Below, piece after piece: positions 1 through 64,000 of a stretch of DNA of 64,000 bases (positions are counted from its first letter, which is position 1; each line of letters opens with the position of its first letter). The stretch covers positions 34,076 through 98,075 of the forward strand of contig JAFTJZ010000091.1 in NCBI GenBank assembly GCA_017456145.1, read 5' to 3'. The notes beneath the pieces are model-generated. The model ran no database searches. It was not told the DNA's origin and saw only the letters and a program-made list of their open reading frames with translations. A program made the translations under genes and the position numbers. This DNA comes from Clostridia bacterium. Its GTDB lineage: Bacteria; Bacillota; Clostridia; Oscillospirales; CAG-272.

Positions 1-2
1 GG

Positions 3-1313
3 GTGCTGTTTCAGAACGACGGGCTTTGCACCTTTGACGAGGACAGTGAGCTGCGGTTATCCATCATGTCCTCCATCGCGCAGGACGAGCTGCGCAAGCT
101 CTCCTCGCGCGTCAAATTCGGGCATCAGCAGGCGATCAGATCCCACGTGGTGCTGGGCAACAGCCGCATCTTCGGCTATCGCAAGGACAACAAGCATTTG
201 GTGATCGATTCGGAGGAGGCGGTCATGGTGCGCGAGCTGTACGAGCTATATGCCACCGATCAGTACAGCATGAAACAGATCGAGACCATCTTCTGGGAGC
301 GCGGCTACCGCAATCACAACGGAAAAAGGATCGCCCACACAACCATGTCAGGTATGATCTCCAACCCGAAATACAAGGGCTACTATGTCGGTAACAAGGT
401 CAAGGTGGTGGATATGTTCACCAAAAAGCAAAAGTTTCTGCCACCCGAGGAGTGGGTCATGTTCAAGGATGAGACGGGCGAGCTCGTTCCCGCCATCGTC
501 ACAGAGGAGCTGTGGGATGCGGCGAACGCCATTTTGCGCCGCAGGAGCGAGGATGTCAAGAACCGACAGGGTGTGTGCAATCACGCCAATCTTTTGACGG
601 GTAAGATGTACTGCGCGGCGTGTGGTGCGGCCTATTATCGGCGCGAGTCCAGGAGCCGCGTGACAGGCGCGGTCAACTCCAAATGGGTCTGCTCGGGCAA
701 GATCAAGGGCGGCGCCGATTCCTGCCCCTCCTTTCCCATCTACGAGGACGAGATCAAGCCGATTCTTTATGAGGCATTTCGGGAAACCGAGGCAGACGTT
801 GAGGCGATCATCCGTCAATATACTGAGATGTTCCGTGAGATCGCAAGCGCGGACGACATCGGAGAACAGATCGCGAGTGCCAAAGCACGATTGGAGATCA
901 TTCAGAAAAAGAAGAACAAGCTGCTGGAGTACAATGTGACAGGGCAGATATCCGACCGCGAATACATGGAGATGAGCCGCGCCTGTGAGCGGGAGAGAGC
1001 CGAGCAGGAGGAGACGCTGCATGAGCTTGAGGAGCAGCTGCTCTCGCAGGACGAGTTCCGCAAACGCATGAACGACATTGAAAATGCCCTCCGCACAGCG
1101 CAAGCCGAGGCGACGACGGGATTGATCACTCCCGAATTTGTCAACAAGTATATCGACAAGATCGTTGTCACGCCCGTGGACGAGGCTACGGCACAGCTGA
1201 CCATCCGCATCTTTACGGGAGAGACCACCGAAAAGTATCTGCAAAAGCTTGAAAGTCGTGCGGGACACACGTTCAAGAAGATGGTTGAGTCCTACGAGAA
1301 CTCCATCAAATAA
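3..1313 (+). CDS. Large serine recombinase, 5' end outside the window
   Basis: C-terminal 436 residues of a large serine recombinase, the enzyme class that integrates and excises phages and conjugative elements by a serine-DNA intermediate. The visible part starts near the end of the resolvase catalytic domain (residues 1-45, SIAQDELRKLSSRVKFG), continues with a recombinase domain (about 50-175), a zinc-ribbon (CAACG near 205, then a C...C pair near 230-245) and a long charged coiled coil (about 265-375). The catalytic serine lies upstream, outside the window, so the frame is open at its left edge and the first in-frame GTG (position 3) is not the real start. Enzymes of this type usually sit at one end of their element, next to an attachment site. 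Family assignment is firm; the element it moves cannot be judged from here. Confidence 0.9.
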   Translation: MLFQNDGLCTFDEDSELRLSIMSSIAQDELRKLSSRVKFGHQQAIRSHVVLGNSRIFGYRKDNKHLVIDSEEAVMVRELYELYATDQYSMKQIETIFWERGYRNHNGKRIAHTTMSGMISNPKYKGYYVGNKVKVVDMFTKKQKFLPPEEWVMFKDETGELVPAIVTEELWDAANAILRRRSEDVKNRQGVCNHANLLTGKMYCAACGAAYYRRESRSRVTGAVNSKWVCSGKIKGGADSCPSFPIYEDEIKPILYEAFRETEADVEAIIRQYTEMFREIASADDIGEQIASAKARLEIIQKKKNKLLEYNVTGQISDREYMEMSRACERERAEQEETLHELEEQLLSQDEFRKRMNDIENALRTAQAEATTGLITPEFVNKYIDKIVVTPVDEATAQLTIRIFTGETTEKYLQKLESRAGHTFKKMVESYENSIK

Positions 1314-1403
1314 GTTTCCCCCTCGTCATTGGCCGATCTACCCTTTGCACTGCGGCGCGTTGACAAAGCCGCGTGTCGGATGGTAATTCTGCCCACCCTC
1401 TAC

Positions 1404-1434
1404 GGGAGAGAAGGACCTCCCTTCTCTCCTTTAT
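1404..1434 (+). terminator. Hairpin downstream of the recombinase
   Basis: GGAGAGAAG (1405-1413) pairs with CTTCTCTCC (1421-1429), followed by a short T-rich tail. It lies 90 bases after the recombinase stop. The poor U-run makes termination only probable. The rest of 1314-1453 holds no ORF that I can support; it is a place to look for an attachment site. Confidence 0.45.
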
Positions 1435-1453
1435 GCAGACGGTGTACATAAAA

Positions 1454-1492
1454 GCCCGCCGGGAATGCCCAAAAGAGCGTTCCCGACGGACC
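1454..1492 (-). terminator. Terminator of the sigma-factor gene
   Basis: Long GC-rich stem (1454-1468 with 1478-1492, a few G-U pairs) immediately 3' of the minus-strand sigma factor, followed on that strand by CTTTTA. Confidence 0.6.
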
Positions 1493-1500
1493 TTTTTACT

Positions 1501-3042
1501 TTACAGGTAAATATACGCGCCTACCGTTTTGATGGTATTCTCATCATAACGGAGCCAGCCGTTTTCAATTGCCTTTTCCAGAACGTAGCCACGCTCGATG
1601 GCAGGCGCCTTATCAAACAAGGCAAGGATCTCCTGCTTCAACGCGCCAAGGCGTTCGGTCAATGTGGCATTGTAGGGCTTTTCTGCATTGCGGTCAAATA
1701 CAACGACGTTGGGCGTCAACACGCCATCCACCGTTTTCAGGTAGCCGTATTCCAGCAGACGATCGACGTAAGCACGCTCGCACGCCTCGCCCTTGCCTGC
1801 GCAAACCAGCCAAAGGTTGTACGCCTCCGGATAAGAGAGCAGATCCGGTGTCAGATCATAAAGACCTTGATAACAAAACTTGAACTGCCCAAAATCAATA
1901 TTCTGTTTGATCTCAGACTCATCATGCGAAATCCAACCGTGCTGCCCGACAAAGCTCGGCTTTTCCCAGTCGATGGTTTCATATCCGGTCAGCGTCCATG
2001 CGCCGTCACCTGGACGGTCGGGATACTGACAGTTCTCCGGCTCGCCGCGCTGCTCCGCAGCCGTAAACCGCATCCAGTCGAACAGGCGCATGAGTAGTGT
2101 CCACTTGGCGTTGTCATCACCGATGTAGGTGGCGTTGACCTTGGCACCGTCCTCCGCCAGATAAAGATCCAGCATCTCGCACAGCTTTTTCGTCAGTTCA
2201 TCCCGCACGGCAAGGTTCGCCTCATGAACCTTTCGCTGCTCCTCGCGGCTGACGATGTCAAAATTCGTCTGGTAACGATCTCCCTCCTTGCACAAAAGCT
2301 GCTCGCGGACAAGAAATTCCAGCTCATCCTCCATGTAAGGCAGCGCGATGCCAAGCTCCAGCGCAAGCTCCTCTGCCGTTTCGGGGTTCTCATACGTTTC
2401 CAAAAAGATATTCTTATAAAGCAGGTGCGTGATGATCGACCACGGCTGTCCGCGCTTACCGCTCTTTCCGTTCATGACGAACGCAATCTGCTCCGGTTTG
2501 TAGCTTCTGATTCCAAATTCTCTTGCCATATCCATTCCCTCTTTCAAAATTTTTCTTGCACGCTGCAAACGCTTTTTGACGGTTTCGACTTGGAGCGAAA
2601 GTGAGGCTGCGATGTCGCGCATGCTGCGGTTTTCGATGTAATAAGCGACGACGATGTTGCGATAGTCACTGCGGATGAACGCCAGCTCCCGCCGCAGGAG
2701 TGCCATCTGCTCTCCTTGTATCAGCTCATCCGTGACACTCGCTTGCTCGTCCTCAATCTCATAATCATCAATATCCGCACTGCATAGCATGGCATTATGC
2801 TTATGTTTCGCATCTGCCCACGCCGCGTAACGATTGCGCGCGATCTGCCAGACCCACGCACCAAAGCTGGTAGGTACCGTACCGCCATGGAGCGCGGTGA
2901 TGACGTTCAGCGCAATATCCTGCGTCAGGTCCTCTGCTTCACGCACCTCACCCGTCTTTTTCAGGCAAAAGTAAAACAGCTTTTCCATATAGCTCTCGGC
3001 AAATTCGGCGATCAACCGATCCTGCATACATTCCTGCGCCAT
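1501..3042 (-). CDS. ECF-like RNA polymerase sigma factor with long C-terminal extension
   Basis: 513 residues. Residues 1-80 are a sigma-70 region 2 (EAEDLTQDIALNVI, then WVWQIARNRYAAWAD, the -10 binding helix), residues about 115-165 are region 4 (NIVVAYYIENRSMRDIAASL, then VETVKKRLQRARK). The remaining roughly 345 residues are not part of a normal ECF factor (about 180-200 residues). They open with a stretch that resembles a winged helix (PETAEELALELGIALPYMED) and go on to a Trp/Tyr-rich domain I do not recognise. I chose the ATG at 3042 because GGAGGTG lies 7 bases upstream; the longer frame adds 24 residues without a ribosome site. No anti-sigma gene is adjacent, so the extension may carry the signal-sensing role (inference). 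Confidence 0.85.
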   Translation of the reverse strand: MAQECMQDRLIAEFAESYMEKLFYFCLKKTGEVREAEDLTQDIALNVITALHGGTVPTSFGAWVWQIARNRYAAWADAKHKHNAMLCSADIDDYEIEDEQASVTDELIQGEQMALLRRELAFIRSDYRNIVVAYYIENRSMRDIAASLSLQVETVKKRLQRARKILKEGMDMAREFGIRSYKPEQIAFVMNGKSGKRGQPWSIITHLLYKNIFLETYENPETAEELALELGIALPYMEDELEFLVREQLLCKEGDRYQTNFDIVSREEQRKVHEANLAVRDELTKKLCEMLDLYLAEDGAKVNATYIGDDNAKWTLLMRLFDWMRFTAAEQRGEPENCQYPDRPGDGAWTLTGYETIDWEKPSFVGQHGWISHDESEIKQNIDFGQFKFCYQGLYDLTPDLLSYPEAYNLWLVCAGKGEACERAYVDRLLEYGYLKTVDGVLTPNVVVFDRNAEKPYNATLTERLGALKQEILALFDKAPAIERGYVLEKAIENGWLRYDENTIKTVGAYIYL

Positions 3043-3121
3043 GCTCTCACCTCCGTCAATGCATCTTTCGCGTACACCTATATAGTGTTCATTTTTGAAA
3101 TTCGGGGACAACAACTACAAT

Positions 3122-3150
3122 ATTTTAACATATTTTTTCTCCTTTGTAAC
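3122..3150 (-). promoter_or_regulatory. Promoter candidate for the sigma-factor gene
   Basis: On the minus strand GTTACA (3150-3145), 17 bases, TAAAAT (3127-3122), about 80 bases upstream of the chosen start. An ECF-type promoter for autoregulation was not identifiable by eye. Confidence 0.45.
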
Positions 3151-3189
3151 CATTTTCGGGAAAATTTCAAAAAATTTCACCGCAGGGTG

Positions 3190-3218
3190 TTGACAAAAAC
3201 GTCAAATTACATTATAAT
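3190..3218 (+). promoter_or_regulatory. Promoter of the T-box/tyrS unit
   Basis: Exact consensus TTGACA (3190-3195), 17-base spacer, TATAAT (3213-3218). Transcription would start near 3225, just ahead of the T-box leader. Confidence 0.9.
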
Positions 3219-3235
3219 ATATAAGTATATCAGCG

Positions 3236-3487
3236 ACGATGGGAAAGAGTAACCGTCATATTCCCCGACAGAAAGCAGCCGGTTGATGAGAGGCGCAGGG
3301 TGCGAGGGCGGCGAATACCTCCCGGAGCTTTGTCCCGAAACGGTTCTCCGCGTGTAGGCGACAACGGCAGCCGCCCGTTACCACGCGGTAGGGTCATGCA
3401 CCCATAAAGGTCGCAGTCGCGAGGCTGTGGCGAAAAAAGGTGGTAACACGGGTCTCCCGTCCTTTTCGGACAGGGGATTTTTATTTT
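3236..3487 (+). promoter_or_regulatory. T-box leader, tyrosine specific
   Basis: About 250-nt leader between a strong promoter and tyrS. The T-box sequence AAGGTGGTAACACG (3437-3450) pairs with the uncharged tRNA acceptor end. The specifier codon is most probably TAC (Tyr) at 3316-3318 within GCGAATACCT, which agrees with the downstream gene. The terminator follows directly (next entry). By the known mechanism, uncharged tRNA-Tyr stabilises the antiterminator and switches tyrS on. Confidence 0.9.
3453..3487 (+). terminator. T-box regulated terminator
   Basis: CCCGTCC (3456-3462) and GGACAGGGG (3468-3476) form the stem around a TTTTC loop, followed by ATTTTTATTTT. Its 5' arm overlaps the region needed for the antiterminator. 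Confidence 0.8.
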
Positions 3488-3512
3488 AATTATTATTTCG
3501 GAGGAAAATAGA

Positions 3513-4736
3513 ATGCAAATTTATGAGGAACTCGTCGCCCGCGGCCTGATCGCGCAGGTGACCAACGAACAAGAGATCAGAACCATGATCAACGAAGGCA
3601 AAGCTACCTTTTACATCGGCTTTGACTGTACTGCCGACAGCTTGACGGCGGGGCATTTTATGGCGTTGACGCTGATGAAGAGACTGCAAATGGCAGGCAA
3701 CAAGCCCATCGCGCTGATCGGCGGCGGCACGACCATGATCGGCGACCCGTCCGGGCGCACCGACATGAGAAAAATGCTGACGCTGGAGGACATTCAGCAC
3801 AACGCAGATTGTTTCAAGCGGCAGATGGAGAAATTTATCGACTTCTCCGAGGGCAAGGCCATGATGATCAACAATGCGGATTGGCTGCTCTCTCTTAACT
3901 ACGTAGAGCTGCTTCGCGAGGTCGGCGCGTGTTTTTCGGTCAACAACATGCTGCGCGCCGAGTGCTATAAGCAGCGCATGGAAAAAGGTCTCTCCTTCCT
4001 TGAGTTCAACTACATGATCATGCAGAGCTACGATTTCTATCATCTTTATAAAAATTACGGCTGCAATATGCAGTTTGGCGGCGATGACCAGTGGTCGAAC
4101 ATGCTGGGCGGCACTGAGCTGATCCGTCGTAAGCTGGGCAAGGATGCGCACGCCATGACCATCACGCTTTTGACCGACTCTCAGGGTAAGAAAATGGGCA
4201 AGACCGCGGGCAACGCCGTCTGGCTGGATCCCAACAAGACCAGTCCCTACGATTTCTATCAGTATTGGAGAAACGTAGGCGACGCCGACGTGCTCAAGTG
4301 CATCCGTATGCTGACCTTCCTGCCCATTGAGCAGATCAACGAGATGGACAGCTGGGAGGGTGCACAGCTCAACACCGCCAAGGAAATTCTTGCCTTTGAG
4401 CTGACCAAAATGGTTCACGGTGAGGAGGAGGCAAGCAAGGCGCAAAGTGCTGCCAAGGCACTCTTTGGCGCGGGCGCTGTGGATGCCAATATGCCCACGG
4501 TTGAGCTTGCCGCCGCTGATTTCGCAGACGGCAGTGTGGACATTCTGACGCTTTTGGTCAAGGCCGAGCTGGTTCCCTCCAAGTCTGAGGCGCGCCGCGC
4601 GGTTGAGCAGGGCGGTGTCACGGTGTCTGATGAAAAGATCACTGACATCAAAAAAGCATATGCTACCGCCGATTTTGCCAACGGCGTGGTGATCCGCAGA
4701 GGAAAGAAGGCATACAAGAAGGTTGTTATAAAATAA
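3513..4736 (+). CDS. tyrS: Tyrosyl-tRNA synthetase
   Basis: 407 residues, the usual TyrRS length; charges tRNA-Tyr in the cytoplasm. Class Ic Rossmann domain at 30-220 with [21 protein letters not shown] (tRNA/tyrosine site) and [13 protein letters not shown] as the KMSKS loop; C-terminal S4 RNA-binding domain from about 340. Start ATG follows GGAGGAAAATAG. The HIGH motif is unusual: residues 45-48 read T-A-G-H, so the position equal to His45 of the Bacillus stearothermophilus enzyme is Thr, while Thr40 and His48 are kept. All other signatures are intact, so I take it as a natural variant of an active enzyme. Controlled by the T-box upstream; stands alone as a transcription unit. Confidence 0.97.
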
Positions 4737-4786
4737 GGGCAGTGCCTCCGGCATCGCTCTGCGGGGTGGCGAAGACGCTCCGCGGG

Positions 4787-4820
4787 TTTAAGAACCCTTT
4801 TTGAAAAAAGGGTTCTTAAA
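4787..4820 (+). terminator. Hairpin 3' of tyrS, dispersed hairpin family
   Basis: TTTAAGAACCC (4787-4797) pairs with GGGTTCTTAAA (4810-4820), followed by AATCTCCCAAAAACCTT, a tail that recurs after similar hairpins elsewhere in the window (for example 34926-34970). Probable tyrS terminator and member of the dispersed hairpin family. Confidence 0.6.
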
Positions 4821-4856
4821 AATCTCCCAAAAACCTTGAATCATTGCTTAACGTAC

Positions 4857-4888
4857 AAAAGAGTATGCAGTTAACTGCATACTCTTTT
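4857..4888. terminator. Perfect palindrome, bidirectional terminator candidate
   Basis: A 14-base arm (4857-4870) repeats exactly in inverted form at 4875-4888 around a TTAA loop. A-tract on the left and T-tract on the right make it a terminator shape in both directions, between tyrS and the minus-strand nucleotidase gene. Confidence 0.6.
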
Positions 4889-4924
4889 CTTCTTTTTCGC
4901 CTATTTTATTCTCACCCATAAGGC

Positions 4925-5058
4925 ATACCTCTCATCGACAGCAGAACAGAACCGTTCGTCTCTTAATAAAAACAATTCAAGGTTTTGGAAGGTTCCAAGG
5001 AAACTTTTTCCCAAAAAGTTTCCTTGGTGGGGTTCAAGGGGCAACGCCCCTTGGCTCC
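4925..5058 (+). repeat. 134-bp direct repeat, copy 1
   Basis: Matches 5103-5236 with no gaps and only four differences by eye, at an offset of 178 bases. Each copy holds two hairpins: CCAAGGAAAC/GTTTCCTTGG and AAGGGG-caac-GCCCCTT. The second half is the architecture of the dispersed hairpin family. No gene lies in 4737-5256. Confidence 0.85.
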
Positions 5059-5102
5059 GTAACCATTTCTACACACTTGTGGGGGAGGGGCCCCCACATG
5101 GT

Positions 5103-5236
5103 ATACCTCTCATCGACAGCAGAACAGAACCGTTTGTCTCTTAATAAAAACGATTCAAGGTTTTTGAAGGTTCCAAGGAAACTTTTTCCCAAAAAGTTTC
5201 CTTGGTAGGGTTCAAGGGGCAACGCCCCTTGGCTCC
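5103..5236 (+). repeat. 134-bp direct repeat, copy 2
   Basis: Second copy of the preceding unit. The 44 bases between the copies include a short inverted repeat of C and G runs (near 5082-5097). The near identity implies a recent duplication. Confidence 0.85.
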
Positions 5237-5256
5237 CGGTTCAAACCCTATGATGA

Positions 5257-5817
5257 TCATCCTCGCCGCATCGCTTGCACGATTTCCGCCGCCAGCGTTG
5301 CGGGGTCATGATCGTAATACACCGCGGCATTTTTCCACGTTTTCTTGGTATGATTGATGGCGTTGATCAATTTCACCGCACGTGACGGCTGCCAGCGCAG
5401 CAGATTCTTCGTATAATCGTCCAGCAGAACGTCATCCTCGCGAACGTCTCCGATGCAGGCGCGCTTGTCCGAGCCGTTGGGAACAAAAAGTCGATGTGAC
5501 ACATCCAGCTCGGGCAGATAGTTATCTACCCACGCGTTCTTTTCCGCAAGCGCATACGGGCTGTCCGTCAGATAAGCAGATAAAATGTGTACCTCAATTT
5601 CCGGATGTGCCGATAGCAGACAACGAATCGCAGCGACCACATTTTCATGCGGCGGCAGGTTGCGGAAATACCCCTTTTCATATAGAGGCGCCATGCTCTC
5701 CTGCGGTAAAAATTCCGTCAGCGTACCATCCATATCCACGAATAACCGTTGGCGGTGCATTGTTTCTTCCGCACCAACCACAGAATCCCCGAAAAAATCA
5801 TGACAGCTATGTTTCAT
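5257..5817 (-). CDS. 5'-nucleotidase, NT5C-type HAD family
   Basis: 186 residues. Carries the HAD nucleophile motif VDMDGTL near residue 26 and the late acidic motif VLLDDYTKNL; the small size, the cap-less layout and HILSAYLTD in motif II fit the bacterial NT5C-like (deoxy)nucleotidase group, which dephosphorylates nucleoside monophosphates. Start chosen at ATG 5817 because GGAGG lies 9 bases upstream; an internal ATG at 5760, immediately before the motif, would also leave a complete fold. Monocistronic, facing tyrS across the repeat region. Substrate is inferred from family only. Confidence 0.75.
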   Translation of the reverse strand: MKHSCHDFFGDSVVGAEETMHRQRLFVDMDGTLTEFLPQESMAPLYEKGYFRNLPPHENVVAAIRCLLSAHPEIEVHILSAYLTDSPYALAEKNAWVDNYLPELDVSHRLFVPNGSDKRACIGDVREDDVLLDDYTKNLLRWQPSRAVKLINAINHTKKTWKNAAVYYDHDPATLAAEIVQAMRRG

Positions 5818-5894
5818 TATCATCGTCCTCCGTGACGCAGCATTGCGACAAGCCCCCAAGCGGTCAGGCCATCTCCGTGCCGCGCGTCACTCGG

Positions 5895-6224
5895 TCAACG
5901 AAGGCAGAATATCTCCACAAAGATCAAAAGCAGTCCGGCCACAACACCAAGTCCCGCCGAGATCAATCCCTGCTCGATCCCCCCGACCAAGCCAAGGAAA
6001 CAGAAAAAGCACAGTGCGACACCCGCATAGCGGATCACGCGACGAACAGCAGGCTTTGCGCAAAGCTTTAACAGCATGGAAAGAAACATCCCCAGCACGT
6101 TAAACATACGATCGACAAACGCACCGACGCGATCAACCTCGGGAGTGAAATCCTCCTCGTAATCGGTGATCTCATAAAAATACTCGCGACGTACCTGATT
6201 CTTTTTCATATAACAATTATTCAT
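5895..6224 (-). CDS. Small membrane protein, divergent to the LexA-like repressor
   Basis: 109 residues, no family recognised. The first 45 residues are polar and acidic (YFYEITDYEEDFTPEVD). Residues 40-57 may form an amphipathic or membrane helix and 67-105 contain two hydrophobic segments separated by a short turn (LCFFCFLGLVGG, then LGVVAGLLLIFVEIF). GGGAGGACC is 6-8 bases before the ATG. It is transcribed away from the repressor gene with repeated TTCC-N6-GGAA elements between them, so it is a likely target of that repressor (inference). Confidence 0.75.
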   Translation of the reverse strand: MNNCYMKKNQVRREYFYEITDYEEDFTPEVDRVGAFVDRMFNVLGMFLSMLLKLCAKPAVRRVIRYAGVALCFFCFLGLVGGIEQGLISAGLGVVAGLLLIFVEIFCLR

Positions 6225-6280
6225 GACATGGTCCTCCCCGACCGTTCAACCGTTTGTCACCCGCGCTCATTTCGGGCAAC

Positions 6281-6490
6281 TTCCTGTTTCGGAATGATTT
6301 CATGTTACTTTTGATTTTCCTCAATTTTCCTGTTTCGGAATCGGTTGTGCCACTATTATACTACCATTTTTGGAATTTGTCAATAGGTTTTTTCCGATTT
6401 TTGAAATATTTTTTCAAAATCCTATTTACAAATCGGAATTTTTGTGGTATACTATAAGCGGAAAAGCAGAAAATTGTTCCGTTTTTGGCA
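6281..6490. promoter_or_regulatory. Repeated candidate operators between divergent genes
   Basis: TTCCTGTTTCGGAA occurs exactly twice (6281-6294 and 6327-6340) and has TTCC-N6-GGAA inverted symmetry. Weaker relatives are TTCCGATTTTTGAA (6392-6405), AATCGGAATTTTT (6431-6443, inside the promoter spacer) and TTCCGTTTTTGGCA (6477-6490). Their placement fits autoregulation by the LexA-like protein. The region 6225-6560 holds no ORF. Confidence 0.6.
6425..6453 (+). promoter_or_regulatory. Promoter of the LexA-like repressor gene
   Basis: TTTACA (6425-6430), 17 bases, TATACT (6448-6453). The spacer contains an operator-like CGGAATT half site, which would let the product block its own promoter. Confidence 0.75.
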
Positions 6491-6560
6491 AAGTACGGAG
6501 CCGTCAAATCGACATATGCAAGATATTATATATAATGTGACAAACGCAAGGAGGACGAAA

Positions 6561-7394
6561 ATGAGTATCGAATCCAACGCAAAGAACACCGAAAACTACA
6601 TCGACCGCATCAAGCAATTAAAAAATGAAAAGAAGATCACCAACGAGCAGCTCTCCGAAATGACAGGGATCCCGTTGAGTACCATGAGCAAGATGCTGGC
6701 GGGGATCAGCGAGCAACCCAAGCTGATCAACGTCGTCGCTATCGCGCGCGCGCTCGGATGCTCGCTGGACTACCTTGTCAACGGCGACGGTGAATGCGAC
6801 CATGAGAGCGGCAACCGCTACATCCTTTCCCCGGACGAGGCCTCCATGGTCGAGGATTTCCGCTCGCTGGACAGCCACGGCAAGGAGCTGACACTGTTGA
6901 TCATCAGCAAGGAAAAAGAACGTATGTTCCCTCATACGGCCATACGCCCCACCCGCACCTCGCGCGTGCTGCCTACACCCGAGATCGATATGTTTGACAC
7001 GGAAAAGGAAGAGCGCCCCGCCGCAAAGCGCGCAATTTTGCTTTATGATATGCCCGTCTCGGCAGGCACCGGCATTGACCTGACCGAGGAATATGCAGGT
7101 GAGCTGCTCATTCCCAACACCGAGCAGACCCGCGACGCCGACTTCGCGCTTCGCATCAAGGGCAACAGCATGGAGCCCAAGTTCCGCGACGGTGATATCC
7201 TGCTGGTCCACAGCACCGAGCGCGCCCAGCAGGGTGAGCTTGGCATCTTCGTGCTGGACGGTGCCGGATATTTCAAAAAGCACGGCGGCGACCGTCTGCT
7301 CTCGCTCAACCCGTCTTATGCCCCCATTATGCTCTCCGATTATACCGATGTCAAGTGCGTCGGTCGCGTAATCGGAAAAATGTACCGCCGTTGA
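6561..7394 (+). CDS. LexA-like repressor: HTH plus S24 self-cleaving peptidase domain
   Basis: 277 residues. Residues 11-75 form an XRE-type helix-turn-helix (TNEQLSEMTGIPLSTMSKML). Residues 157-277 are an S24/LexA peptidase: cleavage site Ala168-Gly169 in VSAGTG, nucleophile Ser203 in GNSMEPKFRDGDILLV, general base Lys239 or Lys240 in GYFKKHGG. Such proteins cleave themselves with RecA filaments during DNA damage, as in LexA and phage CI. The XRE head makes it CI/ImmA-like rather than a standard LexA, whose head is a winged helix. Start fixed by AAGGAGG 7 bases upstream. No phage genes surround it; its partner is the divergent 109-residue membrane protein. Confidence 0.9.
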   Translation: MSIESNAKNTENYIDRIKQLKNEKKITNEQLSEMTGIPLSTMSKMLAGISEQPKLINVVAIARALGCSLDYLVNGDGECDHESGNRYILSPDEASMVEDFRSLDSHGKELTLLIISKEKERMFPHTAIRPTRTSRVLPTPEIDMFDTEKEERPAAKRAILLYDMPVSAGTGIDLTEEYAGELLIPNTEQTRDADFALRIKGNSMEPKFRDGDILLVHSTERAQQGELGIFVLDGAGYFKKHGGDRLLSLNPSYAPIMLSDYTDVKCVGRVIGKMYRR

Positions 7395-7431
7395 TCTACC
7401 GTGACGGCAAGTCCCACCGCCGTCATCGGTC

Positions 7432-7470
7432 AAGCCCCGTCTCCTTTTGTACAATGAGACGGGGCTTTCT
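7432..7470 (+). terminator. Terminator of the LexA-like gene
   Basis: AAGCCCCGTCTC (7432-7443) pairs fully with GAGACGGGGCTT (7456-7467), followed by TCT. Strong stem, modest U-run. Between 7471 and 7649 I see only a TATACT (7577-7582) without a good -35 box. Confidence 0.8.
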
Positions 7471-7649
7471 CTCTGTTTGGCAGCAAAATCGTCTCTTTGA
7501 TATCATTTGTTACTCTTTTTTGAACAGATTTACAAATTATTCACATTTTATTCACACATTCAGTGCACAAGCATGATATACTGTTAATACCAATCGGCAG
7601 ATATGTGCGTATATAAACTGTCGAAAATTTATACGAGAGGTATACCATC

Positions 7650-9152
7650 ATGAAAACTTTCACAAAGCTGCTGGCTTTGCTGTTGGCCCTTTTCATGCTC
7701 GGCACCTGCCTGATCGCTTGTGCCGATGACACGGAAGACGACGGCAAGCAAGATGACCCCACTACTCCCGGCACCGAGAATGAAGAGGGTGACGGAACAG
7801 AGCAGGAAGAGCGCATCACGCCCGACATCCCCGAGACCTACGATTTCGGCGATGAAGACGTCAGTTTCGTATACTGGTACGTCGATAGCTGGACCAATAC
7901 CGTCCGTTACTGCCGCGACATTTATTCCGAGTCAGTCACCGGCGAGCCCATCCCCGACAAGGTCTATTATCGTAACGCCGACATTGAGGAGGCGTACAAT
8001 GTCAACATCACGCTGGAGATGCAGCAGTACAGCGCCATCGGTACCACCATCACCAACCAGAACGCCAGCGGCGACAGCACCTATCTTGTCGCGGTTCCCC
8101 GTCTGGCAGAGGCAGGCGGCCTGGTTGTCAACGGCGCCTTCCACAACCTGTATGAGGTCAACCACATCGATCTGACCAAGCCCTGGTGGGATCAGAACTC
8201 GGTCAACCAGCTTTCCTCCAACGATACGCTGTATCTGGTCTCGACCTCTTTGATGGTCAATGACAAGGATGCGACGGCCGCCATCGCCTTCAACAAGCAG
8301 GCGGTTCTTGACAACTCGCTGGACGATCCCTATCAGTACGTCCGTGACGGCGAGTGGACGTATGACATCGTCGCCGAGATGGCAGAGGCTGCCACCAAGG
8401 AGCTGGACGGTGATGACGTTATGGATAAGAACGACTTCTGGGGTTTCCTTGGTAAGAACGACGTCTTTACTTCCTTCTTCCACGGCAGCGGCGGTTTGTT
8501 TGTTGTCAAGGATGAGGACGGTCTGTTCACCTTCAACTTCGGCTCCGAGGAGGATCACATCCTTGCAACCGAGGATCTGCTGGACTACATCATGACCGCA
8601 GACTTCTTCTTCAATCACCACACCGCAGGCATCGATGACGACGAGTATACCGAGTTGTTCACCAGCGGCGGCGGTCTGTTCTTCTGGATGCGTTTGGACG
8701 AGGTCACCAATATGCGCGGCTCCGAGACCAACTTCGGTATCCTTCCCATTCCGAAATATCTTGAGATACAGGATAATTATCATTCCACCGTCAGCCAGCA
8801 CACCACGGGTCTGCTCTCCGTTCCGCTGAGCACCGCAGGTACGGATCTGGAGATGGTCGGTATGGTTCTGGAGGCGATGAGCGCACATTCTCATTACGAT
8901 CTGCAGAACGAGTACATAGAGATCTCCCTGAAGGGTCGTTACGCACGCGACAACGAGTCCGAGGAGATGCTGGACATCATTCTCGGCAACCGCGTCTTTG
9001 ACCCCGCACTGGTCTTTGGTTTCGGCGACTTTGCCAACGGTTACCAGAACCTGGCAAGCGGCACCGGCAACATCACCTCCTTCCTCGCAGGTAACGAGGA
9101 GTTGACCATCAAGGCAATCGAAGAATTTAACGAGAAGATCGCAGAATATTGA
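7650..9152 (+). CDS. Extracellular solute-binding lipoprotein
   Basis: 500 residues. Lipoprotein signal peptide with lipobox LIAC at about residue 25, then an acidic linker (DDTEDDGKQDD) and a family 1-type substrate-binding fold (sugar ABC transporter class). Clear features are the early YWYVDSW strand and the repeated aromatic residues of a sugar site; no single diagnostic motif. Start after GAGAGG. No permease or ATPase gene follows, so it either serves a transporter encoded elsewhere or acts as an orphan sensor or binding protein. Codon use is strongly biased to a few codons, which suggests high expression. Confidence 0.75.
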   Translation: MKTFTKLLALLLALFMLGTCLIACADDTEDDGKQDDPTTPGTENEEGDGTEQEERITPDIPETYDFGDEDVSFVYWYVDSWTNTVRYCRDIYSESVTGEPIPDKVYYRNADIEEAYNVNITLEMQQYSAIGTTITNQNASGDSTYLVAVPRLAEAGGLVVNGAFHNLYEVNHIDLTKPWWDQNSVNQLSSNDTLYLVSTSLMVNDKDATAAIAFNKQAVLDNSLDDPYQYVRDGEWTYDIVAEMAEAATKELDGDDVMDKNDFWGFLGKNDVFTSFFHGSGGLFVVKDEDGLFTFNFGSEEDHILATEDLLDYIMTADFFFNHHTAGIDDDEYTELFTSGGGLFFWMRLDEVTNMRGSETNFGILPIPKYLEIQDNYHSTVSQHTTGLLSVPLSTAGTDLEMVGMVLEAMSAHSHYDLQNEYIEISLKGRYARDNESEEMLDIILGNRVFDPALVFGFGDFANGYQNLASGTGNITSFLAGNEELTIKAIEEFNEKIAEY

Positions 9153-9162
9153 TTTTACCCCG

Positions 9163-9195
9163 AGGGGCTGTGCCAATGGCGCAGCCCCTCTTAAA
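9163..9195 (+). terminator. Terminator of the binding-protein gene
   Basis: GAGGGGCTG (9163-9171) pairs with CAGCCCCTC (9183-9191), then TTAAAA. Related in sequence to hairpins at 11921, 12112 and 15597. Confidence 0.75.
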
Positions 9196-9214
9196 AACCA
9201 ATGATATGATTTTA

Positions 9215-9285
9215 CGCGCGGAATTTGCGGTTTCCCCTGCAAAGCGAGCAAACGTTGCACTCTTCAGCCGCAAAGCTAAAACGAT
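9215..9285. repeat. Degenerate intergenic element resembling 12183-12240
   Basis: GAATTTGCG, CCTGCA and CAGCCGCAAAGC appear in the same order and at similar spacing as in 12170-12240, but the stems are poorer. The remainder of 9286-9558 is AT-rich and holds nothing I can support. Confidence 0.4.
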
Positions 9286-9558
9286 GGAGGCAGAATCCAA
9301 TACATTTTGGAAGTTGCCTCTCCCTCTTTTCCGCTTTTTTCAACATTTCAAAAAAATTTACAATTTAGACATTTTTTCGTTGCAAAAAGCACTTGCTTTT
9401 TTCGACGTTTTTTTATATGATATAAGCATGATGAATATCGAATGATGCACGCTCGCCGTTTCATCGTTTTTCGTCCCTTTCGTATGGTCACATTGCACAA
9501 ATTTTACCACTCTCTTTTGTGCAACCAGACGAAAATGAGGTAGGATGAAAAAAATGCA

Positions 9559-9587
9559 TTGAATAAATCAAAGATTTGTGATATAAT
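9559..9587 (+). promoter_or_regulatory. Promoter of the oligopeptide-type binding protein
   Basis: TTGAAT (9559-9564), 17 bases, TATAAT (9582-9587). Confidence 0.75.
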
Positions 9588-9651
9588 GTTATAAGTGGCA
9601 CAGTATGTGTTCTATCCGATATTCAAAACCGTGAGGAGGACTTACCAAATT

Positions 9652-11907
9652 ATGATGAAACGTCTCATTGCCCTGCTGCTCTGCCTGATTATGTGCGTGT
9701 CGGTATTCGCTGGTTGCGCGACCGATGGCACCGAAGAGGATGACGACAAGGGCGCGTACATCACGATGTACCTGACCAACGAAATCTACAACTTCGACCC
9801 TGCTTATGCCTTCAATAATGAAGAGGCCGAGAGCATCGTCAGCCTGCTGTTTACCCGCCTGTTCACCCTGAGTGAAAAAGGAAAGCTGCAGTATGAGCTC
9901 GCTCAGAGCTACACCACCGCAGAAAATGAGAAGACCAATGAGTACACGCTAACCATTAAGATGCGTGAGACCTGGTGGTCTGACAAAACCAGAGTAACCG
10001 CAGATGACGTGGTATACGCATGGAAGAGACTTCTCGACCCCGAGAACTCCTTCTCCGCTGCAGCACTGCTGTATGACATCAAGAATGCGCGCGCCGTCAA
10101 GGAGGGAGACTGCTCCATCGATGACCTTGGCGTTTATGCGCTGAACGACACGACGCTGGAGATCGTCTTTGAGCGTCCGATCGACTACGACGCATTCCTT
10201 CTGAACCTGACCAGCCTGGCTCTCGCTCCTCTGCGTGAGGACTACGTCAGCAAGGGCGATGACTGGGCAAAGAAACCCGGTACCATGGTTACCAGCGGCC
10301 CCTTCAAAATTGGTAAGTTGTACTTAAACACCGAGGAAGACGCCAAAGCAAAGGCTCTTTCCGGTTATTTCACAACCTATTACGATGCGCATGCACTCTC
10401 CTATGACAATGGCGAATATTATCCCGCAGAAAACAAAAACTTCTATGAGGGTAAGTATCTGAGCTTTGCTCTGGAGCGCAACGCTTGCTACTATCGCAAC
10501 CCCGATGAGGCAGACGACATCAAGCTTGATAAGCAGGTCACTCCTTACCGTATTATCGTTGATTGCTCCTACTCTCCCGAGCAGCTCAAGGCGGCATACC
10601 AGAACGGTGAGGTCTTCTACATGGGTGATATCCCCGTTTCCCTGCGCAGCGACAGCGAATTCATCGCCGACGCCAACATCAAGGACGGTCTGTCCACCGC
10701 ATCCATTTACCTCAACCAGAACGCGATGATCACCAACAAGTCGACCGGTGAGGAGGTTGCTCTCTTCGCAGACGCCAATGTCCGCAAAGCCCTCTCCCTG
10801 GCACTGGATCGTGAAACCATCGCCAAGACGCTCGTCTTTGCCAAGGCTGCTACGGGTATCGTTCCCGTCGGCATTTACGATCAGGGACTGAGCGGCTCCT
10901 TCCGCGAAGCAGTCGGCAATCTGATCGCCACCACCGCAGATACCTCCGCAGCATCCTCTGCACTCTCGGCAGCAGGTGTCAAGGCATCCGATTACGCCTT
11001 TGAGCTGACGGTCAACCCCAACGACGATGAGATGGTCGTCATCGCGACCGCTGCCGCTGAGGCTTGGACGGCTCTGGGCTTTGAGGTCACCGTTGTCGAA
11101 CGCGGCACCATCATCAACAACGACTGGTACGCGCCCACGGAGACTTATCCTATTGATATCGCCGATGAGTTGTATCACGAAGATGTTCTCAACCGCGATT
11201 TTCAGGCAATCGTCCTTGACTTCTGCGCATACAACCAGGACGCTTACTCTATGCTCGCTCCCTTCGCAACGCTCTTCTCCGGCATCGTCGATGAGGAGAT
11301 GAACCTGGTTCCCGGCTACACCGGTTACCAAAGCGAGACCTACGATAAGCTGGTCGAGGCGATCTACTACCTGACCTACTTCGATTCGATCACCTCTGCG
11401 AATTACACATCCTTCGCAAGCTACGAAACCGCCGAGGAGTTCCAAACCATTCTGGACAATTGCAGCGCCGTCTACAGCCAGTACGGTATCAGCACCTCCA
11501 ACGTTGCCGCAGGTCGCACCGCTCTGCTGCACGAGGCTGAGAAGATGCTTGTCGACGAGATGGTAATCATCCCTGTGGTCTTCAACCAGACCGCTACGCT
11601 GCAGTCCGATCTCCTTTCCAAGATCACCGCTGACTACTTTGTAGCATATGATTTCCAGAAGGTCAAGCTGAAGAATTACGAGGATTACATCGAGAATCTT
11701 GAGCAGGCATATTCCTTCAAGACCTTCTACGTCTGCGACAGCTGCGGTCATATGAACGAGGCGAATGCCTTGAGCACGAAGGAGGACGATTATCTCCTCA
11801 CCGCTTGCAGCAAGTGCAGTGCCGCTTTGACGATGGATGACATTCTGGGTCAGATCCCGTTCTACTCTCGTATCAAAGAGGCTATGGCAGCAGCAAGTGC
11901 TGATTAA
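9652..11907 (+). CDS. Family 5 (peptide-type) solute-binding lipoprotein with C-terminal zinc ribbon
   Basis: 751 residues. Signal peptide with lipobox FAGC at about residue 22; residues about 35-680 are a family 5 extracellular binding protein (YNFDPAYAFNNEEAE, then WSDKTRVTADDVVYAWKRLL, the signature of OppA/DppA relatives). After the usual end of the fold comes a tail with CDSC (Cys695, Cys698) and CSKC (Cys719, Cys722), a zinc-ribbon or rubredoxin-knuckle pattern that is odd for a protein outside the membrane. Start chosen at ATG 9652, 12 bases after GAGGAGG; a second ATG follows directly. No permease genes are adjacent. Binding of peptides is inferred from the family. Confidence 0.85.
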   Translation: MMKRLIALLLCLIMCVSVFAGCATDGTEEDDDKGAYITMYLTNEIYNFDPAYAFNNEEAESIVSLLFTRLFTLSEKGKLQYELAQSYTTAENEKTNEYTLTIKMRETWWSDKTRVTADDVVYAWKRLLDPENSFSAAALLYDIKNARAVKEGDCSIDDLGVYALNDTTLEIVFERPIDYDAFLLNLTSLALAPLREDYVSKGDDWAKKPGTMVTSGPFKIGKLYLNTEEDAKAKALSGYFTTYYDAHALSYDNGEYYPAENKNFYEGKYLSFALERNACYYRNPDEADDIKLDKQVTPYRIIVDCSYSPEQLKAAYQNGEVFYMGDIPVSLRSDSEFIADANIKDGLSTASIYLNQNAMITNKSTGEEVALFADANVRKALSLALDRETIAKTLVFAKAATGIVPVGIYDQGLSGSFREAVGNLIATTADTSAASSALSAAGVKASDYAFELTVNPNDDEMVVIATAAAEAWTALGFEVTVVERGTIINNDWYAPTETYPIDIADELYHEDVLNRDFQAIVLDFCAYNQDAYSMLAPFATLFSGIVDEEMNLVPGYTGYQSETYDKLVEAIYYLTYFDSITSANYTSFASYETAEEFQTILDNCSAVYSQYGISTSNVAAGRTALLHEAEKMLVDEMVIIPVVFNQTATLQSDLLSKITADYFVAYDFQKVKLKNYEDYIENLEQAYSFKTFYVCDSCGHMNEANALSTKEDDYLLTACSKCSAALTMDDILGQIPFYSRIKEAMAAASAD

Positions 11908-11920
11908 ACTATTCCAACAA

Positions 11921-11949
11921 GGGGCTGCGTTAATAACGCAGCCCCTGCA
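11921..11949 (+). terminator. Terminator of the family 5 binding protein
   Basis: Perfect stem GGGGCTGCGTTA (11921-11932) with TAACGCAGCCCC (11934-11945). The same 25 bases occur again at 12112-12136. Confidence 0.8.
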
Positions 11950-12009
11950 GACTGTAAACCAAAGCATTCTCCACTCAACACGGTGGAGCGAAAGCCCATA
12001 AAATGATCC

Positions 12010-12090
12010 TTTTGAAAAAGCTTTTTAAGGATTCTTAAGGTGCTTTTTCTCGAAAAAGCACCTTAAGTGGGATTTGGGGCAAAGCCCCAA
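12010..12090 (-). repeat. Dispersed hairpin element
   Basis: Two hairpins in the family order: CTTAAGGTGC.../...GCACCTTAAG (12034-12067), linker TGGGAT, then TTGGGGC-aaa-GCCCCAA (12074-12090). Orientation as in 4975-5058. Confidence 0.7.
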
Positions 12091-12111
12091 GTCCTTTCGA
12101 CGACAAAGAGC

Positions 12112-12141
12112 GGGGCTGCGTTAATAACGCAGCCCCTACGT
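12112..12141. repeat. Second copy of the 11921 hairpin, GTAGGGG family
   Basis: Identical 25-base hairpin to 11921-11945, here followed by TACG. On the minus strand it reads CGTAGGGGCTG, the opening shared by hairpins at 15597-15625 and 18079-18105. Confidence 0.75.
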
Positions 12142-12182
12142 ATATAGCCGACGGTAGGCTTTTTTTACCGCACAGAATTTGC

Positions 12183-12240
12183 GCTTTTCACCTGCATGGC
12201 AGGCCAAAAATGCGGTGTTTAGCCGCAAAGCAAAAATGAC
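12183..12240. repeat. Element related to the three-hairpin insert
   Basis: Contains CCTGCATGGCAGG (12191-12203) and TGCGG-tgtttag-CCGCA (12211-12227). The second hairpin has the same seven-base loop pattern as the elements at 27739 and 35028. Confidence 0.5.
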
Positions 12241-12281
12241 GGGGTGAGTTTCAAATGCTTTTTGCATTTGACTCACCCCGT
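12239..12281 (-). terminator. Terminator of the yerC-hslO operon
   Basis: ACGGGGTGAGT (12239-12249) pairs with ACTCACCCCGT (12271-12281), with a second inner stem CAAATGC/GCATTTG. It begins 3 bases after the hslO stop on the minus strand. Confidence 0.8.
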
Positions 12282-12283
12282 TT

Positions 12284-13183
12284 TCATGATTCGTCCCGAA
12301 ACATAGCGCGGATCTCATCGCCCGTGAAGATCTGCTTTCTGTCGCAGAAACGACAATTGATCTCCAATTCGTCGGGCTTTCCCTCCTGCTTTTGCTCCGC
12401 CAAGAGGCCCAGCGCCGCCTTCTCTCCGATGGCACGCACCGCGCCGAGCATACGCTCCCTTGTGCAGTTGCAGCGGTATTCCACCGTCAGCTCGTCAAAG
12501 ATATCGTACGGAATATCCCGCAGTGCGATATCGGCAATTTCCTTGTCGGAAATACCGGAATCAAACAGGCGAGAAATATTGGCAAGCAGCGGAATGTTCT
12601 TCTCCAACTGAGAAATAACCGCCTCATCGGCGAAGGGCAACAGCTGCACCATGACACCGCCTGCAGCACGACAGCTACCGTCTGTGTCTACCAAGACACC
12701 CAAGGCAAGCACGGTGGGGATCTGCTCACTGGTGGCATAATAAGAGGCAATATCCTCTGCCACCTCTCCGCTGCACAGCGGGATGGAGCCCACATACGGC
12801 TCGTCTCCACCCGTGTCGCGCACGACATGCAGCAGCCCCTTGCCGACAGCGGCTCCTACGTTCAGCTTACCATCCGAGCGCAGCGGCAGATCGACATCGG
12901 GATTTTGAATATATCCGCGCACGTTGCCGTAATAATCCGCACTGGCGATCACCTTCCCCGCAGGGCCATCCCCGCCGAGCGTGACCGTAATGGCGTTTCC
13001 TTCCTCCCCCAACATACTTCCCATAACCGATGTTGCCGTTAAAAGGCGACCCAGTGTCGCCGTTGCAGTGGGGGTGGTATGATGATATCCGATCGCCCGA
13101 TTGACGATCTCCGTAGAACGGATGACGTGGATGCGGGCGCTGCCGTCCTGCGTCATTCCGCGTAAAATAGTCGATTCAGACAT
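12284..13183 (-). CDS. hslO: Redox-regulated chaperone Hsp33
   Basis: 299 residues, normal for Hsp33, a cytoplasmic holdase activated when oxidation releases zinc from its C-terminal cysteines. The redox switch is present: CNC at about residue 236 and CRFC at about 269. The N-terminal domain has the typical [14 protein letters not shown] and GGDGPAGKV segments. I start at ATG 13183 (MSESTILRG); the ribosome site upstream is weak (AGGAACG). Last gene of an operon behind the YerC-like regulator and a methyltransferase, 32 bases after the latter's stop. Confidence 0.95.
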
Positions 13184-13215
13184 ATTGATTTCTTCTTCGT
13201 TCCTTTCTGCGATGA

Positions 13216-14028
13216 TTACGCCGTCGGCTTTTTGGCGCGAGCGGCAATGTACCAGCGCGGCGTATCCTCCGTCGGTGTGCCGAAGTCGTAGTCGCTCCAC
13301 ACCCCGAGCAGCTCAAAGCCACACGCCTCCAGCAGTGACAGCAGCGTCTGACGGCTGTAGCAGCGTTCCCTTTGATGCTCGTCCGAACGGATATAACTGC
13401 CGTCGGGCATCTCCTCAAAGAGCGAGAGATCAAATTCACAAATGCCGCTCTCCTCGTCGTAGCTGTTCTGCCAACCGCAAAAGACCGCACGGGGCTTATC
13501 GTCTTGCCCATCCGGCGCAATCTCATCCTCCAGAATGTACGCGCAATCGCCATAGATATGCTTGAATTTATACGGCGTATTCACGTCAAACAAAAACAAC
13601 CCGTCGGGGTCAAGATAATTATGAACGCCGGCAAAGCAGCGTTTCACATCCTCTTCCGTCAAAAGATAATTGACACTGTCAAGGCAGCAGGTCACCGCTC
13701 CGACCGTACCATAAAGCTCAAAGGTGCGCATATCCTGCAAAAGGAACAAAATCCGCGCGGCCTCCGCCTCGTTTCCGGCGCGATCCCGTGCAACCGTGAG
13801 CATATCCACACTGCCGTCCACGCCGATCATATCATAACCGCGGCGGGCAAGCTCCAGCGTCATGCTGCCCGTTCCGCAAGCGAGATCCAACACCATTTCG
13901 GGGCGCGCGACAAGGAAACGCGCAAAGCAACGCTCCACAAAGTCAGCCCACGCCCCGTAATCGATCTCGGCGTTCAGACGGTCGTAGACGCCCGCGATGG
14001 CATCATAACCGTCACATCCCTGCATCAT
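13216..14028 (-). CDS. SAM-dependent methyltransferase
   Basis: 270 residues. Class I methyltransferase fold: motif [16 protein letters not shown] (about residues 42-56), motif II acidic end [10 protein letters not shown], motif [10 protein letters not shown], motif [13 protein letters not shown]. This layout is common in clostridial methyltransferases of unknown substrate. Start ATG 14028 overlaps the upstream stop in an ATGA arrangement, so translation is probably coupled to the YerC-like gene. Confidence 0.85.
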
Positions 14029-14330
14029 CTTCCGCGTCGCTCCGCCTTTTCCAGACGCTCCAGAACGCTGATGTAGCCCTCGGTTCCATACTTCAGGCAC
14101 CGATTCACACGGCTGATGGTCGACGTGCTGAGGCCTGTGCGGGCGGCGATCTCGGTATAGATGAAATCATCCTTGAGCAGCTTTGCTGCCTGCATACGGC
14201 GGGACATCTCCTGCAATTCAGATACAGTGCAAAGATCCTCAAAGAAGTGGTAACATTCCTCAACACTGCTCAACGTCAGAATTCCCTTGAATAAAAAGTC
14301 CAGATTCTCATCACGTGAAATTGATTTCAT
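14025..14330 (-). CDS. YerC/YecD family TrpR-related regulator
   Basis: 101 residues. Full match in length and pattern to the YerC/YecD group of TrpR-like DNA-binding proteins: SELQEMSRRMQAAKLL, then the helix-turn-helix IAARTGLSTSTISRVNRCL, ending in YGTEGYISVLERL. The effector of this group is unknown. First gene of the operon with the methyltransferase and hslO; AGGAAG lies 8-9 bases before the start. Confidence 0.9.
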   Translation of the reverse strand: MKSISRDENLDFLFKGILTLSSVEECYHFFEDLCTVSELQEMSRRMQAAKLLKDDFIYTEIAARTGLSTSTISRVNRCLKYGTEGYISVLERLEKAERRGR

Positions 14331-14377
14331 ACGTCATTCTTCCTTTCGATTATAGTGGGCAGTGGTCTCCCGCCTAT

Positions 14378-14406
14378 ATTTTACCACTTTTCTTTGTTAA
14401 AGTAAA
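14378..14406 (-). promoter_or_regulatory. Promoter of the yerC-hslO operon
   Basis: Minus strand TTTACT (14406-14401), 17 bases, TAAAAT (14383-14378). Confidence 0.65.
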
Positions 14407-14477
14407 TAGATTTTTCGTAAATTTATCATCTTTTTTACAAATTTTTTGTCAAAACCGTCTTTCGCATAAAAAATGTG

Positions 14478-14506
14478 TTGACTTTCCACCAAAAATAGGA
14501 TATAAT
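14478..14506 (+). promoter_or_regulatory. Promoter of the ROK kinase gene
   Basis: TTGACT (14478-14483), 17 bases, TATAAT (14501-14506); divergent from the yerC promoter, 72 bases apart. Confidence 0.8.
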
Positions 14507-14566
14507 GGTAGAGACAGATCGGCATGTTACGCCGATGATTTCACACGACAAAGGAGTAAACAAATT

Positions 14567-15544
14567 ATGGTTCGTTTGGGTGTAGACCTTGGCGGCACAA
14601 ATATTGCCGTCGGTATCGTAAATGAGGAATTCAAAATCATTGATAAAGACAGCGTTCCCACCGGCGCTACCCGCCCTGCAGAGGAGATCGTCGCCGACAT
14701 TGCCGCGCTGTGCAAAAAGGTGGTAGCCAATGCGGGCATGAGCCTGTCCGATGTTGCTGCGATCGGCATAGCCGCTCCCGGTTCCGTAGACAGTGCAGCA
14801 GGCACCGTTGAATATGCGAACAACCTTCCCTTCCGTCACTTCCCCATCACCGCACTGCTGCGCGAATATATGGGGCTGGATATTCCCGTCTACGTCGAGA
14901 ACGACGCCAACGCTGCCGCATGGGGCGAGGCAATCGCAGGCGCAGCCAAGGGAACGAGTGATTCCGTTATGGTCACGCTTGGTACGGGCGTTGGTGGCGG
15001 TGTCATCATCGGCGGCAAGCTGTTCACCGGCTCCAACGGCGCAGGTGCAGAGCTGGGGCATATGGTTATCGTCAAGGGCGGTGCTGCTTGCTCCTGCGGA
15101 CGCCGTGGCTGCTGGGAGGCCTATTCCTCTGCCACTGCTTTGATCCGCATGACCAATGAAAAGCTTTCCGCCTGCGAGAGAGACAAGCGCGAGACAGAGA
15201 TGACCGAGCTGGTACGCATCAAGGGTCGCACCACGGGCCGTACCGCCTTTGACGGAATGCGTGCCAAGGATGCAGCCGCTACCGAGGTCGTCAAGGATTA
15301 CATCGACCACCTGGCTTGCGGTATCGTCAACCTGATCAATATCTTCCAGCCTGAAATTCTGTCCATCGGCGGCGGCATTTCGGGCGAGGGGCAGGCGCTG
15401 ATCGATATGCTGCAGCCCTACGTCGCGACAGAGAGTTACGGTGCGGAGACCGTTGATCCCGCAAAGACCACCAAGCTCTGCATTGCCAAGCTCGGCAACG
15501 ACGCAGGCATCATCGGTGCCGCCGTCCTCGGGCTGGAGATTTAA
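14567..15544 (+). CDS. ROK family sugar kinase, glucokinase type
   Basis: 325 residues. ATP-binding LGVDLGGTNIAVGIV at the N-terminus, VENDANAAAWGE with the catalytic aspartate, TLGTGVGGGVI phosphate loop, and the ROK zinc motif CSCGRRGCWEAYSS (CxCGxxGCxE). The pattern agrees with Gram-positive glucokinases, which phosphorylate glucose at C6 for glycolysis. AAAGGAG precedes ATG 14567. Single gene between two hairpins; no transporter next to it. Confidence 0.9.
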   Translation: MVRLGVDLGGTNIAVGIVNEEFKIIDKDSVPTGATRPAEEIVADIAALCKKVVANAGMSLSDVAAIGIAAPGSVDSAAGTVEYANNLPFRHFPITALLREYMGLDIPVYVENDANAAAWGEAIAGAAKGTSDSVMVTLGTGVGGGVIIGGKLFTGSNGAGAELGHMVIVKGGAACSCGRRGCWEAYSSATALIRMTNEKLSACERDKRETEMTELVRIKGRTTGRTAFDGMRAKDAAATEVVKDYIDHLACGIVNLINIFQPEILSIGGGISGEGQALIDMLQPYVATESYGAETVDPAKTTKLCIAKLGNDAGIIGAAVLGLEI

Positions 15545-15596
15545 CCGAATTTTAAGCGTTCAAGGACCGTGATCGGCATCATAGCTCCGATTGCGG

Positions 15597-15625
15597 GGGG
15601 CTGTCTTTCATCGGACAGCCCCTAC
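15597..15625. repeat. GTAGGGG-family hairpin between ROK kinase and mutY
   Basis: GGGGCTGTC (15597-15605) pairs with GACAGCCCC (15614-15622), followed by TAC. Likely acts as a terminator of the kinase gene. Confidence 0.65.
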
Positions 15626-15644
15626 ATTTATAAAGGAGGCATTC

Positions 15645-16772
15645 ATGTCGGAACCGATCAAGCAAGGTGCGGCGCTGCACTCCATGGTAGAGCCGCTGCT
15701 GCAATGGTATGAGGATAACAAGCGCTCTCTGCCGTGGCGCGACGATCCTACGCCTTATCACGTCTGGTTGTCGGAGATCATGCTACAGCAGACCCGCATT
15801 GAGGCAGTACTGCCATATTACGCCCGTTTTCTCGCCGCCTGTCCCTCCGTTGCAAACCTTGCCACCATTGACGACGAGGCCCTGATGAAACTCTGGCAGG
15901 GCTTGGGCTACTACAGCCGCGCTCGCAACCTCAAGCGGGCAGCACAGCAGATTATGGAAAAATACGACGGCATCTTCCCCGCCGATTACAACGCTCTGCG
16001 GGCGCTCCCCGGGGTAGGACCTTACACAGCGGGTGCGATCGCCTCCATCGCCTTCGGACTCCCCGAGCCGGCGGTCGACGGCAACGTGCTGCGGGTGGTC
16101 ATGCGCCTTTGCGGCGATCCGTCGGATATTATGGCAGAGAGCGTCAAGCGACAAATCACCGCCAAGCTGCGCACCATCTACCCAAAAAAGAAGGAACACG
16201 CCGCCGCACTGACACAGGCCATCATGGAGCTGGGACAGCGCGTCTGCATCCCCAACGGAGAGCCGCACTGTGAGAGCTGCCCGCTGGGGCTGCTTTGCGT
16301 CGCACGCGCCAACGGTCTGACCGACTCCATTCCTTACCGCGCACCCAAAAAGCCGCGTCGTGTGCAGGCTCGCACCATACTCTTGCCATATTGCGCCGAC
16401 ACGGGAGCAGACGGGCGGCAGACTCTGCGCTTTGCGCTGCGCAAGCGCCCGCCTAAAGGGCTATTATCGGGGCTTTGGGAGTTTCCCGGGCTTGACGGCA
16501 CTCTTGACCCTGCGCAGGTCTGTCGCGCGGCACAAGCGCTCTGTGGCATCTCAGAGGTACACAGCCTCACAACCGCTCCCACAGCTGTGCACATTTTCAC
16601 GCACATCGAATGGCATATGACTGCATATCTTTTGCATTGCACGCCCTCCTCGGACGAGGGCGGACTGACGTGGGCATCTTTATCGCAGCTCCGTGACACT
16701 TACGCCGTCCCCAGTGCTTTTCGCGCTTATCTGCAATATCTGGAGCAGCGCTTTCCGCAAGGCGACGCCTAA
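15645..16772 (+). CDS. mutY: A/G-specific adenine glycosylase
   Basis: 375 residues. Removes adenine mispaired with 8-oxoguanine. HhH-GPD domain with catalytic Glu44 (SEIMLQQT) and Asp145 (EPAVDGNVLRV), helix-hairpin-helix LPGVGPYTAGAIAS, a [4Fe-4S] loop C-x7-C-x2-C-x5-C at about 210-227, and a C-terminal NUDIX-like domain (RPPKGLLSGLWEFPG) that recognises the oxidised base. AAAGGAGG before ATG 15645 fixes the start. Confidence 0.97.
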   Translation: MSEPIKQGAALHSMVEPLLQWYEDNKRSLPWRDDPTPYHVWLSEIMLQQTRIEAVLPYYARFLAACPSVANLATIDDEALMKLWQGLGYYSRARNLKRAAQQIMEKYDGIFPADYNALRALPGVGPYTAGAIASIAFGLPEPAVDGNVLRVVMRLCGDPSDIMAESVKRQITAKLRTIYPKKKEHAAALTQAIMELGQRVCIPNGEPHCESCPLGLLCVARANGLTDSIPYRAPKKPRRVQARTILLPYCADTGADGRQTLRFALRKRPPKGLLSGLWEFPGLDGTLDPAQVCRAAQALCGISEVHSLTTAPTAVHIFTHIEWHMTAYLLHCTPSSDEGGLTWASLSQLRDTYAVPSAFRAYLQYLEQRFPQGDA

Positions 16773-16830
16773 AGCGGACGACAGCAATAAAAAAAGCGGC
16801 GGATCAAGCAAAAAAAAATGCGTGTCCCCC

Positions 16831-16859
16831 TTTACATTGGTAAAAAAATGTGATATACT
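16831..16859 (+). promoter_or_regulatory. Promoter of asnA
   Basis: TTTACA (16831-16836), 17 bases, TATACT (16854-16859). Confidence 0.75.
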
Positions 16860-16899
16860 ATTATGTATAAAATTTCGTTTCATTGAGGTACATCGACTT

Positions 16900-17913
16900 A
16901 TGTCTTCCACTTATACTCTCACCATTCCCGAGGGCTACCGCTCGGTTCTGACTCCTCGACAGACGCAAATCGCCATAAAAAAGGTCAAAGACTTCTTCCA
17001 GCAGAATCTTGCGGTTGAGCTTAATCTGACCCGCGTCAGCGCACCCTTGTTTGTTGCATCGGACAGCGGTCTGAATGACAATCTCAATGGCACCGAGCGT
17101 CCCGTCAAATTTGATCTGCGCGGCGGCGAGGAGCTGGAGATCGTGCATTCTCTTGCCAAATGGAAGCGCATGGCGCTGGGCGATTATGACTTTGAGCTGC
17201 ATGAGGGGCTTTACACCGACATGAACGCTATTCGCCGCGACGAGGATGTGGATAATCTCCACTCGATGTTCGTCGATCAATGGGATTGGGAAAAGATCAT
17301 CACGAAAGAGGAGCGAAACGAACAGACCCTCAAGCAAGCGGTTCGCTACATTTATGAGGCGCTCAAGCACACCGAGACCTATATCGCAAACGACTACAAT
17401 CTCGGCTCGCGTCTTTTACCCGAGGAGATCACCTTTGTGACGACACAGGAGCTGGAGGATCGTTGGCCCGACGCGACGGCAAAGCAGCGTGAATACAATA
17501 TCGTCAAGGAGCATGGAGCGGTATTTCTCATGCAGATCGGCGGGGCGCTGAAAAGCGGCAAGATCCACGATGGCCGCGCACCGGACTACGACGATTGGTC
17601 GCTCAACGGTGATATTCTGGTTTATTATCCCGTTTTGGACGTAGCACTGGAGCTGTCCTCGATGGGAATCCGTGTGGACGAGACCGCACTGATGCGGCAG
17701 CTGGAGATCCGTGGCTGCACCGAGCGCGTTTCCCTGCCCTTCCACCGTGCCTTGCTCGACGGCGAGCTGCCCTACACCATGGGTGGCGGCATCGGGCAGT
17801 CACGTATGTGTATGTTCTTCTTACGCAAGGCGCACATCGGCGAGGTGCAGTCCTCCTACTGGCCCGAGCAAATGGTCAAGGAGTGCCGCGCGGCGGGCAT
17901 TGATTTGTTGTAA
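16900..17913 (+). CDS. asnA: Aspartate-ammonia ligase (asparagine synthetase A)
   Basis: 337 residues, typical AsnA length. Makes asparagine from aspartate, ammonia and ATP. Related to class II tRNA synthetases; visible signatures are SAPLFVASDSGLNDNLNG, the VHSLAKWKR segment, the acidic TDMNAIRRDED and the C-terminal GGGIGQSRMCMFFL (motif 3). Start at ATG 16900 with a weak TGAGGTA site; promoter 40 bases upstream. Stands alone. Confidence 0.97.
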   Translation: MSSTYTLTIPEGYRSVLTPRQTQIAIKKVKDFFQQNLAVELNLTRVSAPLFVASDSGLNDNLNGTERPVKFDLRGGEELEIVHSLAKWKRMALGDYDFELHEGLYTDMNAIRRDEDVDNLHSMFVDQWDWEKIITKEERNEQTLKQAVRYIYEALKHTETYIANDYNLGSRLLPEEITFVTTQELEDRWPDATAKQREYNIVKEHGAVFLMQIGGALKSGKIHDGRAPDYDDWSLNGDILVYYPVLDVALELSSMGIRVDETALMRQLEIRGCTERVSLPFHRALLDGELPYTMGGGIGQSRMCMFFLRKAHIGEVQSSYWPEQMVKECRAAGIDLL

Positions 17914-17925
17914 TGAGTGAGAAAT

Positions 17926-17987
17926 GCGAGGGAGACCTTTTTTGTAAAAAAGGTCTCCCTCGCGCTCCCTCTAAAAAACTTTGGAGC
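17926..17987 (+). repeat. Dispersed hairpin element 3' of asnA
   Basis: GCGAGGGAGACC (17926-17937) pairs with GGTCTCCCTCGC (17952-17963), followed by a smaller hairpin GCTCC (17964-17968)/GGAGC (17983-17987) enclosing CTAAAAAACTT. Same architecture as 27594-27648; probably terminates asnA. Confidence 0.7.
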
Positions 17988-18078
17988 ATTGGGATGGATA
18001 AAATTTGTAGCGGCTCGATTCTTTTGAATCATTCTCGCGGGAGGCAAAATGCCTTCTTTATAGAGATACGCTGATCCG

Positions 18079-18105
18079 GTAGGGGTCGGCGCCTTCGACG
18101 ACCCG
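18079..18105. repeat. GTAGGGG-family hairpin
   Basis: GTAGGGGTCG opens the element and CGACCC (18099-18104) closes it, giving a six-pair stem with GGGTCG (18083-18088). It lies in the 352-base space before the next regulator gene; nothing else is evident there besides the promoter. Confidence 0.5.
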
Positions 18106-18184
18106 TTAATCTAACCACCTGTTTTTGTGCCATCTTTTCTCAACCGCCTCAACCAAACGTGGAATTCGTTCTCAAATGCGTTGC

Positions 18185-18213
18185 TTGCCAAGCAGCGCAT
18201 TTTATGTTATAAT
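18185..18213 (+). promoter_or_regulatory. Promoter of the HTH-TPR gene
   Basis: TTGCCA (18185-18190), 17 bases, TATAAT (18208-18213). Confidence 0.65.
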
Positions 18214-18265
18214 AAAAGCACACAAGGCGCCGCTGTGAATACGCACGAAATGAGGAAAATTCAAA

Positions 18266-19258
18266 ATGATCAACCTTGGAAACAAGATCCGCGAGCTGCG
18301 GAAGAAAAAGGGCATCACGCAGGAGCAGCTGGCAAGTGCGCTGAACCTCTCCCCTCAGGCCATCTCCAAATGGGAAATGGGCGCCGGCTACCCCGATGTG
18401 GCCACGCTGCCCGTCCTTGCGGGGTACTTTGGCGTGAGTCTGGATGCTATGTTTGATTATGATCCTGAAAAAGTAGAAGAAAAAATTCGAAACATTCTTA
18501 TCAAATCTCGTGTAGAGGCGCGCAACTTTGAGGACTCTGTCAGGATCTTACGCGAAGGTATTGCCGCATATCCCGGTGGCTATATTTTGAAAAGAGAGCT
18601 GTTAGAGTGTTTTGCGGGTCACCTGAAAGACACGGGCACGGATTACACGGAAGAAGCACTGGACATTGCCAAGCAACTGATTGTAGAATGTCAAGATACC
18701 TTTATCACATTGGGCGCAAAAGGTGATATGGCAGGAATCTATATTCAATCCGGTCAATACGATAAAGGCAAAGAAATCATCGAATCCATGTCGTATGTCT
18801 ATAATATCGACATTCAAGACAGAATGCGTTGTGCAGCATCCATGCTGAAAGGCACCGACCGTCTGCCGTATGCGCAGGAATTAAAGATTTGGGAAACGCA
18901 GGATCTGTGGATGGCTTGCGATGCGGAAGGCGACGGATATTGGGAGATCGGCGATTATGAAAACGCACTGCTTTCCTTTCAAGAAGCCGCAGACGTCAAC
19001 GAACGGTTCTGTCAGCGCAAGCCACGGGAAGGACTGTATCCTCTGTGTGGCAGGGTGAGCCAGGGGGTATTCACCGTCAAAATGGCGGCTTGCCTGTACA
19101 AATTGGGCAGACTGGAGGAATGCGACGCCGCTCTTGACAAAGCACTTCAACTCTTGAAGGATCACGTCCGCAAAGATATTCGCCCCGACTTCTATCTCGA
19201 CTTTTTCCGCGAGCCATACCACAAATACGGACTTGATGAATATAAGCCGTGCCCATAA
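18266..19258 (+). CDS. XRE-family regulator with C-terminal tetratricopeptide-like region
   Basis: 330 residues. Residues 1-65 are an XRE helix-turn-helix (ITQEQLASALNLSPQAISKW), of the group common in Clostridia with PQAISKWEMG and FGVSLDAMF. The rest is helical with TPR-like repeats (IAAYPGGYILKRELLECF, IYIQSGQYDKGKEIIE, YWEIGDYENALLSFQEAA, ACLYKLGRLEECDAALD). Proteins of this shape often respond to peptides or protein partners; the target here is unknown. The nearby small HTH protein at 22723 has a closely similar DNA-binding domain. Confidence 0.85.
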   Translation: MINLGNKIRELRKKKGITQEQLASALNLSPQAISKWEMGAGYPDVATLPVLAGYFGVSLDAMFDYDPEKVEEKIRNILIKSRVEARNFEDSVRILREGIAAYPGGYILKRELLECFAGHLKDTGTDYTEEALDIAKQLIVECQDTFITLGAKGDMAGIYIQSGQYDKGKEIIESMSYVYNIDIQDRMRCAASMLKGTDRLPYAQELKIWETQDLWMACDAEGDGYWEIGDYENALLSFQEAADVNERFCQRKPREGLYPLCGRVSQGVFTVKMAACLYKLGRLEECDAALDKALQLLKDHVRKDIRPDFYLDFFREPYHKYGLDEYKPCP

Positions 19259-19327
19259 TTCCCTTTTTCAAAGTTTTTTGGAAAGGGGTGCGGGGGAAAC
19301 CTTTTGTCCACAAAAGGTTTCCCCCGC
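19259..19327 (-). repeat. Half copy of the nested 168-nt element
   Basis: Matches the right half of 22944-23112 from its TTCCTTTTT segment to the terminal hairpin GCGGGGGAAACC/GGTTTCCCCCGC (19290-19327). It starts right at the 3' end of the HTH-TPR gene and would terminate both converging genes. Confidence 0.7.
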
Positions 19328-19348
19328 TTTCTATTTACTTCTTACTTC

Positions 19349-19960
19349 TCACTTCTCAGGATCAAGATACTTCCAGCAGCCGACGATATAGTTGACACCG
19401 GACCAGACGGTGAAAATGATGGCGGCGACCGTGGTGATATAGGTCAACGGATAGACATTCGCCAGCACGAAATCGGGCACGGCACGACCGATCAGATCAT
19501 ACGCCACAGGCTCGACCAGCGCTAAAATAATGCAGATCATCTGGGTGACCGTTTTGATCTTGCCAAGCATATTGGCAGCCACCACCACGTTTGCCTTGGT
19601 CGATGCGATCAAACGGATGGACGCCACGGCAAGCTCGCGGAAAATGGTCACGATCAGCATCACCATGTAGATCCAGAACATGACGTCGTTGCCGACACGG
19701 TAACGGCAAACGATGCCAAAAATCGCAGCGATGACCATAAATTTGTCTGCCAAGGGATCCAGGAACTTGCCAAAGTCGGTGATCAGATTGTCACGGCGAG
19801 CGATCTTACCGTCAAAATAGTCGGTGATCGACGCACCCGAGAAGACGATCAGCGCGATAATGTTGTTGAGAACGGAATACGGCAGCAGCATGACCACAAG
19901 GATCACAGGCACCAAGATCAGGCGCAGCACCGTCAGCTTGTTGGGAAGATTCATTTTCAT
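19349..19960 (-). CDS. pgsA: CDP-diacylglycerol-glycerol-3-phosphate 3-phosphatidyltransferase
   Basis: 203 residues, polytopic membrane protein that makes phosphatidylglycerol phosphate. The CDP-alcohol phosphatidyltransferase signature DG-x2-AR-x8-G-x3-D-x3-D is complete between residues about 48 and 74 (TDYFDGKIARRD, then DFGKFLDPLADK). Several hydrophobic segments follow. It starts 12 bases after the rimO stop and so belongs to the same transcript. Confidence 0.93.
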   Translation of the reverse strand: MKMNLPNKLTVLRLILVPVILVVMLLPYSVLNNIIALIVFSGASITDYFDGKIARRDNLITDFGKFLDPLADKFMVIAAIFGIVCRYRVGNDVMFWIYMVMLIVTIFRELAVASIRLIASTKANVVVAANMLGKIKTVTQMICIILALVEPVAYDLIGRAVPDFVLANVYPLTYITTVAAIIFTVWSGVNYIVGCWKYLDPEK

Positions 19961-19972
19961 GGTTCAAATACC

Positions 19973-21334
19973 TCACTTTTCTTTATGTTCCACGCTTGCG
20001 GCAACCGCAAAGCCATACAGATCGTAATCCACCACCTCGCGCACCTTGACGTCAAGGAAGGAGCCGGGCGCGATGCGCGCGTCACTGCGGAAGTAGACCT
20101 TGCCGTCGATCTCAGGCGCGTCCGCTGCGCTGCGACCGAAATGTGCCTCGCTGACGGGATCGTAATCCTCGCACAGAACGCGTACGGTCGAGCCGACCTT
20201 TTCTTCGTTCTGCTGCTCGTTGATATGCATCTGCATCTTCATCAGGATGTCCATGCGATCCTGCTTGATCTGCTCGTCGATCTGCCCCTCAAACGTCGCA
20301 GCGGGCGTTCCCTCCTCGGGTGAGTAGGTGAATACGCCCATGTGCTCAAAGCGCGTCTCCTTGACAAATTCACAAAGCTCCTCAAAATCCTCCTGCGTCT
20401 CGCCGGGGAACCCGACAATGAACGTCGTGCGGATGACAATGCCCGGGATCTCGCGGCGCAGCTTAGCCACCACCTCCCGTATCATGGCACTGTCGCCGTG
20501 GCGGTTCATAGCGCGCAGCATATGGTCGGAGATGTGCTGCAGCGGCAGGTCGATGTACTTGAGAATACGATCGTTGTCGCGGATCTCGGCGATCAGCTCA
20601 TCGGTCACCTTGTCGGGATAACAGTAGAGCAACCGGATCCACGGAATCTGCGTTTCTTCGGTAATCCGATGCAGCAGCTCTGAGAGCGAATATTTTCCGT
20701 ACAGATCAAGCCCGTAGCGGGTAATGTCCTGCGCCACAACGGTCAGCTCCCGTACGCCAAGGCTGTCAAGATTCTTTGCCTCCTTGATGATATCCTCCAT
20801 CGGACGGCTGCGGAATTTACCGCGGATAGACGGAATGGCACAGTAGGCACAGCGGTTATCACACCCCTCGGCGATCTTGATGTAGGCGGCGTATTCGGGC
20901 GTGGTCAGCACGCGGTCTCCGCCCAGACGGACACAATCCTTGTCCTCAAATGAGGTGTATTTTTCGCGCTTTTTGCCCTTGCCGCGCATGACGGTCTCAA
21001 TGGCCTCCACGATGTTGTGGATCGAGCCGACGCCAAGCACCGCATCAACCTCGGGCAGCTCACGCAGAACCTCGTCGCGATAACGCTCGGCAAGGCAGCC
21101 CGTAACGATAATTGCCTTGAGATGACCGTGCTTTTTGAGCCACGCGATATCTAAAATATTGTCAATTGCCTCTTTTTTCGCGCTCTCGATGAAGGCACAG
21201 GTGTTAATGATGACCACATCCGCCTCGGTCTCCTCGGGGGTGATCTCATAGCCCGCCTGCAGCACCTCATGCAGCATGACCTCCGTGTCCAGCTGATTCT
21301 TGGAGCAGCCGAGCGAAACAAATCCAACTTTCAT
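19973..21334 (-). CDS. rimO: Ribosomal protein uS12 methylthiotransferase
   Basis: 453 residues. Radical SAM enzyme that adds a methylthio group to an aspartate of ribosomal protein S12. Order of domains: N-terminal methylthiotransferase domain with cysteines in VSLGCSKNQLD, VIINTCAF and VTGCLAERY (second iron-sulfur cluster), radical SAM CDNRCAYCAIP (CxxxCxxC), C-terminal TRAM domain ending DYDLYGFAV. LGCSKN and the TRAM ending favour RimO over MiaB. Start ATG 21334 has AGAGGA 8 bases upstream; a longer frame has none. Confidence 0.95.
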   Translation of the reverse strand: MKVGFVSLGCSKNQLDTEVMLHEVLQAGYEITPEETEADVVIINTCAFIESAKKEAIDNILDIAWLKKHGHLKAIIVTGCLAERYRDEVLRELPEVDAVLGVGSIHNIVEAIETVMRGKGKKREKYTSFEDKDCVRLGGDRVLTTPEYAAYIKIAEGCDNRCAYCAIPSIRGKFRSRPMEDIIKEAKNLDSLGVRELTVVAQDITRYGLDLYGKYSLSELLHRITEETQIPWIRLLYCYPDKVTDELIAEIRDNDRILKYIDLPLQHISDHMLRAMNRHGDSAMIREVVAKLRREIPGIVIRTTFIVGFPGETQEDFEELCEFVKETRFEHMGVFTYSPEEGTPAATFEGQIDEQIKQDRMDILMKMQMHINEQQNEEKVGSTVRVLCEDYDPVSEAHFGRSAADAPEIDGKVYFRSDARIAPGSFLDVKVREVVDYDLYGFAVAASVEHKEK

Positions 21335-21385
21335 ACCATAAATCCTCTTTCGGGCGGTTCCCCGCCAAATATGTTTAACTATATA

Positions 21386-21414
21386 ATGATAACACATATT
21401 CGCCAAAAAGTCAA
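21386..21414 (-). promoter_or_regulatory. Promoter of rimO-pgsA
   Basis: Minus strand TTGACT (21414-21409), 17 bases, TATCAT (21391-21386). Confidence 0.75.
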
Positions 21415-21437
21415 GTAGAATATTTTGTTTTCACCTA

Positions 21438-21467
21438 TTGACAACTCTTATTTGGCTATGATATAAT
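21438..21467 (+). promoter_or_regulatory. Promoter of the 310-aa secreted protein gene
   Basis: TTGACA (21438-21443), 18 bases, TATAAT (21462-21467); back to back with the rimO promoter. Confidence 0.8.
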
Positions 21468-21531
21468 ATATTGAGGAGATCTATCCCGTTAAGGGATCAT
21501 ATAAAGAACAAAACACAAGGAGGACAACGAC

Positions 21532-22464
21532 ATGACACGCAAAAGAACCATTCTCCTGTCTGCACTGATCGTCGGCGTACTTGCCATTGCCGTGATCTTT
21601 GTGACGATCGCCGATCACACCGCCCCAGGGACGACGGCTGACTTTTATCACACCTTCTCAACCGATAGCGCTGCTTTGCCCGATGTCATGCCGAGCGCTC
21701 CCACCGCATCCAATCCGTATGCCTCTCTGGGCGTCTCCGACGCTCTGTTTCAGGCTGCCACGGATGCTTGGTCGGTACACACACCACAGCCGATCACCGC
21801 AGACGACGGCTCTCAGATCACCTTGCCGTATCACTGTTACACCTATTCTTACGTCAAGTCCGACTCGCCACGCGTCTATACGCACGTTGTTTTGCTGGGA
21901 AGGTTGGCAAGATATCCCAACGAATATACCGAGCCTTTGTACCATCAGCTCAACGGCCGAGACTACAAGACGATCCCTGCAATGTACAAGCTGGAGCTGT
22001 ACCGCACACCGCAAGTCGTGATCTACGATCCGACGGATGGGACGTATACACTCGATGAGAGCGATAAGCCCGCGGCGCACGTCAAGATTTCATCCTTTGA
22101 ACTGCACAAAGACAGCGAGAGGGTTGCGCACGTCTTATCTGATTTCAGCGTGACCTACAAGGCCTCTCCCGACGGTCTCTTTGGAAAAGCATCTCTGACG
22201 AATATGCAGCTGCAGCCGCTGAACCCGACCAACTACGCACTGCTTACTCCCGTTGACGCCAATGAATACGGCATAAAAACGACGGATGCTACGGCTCTGT
22301 TCGACAAAGAGGTCGGCGGCGTCGGTGTCAGCCTTGACGGGGTGCTTTGTGAGCAGGGGCAGAATCTTTCCATGCATGTGACTTTTGCTGCGCCCGCCGA
22401 TTCGCCCAACGAGCAGTTGATTTCGCTTGCGGGCAGCTACACCGTCACACTGACATTGCCATGA
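21532..22464 (+). CDS. Secreted or membrane-anchored protein of unknown function
   Basis: 310 residues, no family recognised. N-terminal hydrophobic segment after two arginines and a lysine (residues 7-26, LLSALIVGVLAIAVIFVTIA) with no lipobox, so a signal anchor or signal peptide. The remainder is rich in beta-prone residues and Tyr/Thr, with no cysteine-based motif. AAGGAGGACAACGAC precedes the ATG. Own promoter, no co-transcribed neighbour. Confidence 0.75.
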   Translation: MTRKRTILLSALIVGVLAIAVIFVTIADHTAPGTTADFYHTFSTDSAALPDVMPSAPTASNPYASLGVSDALFQAATDAWSVHTPQPITADDGSQITLPYHCYTYSYVKSDSPRVYTHVVLLGRLARYPNEYTEPLYHQLNGRDYKTIPAMYKLELYRTPQVVIYDPTDGTYTLDESDKPAAHVKISSFELHKDSERVAHVLSDFSVTYKASPDGLFGKASLTNMQLQPLNPTNYALLTPVDANEYGIKTTDATALFDKEVGGVGVSLDGVLCEQGQNLSMHVTFAAPADSPNEQLISLAGSYTVTLTLP

Positions 22465-22492
22465 GCATCAACCATCGGTTGACAACAAAATC

Positions 22493-22521
22493 TTGACAAC
22501 GCCGCGATTTTGTGGTACAAT
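22493..22521 (+). promoter_or_regulatory. Promoter of the leader peptide and small HTH gene
   Basis: TTGACA (22493-22498), 17 bases, TACAAT (22516-22521). Confidence 0.8.
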
Positions 22522-22595
22522 AAAGGCGTAAGGCAAGGACGACTGCAGCGCCTGCGTCTTGCAACACAATTTTACGAAAGGAGGCGAGGAATATC

Positions 22596-22640
22596 ATGTG
22601 GATTCACACAACCGTATCTCTCGCCGTCAGCATCCGCTGA
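22596..22640 (+). CDS. Candidate 14-residue leader peptide
   Basis: ATG 22596 preceded by a very strong AAAGGAGGCGAGG site, encoding MWIHTTVSLAVSIR and a stop at 22638-22640. It lies between the promoter and the small HTH gene and is followed by a GC-rich hairpin (GGGGGGC near 22660 with GCCTCCC near 22677). A leader peptide controlling the gene behind it would fit; too short to prove coding. Confidence 0.4.
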   Translation: MWIHTTVSLAVSIR

Positions 22641-22722
22641 AATAAGCGAGAGATGTGAGGGGGGCGCGCTCCGGCGAGCCTCCCTTGCTATACCGATCAT
22701 GCTTATCAACGGAGGAAAACAT

Positions 22723-22938
22723 TTGAACATACCGCTTGGAGAAAACATTCGCCGTCTTCGCCAAGAGAACGACATGACGCAGCGTGCGCTTGCTCACCAT
22801 CTTCGTGTCAGCGTACAAGCCGTTTCCAAATGGGAAACGGGACTCTCTTATCCCGACGTTGCGCTGCTTTTGAATATTGCCGACTTTTTCGCAATTTCAT
22901 TGGATGCGCTGTTCGGGAGAGAAGAAAGAAATTTATAA
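22723..22938 (+). CDS. Minimal XRE helix-turn-helix protein, TTG start
   Basis: 71 residues when started at TTG 22723, which has GGAGGAAAA 3-9 bases upstream; an ATG at 22699 lacks a ribosome site and falls before that GGAGG. The protein is almost entirely one XRE domain (MTQRALAHHLRVSVQAVSKW, then YPDVALLLNIADFFAISLDALF). Its DNA-binding helix resembles that of the 18266 regulator. No effector domain is present. Confidence 0.75.
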   Translation: MNIPLGENIRRLRQENDMTQRALAHHLRVSVQAVSKWETGLSYPDVALLLNIADFFAISLDALFGREERNL

Positions 22939-22943
22939 TATTT

Positions 22944-23112
22944 GCGAGGAGGGAAAATTCTTGAAAGAATTTTCCCTCCCCGCGCCCCTCCTTTCAAGAA
23001 CTTGAACAAAAAAGGATAGGATGTCATGGTAACGAATACATCCTATTCCTTTTTCCAAAAGTTTTTTGAAGGGGGTGCGGGGGAAACTTTTGTACACAAA
23101 AGTTTCCCCCGC
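22944..23112 (-). repeat. Nested inverted-repeat element, about 168 nt, copy 1
   Basis: From left: hairpin GGAGGGAAAATTCT.../...AATTTTCCCTCC (22948-22979), an outer arm (22980-23007), a central stem GGATAGGATG (23014-23023) with CATCCTATTCC (23039-23049) around a 15-base loop (23024-23038), the matching outer arm (23055-23077), and a terminal hairpin GCGGGGGAAAC/GTTTCCCCCGC (23077-23112). A homologue in opposite orientation is at 27594-27857. It lies between the small HTH gene and typA, which converge. Confidence 0.8.
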
Positions 23113-23124
23113 ATATTTCATTCA

Positions 23125-24969
23125 TTACTTATTCCCCTGCAGCGCGCGACGGATGCGCATCATTTCCTTCATGCGCAACTCGGTGTTGAGGATCTTTTTG
23201 CGCAGACGGATGCTCTTGGGTGTGACCTCGATCAGCTCATCGTCCTTGATAAACTCAATGGCCTCCTCCAAAGAGAAGATAACGGGCGGAGTCAGCAGCA
23301 GCTTTTCGTCCGCGCCCGCGGAGCGGATGGCGGTCAGCTGCTTGGTCTTGCAGGGATTGACGGCAATGTCGTCGTTCTTGGGATTCTCGCCCACGATCAT
23401 GCCCTCGTAAACGGGCGTCTGGGGACCGACGAACATTCTGCCGCGATCCTGCGTGTTGAAAAGCCCGTAGCGCGTTGTCTCGCCCGCCTCGGATGCCACA
23501 AGGCAGCCCGTCAGTCTCATGGAGACCTCACCGCGGAAGGGCTGATAGCTGTCAAAAATACTGTTGAGCACGCCCTCGCCGTGCGTCACCGTCAAAAATT
23601 CGGAACGATATCCAAACAAGCAGCGCGCAGGGATCAGATATTCGATGCGGGTACGGCTGCCAACGGGCTGCATCTCCAAAAGATCACCCTTGCGCTGGCT
23701 CAGCTTTTCCACCACCGCACCGACGTAATCCATCGGCACGTCAACCGTGACACGCTCCATCGGCTCACACTTGACGCCGTCGATCTCGCGGTAAAGCACA
23801 CGGGGATTGGAGCAGGTCAGCTCAAAGCCCTCGCGACGCATATTTTCAATCAGAATGGACAGGTGCATCTCACCGCGACCCGCCACGCGGAACTCGTCGG
23901 TCGAGTCTCCGTCGGAAACACGCAAGGATACGTCCTTGAGCAGCTCGCGGTAGAGTCTGTCGCGCAGCTGGCGGGAGGTCACATACTTGCCCTCCTTGCC
24001 CGCAAGCGGGCTGTCGTTGACCGAGAAGGTCATTTCCATGGTCGGCTCGCTCACCTTGACAAATTCCAATGGCTCGGGCGCGGTCGTGGAAGTGATGGTG
24101 TCACCGATGGTAATGCTCTCTGCACCCGAAAAACAAATGATATCGCCCATCTGTGCGTTCTCTACAGGGGTGCGTCCCAGACCGTCGATCTGATAAAGCG
24201 AGACAATCTTGGTACGCTTGGGAGAGACATCCTTGTTGTGGTAGTTGCAGATCAGAGCCTCCTGACCAACCTTGATCGAACCGCGCTCAATGCGACCGAT
24301 CCCGATGCGGCCGACGTAGTCGTTGTAGTCGATGGAGGAGATCAGCATCTGCAGCTCTCCCTCTCCGTCGCCTTCGGGCGCGGGAATGTAGTCCAGAATG
24401 GTATCAAACAACGGCTGCAGATCGACGCCGGGCACGTCGGGAGAGGTCGATGCCGTACCCGCGCGCCCCGAGCAGTAAAGCATAGGGCTGTCCAGCTGCT
24501 CGTCGCTGGCATTGAGATCGATCAATAGCTCCAAGATCTCATCCTCGACCTCGCCAAGGCGAGCGTCGGGCTTGTCAATCTTGTTGATGACGACAATGAC
24601 GCGATGGTTAAGCTCCAGCGCGCGCTGAAGCACGAAACGGGTCTGCGGCATGGGACCCTCAGCCGCGTCAACCAGCAAAATGACACCGTTGACCATCTTC
24701 AGAATACGCTCCACCTCACCGCCGAAATCGGCGTGTCCGGGGGTATCGACGATATTGATCTTGATGTCCTTGTAGGTCACCGAGGTATTCTTGGCAAGAA
24801 TGGTGATACCGCGCTCACGCTCCAGGGCGTTGGAATCCATGACGCGATCGGTCGTCGCCTGGTTCTCGCGGTAAGCGCCGCCCTGCTTGAGCAATCCGTC
24901 CACCAGCGTGGTCTTTCCGTGGTCAACGTGGGCAATAATGGCAATGTTTCTCAAATCTTCTCTGATCAC
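23125..24969 (-). CDS. typA: Ribosome-associated GTPase TypA/BipA
   Basis: 614 residues, standard length. Translational GTPase of the elongation-factor class that helps ribosome assembly under stress. GTPase motifs: G1 [11 protein letters not shown]2 near [11 protein letters not shown]3 [11 protein letters not shown]4 NKIDKPDA; domain II, two EF-G-like domains and the TypA-specific C-terminal domain ([20 protein letters not shown]). Starts with GTG at 24969, 9 bases after AAGGAG. The upstream AT-rich stretch (24990-25060) carries TTGACA and TATAAT only 10 bases apart on the minus strand, so its promoter is not clear. Confidence 0.97.
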
Positions 24970-25154
24970 AGTTTTTATCTCCTTATTTCATCGTTTTATG
25001 GGCACACTTTTTAACACTATATTATATCACAAATTTTGTCAAGAATAAATACGAAAAAAAACGGTTTTTTCCTGCTCTTGGCAAGTTTTTTTGTGTTTTT
25101 TGTTGAAAATCGATTGCGTGTGCGCACAATCGACGGGATTCCAAAGAAATCGGA

Positions 25155-25183
25155 TTGACAACAAGCGCACTTTGTGGTATACT
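25155..25183 (+). promoter_or_regulatory. Promoter of the PGP-type phosphatase gene
   Basis: TTGACA (25155-25160), 17 bases, TATACT (25178-25183). Confidence 0.85.
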
Positions 25184-25247
25184 AAAATGGTACATCACGC
25201 TGCGCCGACCGATTTTTGGTGCGCAGATTTGAAATTAAGGAGCCCCC

Positions 25248-25904
25248 ATGAAGATACAAGCAGCAATATTTGATTTGGACGGTACACTTGCCGACACCAT
25301 TGACGCCATCCGACAGAGCATCAACGACACCATGCGACAATACGGTTATCCCGAGCGCAGCTACGACGAGGTGCGCCGCGCCATCGGCAATGGGGCGAGA
25401 AATCTCATTCGCGGTACGCTACCCGCAGAGCTTGCTCAGGACGAGGCATTGGTCAGCCGTGTCTTTTCCACATATCAGGACAACTACGACCAAAACCACC
25501 TTGCGACCGATCGCTGCTACGACGGGATTCCCCAAGTCATTTCTGATCTTCACGCGGCGGGGGTACGTCTTGCCGTCCTCTCCAACAAGCAGGATCGCCA
25601 TGTCCGCGGCTTGGTCGCACAGCTGTTCCCAAACGGTGAATTTGAAATCGCCATGGGACAGACCGAGCTGCCCCGCAAGCCCGACCCGACCGTCCCGCGG
25701 ATGCTCGCCGCGCGCATGGGCGTCGCGCCCGAGTGCTGCGCTTTCATCGGCGACAGTGAGGTGGACATCCGTACCGCCAAAAACGCGGGAATGCCGTCTT
25801 TCGGCTGTACGTGGGGCTACCGCGATGCGCAGCTCCTTGCGGACGAGGGCGCGGATCACATCGCCGACACCCCCGAAGCATTGTGCATGATGCTTTTCAA
25901 ATAA
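25248..25904 (+). CDS. HAD hydrolase, phosphoglycolate phosphatase type
   Basis: 218 residues. HAD motifs: nucleophile FDLDGTLADT, motif II VLSNKQDR, lysine motif in LPRKPDPT, motif IV FIGDSEVDIRTAKNAG. Cap domain helical, as in the Gph/PpaX group, which dephosphorylate 2-phosphoglycolate or pyrophosphate. The precise substrate is not decidable from sequence. AAGGAG precedes the ATG. The next gene begins 25 bases downstream, so they probably share a transcript. Confidence 0.85.
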   Translation: MKIQAAIFDLDGTLADTIDAIRQSINDTMRQYGYPERSYDEVRRAIGNGARNLIRGTLPAELAQDEALVSRVFSTYQDNYDQNHLATDRCYDGIPQVISDLHAAGVRLAVLSNKQDRHVRGLVAQLFPNGEFEIAMGQTELPRKPDPTVPRMLAARMGVAPECCAFIGDSEVDIRTAKNAGMPSFGCTWGYRDAQLLADEGADHIADTPEALCMMLFK

Positions 25905-25929
25905 ACGTCAAAGAAACGAGGTAATCACC

Positions 25930-27588
25930 ATGTTCAACCTTCACACCCGTCTGACCTCCTCTCTGGAGAAGGGTTTCCTTGAGCAGTGGCCCGAGCAATT
26001 CCCCGCTCTGCACCGTGCGACCATACTGCGCAATCAGCATCTCGCCTTTCAATTGTTGTATCGTCTGGATGCGGACAATCACGCGCGCCGCTTTTCACTG
26101 AAGATCGAGGGCGAGCTCGCCCCCTACGTCACGCTGTACACCGTCGAGCAGGTACCCGTTCTGATGCCCTGCTTTCTTGGCAAGGTAGACGATAACTACC
26201 TGCGCACCACACCGGGGCTTTATCCCGATCTGCTGCAGCCGATCCACTATAGCAATGCCCTGTTTTTTGTCAAGGAACAGCTGCGCAGCCTTTGGATCAA
26301 CGTAGACACCAAGGGACAGGTGGAGGCGGGAATATATCCCCTTTCGCTGGTCATCCACAGTCCTGAGGGAGAGGAGCTCCGCCGCGAGACGCTGGAGATT
26401 GAAATTCTTGCGGCCGACCTCCCCGACCACGGCTTGATTTTGACGCAATGGTTCCACTGCGATTGTCTTGCGAACTACTACGGCTACGAGGTATTCTCCG
26501 AGCGTCACTGGGAGATCATGGAGAATTTCATGCGCACGGCGGTTGAATACGGGCAGAATATGATCCTCACCCCCCTGTTCACCCCGCCGCTTGACACCGC
26601 CGTCGGCGGAGAACGCTTGACGACGCAGCTGGTTGCCGTCACCAAAAACGGCGACGAATATACCTTCGACTTTACGCTGCTTGACCGCTACATGGACACC
26701 GCCTTACGGGCGGGAATGAAGTATTTTGAAATGTCGCACCTGTTCACCCAGTGGGGTGCTGCACACGCTCCCAAGATCATGGCAACGGTGGACGGAGAAT
26801 ACCGCCGCATCTTCGGTTGGGAGAGTGATGCCACGGGCGAGGAATACACCACCTTCCTGCAGGATTTCCTCCCCGCGCTGATCACTCACCTGAAGGAACG
26901 CGGCTTGGACAAAGCGTGTAAATACCATATCTCCGACGAGCCCAACGACGACTGTCTGGAGCAATACCGTCGCGCGCAGGCGGTGGTTGCCGAGGCTCTT
27001 GAGGGCTACGACATCATGGACGCGCTTTCCTCCTTTGAATTCTACAAGCAGGACGTGACCAAGATGCCCATTCCTGCCAGCAACCACATCGAACCCTTCC
27101 TCACAGAAAATATCTCCGGCCTTTGGACCTATTACTGCTGCGCTCAGCACACCAACGTCAGCAATCGTTTCATTGCCCAGCCCTCCTGGCGTAACCGCGC
27201 GTTGGGAATGCAGTGCTTTAAGTACGATATTGCGGGATTTTTGCAATGGGGCTACAATTTCTACAACAATATGTACTCGGTGAACAGCATCAATCCCTAC
27301 CTCTGCAACGACGGTGAGATGCAGGTTCCCGCGGGAGATGCCTTTGTCGTCTATCCCGGGCAGGACGGTCACCCGATGGTGTCGCTGCGCCTGGTCGTCT
27401 TCCGCGAGAGCTTGGAGGATATCGCCGCCATGAAACTCGCTGCCTCGCTGTGCGGCAAGGATGCCGTCGTCGCCGCCATCGAGAACGCTTACGGCAAGCC
27501 CGTTCGCTTTGATGACTGCCCCCACACCGCCGACGAAATGCTCCGCGTCAGAGCCGCAGTCGATGCTTTGATTAAAGAAAATGTATGA
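25930..27588 (+). CDS. DUF4091 protein, glycoside hydrolase family 123-like
   Basis: 552 residues, no signal peptide. N-terminal beta-sandwich region (to about 160) followed by a TIM-barrel region with DUF4091-type sequence. Adjacent Asp336-Glu337 in HISDEPNDD matches the Asp-Glu pair used in substrate-assisted catalysis by GH123 beta-N-acetylgalactosaminidases. The strand LQWGYNFYNNMYS near 438 is typical of DUF4091. Substrate is probably an N-acetylated hexosamine (family inference). Transcribed after the HAD gene; followed by a strong hairpin. Confidence 0.8.
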   Translation: MFNLHTRLTSSLEKGFLEQWPEQFPALHRATILRNQHLAFQLLYRLDADNHARRFSLKIEGELAPYVTLYTVEQVPVLMPCFLGKVDDNYLRTTPGLYPDLLQPIHYSNALFFVKEQLRSLWINVDTKGQVEAGIYPLSLVIHSPEGEELRRETLEIEILAADLPDHGLILTQWFHCDCLANYYGYEVFSERHWEIMENFMRTAVEYGQNMILTPLFTPPLDTAVGGERLTTQLVAVTKNGDEYTFDFTLLDRYMDTALRAGMKYFEMSHLFTQWGAAHAPKIMATVDGEYRRIFGWESDATGEEYTTFLQDFLPALITHLKERGLDKACKYHISDEPNDDCLEQYRRAQAVVAEALEGYDIMDALSSFEFYKQDVTKMPIPASNHIEPFLTENISGLWTYYCCAQHTNVSNRFIAQPSWRNRALGMQCFKYDIAGFLQWGYNFYNNMYSVNSINPYLCNDGEMQVPAGDAFVVYPGQDGHPMVSLRLVVFRESLEDIAAMKLAASLCGKDAVVAAIENAYGKPVRFDDCPHTADEMLRVRAAVDALIKENV

Positions 27589-27593
27589 GTAAT

Positions 27594-27857
27594 GCGGGGG
27601 GAACTTTTTTGGAAAAAAGTTCCCCCCGCACCCCCTTCAAAAAACTTGTAAAATAAATGGATAGGATGCTTTCGTTACAATGACATCCTATCCATTTTTT
27701 GTTCAAGTTCTTGAAGGGAGGGGTACGGGGAGGGGAACGATGTTTGTCGGTCGTGATGTTTTGCATAGCAAAACGGCACGATGACGGCGTTCAGCCGTCA
27801 AGGCAAACTCGAAGATCGCTTGCGATCATCTTCTTATCAAGAATTTTCCCTCCCCGC
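27594..27857 (+). repeat. Nested inverted-repeat element copy 2, with internal insertion
   Basis: Terminal hairpin GCGGGGGGAAC/GTTCCCCCCGC (27594-27629), outer arm CTTCAAAAAACTTG (27635-27648), central stem AAATGGATAGGATG (27655-27668) with its exact inverse (27684-27697) around a 15-base loop, outer arm CAAGTTCTTGAAG (27704-27716), then the last hairpin arm interrupted by a 97-base insert (27739-27835). Without the insert its length is 167, against 169 for copy 1, and it runs in the opposite direction. The central stem followed by TTTTTTG would terminate the DUF4091 gene. Confidence 0.8.
27739..27835 (+). mobile_element. Three-hairpin insert inside the nested element
   Basis: Begins GATGTTTG and contains H1 GTTTTGC-ata-GCAAAAC (27758-27774), H2 GACGGC-gttca-GCCGTC (27783-27799) and H3 GATCGC-tt-GCGATC (27814-27827). 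The sequence on either side continues the repeat of copy 1, which shows insertion. The insert at 35028 has the same order of hairpins with different stem bases. No ORF; if mobile it would need a transposase supplied elsewhere. Confidence 0.6.
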
Positions 27858-27869
27858 AAAAAACATCTC

Positions 27870-28640
27870 TCAAATCGCCTCGATAAACGCCAATCCACGC
27901 AGCACGTCTGCTTCGGGGCGCTTTTGCTCCAATGTTTTTATGACATCCAGACGCTTGATCGCGCGATGAAAGTCTAACGGCAGGTCTCCCTCACCGGGAA
28001 TAAGATGCATATCGCACATAAACGCCTCTCGATTGGTCAACTTAGCATCCGACCAGTGCACCCGTCCAATCCATTCGGGATGCTTGAGATATTCGTACAA
28101 ATAGGCAAACCGCTCCTGAGCACTCTCCTTGGTTGCCGCACCTGTAGCCGCGTGACTAGTATCCAGCGTCAGCATGACGTTATCTCGGCAAACATCCGTA
28201 TAGATTTGAAACCATTCTTCCGCCATAGAACCATACGCCTTGCGATGCGCCATGTGCAGCGCTTGATTTTCAAGACAAAGTATGATTTTTTTCGTTGCCG
28301 CATAATCGGCAACGGCACGAATCCCCTCAATCATGCGCTCGTAATTGCCCACTACCTCGCCGTGCAGTGCCTCAATGCCCATCAGATGCATGACCATACG
28401 ATCTACGGGATAGCAGCATCCGGTATCAATGGCGGTCTTGAGCGTTTCAATTGAGCGTTGCCGCCATGCATCGTCTAATGCGGCAAGATTCAGATTGGCA
28501 TACGGCAGATGAACACCGTAGACAAAAGGAACGTACTGCTCCCAATTCGGCAAAACGTCATAACGACCAATGTGCGCCTCTACGCCAAGATGCTGCTCGG
28601 TCAGAAATTTCGGGGTATGTACGGGACAGATCAATAACAT
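27870..28640 (-). CDS. Sugar phosphate isomerase/epimerase-like protein
   Basis: 256 residues. Xylose-isomerase-like TIM barrel (AP endonuclease 2 superfamily): metal-site candidates are Glu in ILCLENQALHM, Asp and His in MLTLDTSHAA, His in GRVHWSDAK and Glu in LIPGEGDLPL. Substrate unknown. GAGGTGATCGT before ATG. Lies 9 bases downstream of the PHP protein gene, so the pair is an operon, probably in sugar or cyclitol metabolism (inference). Confidence 0.75.
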   Translation of the reverse strand: MLLICPVHTPKFLTEQHLGVEAHIGRYDVLPNWEQYVPFVYGVHLPYANLNLAALDDAWRQRSIETLKTAIDTGCCYPVDRMVMHLMGIEALHGEVVGNYERMIEGIRAVADYAATKKIILCLENQALHMAHRKAYGSMAEEWFQIYTDVCRDNVMLTLDTSHAATGAATKESAQERFAYLYEYLKHPEWIGRVHWSDAKLTNREAFMCDMHLIPGEGDLPLDFHRAIKRLDVIKTLEQKRPEADVLRGLAFIEAI

Positions 28641-28649
28641 ACGATCACC

Positions 28650-29669
28650 TCACAAGAATACGGGATTCAATACAAACTGCGGAATATATTCCCCCTCGGA
28701 ATATTTGCGCGGCATCGGCTTTCCCTTCCCTCGTACACGGAAATAGCCCTTGCCGGGAAGTGTAGCACGGTATGAAAAATTCTTTGAAACGTCGGTAAGA
28801 GAAGTCACCAACTCTCCGTTTGAAATAATGTCTACCTGTTCCATCTCCACGTTTGCCTCAAAGGATAGCGTCACGTCATAATAGCCCTCCCGGTCGGTCG
28901 GCTCGGCGGTAAAGACAGGATTCTGAATACAATTGCCCACGGTGCAGAAGAATCTGCCCTCACGGTAGGCGCGGATGATCTCATCGTACGTGTTTTCTTC
29001 GACCCAAAGTACATCCTGCACAAATTCGCCGGGATAATAATCGTCGCCTCCGTCATCAAAATGCTTATGGAAATCGGAGCCGTTACGGGCATACAGACGG
29101 TAGCCGGCACAAAGCAGACGATCCCATTCTTCCCCGATCCGCCAGGTCTGCTTGGCACGTCGTTCCCTGCGGTCAACGCAAGCGATGACCTTGAATACAT
29201 CATTCTCTGCAGCCAACGCCTCTAAATCCTCATAAGAAACGTCGGGAGAGTTCGGATGATTGAAGATCATAAACGTTTGATCCTCTCCCCACCCGTCTTT
29301 GACATAGCGCATCTCCTGCAATGCTTCTTCAATTCCCTCGTGACCGCTTTGACGGTGGAAATGGCGCACCAGCTCCCGCTGCAGCGCAAACTCACGATTA
29401 TCCGGCACGGTCACAAACATGGTGTGACGCTGGATGGGGAAATTCTGCTCGGCTGTGTGAAAAATCGGCAGCTCCGGATAACGTTCTCTTGCCTCCAGCA
29501 CCTCGCGATACTGCGCCTCAAAGCAATCGGGCGTATCATAGGAATGTCCGGAAATTCCGATAAAATCAATATAAGGGCGGCTACGCTTGATAATCTCCAA
29601 AACAGACAACGTACCGTCGTTACAATTTTGCGTGTGAACGTGAAGATCGCCTTTGATCCATTTTCCCAT
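28650..29669 (-). CDS. PHP-domain metal-dependent phosphoesterase-like protein
   Basis: 339 residues. Starts with the PHP motif GDLHVHTQ (residues 7-14), and has later histidines in GISGHSYDTP, FNHPNSPD and NGSDFHKHFDD that fit the trinuclear metal site. Residues about 255-339 form a beta-rich tail (YDVTLSFEANVEMEQVDI). Such proteins hydrolyse phosphoesters; substrate unknown. AGGTGAGG precedes ATG. First gene of the pair with the isomerase-like protein. Confidence 0.8.
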   Translation of the reverse strand: MGKWIKGDLHVHTQNCNDGTLSVLEIIKRSRPYIDFIGISGHSYDTPDCFEAQYREVLEARERYPELPIFHTAEQNFPIQRHTMFVTVPDNREFALQRELVRHFHRQSGHEGIEEALQEMRYVKDGWGEDQTFMIFNHPNSPDVSYEDLEALAAENDVFKVIACVDRRERRAKQTWRIGEEWDRLLCAGYRLYARNGSDFHKHFDDGGDDYYPGEFVQDVLWVEENTYDEIIRAYREGRFFCTVGNCIQNPVFTAEPTDREGYYDVTLSFEANVEMEQVDIISNGELVTSLTDVSKNFSYRATLPGKGYFRVRGKGKPMPRKYSEGEYIPQFVLNPVFL

Positions 29670-29734
29670 TTTTTGACCTCACCTTTTCCATTTTGATCTG
29701 AAAAACACGCGTTTTTCAGACTTTCTTCCCTGCT

Positions 29735-29770
29735 AAAAAGCGAAAAAAGTCCACTTGGGACTTTTTTCGC
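29735..29770 (-). terminator. Terminator of the serC-serA operon
   Basis: 13-base arms (29740-29752 with 29758-29770) around a five-base loop, followed on the minus strand by CTTTTT, 10 bases after the serA stop. Confidence 0.85.
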
Positions 29771-29780
29771 GTATCAATCA

Positions 29781-30938
29781 TTAAATGAAACGAACGCGGA
29801 TCATACCGTCGATGGTACGGATCAGCTCTTCCGTCTCGGCGCTGACCGAGCCGGTGATATCCACGATGGTGTAAGCGACCTCACCGCGCGACTTGTTGGT
29901 CATATTCTCGATATTGGCGCCGTCGTTGGCAACGACCATGGTGATCTTGCGCAGCACCTCGGGAACATTCTTATGCAGGCAGCAGATACGCAGATCGCCG
30001 CTGCGAGGCATGGTCACGGTGGGGTAATTGACGCTGTTCTGGATATTACCGTTGGTCAGATACTCATCCAGCTCACGCGCTGCCATGATGGCGCAGTTAT
30101 CCTCGGACTCCTCGGTGGAGGCGCCCAGATGAGGGATGGCAACGATCCCCTTGACACCGACCGTCTCGGGCGTGGGGAAATCGGTCACATAAGACGCGAT
30201 CTTTCCCGATGCAAGTGCCGCCTTGACATCCTCGGCGTTGACCAGATCGGCACGTGCGAGGTTGACGATGCGAACACCGTCCTTCATGGTCGCGATGGTG
30301 GAGGCATTGATCATGCCCTTTGTGTCCTTGGTTGCGGGGACGTGCAGTGTGATATAATCGGCCTTCTCGAAGATCTCCTCGTAGGCGGCCGCCTTGACAA
30401 CATGATGATTGAGGTTCCAAGCCGCCTCTACCGACAGGAAGGGGTCACAGCCGATGACCTTCATCCCAAGGTGGACCGCGACGTTGGCGACCATACCGCC
30501 GATGGCACCCAGACCAATGACACCCAGCGTCTTGCCCTTAAGCTCCACGCCTGCGAATGCGGACTTGCCCTTTTCGACCTGCTTTGCGACATCGTCGCCG
30601 GCAAGGCCGTTCGCCCAATCGACACCGCCGACCACGTTACGGGATGCCAGCAGCAGTGCGCACAGCGTCAGCTCCTTGACACCGTTGGCATTGGCGCCGG
30701 GGGTATTGAATACCACGATGCCCTCCTCAGCACAGCGCTCGACGGGAATGTTATTGACACCCGCACCTGCGCGGGCAATGGCGAGCAGATTGTCACCGAA
30801 GGTCATGTCGTGCATGGCAGCGGAACGAACCATGATGCCTGTGGGATTTTCGGCAGCATCGGTCAGCATATATTTGTCGGCAGGCAGCATATCCGTGCCG
30901 ACCTTGGCAATTTTATTGAGCAACAGAATTTCTTGCAT
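29781..30938 (-). CDS. serA: D-3-phosphoglycerate dehydrogenase
   Basis: 385 residues, short form with an ACT-like C-terminus. First step of serine synthesis. NAD site LGVIGLGAIGGMVANVAVHL, catalytic Arg in NLARADLV and His in IPHLGASTEES. The usual GVN motif is GAGVNNIP. Residues 310-385 form one ACT domain (ICCLHKNVPEVLRKITMVVA), the likely serine sensor. ATG 30938 has AAGGAGA 7 bases upstream. Last gene of the operon, 22 bases after serC. Confidence 0.96.
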   Translation of the reverse strand: MQEILLLNKIAKVGTDMLPADKYMLTDAAENPTGIMVRSAAMHDMTFGDNLLAIARAGAGVNNIPVERCAEEGIVVFNTPGANANGVKELTLCALLLASRNVVGGVDWANGLAGDDVAKQVEKGKSAFAGVELKGKTLGVIGLGAIGGMVANVAVHLGMKVIGCDPFLSVEAAWNLNHHVVKAAAYEEIFEKADYITLHVPATKDTKGMINASTIATMKDGVRIVNLARADLVNAEDVKAALASGKIASYVTDFPTPETVGVKGIVAIPHLGASTEESEDNCAIMAARELDEYLTNGNIQNSVNYPTVTMPRSGDLRICCLHKNVPEVLRKITMVVANDGANIENMTNKSRGEVAYTIVDITGSVSAETEELIRTIDGMIRVRFI

Positions 30939-30960
30939 GATTTGTCTCCTTGTGATTGAC

Positions 30961-32052
30961 TTATGCCTTGGGATTCTCGGCAGCAAACTTCTTCATGAAG
31001 GCTACCAGCGCCTGAACGCCCTCGTAGGGCATGGCGTTATAAATGGAGGCGCGCATACCGCCAACGGAGCGGTGACCCTTGAGGTTCTTCAGCCCCGCAG
31101 CCGCTGCATCGGACGCAAACTTCTTATCCAGATCTGCATCTCCTGTGACAAAGGTGACGTTCATCATGGAACGGCTGTCCTTTTTGACGGGAGCGATATA
31201 ATAGTCCTGACTATCCAGATAATCGTACAGCAGCGTAGCCTTCTTGACGTTCATTTCCTTCATCACGTCAAGACCGCCAAGGGAAAGGATCCAATCGTAG
31301 ACCAGCTTTGCAACGTAGATCGTGTAGCAGGGGGGCGTGTTGTACATTGAGCCGTTCTCTGCCATGGTCTTCCACTCCAGCATGGTGGGCATCTTCTCCT
31401 CAGCATACTCCAGAAGATCCTCACGGACGATGACCAGCGTCATACCTGCAGGAGCCATATTCTTCTGCGCACCTGCGTAGATCACGCCGAACTTGGAGAC
31501 ATCCACAGGCTCGGAAATGATGCAGGAGGACATATCGGCAACCAGAGGAATATCGCCCGTATCGGGGATGTAGGAATACTTGGTGCCGTAGATGGTGTTG
31601 TTAAAACAAATATGCACGTATGCCGCGTCGGGGCGGATCATATCGGGCGTCACGGTGGGGATGTGATCGAAGTTATCATCCTTGGTGGTGGCAATGCACT
31701 TGACGTCATACCCAAGCTTTTGCGCCTCCTTGAATGCCTTGCCTGAGAACTGACCGGAAACGACGTAATCTGCCTTCCCCGTGCGGCCGATCAGATTCAT
31801 GGGAACGGCTGCAAACTGGGTGGACGCACCGCCCTGCAGGAAAAGCACCTTATAGTTGTCGGGAATGTTCATCAGCTGACGCAGCTGTGCCTCGGCAGCC
31901 TCAATGATGGGCTCATAGTCCTTGGAGCGGTGGGACATCTCCATGACGGACATACCGCTCTCACCATAGCAAAGCATCTCTGCCGCTGCTCTCTCCAGCA
32001 CAGGCACGGGGAGCATCGAAGGACCTGCGGAAAAGTTGTAAACTCTGTTCAT
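30961..32052 (-). CDS. serC: Phosphoserine aminotransferase
   Basis: 363 residues. PLP enzyme of serine synthesis that converts 3-phosphohydroxypyruvate to phosphoserine. Begins VYNFSAGPSMLP and has the Schiff-base Lys197 in YAGAQKNMAPAG; the C-terminal GMRASIYNAMPYEGV is typical. AAAGGAGA site before ATG 32052. Between an unknown 214-residue gene and serA; no phosphoserine phosphatase gene is nearby. Confidence 0.97.
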   Translation of the reverse strand: MNRVYNFSAGPSMLPVPVLERAAAEMLCYGESGMSVMEMSHRSKDYEPIIEAAEAQLRQLMNIPDNYKVLFLQGGASTQFAAVPMNLIGRTGKADYVVSGQFSGKAFKEAQKLGYDVKCIATTKDDNFDHIPTVTPDMIRPDAAYVHICFNNTIYGTKYSYIPDTGDIPLVADMSSCIISEPVDVSKFGVIYAGAQKNMAPAGMTLVIVREDLLEYAEEKMPTMLEWKTMAENGSMYNTPPCYTIYVAKLVYDWILSLGGLDVMKEMNVKKATLLYDYLDSQDYYIAPVKKDSRSMMNVTFVTGDADLDKKFASDAAAAGLKNLKGHRSVGGMRASIYNAMPYEGVQALVAFMKKFAAENPKA

Positions 32053-32080
32053 TTTTTATGTATCTCCTTTGTTAAATAAA

Positions 32081-32725
32081 TCAATGTTGATCGGGCGCGC
32101 TCTCGCCCTTGACGGTGATCCATTCTTTGGCGTATGGCAAAGACATGATCCACTCACACAGTGTATGCCACTCGGCGAGCTTATGATTACGACGCGCGTA
32201 ATAAATATTGATCAGATTTTCGTAATTCATGGTCACGGTACGCAGCTGGTTATAGCTCGTGGGAAGGATCTGAATGATGTTGTGCCATGGGGTACGATCC
32301 TCCTTGTTCTCAAGAAAACGCAATCTCTCGCCCTCCAGATAGGCAATGATGGCATCCAGCATACAGAGACCACCCGCATCCAATCGGTCACAGGAAAAAT
32401 CCTCGCGACAAAAGGGCTTGGTATGGATCTTATGCATGGTCGAGGTGGAGTTGGCAACGGTACCCACCTTATAAGTGTCAAATTCCTTCCACCAGTACAG
32501 CGGCGCGGTGATATCCACACTGACGAAAATCTGACGCAGGAATTTTCTGTGGTCGCTCCCTGCGGTCGCCAGTCGACGGCCGAAATCCAGATCGATGGGG
32601 CCGAGAACAAAATTCCCCGCCTCGTCGTAGTAGCTGTCGGATTTTGCCCAACTGTTCATGGGATTTCTTGCACCGCGAATCGCATGATCCAGATTCATAA
32701 CGGCGGTGTTTTTTACGCTTAACAT
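32081..32725 (-). CDS. Unknown protein, possibly a remote ThyX-like fold, first gene of the ser operon
   Basis: 214 residues. I do not recognise a firm family. The segment FLRQIFVSVDITAPLYWWKE followed by a Tyr and Ser-rich VANSTSTMHK recalls a group of Firmicutes and phage proteins with weak likeness to flavin-dependent thymidylate synthase, but the classic RHR-x7-S motif is absent. It has no signal peptide or membrane segment. GGGAGGTCTGGGT precedes the ATG. It starts the transcript that continues into serC 28 bases later, so a link to serine or one-carbon metabolism is possible (inference). Confidence 0.65.
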   Translation of the reverse strand: MLSVKNTAVMNLDHAIRGARNPMNSWAKSDSYYDEAGNFVLGPIDLDFGRRLATAGSDHRKFLRQIFVSVDITAPLYWWKEFDTYKVGTVANSTSTMHKIHTKPFCREDFSCDRLDAGGLCMLDAIIAYLEGERLRFLENKEDRTPWHNIIQILPTSYNQLRTVTMNYENLINIYYARRNHKLAEWHTLCEWIMSLPYAKEWITVKGESAPDQH

Positions 32726-32756
32726 ACCCAGACCTCCCGTTGAAAAATCTTATAAC

Positions 32757-32785
32757 ATTATATCACAAAAACGTACGTTTGTAAA
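32757..32785 (-). promoter_or_regulatory. Promoter of the serC-serA operon with palindrome in the spacer
   Basis: Minus strand TTTACA (32785-32780), 17 bases, TATAAT (32762-32757). The spacer holds the perfect 12-base palindrome AAACGTACGTTT (32769-32780), which overlaps one base of the -35 box and is placed for a repressor. Confidence 0.75.
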
Positions 32786-32898
32786 GACTTTTTTCGTTTT
32801 TTTATGATTTCGACACTCGGCTGCATTTTTTTCACGGCAAGGCTGTTTTTTTATGCAAAAAAGTCGTAGGAACTTCGGAAGAGGTCGCGTTTTTCGGA

Positions 32899-33780
32899 TC
32901 ACCCTATCGCAATGGCCCCCAGCGCGGCGATCAGGCTGAGCGCAGCCAGGCATAAGCATACCTGCCGCTGTCCCAGCCCTGCGTCGCAAAGGCGATGATG
33001 CAAATGTCCCCGATCCGCACGGAAGGGATTTTTCCCGTGCAGCAGCCGCCGCACGACAGCAAAGGTCAGGTCTGCCATTGGTATAAAGCACAAAAGCAAG
33101 GGAATCGCGCCCGCCCCCGTGACGTCATAAGCGCGCAAGGACAGCCAGCCGATCAAAAAGCCGAGGAACAGAGCACCTTCGTCCCCCATAAATACACGGG
33201 CAGGATGCATATTATACGGCAAATATCCGAGACAACAGCCAAGACACCCCAGAGAAAGCACACCGCCAAGGGCATCTCCCCCCAAAAGCAGCAGCACCGC
33301 TGTACCCGCGCTCTCGGCGGCGATCACGGAGCCCGCCAGCCCATCAATGCCGTCGATCATGTTGTGTGCATTGGTCACAAGGCACAGCCAGAGCAGCGCA
33401 AGCAACCAAGGCATCAGCATACTGCGCGTCGGCACCCCGATCACGATCCCCCCTGCAACCAGCTGTGCGAGCAATTTGCCCCCCGCCGGCAAGCCGAACA
33501 CATCATCGGCAAGCCCCAGCACCGTCAGCAACGCCGTAGCAAGCAGCAATGGCAACAGGCTGTTTTTGAGCTGTCCCAGCACCGCAAGAATGCTCCAGAA
33601 GGCACCGAACAATGCGATCCCTCCGCAGCGCGGGATGGGTCTTTTGTGCATCCGCCGCGCCTCCCGTGGGACGTCCACTGCGCCGATATAGGGGGCGATT
33701 GCCATGGACGACGGCAAGAGCGCCGCACTCATCAGTGCAACCCCGCCGCCGCACAGCACCCAAAGCAGTCTATCGCTCAT
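32899..33780 (-). CDS. Undecaprenyl-phosphate sugar-1-phosphate transferase, TagO/WecA type
   Basis: 293 residues, polytopic membrane protein of the MraY/WecA family that loads an N-acetylhexosamine phosphate on the lipid carrier. Diagnostic segments: RMHKRPIPRCGGIALF, GLADDVFGLPAGGK (Mg-binding Asp pair), NAHNMIDGIDGLAG, FMGDEGALFLGF and RADRGHLHHRL. The last two favour the TagO/WecA branch over MraY. It is 93 bases downstream of trpS on the same strand. Some 170 bases on its 3' side (32726-32898) show only the ser promoter and no clear terminator. Confidence 0.88.
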   Translation of the reverse strand: MSDRLLWVLCGGGVALMSAALLPSSMAIAPYIGAVDVPREARRMHKRPIPRCGGIALFGAFWSILAVLGQLKNSLLPLLLATALLTVLGLADDVFGLPAGGKLLAQLVAGGIVIGVPTRSMLMPWLLALLWLCLVTNAHNMIDGIDGLAGSVIAAESAGTAVLLLLGGDALGGVLSLGCLGCCLGYLPYNMHPARVFMGDEGALFLGFLIGWLSLRAYDVTGAGAIPLLLCFIPMADLTFAVVRRLLHGKNPFRADRGHLHHRLCDAGLGQRQVCLCLAALSLIAALGAIAIG

Positions 33781-33873
33781 AAAAAACGCCCCCCTTCACC
33801 TCTTAACGCTCGCCGCTCGCATCGGCAAGTGCACGGATATGTAAGGGGGGTATTTATACAAGCTCTCGCGCGA

Positions 33874-34875
33874 TCAGCGCAGAGAGACAAAGCCCAGCTT
33901 TTTATGGACCTTGGAGAGCGTCTTGCGGGCATAATAGGAGGCCTCCTCGGCACCCTTTTTCATGACCGATTCCAAATATGCCTTGTCGCTCATATACGCA
34001 GCAAATTTTTGCTGCACGGGTTGCATGGCATCGGCGCAAACCTCGCCGACCGCCAGCTTGAACTCGCCATAACCCTTTCCGTCGAACTCGCGCTCGATCT
34101 CCTCGTGGGTCTTGCCCGTAAAGGTGGCGTAGATGTTCATCAGATTATTGATGCCATCCTTTCCCTCGGCGTAGCGCACGCAGGTATCACTGTCGGTCAC
34201 AGCGCGCTTGAATTTACGAATTATTGTATCCCGATCATCCAGAATATATACCACCGCATTGGTGTTTTCATCCGATTTGCTCATCTTCTTGGTCGGCTCG
34301 ACAAGAGACATGATCTTCATACCGGTCTTGGGAATGATGGGCTCGGGGATGGTAAAGGTATCAGGGAACACATTATTGAAACGGGTTGCAATATCGCGGC
34401 ACAGCTCGACGTGCTGCTTTTGATCAATGCCCACAGGCACAACGTCGGTCTGATATAGCAGGATATCCGCTGCCATCAGCACAGGATAGGTAAACAGGCC
34501 TGCATTGATATTATCGGAATGCTTGGCGCTTTTATCCTTAAATTGCGTCATACGGGACAGCTCGCCGAACATGGTAAAGCAGTTGAGAGCCCAGGCAAGC
34601 TCCGCGTGTGCCGGAACGTGCGACTGCACGTACAGAGTGTTCTTCTCGGGATCAAGCCCGCACGCCATATACAAAGAAAGTGTTTCGTAAGTGCGGCGAC
34701 GCAGATCGGCGGGGACTTGACGTACCGTAATGGCGTGCGCATCCACCACACAGTAAAAGCACTTATATTGCTCGGAAAACGCGGAAAAATTACGGATCGC
34801 ACCCAGATAGTTGCCAATCGACAAATTGCCGCTGGGCTGCACACCCGAAAACGAAACTTTTTTATCTTGGATCAT
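33874..34875 (-). CDS. trpS: Tryptophanyl-tRNA synthetase
   Basis: 333 residues, normal length. Class Ic synthetase: SGVQPSGNLSIGNYLGAI contains the HIGH equivalent (SIGN, as is usual in TrpRS) and KKMSKSDENTN is the KMSKS loop. AAGGAGG precedes the ATG. No T-box is visible upstream: the leader is occupied by a dispersed hairpin element. Confidence 0.97.
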   Translation of the reverse strand: MIQDKKVSFSGVQPSGNLSIGNYLGAIRNFSAFSEQYKCFYCVVDAHAITVRQVPADLRRRTYETLSLYMACGLDPEKNTLYVQSHVPAHAELAWALNCFTMFGELSRMTQFKDKSAKHSDNINAGLFTYPVLMAADILLYQTDVVPVGIDQKQHVELCRDIATRFNNVFPDTFTIPEPIIPKTGMKIMSLVEPTKKMSKSDENTNAVVYILDDRDTIIRKFKRAVTDSDTCVRYAEGKDGINNLMNIYATFTGKTHEEIEREFDGKGYGEFKLAVGEVCADAMQPVQQKFAAYMSDKAYLESVMKKGAEEASYYARKTLSKVHKKLGFVSLR

Positions 34876-34895
34876 GGAATAACCTCCTTGGAGTG

Positions 34896-34985
34896 CGGGA
34901 GGTCAGGGCTCCGCCCTGAAACCCGCCAAAGAACCTTTTTGCAAAAAGGTTCTTTGGAAACTCTAAAAACCTTTCAAGAAAGGAG
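34896..34985 (-). repeat. Dispersed hairpin element between alaS and trpS, first of two
   Basis: TCAGGGC-tcc-GCCCTGA (34903-34919), linker AACCCG, CCAAAGAACC/GGTTCTTTGG (34926-34957), then CTCTAAAAACCTTTC. It is oriented opposite to the neighbouring element at 35005-35152, so the two form an inverted pair. Confidence 0.7.
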
Positions 34986-35004
34986 CTTTGTGATTTTTAT
35001 TAAA

Positions 35005-35152
35005 GTTTTTGAGGGATCAAAGGGAACGATGTTTGGCGTTTTCGGACTTGTCCGAAACGGCGGTGTCGAGCCGCCGAGACAAACTCTGTGGTCATTGGCG
35101 ACCGTCTTTTTCTTCAAAAAGTTCCCTTTGTGGGGTTCGGGGCAACGCCCCG
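35005..35152 (+). repeat. Dispersed hairpin element interrupted by a three-hairpin insert
   Basis: Outer arms TCAAAGGGAAC (35017-35027) and GTTCCCTTTG (35121-35130) belong to one hairpin whose loop has been expanded; linker TGGGGTT and hairpin CGGGGC/GCCCCG (35138-35152) complete the family pattern. Confidence 0.7.
35028..35106 (+). mobile_element. Three-hairpin insert, second copy
   Basis: Begins GATGTTTGG. H1 TTTCGGAC-tt-GTCCGAAA (35040-35057), H2 CGGCGG-tgtcgag-CCGCCG (35058-35076), H3 GGTC-attggc-GACC (35090-35103). Order, spacing and the CAAACTC segment between H2 and H3 agree with 27739-27835, while stem bases differ in compensating pairs. Confidence 0.6.
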
Positions 35153-35166
35153 ACTTCTCATCGTTC

Positions 35167-37806
35167 TTATTTCAGCATTGCGCCAAGCGTTGCCTCGGCA
35201 GATGCCAGCGCGGCATCGATCTTATCGGCATCGCGTCCGCCCGCCATGGCATTATCGGGACGACCGCCGCCCTTACCGCCGGTAATGGCAGCAACGGCAC
35301 CGACCAGCTTACCTGCGTGTGCGCCTGCAGCTACGGCAGCCTTGCCTGCACCGGCAAGGAAGTTGAGCTTGCCCTGGGCAGCGACAGCCAGCACGATCAC
35401 CGCATTATCGTACTTCGCCTTGATCTCATCGACCAGCGTACGGGCGACCTCGATGGTCATACCGTCGGCACGGGATGCAACCAGCAGCACACCGCCGACC
35501 TGTTTTGCCGCACCCATGATGGCATCCAGCTTGCCCGACGCCAGCTTGGCGTTGAGCTGCTCGATCTCCTTTTTCTGTGCAGCAAGCTCGCCTTGCAGCG
35601 CACTTGCCTTCTTGGTAACATCATTGACATTCGGTGCCTTCAGCTCATGCGCGACTTCATGCAAAAGAGCATCCTTATCAGCAATCAGAGCAAGCACACC
35701 CTCACCCGTGACCGCCTCGATACGGCGAACACCGGCAGCAACGGACGACTCGGAGATGATCTTGAACAGACCGATCTTACCCGTGTTGTCCACGTGCGTA
35801 CCGCCGCACAGCTCGATGGACTTACTACCCATACGAACGACGCGAACGGTCTTGCCGTACTTCTCACCGAACAGTGCCATCGCGCCCAGTTTCTTCGCCT
35901 CGTCAATGGGCATCTCGGTCATAGAGCCCTCACCTGCGGCAAGGATTTCCTCGTTAACCAGCCACTCGACCTTTGCGATTTCCTCGGGCGTCAGTGCAGC
36001 GAAGTGCGTAAAGTCAAAGCGGCAGACCTTGTCGGATACGTAGGAGCCTGCCTGCTCCACGTGCGTACCCAGCACCTCACGCAGCGCGTTCTGAAGCAGG
36101 TGCGCTGCGGAGTGGTTGCGCATGATGGCCCGGCGGTGGAGAACGTCCAGGACGACCCTGACGTCGTCACCTACCTTGAGACTACCGTTCATAACGCTTG
36201 CCAGATGGATGTATACGCCATCCGACTTTTGTGTGTCATTGATTCTGGCATACATGCCAAAAACAGTTCCATCGTTGATAGCACCCATATCACCGATCTG
36301 ACCGCCGCCCTCGCCATAGCAGGGGGTCTTGTCCAAAATCACGCTGACATCGCCCTCAGTGACCTCGTCCACGGACTGATCGTCCACGATCAGGGCAATC
36401 ACCTTGGCATGGGCATCGAAACTGTCGTAACCGACGAACTCGGTCTTGGGCAAATCAGCCAAGAGGGTCTTGGAAGCGTTGCTCCAACCGCTGATGTTGG
36501 CGCGGGCAGCACGTGCACGCACCTTCTGCTCCTGCATCAGTATTGCAAAGCGGTCGTTATCAATCGTAAGACCTGCCTCCTCTGCGATCTCGCGGGTGAG
36601 ATCGATCGGAAAACCGTAGGTATCGTACAGCTTGAAGGCATCGTCGCCGCTGATGAGGGACGCGCCGGCAGCCTTGGTATCGATAATCATAGTATTAAGA
36701 ATGTTCAGACCGGAGTCGATGGTCGCATCAAAGCGCTCCTCCTCCATGGAGATGACCTTGAGGATATAGTCGCGCTTTTCATCCAGCTCGGGATATGCAC
36801 CGCAGCTTTCGTTGATCGAAACGGTGACGGTATCCACAAGGAAGGGATGATCGATGCCAAGCAGCTTACCGTGACGGCAAGCGCGGCGGATGATGCGGCG
36901 AAGAACATAGCCACGCCCCTCGTTGGAGGGAATAACACCGTCCGAAATCATAAACATCGCACTTCTGGAGTGGTCGGTCACGACACGGATGGAAATGTCA
37001 TGGTTTGCATCGTCGCCGTACTTCTTGCCTGCGATCTCGCAGGTCTTGTCGATGACGCGGCGGATGGTATCGACCTCAAACATATTGTCAACGCCCTGCA
37101 TGACGCAAGCCAATCTCTCAAGACCCATACCGGTGTCGATATTCTTCTGCGCCAGCTCGGTGTAGTTGCCGTTGCCGTCGTTGTTGAACTGGGAGAACAC
37201 GTTGTTCCAGATCTCCATAAAGCGGTCGCAATCACAGCCGGGCTTACAGTCGGGGCTGCCGCAGCCGTACTTCAGACCACGGTCAAAATAAATCTCGGAG
37301 CAGGGGCCGCAGGGACCGGTGCCGTGCTCCCAGAAGTTATCTTCCTTGCCCAGACGGACAACGTGCTCTGCGGGAACACCGATACGGTTGACCCAGATGT
37401 CATAGGCCTCCTCGTCGTTTTCATAGATGGAGGGCCAGAGCAGATCGGTGGGGATCTCCAGTGTCTCGGTCAGAAATTCCCAAGCCCACGGAATTGCCTC
37501 GTATTTGAAGTAATCGCCAAAGGAGAAGTTACCCAGCATCTCAAAGAAGGTACCGTGACGCGCGGTGTGACCGACGCGCTCAAGGTCGGGGGTACGGATG
37601 CACTTCTGACAGGTACAGACGCGGCGGCGGGGAGGCTCCTCCTCACCCGTGAAGAACTTCTTCATGGGTGCCATACCCGAGTTGATCAGCAGCAGCGAGG
37701 GATCGTTTTGCGGCACCAGAGGGTAAGAGGGCAGACGCAAATGATCCTTGCTCTCAAAGAAAGAGAGGTACTTTTCACGCAAATCGTTGAGTGATGTCCA
37801 TTTCAT
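35167..37806 (-). CDS. alaS: Alanyl-tRNA synthetase
   Basis: 879 residues, full-length AlaRS. Class II catalytic core (MAPMKKFFTGEEEPPRRRV, TFFEMLGNFSFGDYFK, EGRGYVLRRIIRRA), editing domain with zinc/His motif HSAAHLLQ and CGGTHVDNTG, and C-Ala domain ending RPDNAMAGGRDADKID. Start ATG 37806, nine bases after AAAGGAT. Strong promoter upstream; only about 70 bases of leader, so no T-box. Confidence 0.97.
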   Translation of the reverse strand: MKWTSLNDLREKYLSFFESKDHLRLPSYPLVPQNDPSLLLINSGMAPMKKFFTGEEEPPRRRVCTCQKCIRTPDLERVGHTARHGTFFEMLGNFSFGDYFKYEAIPWAWEFLTETLEIPTDLLWPSIYENDEEAYDIWVNRIGVPAEHVVRLGKEDNFWEHGTGPCGPCSEIYFDRGLKYGCGSPDCKPGCDCDRFMEIWNNVFSQFNNDGNGNYTELAQKNIDTGMGLERLACVMQGVDNMFEVDTIRRVIDKTCEIAGKKYGDDANHDISIRVVTDHSRSAMFMISDGVIPSNEGRGYVLRRIIRRACRHGKLLGIDHPFLVDTVTVSINESCGAYPELDEKRDYILKVISMEEERFDATIDSGLNILNTMIIDTKAAGASLISGDDAFKLYDTYGFPIDLTREIAEEAGLTIDNDRFAILMQEQKVRARAARANISGWSNASKTLLADLPKTEFVGYDSFDAHAKVIALIVDDQSVDEVTEGDVSVILDKTPCYGEGGGQIGDMGAINDGTVFGMYARINDTQKSDGVYIHLASVMNGSLKVGDDVRVVLDVLHRRAIMRNHSAAHLLQNALREVLGTHVEQAGSYVSDKVCRFDFTHFAALTPEEIAKVEWLVNEEILAAGEGSMTEMPIDEAKKLGAMALFGEKYGKTVRVVRMGSKSIELCGGTHVDNTGKIGLFKIISESSVAAGVRRIEAVTGEGVLALIADKDALLHEVAHELKAPNVNDVTKKASALQGELAAQKKEIEQLNAKLASGKLDAIMGAAKQVGGVLLVASRADGMTIEVARTLVDEIKAKYDNAVIVLAVAAQGKLNFLAGAGKAAVAAGAHAGKLVGAVAAITGGKGGGRPDNAMAGGRDADKIDAALASAEATLGAMLK

Positions 37807-37877
37807 GGTCGTATATCCTTTCACAGTTGTCCGTTCATGTCAAGGCAAAACGGCACAATTTCACATTATAACACTTA

Positions 37878-37906
37878 ATTATAACACTTTTTTTCCCGTC
37901 TGTCAA
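37878..37906 (-). promoter_or_regulatory. Promoter of alaS
   Basis: Minus strand TTGACA (37906-37901), 17 bases, TATAAT (37883-37878). A second AGTGTTATAAT repeat lies 15 bases downstream. Confidence 0.88.
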
Positions 37907-37938
37907 GGAAATTTGCCGCCTATGTTGTAAACTTCCGA

Positions 37939-37980
37939 GAAAAAATCCCGAATTTCAGCGGCAAACACCGAAATTCGGGA
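37939..37980 (-). terminator. Terminator of the foldase-like lipoprotein gene
   Basis: TCCCGAATTTC (37946-37956) pairs with GAAATTCGGGA (37970-37980); on the minus strand TTTTTT follows. Confidence 0.85.
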
Positions 37981-37996
37981 AAACAAAAGATAAAAA

Positions 37997-39298
37997 TCAA
38001 TAATTCCAGTTGGCGCCAATCTCCTTCATGCTCGCCGCCTCGGAAAGAACCTCATTGTCAATGACGACCTGATCGGCATATTCCTCGCACAGCTTGAGAA
38101 TGATGGATTCCGTCACCTCATCCTCAAAGGTGCCGAACCAATCGGCGTTGTCGTCCTGATCCCACGCGCCCTCGGTCAAGGGATATTTCATCACCAGATG
38201 AAACGCGCTGTCCGATTGAAACAAAATGACATCTCCCACCGCAGCATCGGCAAGCTCGGTCGAGAGCTGATTGAGGTATTCCAGAGAGTAGCTCTGTGCC
38301 TCATTCAAAAAAATGCCGTTGGGATATGCATCCCAGATTCCATCATCGCCCGCATACTCGGCGCCGTACGCCTCAAACACGGTAAAATCCCCCGCCTCGA
38401 TCAACGCAGAAAGCGCTTGTGCATTTTCGGTAATATTGGCGATCTCCTCTTCAGAGAGCTCCTGATAATCCACGTAGCCGTCATTATCCGCATCCAGACC
38501 GACAAGCTCTCCACCCTCGGTGTCGTAGGCGATGGAGCCGTCCGCGTGAAAATACATGGTATCACCGTTTTCATCGGTGCGCAGCGTTCCGTCCGTTGCC
38601 GTGACGGTTGTCCCGTTCTTGGTATCGTAGGCGATGTAGTTGGTTCCCGTGCGATAATAGATCAGATCTCCGTTTTCGTCCGTTTCATACAGATATTCAT
38701 ATAGAGGGAACAGGATCTGGCGGAAACAAACGTAGTTGGCGTTATAATATTCCTCTCTTGCGCTGTCTGCGGTCATGGAGGAAAGATACGTGGAAAGATA
38801 TTCCACCTTATCTTCCATAATATAATTTTCGCGCAGCATATTCATGTTGATGCCGTATTCAGCCATGGCGTTGTTGAAGGCAGTTTTGGAGCCGCCGAAA
38901 TCGTTCTCCAGAAGATCGCTCATATAGACGTCAATCTCGTCGTAATAGCTTTGAGGCAACGTCAGCTGATACACCTCGTCAAACAGATACAGGCGAAGGA
39001 GCATATCCTGCGCCGCATTCAGGATCTCTGCACTGAAGTAATCGCCGTAGGTTGCCCCCTCGGCGCTCCAGATGTAATCCCAGAAGGAGTCATTTTCGAC
39101 CTCGTACCCGTTATAGGCAAGCGTCCCCTTCATACGGGAGAGCAGCAGCTCATAGGTGTTCAGTGTCAGCTCGGTCTTGCCGATATGCATAAGCACCTTT
39201 CCCGAGGACGCGCAGGAGCAAAGCAGCAAAGCGCAAAGCACAAGCGCGAGCATTGCCGTCAGCAGACGTCGGATGTTGTTGTGATGATTGTGTTTCAT
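37997..39298 (-). CDS. PrsA/SurA-like foldase lipoprotein with inserted EF-hand segment
   Basis: 433 residues. Signal peptide with lipobox LCSC (Cys29). Residues 35-190 form a SurA/PrsA-like helical chaperone region (ending VCFRQILFPL, where a parvulin domain normally begins with a HILF-type strand). The parvulin part seems split: residues about 203-282 are an insertion with two imperfect repeats (TDENGD...IAYDT at 206-226 and 241-260) and a canonical EF-hand loop DADNDGYVDYQE (Asp269 to Glu280). The rest (290-400) resumes with AVGDVILFQSDSAFHLVMKY, like the end of a parvulin domain. Role inferred: extracytoplasmic protein folding. Confidence 0.7.
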   Translation of the reverse strand: MKHNHHNNIRRLLTAMLALVLCALLLCSCASSGKVLMHIGKTELTLNTYELLLSRMKGTLAYNGYEVENDSFWDYIWSAEGATYGDYFSAEILNAAQDMLLRLYLFDEVYQLTLPQSYYDEIDVYMSDLLENDFGGSKTAFNNAMAEYGINMNMLRENYIMEDKVEYLSTYLSSMTADSAREEYYNANYVCFRQILFPLYEYLYETDENGDLIYYRTGTNYIAYDTKNGTTVTATDGTLRTDENGDTMYFHADGSIAYDTEGGELVGLDADNDGYVDYQELSEEEIANITENAQALSALIEAGDFTVFEAYGAEYAGDDGIWDAYPNGIFLNEAQSYSLEYLNQLSTELADAAVGDVILFQSDSAFHLVMKYPLTEGAWDQDDNADWFGTFEDEVTESIILKLCEEYADQVVIDNEVLSEAASMKEIGANWNY

Positions 39299-39376
39299 AA
39301 TGTTTCTTCCTTTTTGGCTTTGGAATCTTTATTTTACCAATGTTTTGACGCTTTTAATTCTGACACTTCTGTTATT

Positions 39377-42300
39377 CTAACAGCTCTGTGCGTCGGATTG
39401 TTGTGCGATTTCTGTATATTTTCCAAACATTTTGTGAAGAAAATCGAGAATATCTTCACCCTTTTTCATTTTGACGTTGAGATGCGGCTCCCCCGTCAGT
39501 GCCATGCGCAGCCGTCCGGGCAAAGCGGCGGAGAGCGCCGACCAGATCTCAAAATCGATCTTTACGGGATAGATCTGAATTTCCGCCGCCTCCTGCCGCA
39601 GCTGTCTGATCCCGCAGCGGATGGCATCGGCACGAAGAAGCGCGATGCCGAGAAGATTTTTCGTCGCGCGCGGGATATCACCGTAACGGTCAAGAAATTC
39701 ATCCAAAATGTCGTCTCTGTCCTGCTCGTCGGTGATCAGCGCAATTTTTTTATACATCTCCATACGTTGTGAGGTAAAGGGCACGTAGTGATCGGGGATA
39801 TAGGCATCCATCACGATCGATACCGTACACTCGGGGGCGACCGTCTCGGGAGTTCCCCGCTCCTGCAGCACCGCGCGGTTGAGCAGCTTGATATACAGAT
39901 CGTAGCCCACCGCATCCAGATGACCGTGCTGCTGTGAGCCGAGCAGATTTCCCGCACCGCGGATCTCCATATCGCGCAGCGCGATCTTAAAGCCCGCGCC
40001 AAACTCGGCATAATCACGGATGGCCTCCAGCCTCTTTTGCGAGATCTCGGAGATGGCGCGGAGCTTGGGGTAGGTAAAATAGGCGTATGCACGGCGGGAG
40101 GAGCGCCCCACGCGTCCGCGCAGCTGATGCAGCTGAGATAACCCCAGCCTGTGCGCGTTGTCTACGATCAGTGTATTGGCATTGGGAACGTCGACGCCCG
40201 TTTCGATGATGGTGGTGCAGACCAGAATATCGATCGCTCCCGTCAGCATATTCTCCCAGATGCGCTCCAGCGTCTCTTTATCCATTTTGCCGTGGGCAAC
40301 GGTAATGCGGGCTTCAGGCAGCTCACGCGCAAGCCTTGCCGCCAGCTCGTCAATGGTCTCCACAACGTTGTGCAAATAGAACACCTGCCCGCCGCGGCGC
40401 AGCTCCCGACGAATAGCCTCAAGAATGATCAGATCGTCCTCCTCGAGCACGTAGGTCTGTACGGGCAAGCGGTCGCCGGGGGCCTCATCCAGCACCGAAA
40501 TATCGCGCAATCCTCCCATTGCCATATTGAGCGTACGGGGAATGGGCGTTGCCGAGAGTGTCAACACATCGACGTTGCCGCACAGCTGCTTGAGCTTTTC
40601 CTTCTGCACGACACCAAAGCGCTGCTCCTCGTCGACGATCAGAAGTCCGAGATCATGAAATTCGATATCCTTGGAAATCAACCGATGGGTTCCGATAATG
40701 ACGTCGACCTCACCCCGCTTGAGCCGCCGCAGTGTTGCGGTCTGCTCCTTAGGGGTGCGGAAACGGGAGATCATATCCACGTTGACGCCAAAGGCGCGCA
40801 TACGGCTGGTGAAGGTCTGGTAGTGCTGCAGCGCCAGAATGGTCGTCGGCACCAGCACCGCCACCTGCTTTCCGCCCATGACCGCCTTATATGCTGCCCG
40901 CATGGCGACCTCGGTCTTACCAAAGCCGACATCTCCGCAAAGCAGGCGATCCATCGGAGCGGAAGCACACATATCCTCCTTGACCTCGTCAGCCGCCCGC
41001 AGCTGACACTCGGTTTCCTCATAATCAAACGCCGCCTCAAAGCTGCGCTGGAAATCATCATCCTTCGGGAAGGCATATCCCGGGCGGCGAGTTCTCTCGG
41101 CATAAAGACGGATCAGATCCTTGGCAATATCCTTGACAGATGCCTTGGCGCGCGCCTTGGCCTTTCCCCAAGTATCACCGCCAAGACGGGAGAGCTTGAC
41201 CAACCCGTCGTCTGCGTGTGCACCGATATATTTGGACACCTTATCCATCTTCTCGGTGGGGATGAACAGCTTATCGCTCCCCGCGTACTGAATCCCGATA
41301 TAATCCCTTGTCGATCCTCCCGTGGTCAGAGTTTCGATCCCCGTATAACGACCGATACCATGATCCTCATGGACCACCAGATCTCCGACCTCCAGCTCCG
41401 CATAGGATAAGATCGCCTTGGTCGCGGTGTCCTTTTTTCTCTTTTTGCTTTTGAGCTTGCCGCTGCCGACCACGTTGCCCGCACGGGTCTCGGGATTAGT
41501 GGAAAGAACGGCGATCCGTGCGCTGACCAGCTCATAGCCCTGCAGGTATTCTCGCCAGAGCACCAGGACCTCTCCCGCCCGGCCTGTGCCGTCGCCTTCC
41601 AGCCTTGCGCGCACACCGCGGTCGCAAAGCAACCCGCACAGATTCTTTGCCGCGGTCTCGTTCTCCGCCAGAAGATACACGCGATAACCGCGCTCAAGAT
41701 AACTGTCCATATCTTCAAAAAGCAGCGCATAATTGTCTCCGAAGGAGACCATCTGCTTGGAACGGAATCCAAACATTCCCGCCAGCTTTTGCCCCGAAAG
41801 GCCGTAAGACATAGAATCCACGTGCAGCGTCACATTCTGCTCCAGAAACGCATCCAGTACTGCACTGCGGTGGGTATATTCCGCATATTTCGGAGCGATC
41901 GAGCCGCCCTCAAGCAGATCCTTGACGGTTTGATCGGCATGCCAGAGTGCGCCCTTGAGCCGCTCCCGCATCGCTGCCGTTCCGACGATCATCACCGAGG
42001 TGCGATCGGGGAAATAATGCAAAAGACAGCTCTTTTCGGGATAGATCAGAGAAACGTACTTATCGGCGTACGGAAGGTCGCCGCTGCCCGCGATGGCGAT
42101 CTCCAGCGTGGCCGCCTCGCCGCGCAGCAGCGCCACGGCGCTGTCATCCGGCTTGGTCTTCATTTGCGCCGCCAGTGCCTTTTTGAGCGACTGCAGTGCC
42201 GCGGCATCGGGTAAGATTTCCTTGGCGGGGGGGATGGTCACCTGCAGCACCGCCGTATGGATGCGCTGTGTTTCAACATCAAACAGCCCCATGCGATCGA

Positions 42301-42973
42301 TCTCATCGTCAAATAGCTCAATGCGGACAGGACTTGCTCCTTCGCGGGCCTCACCGTCTCCGTCTACGTAAAACCCGCCCGTGGGATAAATATCGATGAT
42401 CCCGCCGCGCAGCGCGAATTGTCCTTTTCCATCCACCATATCCACCCGCGTATAGCCCGCTGCGACCAGACGCGACGCCAGCGACGAAGGCTCCACGCGG
42501 CTGCTGAAATCCAGATGCAGCACTGCGCTGTCCAGCCGCTCCATGGGGATGGTATAGCCAAGGGCGGCATCGGGCGTGGTCAGAACAACGTCCAGTGTTC
42601 CCTGCTGCAGCCCAAACAAAACCTCAAGCCTCTCATGCTCATAGTCATGGGAGGCAGTAATATTATGAAAATTATAGTCGCGTCCGACAAAGAACGCAGC
42701 CCGCAGCCCAAAGCGACGGAACATGGCGCGCAGACGGACACAATCGCGCTCCTCGGCGCAAAGCAACAAAGCACAGGCAGATCTTTGCTCCATGGTGTCC
42801 CGCATCAGAGTGACCAGCATGGCATCCTGCGCCCCCTCGCAAAGGCCGTTGACAAGAATGGGACGGGGCTTTGCAGCGCGATATTCGCGCTGAACGGTCT
42901 CAAGCAGCTGTGTATATTCTCCATCCGCACGGATCGTGGCGGGGAGAACGTGAAAAGGCGTGGAAGTTGTCAT
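39377..42973 (-). CDS. mfd: Transcription-repair coupling factor
   Basis: 1198 residues. SF2 translocase that removes stalled RNA polymerase and recruits UvrA. N-terminal UvrB-homology region, RNA polymerase interaction domain near 510-560 (GDLVVHEDHGIGRYTGIE), Walker A GDVGFGKTEVAMRAA, Walker B VDEEQRFGV, SATPIPRTLNMAM, then RecG-like TRG motif and C-terminal D7 domain. ATG 42973 overlaps the pth stop (ATGA). The AAAGGAGG is only 3 bases away, which suggests coupled translation from pth. Confidence 0.96.
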   Translation of the reverse strand: MTTSTPFHVLPATIRADGEYTQLLETVQREYRAAKPRPILVNGLCEGAQDAMLVTLMRDTMEQRSACALLLCAEERDCVRLRAMFRRFGLRAAFFVGRDYNFHNITASHDYEHERLEVLFGLQQGTLDVVLTTPDAALGYTIPMERLDSAVLHLDFSSRVEPSSLASRLVAAGYTRVDMVDGKGQFALRGGIIDIYPTGGFYVDGDGEAREGASPVRIELFDDEIDRMGLFDVETQRIHTAVLQVTIPPAKEILPDAAALQSLKKALAAQMKTKPDDSAVALLRGEAATLEIAIAGSGDLPYADKYVSLIYPEKSCLLHYFPDRTSVMIVGTAAMRERLKGALWHADQTVKDLLEGGSIAPKYAEYTHRSAVLDAFLEQNVTLHVDSMSYGLSGQKLAGMFGFRSKQMVSFGDNYALLFEDMDSYLERGYRVYLLAENETAAKNLCGLLCDRGVRARLEGDGTGRAGEVLVLWREYLQGYELVSARIAVLSTNPETRAGNVVGSGKLKSKKRKKDTATKAILSYAELEVGDLVVHEDHGIGRYTGIETLTTGGSTRDYIGIQYAGSDKLFIPTEKMDKVSKYIGAHADDGLVKLSRLGGDTWGKAKARAKASVKDIAKDLIRLYAERTRRPGYAFPKDDDFQRSFEAAFDYEETECQLRAADEVKEDMCASAPMDRLLCGDVGFGKTEVAMRAAYKAVMGGKQVAVLVPTTILALQHYQTFTSRMRAFGVNVDMISRFRTPKEQTATLRRLKRGEVDVIIGTHRLISKDIEFHDLGLLIVDEEQRFGVVQKEKLKQLCGNVDVLTLSATPIPRTLNMAMGGLRDISVLDEAPGDRLPVQTYVLEEDDLIILEAIRRELRRGGQVFYLHNVVETIDELAARLARELPEARITVAHGKMDKETLERIWENMLTGAIDILVCTTIIETGVDVPNANTLIVDNAHRLGLSQLHQLRGRVGRSSRRAYAYFTYPKLRAISEISQKRLEAIRDYAEFGAGFKIALRDMEIRGAGNLLGSQQHGHLDAVGYDLYIKLLNRAVLQERGTPETVAPECTVSIVMDAYIPDHYVPFTSQRMEMYKKIALITDEQDRDDILDEFLDRYGDIPRATKNLLGIALLRADAIRCGIRQLRQEAAEIQIYPVKIDFEIWSALSAALPGRLRMALTGEPHLNVKMKKGEDILDFLHKMFGKYTEIAQQSDAQSC

Positions 42974-43611
42974 ATGCCTCCTTTGCCATTGCAATGCTGC
43001 ATGGCACCATCAAGATCGTCCGACAAGAGCTTTTCCACGCCGTCGCAGACCAAGGGAAAGGTATTCTTTTGCAGGTGCTCGCGTTGCTCGGGCGTGAATA
43101 CGGAGAGCACCCAATCGGCAAGATCATAATCGGGCGATGGCTTTTGCCCCACGCCGATGCGGATACGGGGAAACTCCTGTGTCCCCAGCGCCTCGATAAT
43201 GCTGTTCAGCCCCTTCTGTCCGCCCGCACTGCCGCTCTTGCGTACGCGCAGCTTGCCGACGTCCAGCGAGATATCATCCGAGAGGACCAGCAGACGGGAG
43301 GGCGCAAGCTTATAAAACTTCATCGCCGCCTCAACGGCATCCCCCGAGGCATTCATAAAGGTTTGGGGTTTCATGAGCAGCACCCGCTTTCCCGCGATGG
43401 TGGTTTCTCCGACCAGTGCATCGAACTTGGCGCGATCGGGATTGCCGCCGTGGCGGGCTACCAGCGCGTCCATGGCGAGAAAGCCGGCGTTGTGCCGCGT
43501 CCATTGATACCGCACACCGGGATTGCCAAGCCCCACGATCAGCCACGAGATGGGGGTTGCCGCAGGTGTTTCTTTGGATATTTTACGAAACAGGTCAAAA
43601 ATGTCTGCCAT
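42970..43611 (-). CDS. pth: Peptidyl-tRNA hydrolase
   Basis: 213 residues, with about 15 extra residues ahead of the usual start. Frees tRNA from peptidyl-tRNA. Catalytic His in YQWTRHNAGF; DDISLDVGKLRVR and the SGSAGGQKGLNSI loop follow. That loop is normally GGHNGL, so the positions equal to E. coli His113 and Asn114 are Gln and Lys. AAGGAG 7 bases before ATG 43611. Operon pth-mfd, as in Bacillus. Confidence 0.93.
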   Translation of the reverse strand: MADIFDLFRKISKETPAATPISWLIVGLGNPGVRYQWTRHNAGFLAMDALVARHGGNPDRAKFDALVGETTIAGKRVLLMKPQTFMNASGDAVEAAMKFYKLAPSRLLVLSDDISLDVGKLRVRKSGSAGGQKGLNSIIEALGTQEFPRIRIGVGQKPSPDYDLADWVLSVFTPEQREHLQKNTFPLVCDGVEKLLSDDLDGAMQHCNGKGGI

Positions 43612-43882
43612 TGCGCACTCCTTCAGCATTTCAGATCGCCCGCCGGGGTGGCGGACATGACGAAATCCCCATGCAAAAGCGTTGCACGGGTATCTATTCA
43701 TATTATATACCATTTTCACCCGCTTGTCAAGTCACCGACGTATTTTTCTGCAATGTCCTTTTGCATCGCGCGGATTTTATCCTTTTTTTGGTAAATTGTC
43801 CACAACATTTACATTTTATGATAAAATCGGCGTTTTGTTCACAATAAATTTACAATCTGCCAAAAAAAATAGAGCAAAGCCC

Positions 43883-43911
43883 TTTTCAAAAGAGGAAAAA
43901 TATGTTATAAT
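43883..43911 (+). promoter_or_regulatory. Promoter of ppdK
   Basis: TTTTCA (43883-43888), 17 bases, TATAAT (43906-43911). The 95-nt leader has a small hairpin TGCGG-cca-CCGCA (43950-43962). From 43612 to 43882 I see only AT-rich sequence without an ORF. Confidence 0.65.
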
Positions 43912-44006
43912 AAGAAACGTGGTCTGCCTACGGACAAGTTGTGTCCCGATGCGGCCACCGCAGCAATTAGTTTCCAAATAAATTTTCTATACGGAGGAAC
44001 CCCTAA

Positions 44007-46628
44007 ATGGCAAAGAAGTATTGCTATCTGTTCAAAGAAGGTAACGCCAATATGCGTGAACTTCTCGGCGGTAAGGGCGCAAACCTGGCTGAGATGACCA
44101 ACATCGGTCTTCCCGTTCCCCAGGGTTTCACCATCACCACCGAAGCCTGCACCCAGTACTATGAGGACGGTCGTCAGATCAACCCTGACATCATGGCTGA
44201 AATCAATGAGTACATCGTAAAGATGGAAGAGATCACCGGTAAGAAGTTCGGTGACCACGAGAACCCCTTGCTGGTTTCCGTTCGTTCCGGCGCACGTGCA
44301 TCCATGCCCGGTATGATGGATACCATCCTGAACCTCGGTCTGAACGAGGAAGTTGTTGAAGTTATGGCTGAAAAGTCCGGCAATGCACGTTGGGCTTACG
44401 ACTGCTATCGCCGTTTCATCCAGATGTACTCCGACGTCGTCATGGAGGTCGGTAAGAAGTACTTCGAGGAGCTCATCGATAAGATGAAGGAAGAAAAGGG
44501 CGTCAAGCTCGACGTCGAGCTGACCGCTGACGATCTCAAGGAGCTGGCTTGCCAGTTCAAGGCTGAGTACAAGGCTAAGATCGGTACGGACTTCCCCTCC
44601 GATCCCAAGGAGCAGCTCATGGGCGCTGTCAAGGCAGTGTTCCGCTCTTGGGACAACCCCCGTGCAAACGTTTACCGCCGCGACAACGACATTCCCTACT
44701 CTTGGGGTACTGCCGTAAACGTCCAGGCTATGGCATTCGGTAACATGGGTGACGATTGCGGTACCGGCGTTGCATTTACCCGCGACCCCGCTACCGGTGA
44801 GAAGAAGCTCATGGGTGAGTTCTTGACCAACGCACAGGGTGAGGACGTCGTTGCCGGCGTTCGTACGCCTATGCCCATCGCACAGATGGCTGAGAAGTTC
44901 CCCGAGGCATACAAGCAGTTCGTTGAGGTTTGCCAGATCTTGGAGAACCACTATCACGATATGCAGGATATGGAGTTCACCGTTGAGCACGGCAAGCTCT
45001 ATATGCTCCAGACCCGTAACGGTAAGAGAACCGCTCCCGCAGCTCTGCAGATCGCTGTTGATCTGGTTGCAGAGGGTCATAAGACCGAGCAGGAGGCAGT
45101 GCTCATGATCGATCCCAGAAACCTGGATACGCTGCTCCATCCCCAGTTTGACGCAAAGGCTCTGAAGGCTGCTACTCCCATGGGTCGCGGTCTGGGCGCA
45201 TCTCCCGGTGCTGCTTGCGGTCAGGTCGTCTTCTCCGCCGAGGACGCCGAGGCTTGGAACGCAGCCGGCAAGAAGGTCGTTCTGGTTCGCCTTGAGACCT
45301 CTCCCGAGGACATCACCGGTATGAAGGCCGCTCAGGGTATTTTGACCGTTCGCGGTGGTATGACCTCTCACGCAGCCGTCGTTGCCCGCGGTATGGGTAA
45401 GTGCTGCGTTTCCGGTTGCGGCGACATCGCTATGGACGAGGAGAACAAGAAGTTCACGCTCGCAGGCAAGACCTACGTTGAGGGTGACTATATCTCCATC
45501 GACGGTTCCACCGGTAACATCTACGACGGTATCATCAAGACCGTTGACGCCGAAATCTCCGGCAACTTCGGCACCATCATGGGCTGGGCAGACAAGTTCC
45601 GCAAGCTCAAGGTCCGCACCAATGCCGACACGCCTGCTGACGCAAAGAAGGCTCGCGAGCTGGGCGCTGAGGGTATCGGTCTGTGCCGTACCGAGCATAT
45701 GTTCTTCGAGGCAGAGAGAATCGCTGCATTCCGCGAGATGATCTGCGCAGACACCGCCGCTGAGCGTGAGGCTGCTCTGGAGAAGATCCTGCCTTACCAG
45801 CAGGGTGACTTTGAGAAGCTGTATGAGGCTCTTGAGGGTACGCCCGTTTGCATCCGTTTCCTGGATCCCCCTCTGCACGAGTTCGTTCCCACCACGGAGG
45901 AGGATATCGCCGCTCTGGCACAGGCACAGGGCAAGTCCGTTGAGGATATCAAGACCATCATCGCATCTCTGCATGAGTTCAACCCCATGATGGGTCACCG
46001 TGGCTGCCGTCTGGCTGTCACCTACCCCGAGATCGCCGCTATGCAGACCAAGGCTGTCATCCGCGCTGCCATCAACGTCCAGAAGGCTCATCCCGATTGG
46101 AAGATGGTTCCCGAGATCATGATTCCTCTGGTTGGCGACGTCAAGGAGCTGAAGTACGTCAAGGCTGTCGTGGTTGCTACCGCTGACGCCGAGATCGCTG
46201 CTGCAGGTGTTGAGCTTGACTACGAGGTCGGTACCATGATCGAGATTCCTCGTGCCTGCCTGACCGCTGACGAGATCGCAAAGAACGCTGACTTCTTCTG
46301 CTTTGGTACCAACGACCTGACGCAGATGACCTTCGGTTTCTCCCGCGATGACGCAGGTAAGTTCCTCTCCGCTTACTACGACACCAAGATCTTCGAGAAC
46401 GATCCCTTCGCAAAGCTCGACAAGACCGGTGTTGGTAAGCTGATGGGCTTGGCTTGCAAGGATGGTCGCGCCAACAACGCAAAGCTGCACATCGGTATCT
46501 GCGGTGAGCACGGTGGTGACCCCACATCCGTCGAGTTCTGCCACGCTCTGGGTCTGGACTATGTGTCCTGCTCTCCTTTCCGTGTGCCGATCGCAAGACT
46601 GGCTGCTGCACAGGCTGCTCTGAAGTAA
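44007..46628 (+). CDS. ppdK: Pyruvate, phosphate dikinase
   Basis: 873 residues, full length. Interconverts PEP, AMP and pyrophosphate with pyruvate, ATP and phosphate; in anaerobic Clostridia it often works in glycolysis. ATP-grasp domain (LLGGKGANLAEMTNIGLPVP), phosphohistidine domain GGMTSHAAVVARGMG with catalytic His near 456, PEP-binding barrel (LCRTEHMFF, GTNDLTQMTFGFSRDD, CGEHGGDPTS). Codon use is far more biased than in its neighbours (AAG, GGT, CGT, TTC dominate), a sign of very high expression. Own promoter and strong terminator. Confidence 0.98.
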   Translation: MAKKYCYLFKEGNANMRELLGGKGANLAEMTNIGLPVPQGFTITTEACTQYYEDGRQINPDIMAEINEYIVKMEEITGKKFGDHENPLLVSVRSGARASMPGMMDTILNLGLNEEVVEVMAEKSGNARWAYDCYRRFIQMYSDVVMEVGKKYFEELIDKMKEEKGVKLDVELTADDLKELACQFKAEYKAKIGTDFPSDPKEQLMGAVKAVFRSWDNPRANVYRRDNDIPYSWGTAVNVQAMAFGNMGDDCGTGVAFTRDPATGEKKLMGEFLTNAQGEDVVAGVRTPMPIAQMAEKFPEAYKQFVEVCQILENHYHDMQDMEFTVEHGKLYMLQTRNGKRTAPAALQIAVDLVAEGHKTEQEAVLMIDPRNLDTLLHPQFDAKALKAATPMGRGLGASPGAACGQVVFSAEDAEAWNAAGKKVVLVRLETSPEDITGMKAAQGILTVRGGMTSHAAVVARGMGKCCVSGCGDIAMDEENKKFTLAGKTYVEGDYISIDGSTGNIYDGIIKTVDAEISGNFGTIMGWADKFRKLKVRTNADTPADAKKARELGAEGIGLCRTEHMFFEAERIAAFREMICADTAAEREAALEKILPYQQGDFEKLYEALEGTPVCIRFLDPPLHEFVPTTEEDIAALAQAQGKSVEDIKTIIASLHEFNPMMGHRGCRLAVTYPEIAAMQTKAVIRAAINVQKAHPDWKMVPEIMIPLVGDVKELKYVKAVVVATADAEIAAAGVELDYEVGTMIEIPRACLTADEIAKNADFFCFGTNDLTQMTFGFSRDDAGKFLSAYYDTKIFENDPFAKLDKTGVGKLMGLACKDGRANNAKLHIGICGEHGGDPTSVEFCHALGLDYVSCSPFRVPIARLAAAQAALK

Positions 46629-46656
46629 TTTTCGGATCAACCTTGCTATATACACT

Positions 46657-46694
46657 CGCCCCGAGAGAGGATTTCCTCTCCCGGGGCGTTTTTT
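46657..46694 (+). terminator. Terminator of ppdK
   Basis: CGCCCCGAGAGAGG pairs with CCTCTCCCGGGGCG across 46657-46688, followed by TTTTTT. Confidence 0.92.
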
Positions 46695-46767
46695 CTGCTT
46701 GGTGGCAGCAAAGGGATCGGCTGCACGAAATGAAGTTTAAGATTTCCTTAACAATTCCCCTCATGTG

Positions 46768-46796
46768 TTTACAAAGAGCAGAATTTGTGCTATACT
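46768..46796 (+). promoter_or_regulatory. Promoter of the 133-aa membrane protein gene
   Basis: TTTACA (46768-46773), 17 bases, TATACT (46791-46796). Confidence 0.8.
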
Positions 46797-46834
46797 GCTA
46801 TAAGTAATTAACAAAGTAAAGCGGAGGTGAGAAT

Positions 46835-47236
46835 ATGAAGATCAATGGCACAAAAATACGCGCTTGGCTGCGCAAGCTGCTGCAGTTTGTCTTCAACCCC
46901 CGTTTTCTGCTTTGCTTTGGTATCGCATGGATGATCACTAACGGTTGGTCCTATATCCTGCTCGGACTCGGAACGTATTTTGAAATCGCTTGGATGGCCG
47001 GTATCGCAGGGGCTTATGTGGCGTTTCTCTGGCTGCCCATTTCCCCTGAGAAGATCGTCACCGTCTCCATCGCCATGGTGTTGCTCAAATTCATGTTCCC
47101 CAAGGACGAAAAAACGCTGGGTGTGCTTGAGGATCTTTACGCTGACATCAAAATCCGCCACGCAGAGAAAAAGGAGCGCCGTCGCGCCCGCAAAGCCCAA
47201 AAGTGCCCCTCGGATCAGCAAAATAAAGAGAGCTGA
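46835..47236 (+). CDS. Small membrane protein of unknown function
   Basis: 133 residues. Two or three hydrophobic segments (24-41 FLLCFGIAWMITNGW, 44-63 LLGLGTYFEIAWMAG, 70-90) followed by a charged cytoplasmic tail (KKERRRARKAQK). No family recognised, though short proteins of this shape are common in Clostridia. Strong GCGGAGGTGAGAAT ribosome site. Convergent with the GH28-like gene. Confidence 0.75.
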   Translation: MKINGTKIRAWLRKLLQFVFNPRFLLCFGIAWMITNGWSYILLGLGTYFEIAWMAGIAGAYVAFLWLPISPEKIVTVSIAMVLLKFMFPKDEKTLGVLEDLYADIKIRHAEKKERRRARKAQKCPSDQQNKES

Positions 47237-47249
47237 TAACACCTTCGAT

Positions 47250-47304
47250 CAAAAACCACGCGAAAGTCTTTTGCCGATGCAAGCGACTGTCGCGTGGATT
47301 TTAT
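47250..47304. terminator. Bidirectional terminator
   Basis: CCACGCGA (47255-47262) pairs with TCGCGTGG (47290-47297), extended inside by AGTC/GACT. AAAAA lies on the left and ATTTTA on the right, so it serves both converging genes. Confidence 0.7.
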
Positions 47305-47316
47305 GTTTTATACAGT

Positions 47317-48489
47317 TTATTCGGTCACAACACGCAACGCGGGAACGTCGGGGAACAGCCCACCGCCTATAGCGCCCCGGCGGAAGTCGACCGAGACATT
47401 TTTCAGTGTGACCGTCAGCGGAACCTTTTCGCTCGGGCGGATATCGGCAGGGTGCGCCAAATTGGTGATCTTGACGTTCTCCAGCGTCAGATCCCCAAGG
47501 TACGCGCCGCTCTCCAGCGAACCGAAATCGGCGTAGTAATGCAGCAGACAATCGGCATAATCGATGGTACAATTACGGAAAACGAAATTGCCGTACGGCT
47601 GCTCTGCCGGGAAGGGCTTACTGGCAAAATGGCAGATGACGCTGATCAGATTGTGCCGTCCGGCCTCGCGCGGGAGCACATCATTCTTACCGCGCACCAC
47701 GGTCATGCGGTGCGGATAATATCCGGGGCCGTACATACGGCAATTCTCTACCAGAATATCGTTGCCGCCGATACGGAAGACCTGACAGGAGGTATTCATC
47801 TCGCAGTCGCGCACGACCAGATCCTTGACGTTGATGCCAGCGATGCAATCGTCGCCCGTGATAAAGCGGCAACGGGTCAAGCGGGTATGGACGCAATGGT
47901 GCAGGTGGATGCCGTCATGTCCCGCAAGACAGGTAACGTCTTCCATGGTAACGCTTTGGCAGTTGTCCAGTTGATGCATGAAATTGCCGTTGTTGGCAAT
48001 GGTGTAACCACGCATGGTGACGTTCTCACAGTTGGTGATAAACAGCCCGTGGGGACCGCGGAACCCTTCCTCGCCGTTCGGGTCGTAGCAATCGCGCCCG
48101 TCGATCAAGGAGCCTTCCTCTCCGATGATGCTGATATTTTTTTCTCCGTACGCAGAGATCATGGCACGGCGATATTCCGCCCACGGCTCTTGATTATAAT
48201 AATCCACGATCAGCTCCATATCGGTGCGCAGCTGCACCCCCTCGGGAACCTCGAACACCTCATAATCGCCGCACTCCTCGCTGCCGAGCAGCTTGGCACC
48301 GGCGCACAGATACAAAGTGGTATCCGACCACATTCTCAAGCTCGATACCACAAAGCTGCCCGCGGGCACAACGACCGTACCGCCACCCTCGCGACACATA
48401 TCCAGAACCCTCTGCACCGCCGCAGTCTGTAATGCATCGCTGTCGGCAATCACACCGTAATCGGTAATAACATAAGTTGGCTTAGTCAT
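47317..48489 (-). CDS. Glycoside hydrolase family 28-like right-handed beta-helix protein
   Basis: 390 residues without a signal peptide. N-terminal VITDYGVIADSDALQTAAVQ is the opening of polygalacturonase/pectate-lyase-3 proteins. GH28-type site residues: Asp213-Asp214 in TGDDCIAG and a HDG at 191-193 in place of the usual SHG/GHG; the RIK-like position may be RIGG near 240. Probably acts on uronic-acid oligosaccharides, and probably inside the cell since no export signal is seen. Single gene, start 48489; no strong ribosome site apart from GGTTATC. Confidence 0.75.
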   Translation of the reverse strand: MTKPTYVITDYGVIADSDALQTAAVQRVLDMCREGGGTVVVPAGSFVVSSLRMWSDTTLYLCAGAKLLGSEECGDYEVFEVPEGVQLRTDMELIVDYYNQEPWAEYRRAMISAYGEKNISIIGEEGSLIDGRDCYDPNGEEGFRGPHGLFITNCENVTMRGYTIANNGNFMHQLDNCQSVTMEDVTCLAGHDGIHLHHCVHTRLTRCRFITGDDCIAGINVKDLVVRDCEMNTSCQVFRIGGNDILVENCRMYGPGYYPHRMTVVRGKNDVLPREAGRHNLISVICHFASKPFPAEQPYGNFVFRNCTIDYADCLLHYYADFGSLESGAYLGDLTLENVKITNLAHPADIRPSEKVPLTVTLKNVSVDFRRGAIGGGLFPDVPALRVVTE

Positions 48490-48591
48490 AGATAACCTCC
48501 AAAAAATCCGCGCATGGCGGTGAAGTCAGTATCAGTATATCACATTTCCGCACCAAAATCAAGATATGTGGCTAAAAATGTCAAAAAACCC

Positions 48592-48620
48592 TTGAAAAAG
48601 AAAGTCGTACATGATATAAT
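48592..48620 (+). promoter_or_regulatory. Promoter of the leader/zinc-ribbon membrane protein unit
   Basis: TTGAAA (48592-48597), 17 bases, TATAAT (48615-48620). Confidence 0.75.
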
Positions 48621-48644
48621 TGGTATAAAGTTTTGAAAGGAAAC

Positions 48645-48692
48645 ATGAGGAAAACTTTTGTACACAAAAATTCCTCGCATCAAACCGTATGA
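48645..48692 (+). CDS. Candidate 15-residue leader ORF built from a dispersed hairpin
   Basis: ATG 48645 follows AAAGGAAAC and encodes MRKTFVHKNSSHQTV; its TGA (48690-48692) overlaps the next ATG as ATGA. The core CTTTTGTACACAAAA equals the loop region of the hairpin at 23077-23112, and GAGGAAAA/TTCCTC form the remaining stem. The downstream gene has no ribosome site of its own, so translation by coupling from this ORF is the simplest reading. Confidence 0.5.
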   Translation: MRKTFVHKNSSHQTV

Positions 48693-49114
48693 AAAAGTGC
48701 CCACGCTGCCGCGCCGTCGTGCGCGATGATTACGAATGTCCGTTCTGCTTTGAAACGCTGACCTACGAATCTCCCGTCATGGAAGACAAGGAGTACGTTC
48801 CCTTCAACCGCTACACCTTTGTTCATTATCTCAAGCAGCTTTGGTTTCCCTTCCTGTCGCTCATCATCTGCATTGTGCGATTATTGACACTGCCCCGCCC
48901 CGAGACAGGATTTTTTACTGCGTCAAGGATCGCACCGCTAAGCCTTGTCGGGCTGGTGTGGCTGGCATCACTGCTCAGTGCCTTGTTTCGTGACAAGCCA
49001 CCTACTTATGGTTTTCGCATCTTCACCGAGGAATATTACAACCTGAGCATGGGGATCACTTGTTATCTTTGCGGTTGTCTTGCAATCATCTTATCCTTCG
49101 TTATATTTCTATGA
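48689..49114 (+). CDS. Zinc-ribbon membrane protein of unknown function
   Basis: 141 residues. N-terminal zinc ribbon CPRC...CPFC (residues 4-20), then three to four hydrophobic segments (51-65, 84-100, 122-141). Proteins of this type are widespread and uncharacterised. No Shine-Dalgarno directly before ATG 48689; the nearest AAAGG belongs to the short ORF that overlaps its start. Confidence 0.75.
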   Translation: MKKCPRCRAVVRDDYECPFCFETLTYESPVMEDKEYVPFNRYTFVHYLKQLWFPFLSLIICIVRLLTLPRPETGFFTASRIAPLSLVGLVWLASLLSALFRDKPPTYGFRIFTEEYYNLSMGITCYLCGCLAIILSFVIFL

Positions 49115-49121
49115 ACCTCGA

Positions 49122-49151
49122 ATCCGTGCCGCATCGGCGCGGATTTTTTTA
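49122..49151 (+). terminator. Terminator of the zinc-ribbon membrane protein gene
   Basis: ATCCGTGCC (49122-49130) pairs with GGCGCGGAT (49136-49144) with one G-U, then TTTTTTT. Confidence 0.85.
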
Positions 49152-49170
49152 TATTTTTTACTGAAATCTA

Positions 49171-49199
49171 TTGCAATTCACAAAAAATCATGGTATACT
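49171..49199 (+). promoter_or_regulatory. Promoter of the tandem pectate-lyase-3 gene
   Basis: TTGCAA (49171-49176), 17 bases, TATACT (49194-49199). Confidence 0.75.
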
Positions 49200-49232
49200 G
49201 AATCAACCTTAAAAATCAAGGAGGATATCATT

Positions 49233-51785
49233 ATGAAATGCCCCTACATTCTTGAACAAAAATATCCCATCGGCGATGTCTGCGTGGTTGCGGTCAATCT
49301 CGCCGACTTTGACGCCGACCCGACGGGTGTGCGCGACAGTGCGCCTGCGCTGCAGGCTGCCATTGACGCATCTCAAGCGCTCGGCGGCGGCACGGTCTAT
49401 CTCCCCGAAGGTCGTTATCGCATCGAAACTCCCGTTACGCTGCGCACAGCGGTCACGCTGCGCGGTGAGTGGGTCAGCCCCGAGGACGCATCCAATGATC
49501 TGCGCCTGGGCACGATTCTTGAAATTTACGTCGGCAAAGAGGATCCCGACGGCACCCCCGCCATTACCATGGAGGCTTGCTCGGGGATCCAGTGCATGAC
49601 CTTCTACTACCCCGAACAGAGCTACACCGCTCCCGTTCCCTACTCTCCCACCGTTCGCCAGCAAGGCGTCGACAGCCTGACGCTGGAGAACGTCACCATG
49701 GTCAATCCCTGGAGAGGTGTACAGTGCGGTCCCGACGCCAACGAGCTGCATTTCCTGCATAACGTCTACATTACCCCCATTAACGTCGGTTTCTTTATGG
49801 ACATGACCACCGACATCGGCAGAATGCAAAACCTCAATATCAAGCCCGATTATTATGCACGCTATCTGCCGGATACCGACCTTGACGCGCTGCGCGAGTA
49901 TATGCTGCAAAACGCAACGGGCGTATATATGGCGCGCTCCGACTGGGAGTACGGCTATGAGATTCATGTGGAGTGGTGTCATATCGGTTTCCTCATCACC
50001 TCGTTTACCAACTCCGGTCCCAACACCCAGCTCTCGGGTCTGCGTATGTTCAACTGCGACATTGGTTTCCATCTGATCGACGTCAACCCATACGGCGTTG
50101 CGCTTTCGGACAGCCAGATCATCTGCGACCGTCCGCTGACGGCAGCCGTTGCCAGCGACCCGCGCTTTAAGACCGTGATGCAGCTCAACGGCTGCGAGCT
50201 GCGCGGCCCGTACCGCCACATCGTTGACCAGAATGGATTCGGGCAGATCAGCTTTGTCAACGCGACCATCTCCGGCTGGAGCGAGAGCGCTGTGCGCGCC
50301 TCGTCGGGCGGCTTGACCTTTATGCAATGTAAATTTGAGGGCGTGGGTACCCACTTTGACCTCAGATCGGGCGCAGGTGCCGTTCAGGTGCTGGGCTGCG
50401 AATTTGACGGTGAGCCGCAGTTCTGCTTTGAAAACGAATGTGTAAAGGAAAATCTGCAATACAGTGCCGAGCCGCTGCATCTTGACGTCGCCTCCCGCGG
50501 CGGACATCTGCCCTGCACCACCTCGACGCTGCCCGCCGCCAATGGCCTTTACAACGTCGCCGACTTTGGTGCAATCGCGGACAATGCTGCCGACAACACC
50601 GCAGCCTTTACCGCAGCACTCACGGCAGCCAAAGAGGCAGGCGGCGGTGTGGTCTACGTTCCCGCAGGGCTTTACCGCTTTGACGGACAGATCACCGTGC
50701 CCTCGGGCGTACAGCTGCGCGGCGTGTTTGCAACGCCCTGTCACACACTCGGCGGCGGCAGCGTACTGCTGACCTACGCCAACCGCGGAAATGAGGACGG
50801 CGATCCCTTCATCTCGCTGGAGCATGAATCGGGTCTGTTTGGTCTGTCGCTCTATTATCCCGAGCAGAGTGAGTATGAGCCTGTTCCCTACCCCTACTGC
50901 GTCCGCTCTTTGGGTCATAACTGCTATATCGTCAACACCGTACTGGTCAATCCTTGGCTGGGTGTGGACTTCGCAACACATCCCTCGAACGGTCACTACA
51001 TTTCCTATATCTCGGGCGCCCCTATCAAGAACGGCATCTTCTGCGGCAACAACTCGGGGGACGGCTGGGTTGAGAACATTCAGTTCAACCCCCATTACCT
51101 CTACCGCTCGCCGCTGCCCAACCACCCGACGCAGCACTGGACCGAGTTCTGGCACAATCAGATCAAGTATCTGTGCGCTCTGGTCTTCGGCTACAACGAG
51201 CGCGAGCATCTGATGGGCACCTTCGTCTTTGCCGCGCAGCACGGTCTGCATTTCGTTATGCAGGACGGCAAAGGCTGCTCGGGTAAGTTCATCGGTCACG
51301 GCACCGACGGCGGACAGAACGGTCTTTACATTGAGGGCTGCGGCTCTCTTGAGCTGATCAACACCCAGCTGGTCACCATTGAGGCTCCCACCGACCGCTC
51401 CTACTTCCTGACCGCGCACAGAATGCCCGGCAAGGCGGTGGTCTACAACACGCTGATGTGGGGCGATCCCTTCTTCTCGGTCATCATAAACGGTGGCGAC
51501 GTCACTTTCCAGCAGCTCAACATCGTCCACCCCGGTAAGGTCGCACTCAACGTCCACGGCGGCAAGGCAACCTTTGAATCGGTATTCTTCTATCGCAATC
51601 GTGGCAACGTGCTGGTCGACGACGGCAGTGCGCAGTGCACACTGCTGGGCTGCATGACCAACCGCCGCGTGGAGGACCGCGCCGAGGACATTCCCGTGTT
51701 GGAGAGCGATATCCGCTGCGGTGACTACACCGAAAAATGGAGCTTTTCCAAGTTCATGCCGCCTCCTCCCCGTCGGCAGCAGTGA
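49233..51785 (+). CDS. Tandem pectate-lyase-3 superfamily protein
   Basis: 850 residues, no signal peptide from the ATG supported by CAAGGAGGATATC (49233). Two internal homologous halves: residues 20-80 (VNLADFDADPTGVRDSAPAL, GGGTVYLPEGRYR) and 440-499 (YNVADFGAIADNAADNTAAF, GGGVVYVPAGLYR), each followed about 100 residues later by YYPEQS (125-130 and 541-546) and a PVPY segment. Each half is a right-handed beta-helix of the pectate lyase 3/GH55-like type. Substrate is unknown. It is followed 57 bases later by the GH14/GH42-like lipoprotein on the same strand, probably one transcript. Confidence 0.85.
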   Translation: MKCPYILEQKYPIGDVCVVAVNLADFDADPTGVRDSAPALQAAIDASQALGGGTVYLPEGRYRIETPVTLRTAVTLRGEWVSPEDASNDLRLGTILEIYVGKEDPDGTPAITMEACSGIQCMTFYYPEQSYTAPVPYSPTVRQQGVDSLTLENVTMVNPWRGVQCGPDANELHFLHNVYITPINVGFFMDMTTDIGRMQNLNIKPDYYARYLPDTDLDALREYMLQNATGVYMARSDWEYGYEIHVEWCHIGFLITSFTNSGPNTQLSGLRMFNCDIGFHLIDVNPYGVALSDSQIICDRPLTAAVASDPRFKTVMQLNGCELRGPYRHIVDQNGFGQISFVNATISGWSESAVRASSGGLTFMQCKFEGVGTHFDLRSGAGAVQVLGCEFDGEPQFCFENECVKENLQYSAEPLHLDVASRGGHLPCTTSTLPAANGLYNVADFGAIADNAADNTAAFTAALTAAKEAGGGVVYVPAGLYRFDGQITVPSGVQLRGVFATPCHTLGGGSVLLTYANRGNEDGDPFISLEHESGLFGLSLYYPEQSEYEPVPYPYCVRSLGHNCYIVNTVLVNPWLGVDFATHPSNGHYISYISGAPIKNGIFCGNNSGDGWVENIQFNPHYLYRSPLPNHPTQHWTEFWHNQIKYLCALVFGYNEREHLMGTFVFAAQHGLHFVMQDGKGCSGKFIGHGTDGGQNGLYIEGCGSLELINTQLVTIEAPTDRSYFLTAHRMPGKAVVYNTLMWGDPFFSVIINGGDVTFQQLNIVHPGKVALNVHGGKATFESVFFYRNRGNVLVDDGSAQCTLLGCMTNRRVEDRAEDIPVLESDIRCGDYTEKWSFSKFMPPPPRRQQ

Positions 51786-51842
51786 CAAGCGTCCCCCATA
51801 CGCTCCGCACTTCACCAAAACCACAAAAAGGAGGCACGCATT

Positions 51843-54170
51843 ATGAAGAATAATAGATGGTTACGACTTCTTTGTTTGGCATTATGCTTATTGCTGTTTG
51901 TGAGCTGCGGCAAGGATCAAAAAAGAGAGGAAGATCCCCCCGAGGACGGGGAGCAAGCATCGCTTTTGACCATCGCTGAGGGCTCCACCGATTATATCGT
52001 TGTCCGTCCCGAGCTGTGCGATACCGATCTTACCGATGCCGCCGCCACACTGCGCACAGCACTGATCGACGCAACGGGAGCTGCACTTGACATCAAGACT
52101 GACATTGTCCTGCGCGGTGAGGAGATCCCTGTCGACACGCCGGAAATATTGGTCGGAAAAACCAATCGCCCCGAAAGTGCGCAGGTTCTTCAGACCCTTG
52201 GCGAGAATGAATACAGTATTTGTGTGGTGGGACAGCGCATTGTCATCATCGGACAGAGCGATGCCGCCACCGTTGCCGCCGTCAAGGTATTTATCAACGA
52301 AATTCTTTGCTACAATCAGGATACCGACACTTACGGCATCTCCTCCCTGAAATTGGCGAAGGATTACGCACTGAAAAGAACGTATGAAAAAGAGGTGATC
52401 GACGTGGATCAGAGCATGATCGAGCTGCTTGCCCTGTCTGTGACCGAGGGCGGCGTCCCCTTGGACAGAGCTTCCATTTTCGCCCGCTTTGCCGATTATA
52501 AAGCGATGGGCGTCACCTGTGTTCGCATTGATATGTACTGGGGCAGCGCCAATGGCAAGCTGACCATGCAGGATGCCACCAAGTACCATCTGGAGGCAGC
52601 ACGAGAATACGGGCTCAAGCTCAAGCTGATCATCAACCCCGGCGGCAGCGGACAGACGGCGCAGGACAGCAAGCTGATGGACGCAAGCGGGCGATACGCC
52701 CTCAATGCCGTCAGCCCATGGTACGCCGACGCAGAGAGCTACACCGAGCAGCACATCCGCGAGCGGCTGAAGGCCGTGCTTGACGCAGGTTATGAGGATG
52801 TCATCGGCGGCATTATAGCCGGACTTGGCCCCGCGGGAGAGCCGCTTTATCCGCCCGCTTGGACGCAGGGCAGCGGAAGTGAAGAAGTCATGTGGTGTTA
52901 TGCCGACAACGCACAAGCTGATTTCCGTGCCGAGATGGAGAAAAAATACGGCGACATTGACAGCGCCAACACGGCTTGGGGCAAGGACTACGGTAGCTTT
53001 TCCGAGATCACCGTTCCCAAAGAGGGTGAGGTCAAGGGACAAATGTGGCGCGACGTGCTGGAATGGTATCGCGACAGTAAGCGCGAATTTATGGCCATGC
53101 AGGTACGCACCTTTCGTGCGGTTATGGAGGAATATGAGATCTCTCACATTCCTTTGATCCTCTATCTCCCCGGTGCTGATTATACCGAGGCACAATGGGA
53201 AAGCTGCGTGGCATCCGGCAGTACGATCCCCGGTATTCAATTCATGTGCGACAACGAGTTTACCGTGCAACTTGCCGATGAGATGGGATGTATTTTGCAA
53301 TACACAGGCATCACAGGTACTGCCGGGCTCAAGCTGCTGCGCGACTATATGTTCGAAAATGGCTACGCTGATATTCCCGTCATGGGCGAGAATGCGGGAG
53401 GCTCCGAGCCCGCAGCACAAGCCGCACTTCTGTATGACATTATCACACAATACAAGCTCTGGGGCATCGATTACACGCACTCCCACTGGCTCTACCGGAG
53501 CGACGGTGTCACCCCGAGTGCGATGCATACGCCGTTTGCACAGATCGTACCCAAGCTGGCAAGCTATCTGGAAACGGTAGATATTACCGTTCCCTCCCCC
53601 GTCAAGGAAAACGTCGCCTCCCCCGAGGGCGACGTGCTCGCCTTTGAGATCTCCTTTGATAAGCCCGCGCAGGAGGCATTTGCCTTTGCGTTTGCCAATA
53701 TTCTTACCACGGATTTTGAGGTAAAGAACGGCGACACGCTGGAATACGATGTCTATCTTTCAGACGACATGGCGGGGCTTGGCGCCATAGACGGTATTTT
53801 TGATGGCAACAAGACCATGCGCGATTCCTTCGGCATGACCGACAGCACGGGGCTGCGTGTCCACCCCAATGCCGATCTGAGCGATGTGGCGACGGGAAAA
53901 TGGTATCACCGCGTCATCATGCTGGGCAACAGCGCCTCGGATGGATGCGTGTTGAACACCATTCAGCTTGCCGCGCACCCCGAAGGTACAGACGGTGCCT
54001 TCACGCAGCGTGACGTTACGATCTATTATGATAACATCGTCATTATGCGAGACGGCGAGGTCGAGGAAATCATCTTCGAGAGCGACGGCGACGTCACACT
54101 CGGAAAATCGGCGCAAAACCGTTATGCCACGGGCATCGTGACAATCACAGACGCAGATAGCGTTCCATAA
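51843..54170 (+). CDS. GH14/GH42-like glycosidase lipoprotein
   Basis: 775 residues. Lipoprotein signal with FVSC at about residue 22. Residues 45-180 look like the non-catalytic N-terminal domain seen in alpha-glucuronidases and GH20 enzymes (PEILVGKTNRPES). The barrel (195-590) contains GLGPAGEPLYP with Glu333, which closely resembles the beta-amylase acid/base motif, and Glu516 in IPVMGENAGGSE as candidate nucleophile or second acid. The C-terminal beta-rich domain (600-775) may bind carbohydrate. Surface glycosidase of uncertain substrate. AAAGGAGG 8 bases before ATG. Confidence 0.75.
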   Translation: MKNNRWLRLLCLALCLLLFVSCGKDQKREEDPPEDGEQASLLTIAEGSTDYIVVRPELCDTDLTDAAATLRTALIDATGAALDIKTDIVLRGEEIPVDTPEILVGKTNRPESAQVLQTLGENEYSICVVGQRIVIIGQSDAATVAAVKVFINEILCYNQDTDTYGISSLKLAKDYALKRTYEKEVIDVDQSMIELLALSVTEGGVPLDRASIFARFADYKAMGVTCVRIDMYWGSANGKLTMQDATKYHLEAAREYGLKLKLIINPGGSGQTAQDSKLMDASGRYALNAVSPWYADAESYTEQHIRERLKAVLDAGYEDVIGGIIAGLGPAGEPLYPPAWTQGSGSEEVMWCYADNAQADFRAEMEKKYGDIDSANTAWGKDYGSFSEITVPKEGEVKGQMWRDVLEWYRDSKREFMAMQVRTFRAVMEEYEISHIPLILYLPGADYTEAQWESCVASGSTIPGIQFMCDNEFTVQLADEMGCILQYTGITGTAGLKLLRDYMFENGYADIPVMGENAGGSEPAAQAALLYDIITQYKLWGIDYTHSHWLYRSDGVTPSAMHTPFAQIVPKLASYLETVDITVPSPVKENVASPEGDVLAFEISFDKPAQEAFAFAFANILTTDFEVKNGDTLEYDVYLSDDMAGLGAIDGIFDGNKTMRDSFGMTDSTGLRVHPNADLSDVATGKWYHRVIMLGNSASDGCVLNTIQLAAHPEGTDGAFTQRDVTIYYDNIVIMRDGEVEEIIFESDGDVTLGKSAQNRYATGIVTITDADSVP

Positions 54171-54176
54171 ATCAAT

Positions 54177-54216
54177 CACCCCCTCTTATGGAGTTCAAGC
54201 TCCACAAGAGGGGGTG
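54177..54216 (+). terminator. Terminator of the glycosidase lipoprotein gene
   Basis: CACCCCCTCTT (54177-54187) pairs with AAGAGGGGGTG (54206-54216), with an inner GGAG/CTCC stem. Confidence 0.8.
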
Positions 54217-54269
54217 CTGTCATTGCGGAGCACATCACGCAATGCACGAAAAGCAAATCATTTATTGAG

Positions 54270-54345
54270 AATCGCTTTGACAAATTTTTTGAAGATCCAA
54301 AAGCCCTTCTTTAAGAAAGTCTTAGTTGAGCTTTGGGCAACGTCC
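54270..54345 (+). repeat. Degenerate dispersed hairpin element
   Basis: Keeps the order TTTTTTGAAGATCC, hairpin CCTTCTTTAAGAAAG, GAGCTTTGGGCAACGTCCC of the family, with decayed stems. Lies between the convergent glycosidase and 626-aa genes. Confidence 0.45.
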
Positions 54346-54351
54346 CGGGTG

Positions 54352-56232
54352 TCAGCTCTCCCATTTTCTCTCTGCGATATGCATAAACTGCAATCCCATC
54401 AGTATCTCGCCGACCGTCCAGCCCGTCTCAATGCAACAGGGAGCCCAACCCACATCATGCGGTACGCCATAGCTTTCCATGCGATCCATGTCCATCGCGC
54501 GGGTCCATGCGCCGTCCAGCATCAAATCGTCGCTATGCAGCTGCGCCGTCAGAATAAAGCGGGCGATCTCCTCCCACTTGCGGTGGAACAGTGCCTGGCC
54601 CGTAACATAATAGGCATAAGCAAAACCCAACGGCAGCCAGTTGTTGGAATATAGCAGATCCGCGACGGGATCTCCGTTGTTGGCAAGCAGCGCGCACTCT
54701 CCACGCTCGTTTCGTGCGCAAGCAGCACGATACCCCGTGTCCCATTCGGCATACCCTCCCGAGAAATGCTGCACACGCTCCAGATCCGAAACTACGCGAC
54801 ATAGCCACGCATAATGCTCGCTCTTCCCCGTTCGCTCATAAAGCAACGCCAAGGGCAGTACCAAGCGACACATCTCCTCGGTCTCGCTGGTCTCGCGCCG
54901 CGTCTCGGGATAAAGCGTCATCAGCGTCGTCAGCCCCCGCTCGGCAAGCTCGGCATAATACGGCGAGCCATCGGCGCGTGCTGCCAGTAACAGGGCCGCA
55001 TGGTAATAAGCATTATAATGCGCGCACGGAACCCCGACGCCTGCCTGCTTAAGCTGCTCCCATCGCGTCGGGCTCATATCGCAGATGTCGGTGCGGAAGA
55101 CCCGCAGCCCATCCTCGCCCGTCGTGTCGACAAGATAATCCAGCGCAAGGCAAGCGTCCTTAAAATGTGCCGCACCGCCGCCGAAATTTTCACAAAGCAG
55201 TGTTGGCAAAATGGCACGGGCAACGTCATCCTGATAGCAGACCTCCCATGCCGTCTCGGTCCAACGCAGCATCCCGCGGTGCTCCCCCTGCTTGATCTGC
55301 ATAAAATCAAAGCAATATGCCGCGGTGTTGTTGTATATCGCGCGACTTTCCGGGTTCCCTTTGCAAATGGCATCCATCAAAAATGCGCCGCCAACCTCTC
55401 CCGTACAATCGGCGCGCACCGTATCGGCGCGCAGCTGCACACCGTCCATGGCACGGATGTGGTGAGAAAAGCCCTCGCGTACACCAAGTGCTCCCTGCGC
55501 CTTGAGCATTCCCGCACGAATAAACCAATCCAGCCCACGACGCACTGCCGCATCGGTGTCGGCGGCACAGCATACGGTCTGTGTATCGTGGGTGCAGACG
55601 GGGGGATCAAAGGCGAGCGTGACCGTCTCCCCCGCCAAAAAGGAGACGACAGCGCAGAGTATGCCCTCCCACGATGCGCGGGGCGAAAGCCTTGCACGGC
55701 GGAAATTACACAGACGGAAGGCGCAAAGCAGCGTATTTTCATCCAGCAGTCCCATTGCAAAAGCCCCTGCCGCCTCTTGCTCGGCTGTCATATCGATATG
55801 ATCGTGAGCGCAGATATAATCGTGATACCGCAGCCACGGCTGTATGTCGACAGGCATGAAATGGTACGGAATGCGCTCGTTGCAGTGCCCGTCCAGCACG
55901 TCCCCACGCAAAAGCCCCCGACAAGCTGCCGTCGCGCAAAGACGATGGTGATCGGTCCGTACGGGTGTGTCACAGTATATGCGACCGATCGAGGCAACAA
56001 ATTCACAAAAGACCGGCTTGCCCTGCCGACGCATCTCCTCCACCGCCATACGCACTCGCGCAGATAGGATCAAGGGGGCCTGACCATCCCCGCCCAACAC
56101 ACAAAGCGCGTCATATGCCGCAAAGGGAATGTTCTCGCTCTCCGGCGCATATACCGCTGCATCCGTAAAGCAGCGCAACAGCAGTGCGGCAAGATCATTT
56201 TTCGTTGATGATAAGATCAAAATTCGATTCAT
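54352..56232 (-). CDS. Unknown 626-residue protein, possible glycoside-processing enzyme
   Basis: No family recognised with certainty. Residues 1-115 look like a class I amidotransferase/ThuA-type alpha/beta domain (ILILSSTKNDLAALLLRCF, YDALCVLGGDGQAPLILSARV). Residues about 230-620 are helical with many Trp, Tyr and acidic residues (WFIRAGMLKAQGALGVREGF, YNAYYHAALLLAARADGS, CCIETGWTVGEILMGLQF), compatible with an alpha/alpha barrel. Start ATG 56232 follows AAGGATGATGG and lies 7 bases after the stop of the DUF2974 gene, so the two are co-transcribed. Confidence 0.65.
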   Translation of the reverse strand: MNRILILSSTKNDLAALLLRCFTDAAVYAPESENIPFAAYDALCVLGGDGQAPLILSARVRMAVEEMRRQGKPVFCEFVASIGRIYCDTPVRTDHHRLCATAACRGLLRGDVLDGHCNERIPYHFMPVDIQPWLRYHDYICAHDHIDMTAEQEAAGAFAMGLLDENTLLCAFRLCNFRRARLSPRASWEGILCAVVSFLAGETVTLAFDPPVCTHDTQTVCCAADTDAAVRRGLDWFIRAGMLKAQGALGVREGFSHHIRAMDGVQLRADTVRADCTGEVGGAFLMDAICKGNPESRAIYNNTAAYCFDFMQIKQGEHRGMLRWTETAWEVCYQDDVARAILPTLLCENFGGGAAHFKDACLALDYLVDTTGEDGLRVFRTDICDMSPTRWEQLKQAGVGVPCAHYNAYYHAALLLAARADGSPYYAELAERGLTTLMTLYPETRRETSETEEMCRLVLPLALLYERTGKSEHYAWLCRVVSDLERVQHFSGGYAEWDTGYRAACARNERGECALLANNGDPVADLLYSNNWLPLGFAYAYYVTGQALFHRKWEEIARFILTAQLHSDDLMLDGAWTRAMDMDRMESYGVPHDVGWAPCCIETGWTVGEILMGLQFMHIAERKWES

Positions 56233-56239
56233 AGGACCA

Positions 56240-57451
56240 TCATCCTTTTTTCTGTTCGCTTGTTTTTGATGAGGTGCGATTTCCCATCGGTTTTTCGGTC
56301 TGAGCCGATTCTTTTGTCGCGGGTGCATTTTGGGCGGCCGATTTATTGCGGATGGCAGGTAAAACCGTCTCTGCCCATAACCTGCCTGCCTCACCCGTCA
56401 GCTGCGCCAGACCGCCGAATACCGTCTTTTTGGATTCGGGATCACTCTCCCGCATCAGCTTGAGCAGCCAACCGCGGTCGGCGGTCAGTTCGGTCAGTGT
56501 TGCAGCGTTGGTCGAGGTTAAAAAGCGGTAGAGTGCGTCCACAAACGCCTCCCGCTCGCGGTCGTTCATGGAGGCGATCCAGCTTTTGATCGATTGCTCC
56601 ACCATGCGGCTTTCTCGTGTCAGCTCTCCTTCATAGACAAAGTCGCTGCCCATGACCTCCCAGGTAAAGCCGTTGTGCTGCCAGAGCCCCAGCGCGTTGC
56701 TTTTCACCACGCGATACTTCTCGTCATGCTCCAAGAGGCGCCCGACCACCGAGCTCTGCGGCACCAGCGTACAGATGCGATCCTGCATCGCACGGTAGGC
56801 TGCGCTCTCCACCATTTCACGGCGAAAGCCGGGACCGTCGTTATTATACACCTGCACGATCCGCGCCTTGTATTCCTCCTTGCAATGAACCGCGGAATAG
56901 ATTGCTAAATTGCCGCCCTTGCTGTGTCCACCGATCCAGACGCGGCTGTGTGGGCAGCGTGCCATGACAGCGTTAACATAATCCACCGCATAAAGCTGCG
57001 CGGGCACAGCGGCGGCGTGACTCATATTAAAATTCTCCTTCCAACCGACCAGCGTATCATCCGTACCGCGGAAGGAAATATACATCTCATCGGGATTCAA
57101 AAAGATGGTCAGCGCCGCAAATTGCACCTGCTTGTCAAGGTCGATATAATTGACGTAATCCGAGAGCAGCAAATGGCGGAATCGGTCACACTTTCCCATC
57201 GCAAGAAACATATCCGGGATCTCCTTGGGAACGATCAGCCCGAGATACGCCTTCTCGTTTCCCTGCCGCAACGAATACAGCCTGACCGCCTCACCGACGG
57301 TCATGGTGCCGCCGCTGCCGTAAGGGGGAAGAATGGGCGCAAGATCCATGAAGGTCAACTTGGAGAAGATCAGGTTATCCACCTCGCACAGCGGCACAGA
57401 GGAAAACGAAAGATCACCTCTCCAGTTCATATAATCCATCATATTTGCCAT
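56240..57451 (-). CDS. DUF2974 alpha/beta hydrolase
   Basis: 403 residues. Matches the DUF2974/Mbeg1-like hydrolase group: YMNWRGDLSF at the start, YISFRGTDDTLVGWKENF (oxyanion region) and nucleophile elbow GGHSKGGNLAIY near residue 178. Such proteins are lipase-like and mostly uncharacterised. No signal peptide. The last 45 residues are low-complexity and polar. AAGGAGGCCGGATAT before ATG. First gene of the pair with the 626-aa protein. Confidence 0.85.
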   Translation of the reverse strand: MANMMDYMNWRGDLSFSSVPLCEVDNLIFSKLTFMDLAPILPPYGSGGTMTVGEAVRLYSLRQGNEKAYLGLIVPKEIPDMFLAMGKCDRFRHLLLSDYVNYIDLDKQVQFAALTIFLNPDEMYISFRGTDDTLVGWKENFNMSHAAAVPAQLYAVDYVNAVMARCPHSRVWIGGHSKGGNLAIYSAVHCKEEYKARIVQVYNNDGPGFRREMVESAAYRAMQDRICTLVPQSSVVGRLLEHDEKYRVVKSNALGLWQHNGFTWEVMGSDFVYEGELTRESRMVEQSIKSWIASMNDREREAFVDALYRFLTSTNAATLTELTADRGWLLKLMRESDPESKKTVFGGLAQLTGEAGRLWAETVLPAIRNKSAAQNAPATKESAQTEKPMGNRTSSKTSEQKKG

Positions 57452-57475
57452 ATATCCGGCCTCCTTTTTGTTGCG

Positions 57476-58495
57476 TTATAAAAGCCCGACACCCCGCAGC
57501 AGCGCGACGGTCAGAAAGATGGTCACCATGGAACAGATGCTCGTCCAGACGACGTATTGGCTTGCCAGCTGATCGTCACTCCCCATCTCTCCTGCCATAA
57601 CCGCACTGGAGACCGCCACAGGAGAGCCGAACAACGCCACCAGTGCCGCGTAATCTCCCGCGCCAAGCGAGAGCACACCGACCTTGGCGAGCAGTACCGC
57701 CGCACCGACACCGAGCAGCGGTGCGATCACAACACGCAGCGCCGTGCCGAGCACGATCTCCTTTTTCATGTTGCCCACCATGTCAAAGCGGAACTGTCCG
57801 CCAAGAGCCAATAGTGCCAAGGGGGTCGCCAGCTGCGCTAAATATTTGATTGCCGTGTAGAAGAACGGAAGATCATATTGCAAAGAAAAGATCGGGAAAC
57901 CATCCTCTCCCACGGGCAACACCGCACGGATACCAAGGCAGACAAGTCCAAGCGCAACACCGATGATCAAAGGATTGGTAACCACCTTTTTTCCGATCCC
58001 ACGCAGCCGCGCCGCTGCAGTTCCCTTCTGATCCGGGGCATATGCTGAGAGTGCCAACACCGCCAGCACGTTGAAAAGAGGAATGGTAAAGGCGTTGGTC
58101 ACCGAGACCGAAGCCACACCCGAAAGCCCCCCCAAGGATTGCGCCAGCGGCACACCGATGACAGCAAGATTAGAGCGGAAGGTACACTGCCAGAGCACAC
58201 CGCGCCTGCGATCGTCCGAGACAAACAAACGCGCACAAATGCCGCCAACCAAAAACAGCACCATCACCGCCGCCAAGGCATAAAAGACAATCGCCCAATT
58301 AACGTCCCGCAGGCTTTCCAGTGAATATACGTTATAAAAAAGCAGCACGGGCAGACCCACACGAAAAACCAGACGGTTTGCCGTTTTCAAAAACGCTTCG
58401 TTGAAAAAGCCGCCCCTACGCAAAAGATACCCCAAAAGCATCAGCAAAAGAATGGGCATCACTGCCCCGAGTGAAAATATAAATACGTCCTTCAT
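57476..58495 (-). CDS. AEC-family transporter (auxin efflux carrier-like permease)
   Basis: 339 residues, about ten hydrophobic segments arranged as two halves. Start FIFSLGAVMPILLLMLLGYL and the internal FRSNLAVIGVPLAQSLGG are typical of AEC permeases, which export or import organic acids such as malate or malonate. Start ATG 58495 has AAAGGATAACGGA. 24 bases upstream of the DUF2974 gene start, so possibly same transcript. Confidence 0.88.
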   Translation of the reverse strand: MKDVFIFSLGAVMPILLLMLLGYLLRRGGFFNEAFLKTANRLVFRVGLPVLLFYNVYSLESLRDVNWAIVFYALAAVMVLFLVGGICARLFVSDDRRRGVLWQCTFRSNLAVIGVPLAQSLGGLSGVASVSVTNAFTIPLFNVLAVLALSAYAPDQKGTAAARLRGIGKKVVTNPLIIGVALGLVCLGIRAVLPVGEDGFPIFSLQYDLPFFYTAIKYLAQLATPLALLALGGQFRFDMVGNMKKEIVLGTALRVVIAPLLGVGAAVLLAKVGVLSLGAGDYAALVALFGSPVAVSSAVMAGEMGSDDQLASQYVVWTSICSMVTIFLTVALLRGVGLL

Positions 58496-58589
58496 TCCGT
58501 TATCCTTTCGACCAAAAACGGCAGGCAGGGTTCGTGCACCTTGCCGCACGCCCTGCCCATCAGCCGTCAGTCATTCCATCCGATCATAT

Positions 58590-59072
58590 TCATTCGCGGC
58601 TTGATTTACCCGCTGTGTTCTCCGCAGAATCCGCGGCGCGCAGCTCGTTGAGCTCGTGTAAGAAGGTATCGATATCCTTAAACTCACGGTACACCGAGGC
58701 AAAGCGGACGTACGCCACGTCATCCCTTTCCTTGAGCGCACGCATGATCATCTCGCCGATCTCGCGGGTGGGAACGTCCTGCCGCAGCGAATTTTGAATC
58801 TCCGCCTCGATCTGGTTGGTCAGCTCCTCGGCGTTGACGGGACGCTTTTCGGTCGCCTTCATAATGCCGGAGAGCACCTTGGCGCGGTCAAACAGCTCCC
58901 GCGAGCCGTCCTTCTTGATGACGAAAACGGGCACGGATTCTATCATCTCAAACGTCGTAAAGCGTTTTTTGCAAGACACACATTCTCTTCTGCGACGGAT
59001 GGCCGAGCCCTCCTGCGCCGAACGGGAATCCACCACATTACTCTTCAAAGAACCGCAACCCGGACATTTCAT
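58590..59072 (-). CDS. nrdR: Transcriptional repressor of ribonucleotide reductase genes
   Basis: 160 residues, standard. Zinc ribbon CPGC...CVSC (residues 3-34) for DNA binding and an ATP-cone domain (50-140, PVFVIKKDGSRELFDRAKV) that senses ATP and dATP. TTGGAGGTAACGATC before ATG 59072. Leader contains a perfect hairpin TTTTTTCCAT/ATGGAAAAAA (59101-59124). Confidence 0.97.
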   Translation of the reverse strand: MKCPGCGSLKSNVVDSRSAQEGSAIRRRRECVSCKKRFTTFEMIESVPVFVIKKDGSRELFDRAKVLSGIMKATEKRPVNAEELTNQIEAEIQNSLRQDVPTREIGEMIMRALKERDDVAYVRFASVYREFKDIDTFLHELNELRAADSAENTAGKSSRE

Positions 59073-59151
59073 GATCGTTACCTCCAAGTTTTCCGTTGTC
59101 TTTTTTCCATGCGAATGGAAAAAAACAACATTTTTGATATCGTCTGTTTAT

Positions 59152-59180
59152 ATTGTACCACATATTGCGTCAACTTGCAA
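59152..59180 (-). promoter_or_regulatory. Promoter of nrdR
   Basis: Minus strand TTGCAA (59180-59175), 17 bases, TACAAT (59157-59152). Confidence 0.7.
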
Positions 59181-59209
59181 TAGTTTTCCTTAAAAAAAGT
59201 GACTCAGAC

Positions 59210-59773
59210 TTACAAAAATACACGCTCATTGGGTACATTCCCTGCCATGGTGGCATCAAGAAATTCGGGAAGGCGCTCAAAGCAGGCGACCAATGAGTGC
59301 GGTTTTCCTTTCGGATCATCCTGCTCCATGGGAACGAAATAAACTCCGCGCCGCAGCCGCAGTGTGGCAATGCTGCGCAGATTTTGCGACATGGCATCAT
59401 TTGAGGCGAGCGCGATCACAAGCGGACGGTCACACCGCAGGTGCGCCTTTGCCGCCATACAGACCGCCGTGTCGGTAATGCCGCAGGACAGCTTTGCCAG
59501 GGTGTTCCCCGTGCAAGGGCTGATCACCAGCGCTTGCAACGGCTTTGCGGGGCCGAGCGGCTCGGCTCCCACAATGGTGTGGATGATCTCTCTTTTGCAA
59601 AGCGTCTCGATCTTATCGATCCAATCCCGTGCCGCACCAAAGCGGGTATCGGTGGTATATGCGTTCTCGCTCATCAGCGGTTGCACCTCGTACCCCCGCG
59701 CTATGATCTGCTCCAGTGCTGCATACGAGCGGGCAAACGTACAAAAAGAGCCGCAAAAAGCATATCCGATCAT
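59210..59773 (-). CDS. dpaB: Dipicolinate synthase subunit B
   Basis: 187 residues. Flavoprotein-like subunit of the enzyme that makes spore dipicolinic acid from dihydrodipicolinate. Begins IGYAFCGSFCTFARSYAALE; ISPCTGNTLAKLSCGITDTA and KAHLRCDRPLVIALASNDAM match SpoVFB. Its ATG overlaps the dpaA stop by ATGA, with GGAGGTGG inside the end of dpaA as ribosome site. Confidence 0.95.
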   Translation of the reverse strand: MIGYAFCGSFCTFARSYAALEQIIARGYEVQPLMSENAYTTDTRFGAARDWIDKIETLCKREIIHTIVGAEPLGPAKPLQALVISPCTGNTLAKLSCGITDTAVCMAAKAHLRCDRPLVIALASNDAMSQNLRSIATLRLRRGVYFVPMEQDDPKGKPHSLVACFERLPEFLDATMAGNVPNERVFL

Positions 59774-60654
59774 ATCATTTCCACCTCCTTTGCCCCAAGA
59801 TACGGGATGAGCGACTCGGCAATCAGCCGCCCTGCCGTGCGTGGGGCATATTTTGCGGGTAGTCCCGGTGCATATATGACGCGCCGCCCGCATGCCTTGG
59901 CATCCTCCGGAGACCAGCCACCGGGAGAGGAGGCCAACTCAATGAGCAGCGTTTGTTCTGTCATCGCTCCCAAAAGCTGCCGCGATATGATTCGCGCCGG
60001 CACGGTGTTAAAGATGACATCATACCCTCTGGCGATCTCCTGCAGGCCACCGCCGGGTATCGTCAAGGGAATGTAATGGTCTAAGCGCACCCGTGTCAGA
60101 TCGATCTCCCGACGCACCGCAACACTGACCTCACAGCCCAGTGCACACAGCCTTGCCGCAAGTGCACGACCGATCCGCCCATAGCCGAGCACCGCTGCCC
60201 GCGCCCCGTCCAGCGTGATATCCAACGCCTGCATGGCAAGGGCGATCGCGCCCTCGGCACTGGGAATCGCGTTGCGCAGCTGCACCTCCTCCAGCGCCAT
60301 ATAATCGGTCATCCGCACGCCCTTTTTTTCGGCTTGCTGCAAAACACCTGTGGGGATCCGCCCACCATACACCGTAATATCCGCCCCGCACAGCGCCAGC
60401 AGTTGGGAAAGATGCAGCGGTGCTTGCGTGCCGAACACATATTTTTCATCGGTAAAGGCCGGCATCGGCAAAATCACCGCGCGCGCGCCCACGATCACCT
60501 GATTGATATCATCTGTCTGCCGTTCATTCTCTCCCAAGCCCCACGTGACAACCTCGCTGCCCAGCTCGCGCAAGCGGCAAGCCATGGCGGATGTGCGCCC
60601 ATCTCCACCGAGAACAGCAATTTTTCCGACAGAATTTTTCTCAAACTCCTGCAT
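59770..60654 (-). CDS. dpaA: Dipicolinate synthase subunit A
   Basis: 294 residues. NAD(P)-binding subunit of dipicolinate synthase. VLGGDGRTSAMACRLRELG at the N-terminus, nucleotide-binding AAVLGYGRIGRALAARL near 155, and the C-terminal LIELASSPGGW are characteristic of SpoVFA. Expressed in the mother cell in known spore formers. The dpaA-dpaB pair shows that the organism makes, or descends from makers of, heat-resistant spores. AAGGATGGATAAG precedes ATG. Confidence 0.95.
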   Translation of the reverse strand: MQEFEKNSVGKIAVLGGDGRTSAMACRLRELGSEVVTWGLGENERQTDDINQVIVGARAVILPMPAFTDEKYVFGTQAPLHLSQLLALCGADITVYGGRIPTGVLQQAEKKGVRMTDYMALEEVQLRNAIPSAEGAIALAMQALDITLDGARAAVLGYGRIGRALAARLCALGCEVSVAVRREIDLTRVRLDHYIPLTIPGGGLQEIARGYDVIFNTVPARIISRQLLGAMTEQTLLIELASSPGGWSPEDAKACGRRVIYAPGLPAKYAPRTAGRLIAESLIPYLGAKEVEMI

Positions 60655-60684
60655 ATATTCTTATCCATCCTTTCGCACATATTC

Positions 60685-60779
60685 GACGATCTTCGCCGTC
60701 ACAGACGCTTTGGTCATCATTTGGCGACGCCGCGCTCAAAGACACGGTCCTTGTCGCCATTTGACGACTTTCGTCGTCA
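60685..60779 (-). promoter_or_regulatory. Three hairpins in the dpaA leader
   Basis: On the minus strand from its 5' side: TGACGAC-gaaa-GTCGTCA (60779-60762), GGCGAC.../...GTCGCC (60758-60723) and GACGGC-gaag-ATCGTC (60700-60685, imperfect). The space 60655-60829 contains no ORF that I trust. Confidence 0.5.
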
Positions 60780-60829
60780 TTTTTATCCTATGCGCGACGC
60801 GGTGCCGATGCCACTGCCACAATAAAAAA

Positions 60830-62128
60830 TCACATCGTCGCCCGCATGATATCGTATTCGGAATTGAGGACAAGATACAGCTGCGGAAAATAGCGCATAA
60901 TATTCCAGATCGCCATGCCGCGAAGTCCGTACTCGGGCATCAGGCGCAGCATGGCCTGCATACTCCTTGCGTCCTCAAACCAGACCTCATGCTCCCTTGC
61001 CACACCGTCCTCCCCACGCAAAAAGTAGTTGAAGTTCGGGGCTTGTGCGACCTCATCGTACATAATGTCGGCGCCGCGATCCCGCGCAAGGATCACCGCC
61101 TCCACGTTACCAAGCGACCGCGCGCGGCTCTCTCCCGCCACATACGGCAGCGTCCAATCGTAGCCGTAATTGGGCACACCCAGCAATAGCTTTGCTGGCG
61201 GGATCTCGGTCACGGCATAATCCAGCACCCGCCGCACCTGATTGAGGGGTGAGACCGCCATCGCAGGTCCGTACGTATAGCCCCACTCATACGTCATCAG
61301 CAGCGCCGCATCCGCCGCCTCGCCAAGGGCGCGGTATGGGTGCCCCTCGTAGAGAACGCCCTCCTGATCAGCACGCACCTTGGGTGCCAGCGCAACCCAG
61401 ACAAAATAACCAAGGGGAGAGAGTGCCTCCTGCAGTCGACGGACAAAGCGGACGTAGGCATCCGCCCCCTGGCGTCCGACGTATTCAAAATCGACGTCTA
61501 CCCCGACATAGCCCTTTTGCTGCAGTGTTTCGATCAGCGAGCGGATAAGCGTCTGTTGCATCGCATCATCATTCAGAAGTCGGGTAACCTGTGCGGTTGA
61601 AAATTTGCCCTCCGTATTCAGAGAGGACAAATGCAGCACGGGCGCAACGCCGTATTCTCGCGCAATGGAGATCACCTCCTCATCCTCGATGGGGATGAGC
61701 GTTCCGCTCTCGTCATACCCGTAAGTAAAGATGGAAAGATAAGTCAGATATGGCAGTGTCTGCCGCAGCACGTCACGATCAATAAACGGATACGCGTACC
61801 CGTTGACCTGCACCGCCCCACCTGTGGGCAGCGGCAGCTTGATCTTGAGCTCCTGCCCCACCGTAATCTCATCCAAGCCCCGTAGCACGGGGTTGTTTCG
61901 CCAAAGCGTGTTAAGGCTGACACCGAACCGCCTTGCAATGCTGTCAAGCGTATCGCCTGCCCGCGTGGTATAGCTGATCTGCGGCTTGATAATGACGATG
62001 GTCTGCCCGGGTACCAGCCGCGCGGGATCCGGCAGCATATTGTCATCCTGCAGGCTCTGCACGCTGACACCGTATCGTCCCGCAATCCTGTACAGGGTAT
62101 CCCCCTGCCGCACCGTATAAATGATCAT
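60830..62128 (-). CDS. LysM-GH18 protein, spore cortex/germination type
   Basis: 432 residues. Two LysM repeats (YTVRQGDTLYRIAGRYGVSV at 4-23 and YTTRAGDTLDSIARRFGVSL at 53-72) followed by a GH18 barrel with the catalytic sequence GVDVDFEYV (Asp-x-Asp-x-Glu). This is the layout of SleL/YaaH, a cortex-fragment lytic enzyme, and of YdhD-like spore proteins. No signal peptide, as usual for mother-cell proteins that coat the spore. AAAGGAG 10 bases before ATG 62128. Upstream of dpaA on the same strand. Confidence 0.9.
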   Translation of the reverse strand: MIIYTVRQGDTLYRIAGRYGVSVQSLQDDNMLPDPARLVPGQTIVIIKPQISYTTRAGDTLDSIARRFGVSLNTLWRNNPVLRGLDEITVGQELKIKLPLPTGGAVQVNGYAYPFIDRDVLRQTLPYLTYLSIFTYGYDESGTLIPIEDEEVISIAREYGVAPVLHLSSLNTEGKFSTAQVTRLLNDDAMQQTLIRSLIETLQQKGYVGVDVDFEYVGRQGADAYVRFVRRLQEALSPLGYFVWVALAPKVRADQEGVLYEGHPYRALGEAADAALLMTYEWGYTYGPAMAVSPLNQVRRVLDYAVTEIPPAKLLLGVPNYGYDWTLPYVAGESRARSLGNVEAVILARDRGADIMYDEVAQAPNFNYFLRGEDGVAREHEVWFEDARSMQAMLRLMPEYGLRGMAIWNIMRYFPQLYLVLNSEYDIMRATM

Positions 62129-62265
62129 ATGATATTCTCCTTTACAACGTAGCGCAAATTCAGTAGCAGTATATGCACCGTGTGCAAAAATTGCGCCAAG
62201 CGTGTATAAAACAGCCAAAGAGAAGACATACTTGGTAAAAAAGGAAATCAAAGTGAGGGATCGGT

Positions 62266-63561
62266 ATGAACATTGCGCACATTGCACACTGCCGCGGCAG
62301 AGAGATTTTAGACTCGCGCGGCAATCCCACCGTGGAGGCAACGGTCATTTTGGACGACGGCAGCGTCGGCATTGCCTCCGCACCCAGCGGGGCATCCACC
62401 GGAATATACGAGGCACACGAAAAGCGCGACGGCGACAGCAAGCGTTATTTTGGCCGCGGCACCAAGGAAACTGCCAAGCTGATCGAGCAGGAGATCGGCG
62501 CTGCCGTCATCGGGCTGCGGGCAGACGATCAGGGCAAGCTGGACGACCGTCTTTGCCGCCTGGACGGGACCGAAAACAAATCTCGCCTTGGCGCCAACGC
62601 GCTGCTTTCTGTTTCGCTTGCTGCGGCACGGGCAGCCGCAGCGCATTACAAGCTGCCTCTTTACCGTTATCTGGGCGGCATCTGCGCGGCAAGAATGCCC
62701 GTTCCCATGATGAACATTCTCAACGGCGGCGCACACGCGTCCAACAACGTCGAGGTGCAGGAATTTATGATCGCCCCCATCGGTGCCAAAAATCTGACGG
62801 AGGCCGTGCGGATGTGCAGTGAGGTATATGCCACGCTGGGTAAGCGGCTGCGCGCAGCACATCATGCGACGACGGTGGGGGACGAGGGCGGCTTTGCCCC
62901 CAATCTGTCCTCGGATGAGGAGGCTATGGGACTGATCTGCGACGCCATTCGTGACGCAGGCTACAGCACCGATGAGATTCGTCTGGCTTTGGACGCAGCG
63001 GCATCCGAGTGGGCACAGAGCGGCGAAGGGGCAACCGAGGACGCCCCTCCCGCCTGCTATATCCGCCCCAAAACGGGAGAGAGATTTGAAACGGACGATC
63101 TGATCCGCTATTGGGAAAGGATGTTCGACCGTTACCCGTTGATCTCGCTGGAGGACGGCTTGGATCAGCGTGATTTTGACGGCTGGGTCAAGCTGACCCG
63201 CGCTCTTGGCGGACGTGGGATGCTGGTGGGGGACGATCTGTTTGTCACCAACGCCAAGCGGCTGCGCATGGGCATTGAGCGCGGCGCGGGCAATGCCATT
63301 CTGATCAAGCCCAACCAGATCGGCACACTCAGCGAAACGGTGGCTGTGGTCGGCATGGCACGCGCGGCGGGCTACGACTATATCCTCTCCCACCGCTCAG
63401 GCGAGACCGAGGACACCACACTCGCCGATCTTTCGGTGGCGCTCGGGGCAGCATGGATCAAAACGGGTGCTCCCTGCCGCGGCGAGCGCACCGCCAAGTA
63501 CAACCGCCTGATGAGCATTGAGGCCGCCTGCGGTGAAAACGCGCGGTACGGAAAGAGGTAA
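62266..63561 (+). CDS. eno: Enolase
   Basis: 431 residues. Converts 2-phosphoglycerate to PEP. Catalytic pieces are present: SGASTG loop, VQEFMIAPIG, VGDEGGFAPN (acid/base Glu), SLEDGLD, GDDLFVTN (metal ligands), LIKPNQIGT (base Lys), SHRSGETEDT. Some positions are divergent: GGAHASNNVEVQEF instead of the common HADNNVD-type segment. The codon use is much less biased than that of ppdK, the ribosome site (GTGAGGGATCGGT) is weak, and no clear promoter is visible in 62129-62265. It may be a second, less expressed enolase. Confidence 0.93.
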   Translation: MNIAHIAHCRGREILDSRGNPTVEATVILDDGSVGIASAPSGASTGIYEAHEKRDGDSKRYFGRGTKETAKLIEQEIGAAVIGLRADDQGKLDDRLCRLDGTENKSRLGANALLSVSLAAARAAAAHYKLPLYRYLGGICAARMPVPMMNILNGGAHASNNVEVQEFMIAPIGAKNLTEAVRMCSEVYATLGKRLRAAHHATTVGDEGGFAPNLSSDEEAMGLICDAIRDAGYSTDEIRLALDAAASEWAQSGEGATEDAPPACYIRPKTGERFETDDLIRYWERMFDRYPLISLEDGLDQRDFDGWVKLTRALGGRGMLVGDDLFVTNAKRLRMGIERGAGNAILIKPNQIGTLSETVAVVGMARAAGYDYILSHRSGETEDTTLADLSVALGAAWIKTGAPCRGERTAKYNRLMSIEAACGENARYGKR

Positions 63562-63653
63562 GCAAATGCAAGCGGCACGTAGGGCTCTGCCCCACATCCG
63601 CTTAAGAATTTCCAAAAACTTTTGAAAATTCCAAAATATTTTTCAAAAAAGGC

Positions 63654-63682
63654 TTGACAAATGCGTGCTCTTGTGGTATAAT
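63654..63682 (+). promoter_or_regulatory. Promoter of tRNA-Thr
   Basis: TTGACA (63654-63659), 17 bases, TATAAT (63677-63682), exact consensus. Confidence 0.92.
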
Positions 63683-63721
63683 ATCAAAGTCGTCGGAACC
63701 AAGGCAGCTTGGTGGCACGAT

Positions 63722-63797
63722 GCTGGTATGGCTCAGTTGGTAGAGCACGTCATTGGTAATGACGAGGTCATCAGTTCGACTCTGATTACCAGCTCCA
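63722..63797 (+). tRNA. tRNA-Thr, anticodon GGT
   Basis: 76-nt cloverleaf: acceptor GCTGGTA (63722-63728) with TACCAGC (63787-63793), D arm GCTC...GAGC, anticodon stem CGTCA/TGACG with loop TTGGTAA (anticodon 63755-63757), T arm ATCAG-ttcgact-CTGAT, discriminator T and encoded CCA. Confidence 0.97.
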
Positions 63798-63832
63798 AAA
63801 ACCCCTGAAGATATCTTCGGGGGTTTTTGTTT
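63798..63832 (+). terminator. Terminator of tRNA-Thr
   Basis: AACCCC-tGAAGAT-ATCTTC-GGGGTT type stem followed by TTTGTTT. Confidence 0.85.
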
Positions 63833-63951
63833 ATTTTAACCAATATACCTCGTATAGAGCCTATCTTCCCGCAAAATACTAACAACGCCCTCAAAAAGTC
63901 AAGAAAGGCAGAAAAAATCGAGAAAAACAAGCGGAAAATGACGAAAAGGGC

Positions 63952-63980
63952 TTGAATTTTTTGCCAAAGTATAGTATAAT
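63952..63980 (+). promoter_or_regulatory. Promoter reading out of the window
   Basis: TTGAAT (63952-63957), 17 bases, TATAAT (63975-63980). The gene it serves lies beyond 64000. Confidence 0.65.
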
Positions 63981-64000
63981 ACTAACATACATATATTAAA

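Follow-up and report, generated by a model that had tools for sequence, protein, structure and literature searches.

Hairpins with intrastrand-triplex potential as the proposed basic unit of a dispersed repeat family in gut Clostridia

Overview

The window, the whole stretch of 64,000 nucleotides analysed here, contains two inverted elements that we propose, with a probability of roughly 0.5, to be pairs within a large, dispersed repeat family built on an intrastrand-triplex hairpin as its basic unit. Read 5' to 3' on the template strand of the neighbouring gene, each unit consists of an arm (a pyrimidine run, or Y-run, followed by purines), a short turn, the 5' strand of a hairpin (purines, a C, and a Y-run), a short loop, and the 3' strand. 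The arm mirrors the hairpin 5' strand, and where the hairpin has C the arm has G or C, as would be expected if the arm lay in the groove of the hairpin as a third strand. At the level of sequence, arm and hairpin show mirror covariation, units of the genus tend to lie past stop codons, and in the sister species they seldom occur at a gene end that has a canonical terminator. Selection probably acts on the triplex potential, and the units may well serve gene ends.

The repeat unit is half of the full element

The elements at 22944-23112 (+, copy 1) and 27594-27857 (-, copy 2) are homologous in opposite orientation, and the inverted pairs I1, I2, I3, and I9 are 71–96% complementary. As the earlier note described, both copies follow the fold order of terminal hairpin, outer arms, central stem, and second terminal hairpin (folding z-scores of -13.09 and -13.14 against 200 shuffles), and 12 of the 15 positions in the central-stem loop are kept between them. 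Its element length of 168 nt fits copy 1 (~170 nt) but not copy 2, which is longer, at ~270 nt, owing to a 93-nt structured stretch (27738-27830) inside its first hairpin; this stretch has 30 genome matches at E≤0.01, and the orthologous copy in relative G001 has the short hairpin form, which lacks it. Two convergent reading frames flank each full copy, which occupies the whole space between them. The enclosed gene named DUF4091 is a match to Pfam GH123_cat; the end of its G001 ortholog also carries a half-unit (L108).

The true unit of the repeat is the half-unit of ~55–60 nt, composed of an arm and a terminal hairpin, and the full element is an inverted pair of half-units around a terminator-like core. 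The 168-nt element was therefore not borne out as the unit, and its "conserved internal loop" belongs to one local subfamily only, with different cores in other full elements. A single folded non-coding RNA was ruled out, since half-units occur alone and full elements differ in their cores and loops. The half copy seen at 19259-19327 is real. The features of the window are as follows.

22944..23003, minus strand: copy 1 left half-unit (arm and terminal hairpin); hairpin end adjoins the stop of the HTH frame (22938)
23014..23050, no strand: copy 1 core (A-tract, GGATAGGATG stem, loop, CATCCTATTCC stem, T-tract)
23058..23113, plus strand: copy 1 right half-unit; R1 76.3 bits; the typA stop lies 11 nt from its hairpin
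27589..27647, minus strand: copy 2 half-unit, directly 3' of the GH123-like (DUF4091) stop codon
27659..27693, no strand: copy 2 core (GGATAGGATG / CATCCTATCC)
27703..27857, plus strand: copy 2 other half-unit, long hairpin form; adjoins the stop of the AP_endonuc_2-like gene (27870)
27738..27830, no strand: 93-nt structured stretch inside the copy 2 hairpin; recurs elsewhere in the genome
19271..19331, plus strand: single half-unit between convergent stops 19258 and 19349
17921..17981, minus strand: single half-unit, 7 nt past the stop of a gene that ends at 17913
4979..5026, plus strand: A/T-type half-unit (CCAAGGAAAC stem); R1 38 bits
5157..5204, plus strand: A/T-type half-unit; R1 44.7 bits
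4785..4837, minus strand: A/T-type half-unit; R1 37.1 bits
34924..34974, minus strand: A/T-type half-unit; R1 38 bits
48627..48680, plus strand: diverged half-unit; R1 36.8 bits
12017..12066, plus strand: weak, diverged half-unit; R1 24.8 bits

By eye, the copy 1 core (23014..23050) reads as a two-way intrinsic terminator, and a simple scan with a loop limit of 8 nt made no terminator call there. An apparent loop inversion at the G001 ortholog of copy 2, seen by eye, is not claimed because the loop is nearly palindromic (12 versus 9 of 15 matches by hand count).

The suggestion of a covarying structure in many copies is supported by the copy counts and by the matches in relatives. Among 42 half-units, 11 of the 12 hairpin pairs show changes on both sides, confirming that the stems change in pairs (29 of 500 shuffles reach 11). 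The covariation score of the same half-units was 0.537 versus 0.285 when shuffled (0/500) and at most 0.308 when slid, with the structure derived from the same alignment, which favours the score. No Rfam family reached the gathering score for the elements, in line with the absence of a matching named family; across the whole window, Rfam 15 gave only T-box and tRNA at this score, and the elements matched below it at most.

The arm mirrors the hairpin

Across 49 representative units, the triplex code within a unit scored 8.59 versus 6.83 when shuffled (z 10.1, 0/5000), while the same permutations gave z-scores of 4.9 for the direct, 3.6 for the complement, and -3.3 for the reverse-complement relation. 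The triplex code also held in two further sets, each with z 6.0 and 0/5000: 19 units of other genera (16 belonging to different families of the order) and 17 previously unused units of relative G003; all of these permutations ignore the kinship of the units, and the motif scans admitted a few non-unit-like sequences (e.g., L133 and L136), which were kept in the tests. The arm-hairpin relation is absent from the earlier note.

Counting arm bases over hairpin bases, with shuffled means in parentheses, we observed A over A 86 (62), G over C 49 (35), and C over C 12 (5), together with T over C 5 (19) and A over G 5 (16); T over A, at 18 (9), is an off-code excess. By this triad table and the permutations, three consecutive blocks of one strand fit a triplex. 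In 84 parsed units of 85, C occurs in both the arm and hairpin Y-runs in 21, in neither in 59, and in only one of the two in 2 and 2. In the 5 cases with an off-centre C, 3 of which are one subfamily of family f26, C lies at the mirrored position. Watson-Crick pairing of the tail with the hairpin Y-run was rejected, as it fits the TTCTT cases and fails the 5 off-centre ones.

Abundance, turnover, and mobility

The genome carrying the window has at least 146 scored half-unit matches, with no more than 146 candidates scored per genome in that count, and matches occur in 69 of the 295 genomes of the order, this genome included (up to 19 candidates scored per genome). Half-unit presence is patchy among relatives, with at least 146 matches in G001, 115 in G003, 79 in G004, 69 in G017, 46 in G030, 35 in G032, and 118 in G033, where both strands of one hairpin may count twice. 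Stretches L219-L278 were chosen partly at known matches, which biases their unit densities upward; stretches L279-L318 (598 kb of G003, mostly contig starts) held 23 units. Seven tail-to-tail pairs were found among 73 units in the motif scan. The first search pattern (GGATAGG core) gave no match in the genome contigs, and one exact 25-base half-unit pattern gave none in viral contigs, being too strict to exclude phage carriage.

High copy number (at least 146 scored matches in two genomes), patchiness in relatives, and turnover of units at orthologous stops would also be produced by MITE-like non-autonomous DNA that lands or survives after genes and uses the triplex or hairpin for its own copying, with no gain to the host. 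A 155-nt repeat present at a pair of loci with 95% identity and a tandem array of units in G001 point the same way. So does an element of ~240 nt in G116, whose ten copies examined by eye (two cut by contig ends) have a hairpin pair as their body, inverted ends, TA at the ends, and unrelated flanks, and which we take to be like MITEs of the Tc1/mariner-IS630 type. In contrast to the G116 element, the copies in the window's genome showed by eye no terminal inverted repeats or target duplications, and the window copies no inverted ends with TA. Single half-units hold their orientation to the stop codon, and no transposase was seen to track the units, Y1 being the only type tested. Units also persist at orthologous stops with concerted changes in all three strands, as judged by eye in 7 of the 10 orthologous gene ends that carry a unit in both genomes compared; 2 are contrary (at L249/L277 the arm changed and the hairpin did not, and at window copy 2/L108 a hairpin base changed and the arm did not) and 1 is uninformative. 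Such concerted changes could also stem from replacement of whole units by another subfamily, and the relative also has a unit in 4 of the 10 ortholog comparisons in which the gene end of the window's genome has one. We regard MITE-like behaviour without host function as possible, though rather unlikely.

Units often lie past stop codons

Units often lie ~15 nt past stop codons with the hairpin nearest the gene. Of the intergenic units, 21 of 34 in the window's genome and 21 of 35 from the genus turn their hairpin end toward a stop no more than 60 nt away, compared with 4 and 0 for the arm end; in the stretches from the family the bias is weak (hairpin end 5/18, arm end 2/18). In the genus (sister species), a canonical terminator follows 1 of 38 units versus 132 of 352 unit-free gene ends (p 2e-6), and the medians from stop to hairpin are 14.5 nt for units and 14 nt for terminators. 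Within the window's genome, exclusion was not seen (4/20 versus 31/189, p 0.75), and the corresponding medians lie apart, at 15.5 and 32 nt. Gaps shorter than 60 nt held no unit (0/111 and 0/312), which was not used as evidence because the unit itself is ~55–60 nt long. Units share the place of Rho-independent terminators and, in the genus stretches, their median distance past the stop; unlike them, the half-unit hairpin has no T-run, and its tail is C-rich and then A-rich.

The transcribed orientation of hairpins just past stop codons would also suit an RNA element, in which the mRNA ends in a hairpin that serves as an exonuclease barrier or Rho-dependent end. Such an element would allow at most a short pyrimidine-motif RNA triplex formed by the downstream C/U-rich tail; the sense strand does have class III order. 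The relevant passages of PMC4666352 describe intrastrand triplexes of the pyrimidine type in RNA and purine-motif triplexes as impossible there. Runs of 5–6 G would moreover require contiguous C+ triads, and RNA triads would explain neither the covariation of the Y-run nor the G that meets the junction C. We consider an RNA element improbable.

Arm likeness exceeds that of generic hairpins

Quasi-palindrome correction between hairpin arms is an established process, and the covariation might be its by-product, with the likeness of the arm reflecting composition or subfamily descent. The composition correlation is real: generic hairpins have a mirror excess of 0.46 (z 7.3) close to their direct excess of 0.42 (z 6.7), which is attributable to composition. 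On account of this control, the plain mirror z-score was dropped as proof and the size of the mirror versus the direct excess was used instead. For the units these are 1.58 and 0.46, a whole-arm comparison that partly reflects the fixed Y-R/R-Y layout. In the purine block alone, mirror exceeds direct in 26 cases versus 6, with 14 ties, and in 11 versus 4 of the distant set (p 0.12). The disregard of the unit tree by the permutations favours a by-product; yet both the sign test on the purine block and the permutations specific to the unit come out above direct similarity, the mirror fit is present in separate subfamilies and families, and template switching gives inverted or direct copies and is not known to give mirror copies. 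A by-product is very unlikely.

Comparison with known repeats

One candidate source is the REP/REPIN class of repeats, with mobilisation by a RAYT (Y1) transposase. These short palindromes lie mostly 3' of coding regions, often in close opposite-orientation pairs (PMC3733652). The present units look alike in their inverted palindromic pairs, single units, and tandem array, and the window's genome has an IS200-type Y1_Tnp (L031; L032 is weak and below cut-off). REP/REPIN repeats are nonetheless a most improbable source, since the arm relation here is a mirror rather than a palindrome, no GTAG/CGTC tag was seen by eye outside the stem or at the palindrome foot, and the Y1 link proposed earlier fails in seven relatives with 35 to at least 146 unit matches and no Y1_Tnp match (G001, G003, G004, G017, G030, G032, and G033; drafts, 86–98% complete). 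Conversely, G009 has five Y1_Tnp matches and no unit match. GTAG does occur in one G003 subfamily, within the paired stem.

The closest known repeats are BoxC/PIT/TM_ECO of E. coli and other proteobacteria, which the sections of PMC4666352 devoted to them describe as dispersed intergenic hairpins with an adjacent third-strand block, variable in copy number between close relatives and with some inverted pairs of two subtypes, as here (five inverted pairs among 23 triplex motifs in E. coli MG1655). They differ in that the units here are class I (third strand 5') and the E. coli motifs class II. In addition, the third strand here mixes purines and pyrimidines, the genus units are oriented to stop codons, and the family lies in an order of gut Clostridia. 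The TM_ECO consensus CCCTCNCCC-N3-6-GGGNGAGGG-N3-GGGNGAGGG matched 0 of 366 loci with no mismatch allowed. According to the same sections, the E. coli PIT elements have no terminator activity, in vivo footprinting gave no support to a stable triplex, and no in vivo activity was found for PIT/BoxC repeats.

Proposed mechanism and implications

In the triplex model that we favour for this family, the hairpin would form when the strand is single or supercoiled, and the arm would fold back into the major groove as third strand. Its purines would bind antiparallel (G*GC, A*AT) and its Y-run parallel (T*AT, C+*GC), with G over the junction C-G pair. The triplex may then mark or end the transcription unit instead of an intrinsic terminator, and full elements may do so for two convergent genes around the terminator-like core. 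The repeats would spread through duplication and also, within one further family of this order, as part of a MITE. The most specific version, in which a template-strand triplex ends transcription in place of an RNA hairpin and U-tract and selection keeps the three strands matched, is doubtful.

The role of intrastrand DNA triplexes in bacteria has been an open question since the description of PIT/BoxC. The 23 motifs of E. coli show almost no sequence differences among themselves (PMC4666352, in the sections cited above), which gives covariation little scope, whereas the sequence of the present family varies widely and covaries. Its numerous natural variants, with arm and hairpin altered in concert after stop codons, at a place where sister genes often carry terminators, make the triplex question directly testable. 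If the proposal is true, three-strand covariation would be evolutionary evidence that a DNA triple helix functions in the cell.

Elements in the window and their neighbours

The earlier note described two homologous nested-hairpin elements in opposite orientation and a half copy. All three are present, copies 1 and 2 are indeed inverted relative to each other, and shuffled sequences folded far worse than either copy (z about -13 for each).

19259-19327: half copy, lying between stops at 19258 and 19349
22944-23112 (+): copy 1, filling the gap between an HTH reading frame (end 22938) and typA (end 23125)
27594-27857 (-): copy 2, filling the gap between a GH123-like gene (end 27588) and an AP_endonuc_2-like gene (end 27870)

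The first hairpin of copy 2 contains a 93-nt structured stretch found repeatedly in the genome (30 matches at E ≤ 0.01), also within elements having other stems; the ortholog of copy 2 in the related genome G001 carries a short hairpin without it. The three-way-junction-like module of this long hairpin has a second repeat context, CCGCATTCCGCTGCGCGGAACGC...TTGCTGCTGCCGGG, at L041/L042 (contig C36:2988-3170, two in tandem on C36), L040, L045, and L053. Separately, window positions 3227-3467 form a T-box leader that reaches the Rfam gathering score. By typA (84% identity), the nearest named relatives are uncultured Oscillospiraceae and Clostridia, many of them from ruminant gut.

The half-unit as the repeat

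Searching the window's own genome (G000) with copy 1 gave at least 69 matches at E ≤ 0.01, with 40 of 119 candidates scored and both strands of one hairpin each able to match. Many matches span only the right or left half. The true repeat is not the 168-nt element but a half-unit, consisting of an arm (a pyrimidine run [Y-run] followed by purines) and a terminal hairpin; a full element is two half-units placed tail to tail around a core. A strict motif scan found 7 such pairs among 73 units, missing copy 2 because its hairpin is long. Cores vary among full elements, and several look like a stem between an A-tract and a T-tract; a simple terminator scan with loops limited to 8 nt did not call the copy 1 core.

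In an alignment of 42 half-units (41 from G000 and one from G001), the proposed stem covariation was borne out, with double changes in 11 of 12 hairpin pairs. The hairpin covariation score was 0.537, compared with 0.285 when shuffled and 0.308 for the best slid register, the scored structure being derived from the same alignment. R1, a covariance model of the half-unit, matched 22 of 39 genomes at E ≤ 0.1, own genome included. Matches number at least 146 each in G000 and G001 and 79–115 in the other four members of the genus; outside the genus, they are patchy within the family and occur in 4 of 15 genomes of other families. Across the order, under stricter filters, 69 of 295 genomes (own included) have matches at E ≤ 0.001, spanning 42 of 149 genera and 11 families.

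Mirror match between an arm and its own hairpin

Read in reverse, the arm (5'-AAGTTTTTTGAAGGGGG) resembles the 5' strand of the hairpin (GGGGGAAACTTTTTT), and the two shift together by subfamily: GAAGAGAG with GAGAGAAAC, GAGGA with AGGAGC, and GGGGA with ACCCC. We asked by permutation whether arms match their own hairpin more closely than hairpins taken from other units, in tests that treat the units as independent rather than on a tree. For 44 units of G000, the mirror reading gave z 9.1, the direct 4.2, the complement 1.2, and the reverse complement -4.9. Among 49 representatives of all stretches (<86% identity), the values were 9.6, 4.9, 3.6, and -3.3, and a triplex code, in which hairpin C is read as G in the mirror match, scored 8.59 against 6.83 (z 10.1, 0 of 5000 permutations). 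With the purine block alone (46 units), the mirror gave z 7.0, the code 6.3, and the direct reading 3.7. The code also exceeded the direct reading in 17 new units from unused stretches of G003 (z 6.0 and 3.5) and in 19 units of other genera, 16 from other families (z 6.0 and 4.3), these loci being the best model matches of their genomes.

Unrelated hairpins (300 of 579 sides) also gave a mirror z of 7.3; there the mirror excess (0.46) equals the direct one (0.42) in size, which identifies it as base composition. In the 49 representatives, the excesses were 1.58 and 0.46. Unit by unit, the mirror won over the direct reading in the purine block by 26 to 6 with 14 ties (46 usable of the 49), by 11 to 4 with 4 ties in the 19 distant units (p 0.12), and by 37 to 10 with 18 ties in both sets pooled. 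Whole-arm results of 16 to 0 (G003 set) and 60 to 1 with 21 ties (larger set) are due in part to the invariable order in which Y-run and purines are arranged.

A triplex-like code

Arm bases over hairpin bases at aligned positions in the 49 representatives; observed counts, with shuffled counts in brackets
Over hairpin A: A 86 (62), G 20 (30), T 18 (9), C 2 (6)
Over hairpin G: G 106 (104), T 14 (14), A 5 (16), C 4 (4)
Over hairpin T: T 242 (228), C 5 (8)
Over hairpin C: G 49 (35), C 12 (5), T 5 (19), A 2 (9)

G*GC and A*AT are antiparallel triads, while T*AT and C+*GC are parallel ones, and joining purine and pyrimidine motifs on alternate strands preserves a single third-strand polarity. The arm-hairpin code is the one expected of a triplex, T over A being the sole excess that departs from it. 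In 40 of 49 units, as many C precede the hairpin Y-run as G follow the arm Y-run (Spearman 0.51, matched by 5 of 5000 permutations). C within the Y-run is present in both arm and hairpin in 21 units, in neither in 59, and in one of the two in 4 (84 of 85 units parsed), and an off-centre C occupies the mirrored position in all 5 such cases.

In the terms of Holder et al. (PMC4666352), class I elements have the order third strand, purine, pyrimidine; RNA is stated to be unable to form the purine motif but able to form pyrimidine-type intrastrand triplexes. The sense strand would require long C+ runs, so the template DNA strand would be the best fit.

Changes at orthologous gene ends

Comparison of 99 units having an upstream reading frame revealed 10 gene ends with units in at least two genus members, and at 7 of these the three strands changed in concert, as judged by eye. 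The end of the L225:7049-7879 gene is about 95% identical in G003 and G001 over the part compared, and a unit lies 17–19 nt past the stop in G000, G001, and G003; it reads GGGGGG/CCCCCC with tail CCCCC in both G000 and G001, and GAGGGG/CCCCTC with tail CTCCC in G003. At a gene end with 91.8% identity between G003 and G002, CTTCT/AGAAG with tail AAGAA stands against CTTTTT/AAAAAG with tail AAAAA. Further cases are L026/L257, L014/L289, L236/L309, and L047/L242, the last with one mismatch remaining. At L030/L302, the change is a switch of subfamily. Concerted differences in general could also arise when one subfamily replaces a whole unit of another. Against concerted change, L249 and L277 share a hairpin but have unlike arms, and G001 at the GH123-like gene has one altered hairpin base with partner and arm unaltered; L289:4135/L256:4221 is uninformative.

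Unit presence at orthologous gene ends is not fixed: in 10 comparisons that start from a unit-bearing G000 gene end, the relative likewise carries one in 4, has a strict terminator in 2, and shows neither in 4. The typA end carries an ordinary-looking terminator hairpin in G003 and G004; G001 has a matching hairpin that the contig end cuts, leaving its arm out of view.

Position after stops and terminators

By a purpose-made simple gene caller, which missed, for example, the HTH frame beside copy 1, intergenic units have their hairpin end turned towards a stop no more than 60 nt away in 21 of 34 cases in the own genome and 21 of 35 in the genus, compared with 4 of 34 and 0 of 35 for the arm end. 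The bias is weak in the family stretches (5 of 18 and 2 of 18). For gaps of at least 60 nt, canonical terminators occur in the genus stretches at 132 of 352 gene ends without a unit but downstream of the unit hairpin at only 1 of 38 (p 2e-6); in the own genome there was no difference (4 of 20 with a unit, 31 of 189 without). Median stop-to-hairpin distances for units and terminators are 14.5 and 14 nt in the genus, and 15.5 and 32 nt in the own genome.

Spread and mobility

A link to REP-type Y1 transposases, raised in the earlier note, found no footing: Y1_Tnp is absent in seven relatives with 35 to at least 146 matches and present in some genomes without unit matches. This uncoupled distribution leaves the RAYT route unsupported. 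G000 does encode an intact-looking IS200-type TnpA (L031:1468-1929, contig C6; Pfam E 7.9e-42) and, on C66, a frame with weak Y1 similarity that scores under the cut-off (L032, about 1501-1770) and in which a palindrome like GGGTCG-GGCGCCGACCCC is seen by eye in two copies.

Some dispersed copies are nearly identical (L235, 95% over 155 nt). In G116, from another family, the ten copies examined (L357-L366, two of them truncated where a contig ends) have in common a body of about 240 nt, in which two hairpins accompany a terminator-like core; by eye, the ends are inverted with TA at their termini and the flanks are unrelated. By these features, the element is probably a MITE. A G001 tandem array (L239:6234-6773) repeats every 168 nt, each repeat joining a G/C-type half-unit to an A/T-type one. 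In G267, a larger dispersed repeat carries identical 57-nt half-units (L347-L356) at one of its ends, and purine-rich AAGAGGTAAGAAG-like runs come before several of these half-units. Another short repeat, around AATTTTTAGCGGTTCGGTTCT, lies past the arm in several units, among them L012, L094, and L235. Identical element copies at the ends of G000 contigs C2, C21, and C81, together with flanks duplicated between C95 and C110 and between C52 and C98, point to strain redundancy in the assembly (listed contamination 7.49%).

Relation to known triplex repeats

The closest known system is BoxC/PIT/TM_ECO. The TM_ECO consensus has no occurrence in the 366 loci examined. TM_ECO was reported from 262 proteobacterial genomes (PMC4666352); neither Firmicutes nor Clostridi- appears as a word in that paper. 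Among the titles listed by a literature search, with subscription journals mostly outside its coverage, none dealt with triplex repeats of Clostridia. For the half-units of these Clostridia, triplex formation is a putative property, and its role is equally putative. In E. coli, PIT elements showed no activity as terminators (PMC4666352, citing earlier work), an argument against the triplex acting as a terminator by itself.
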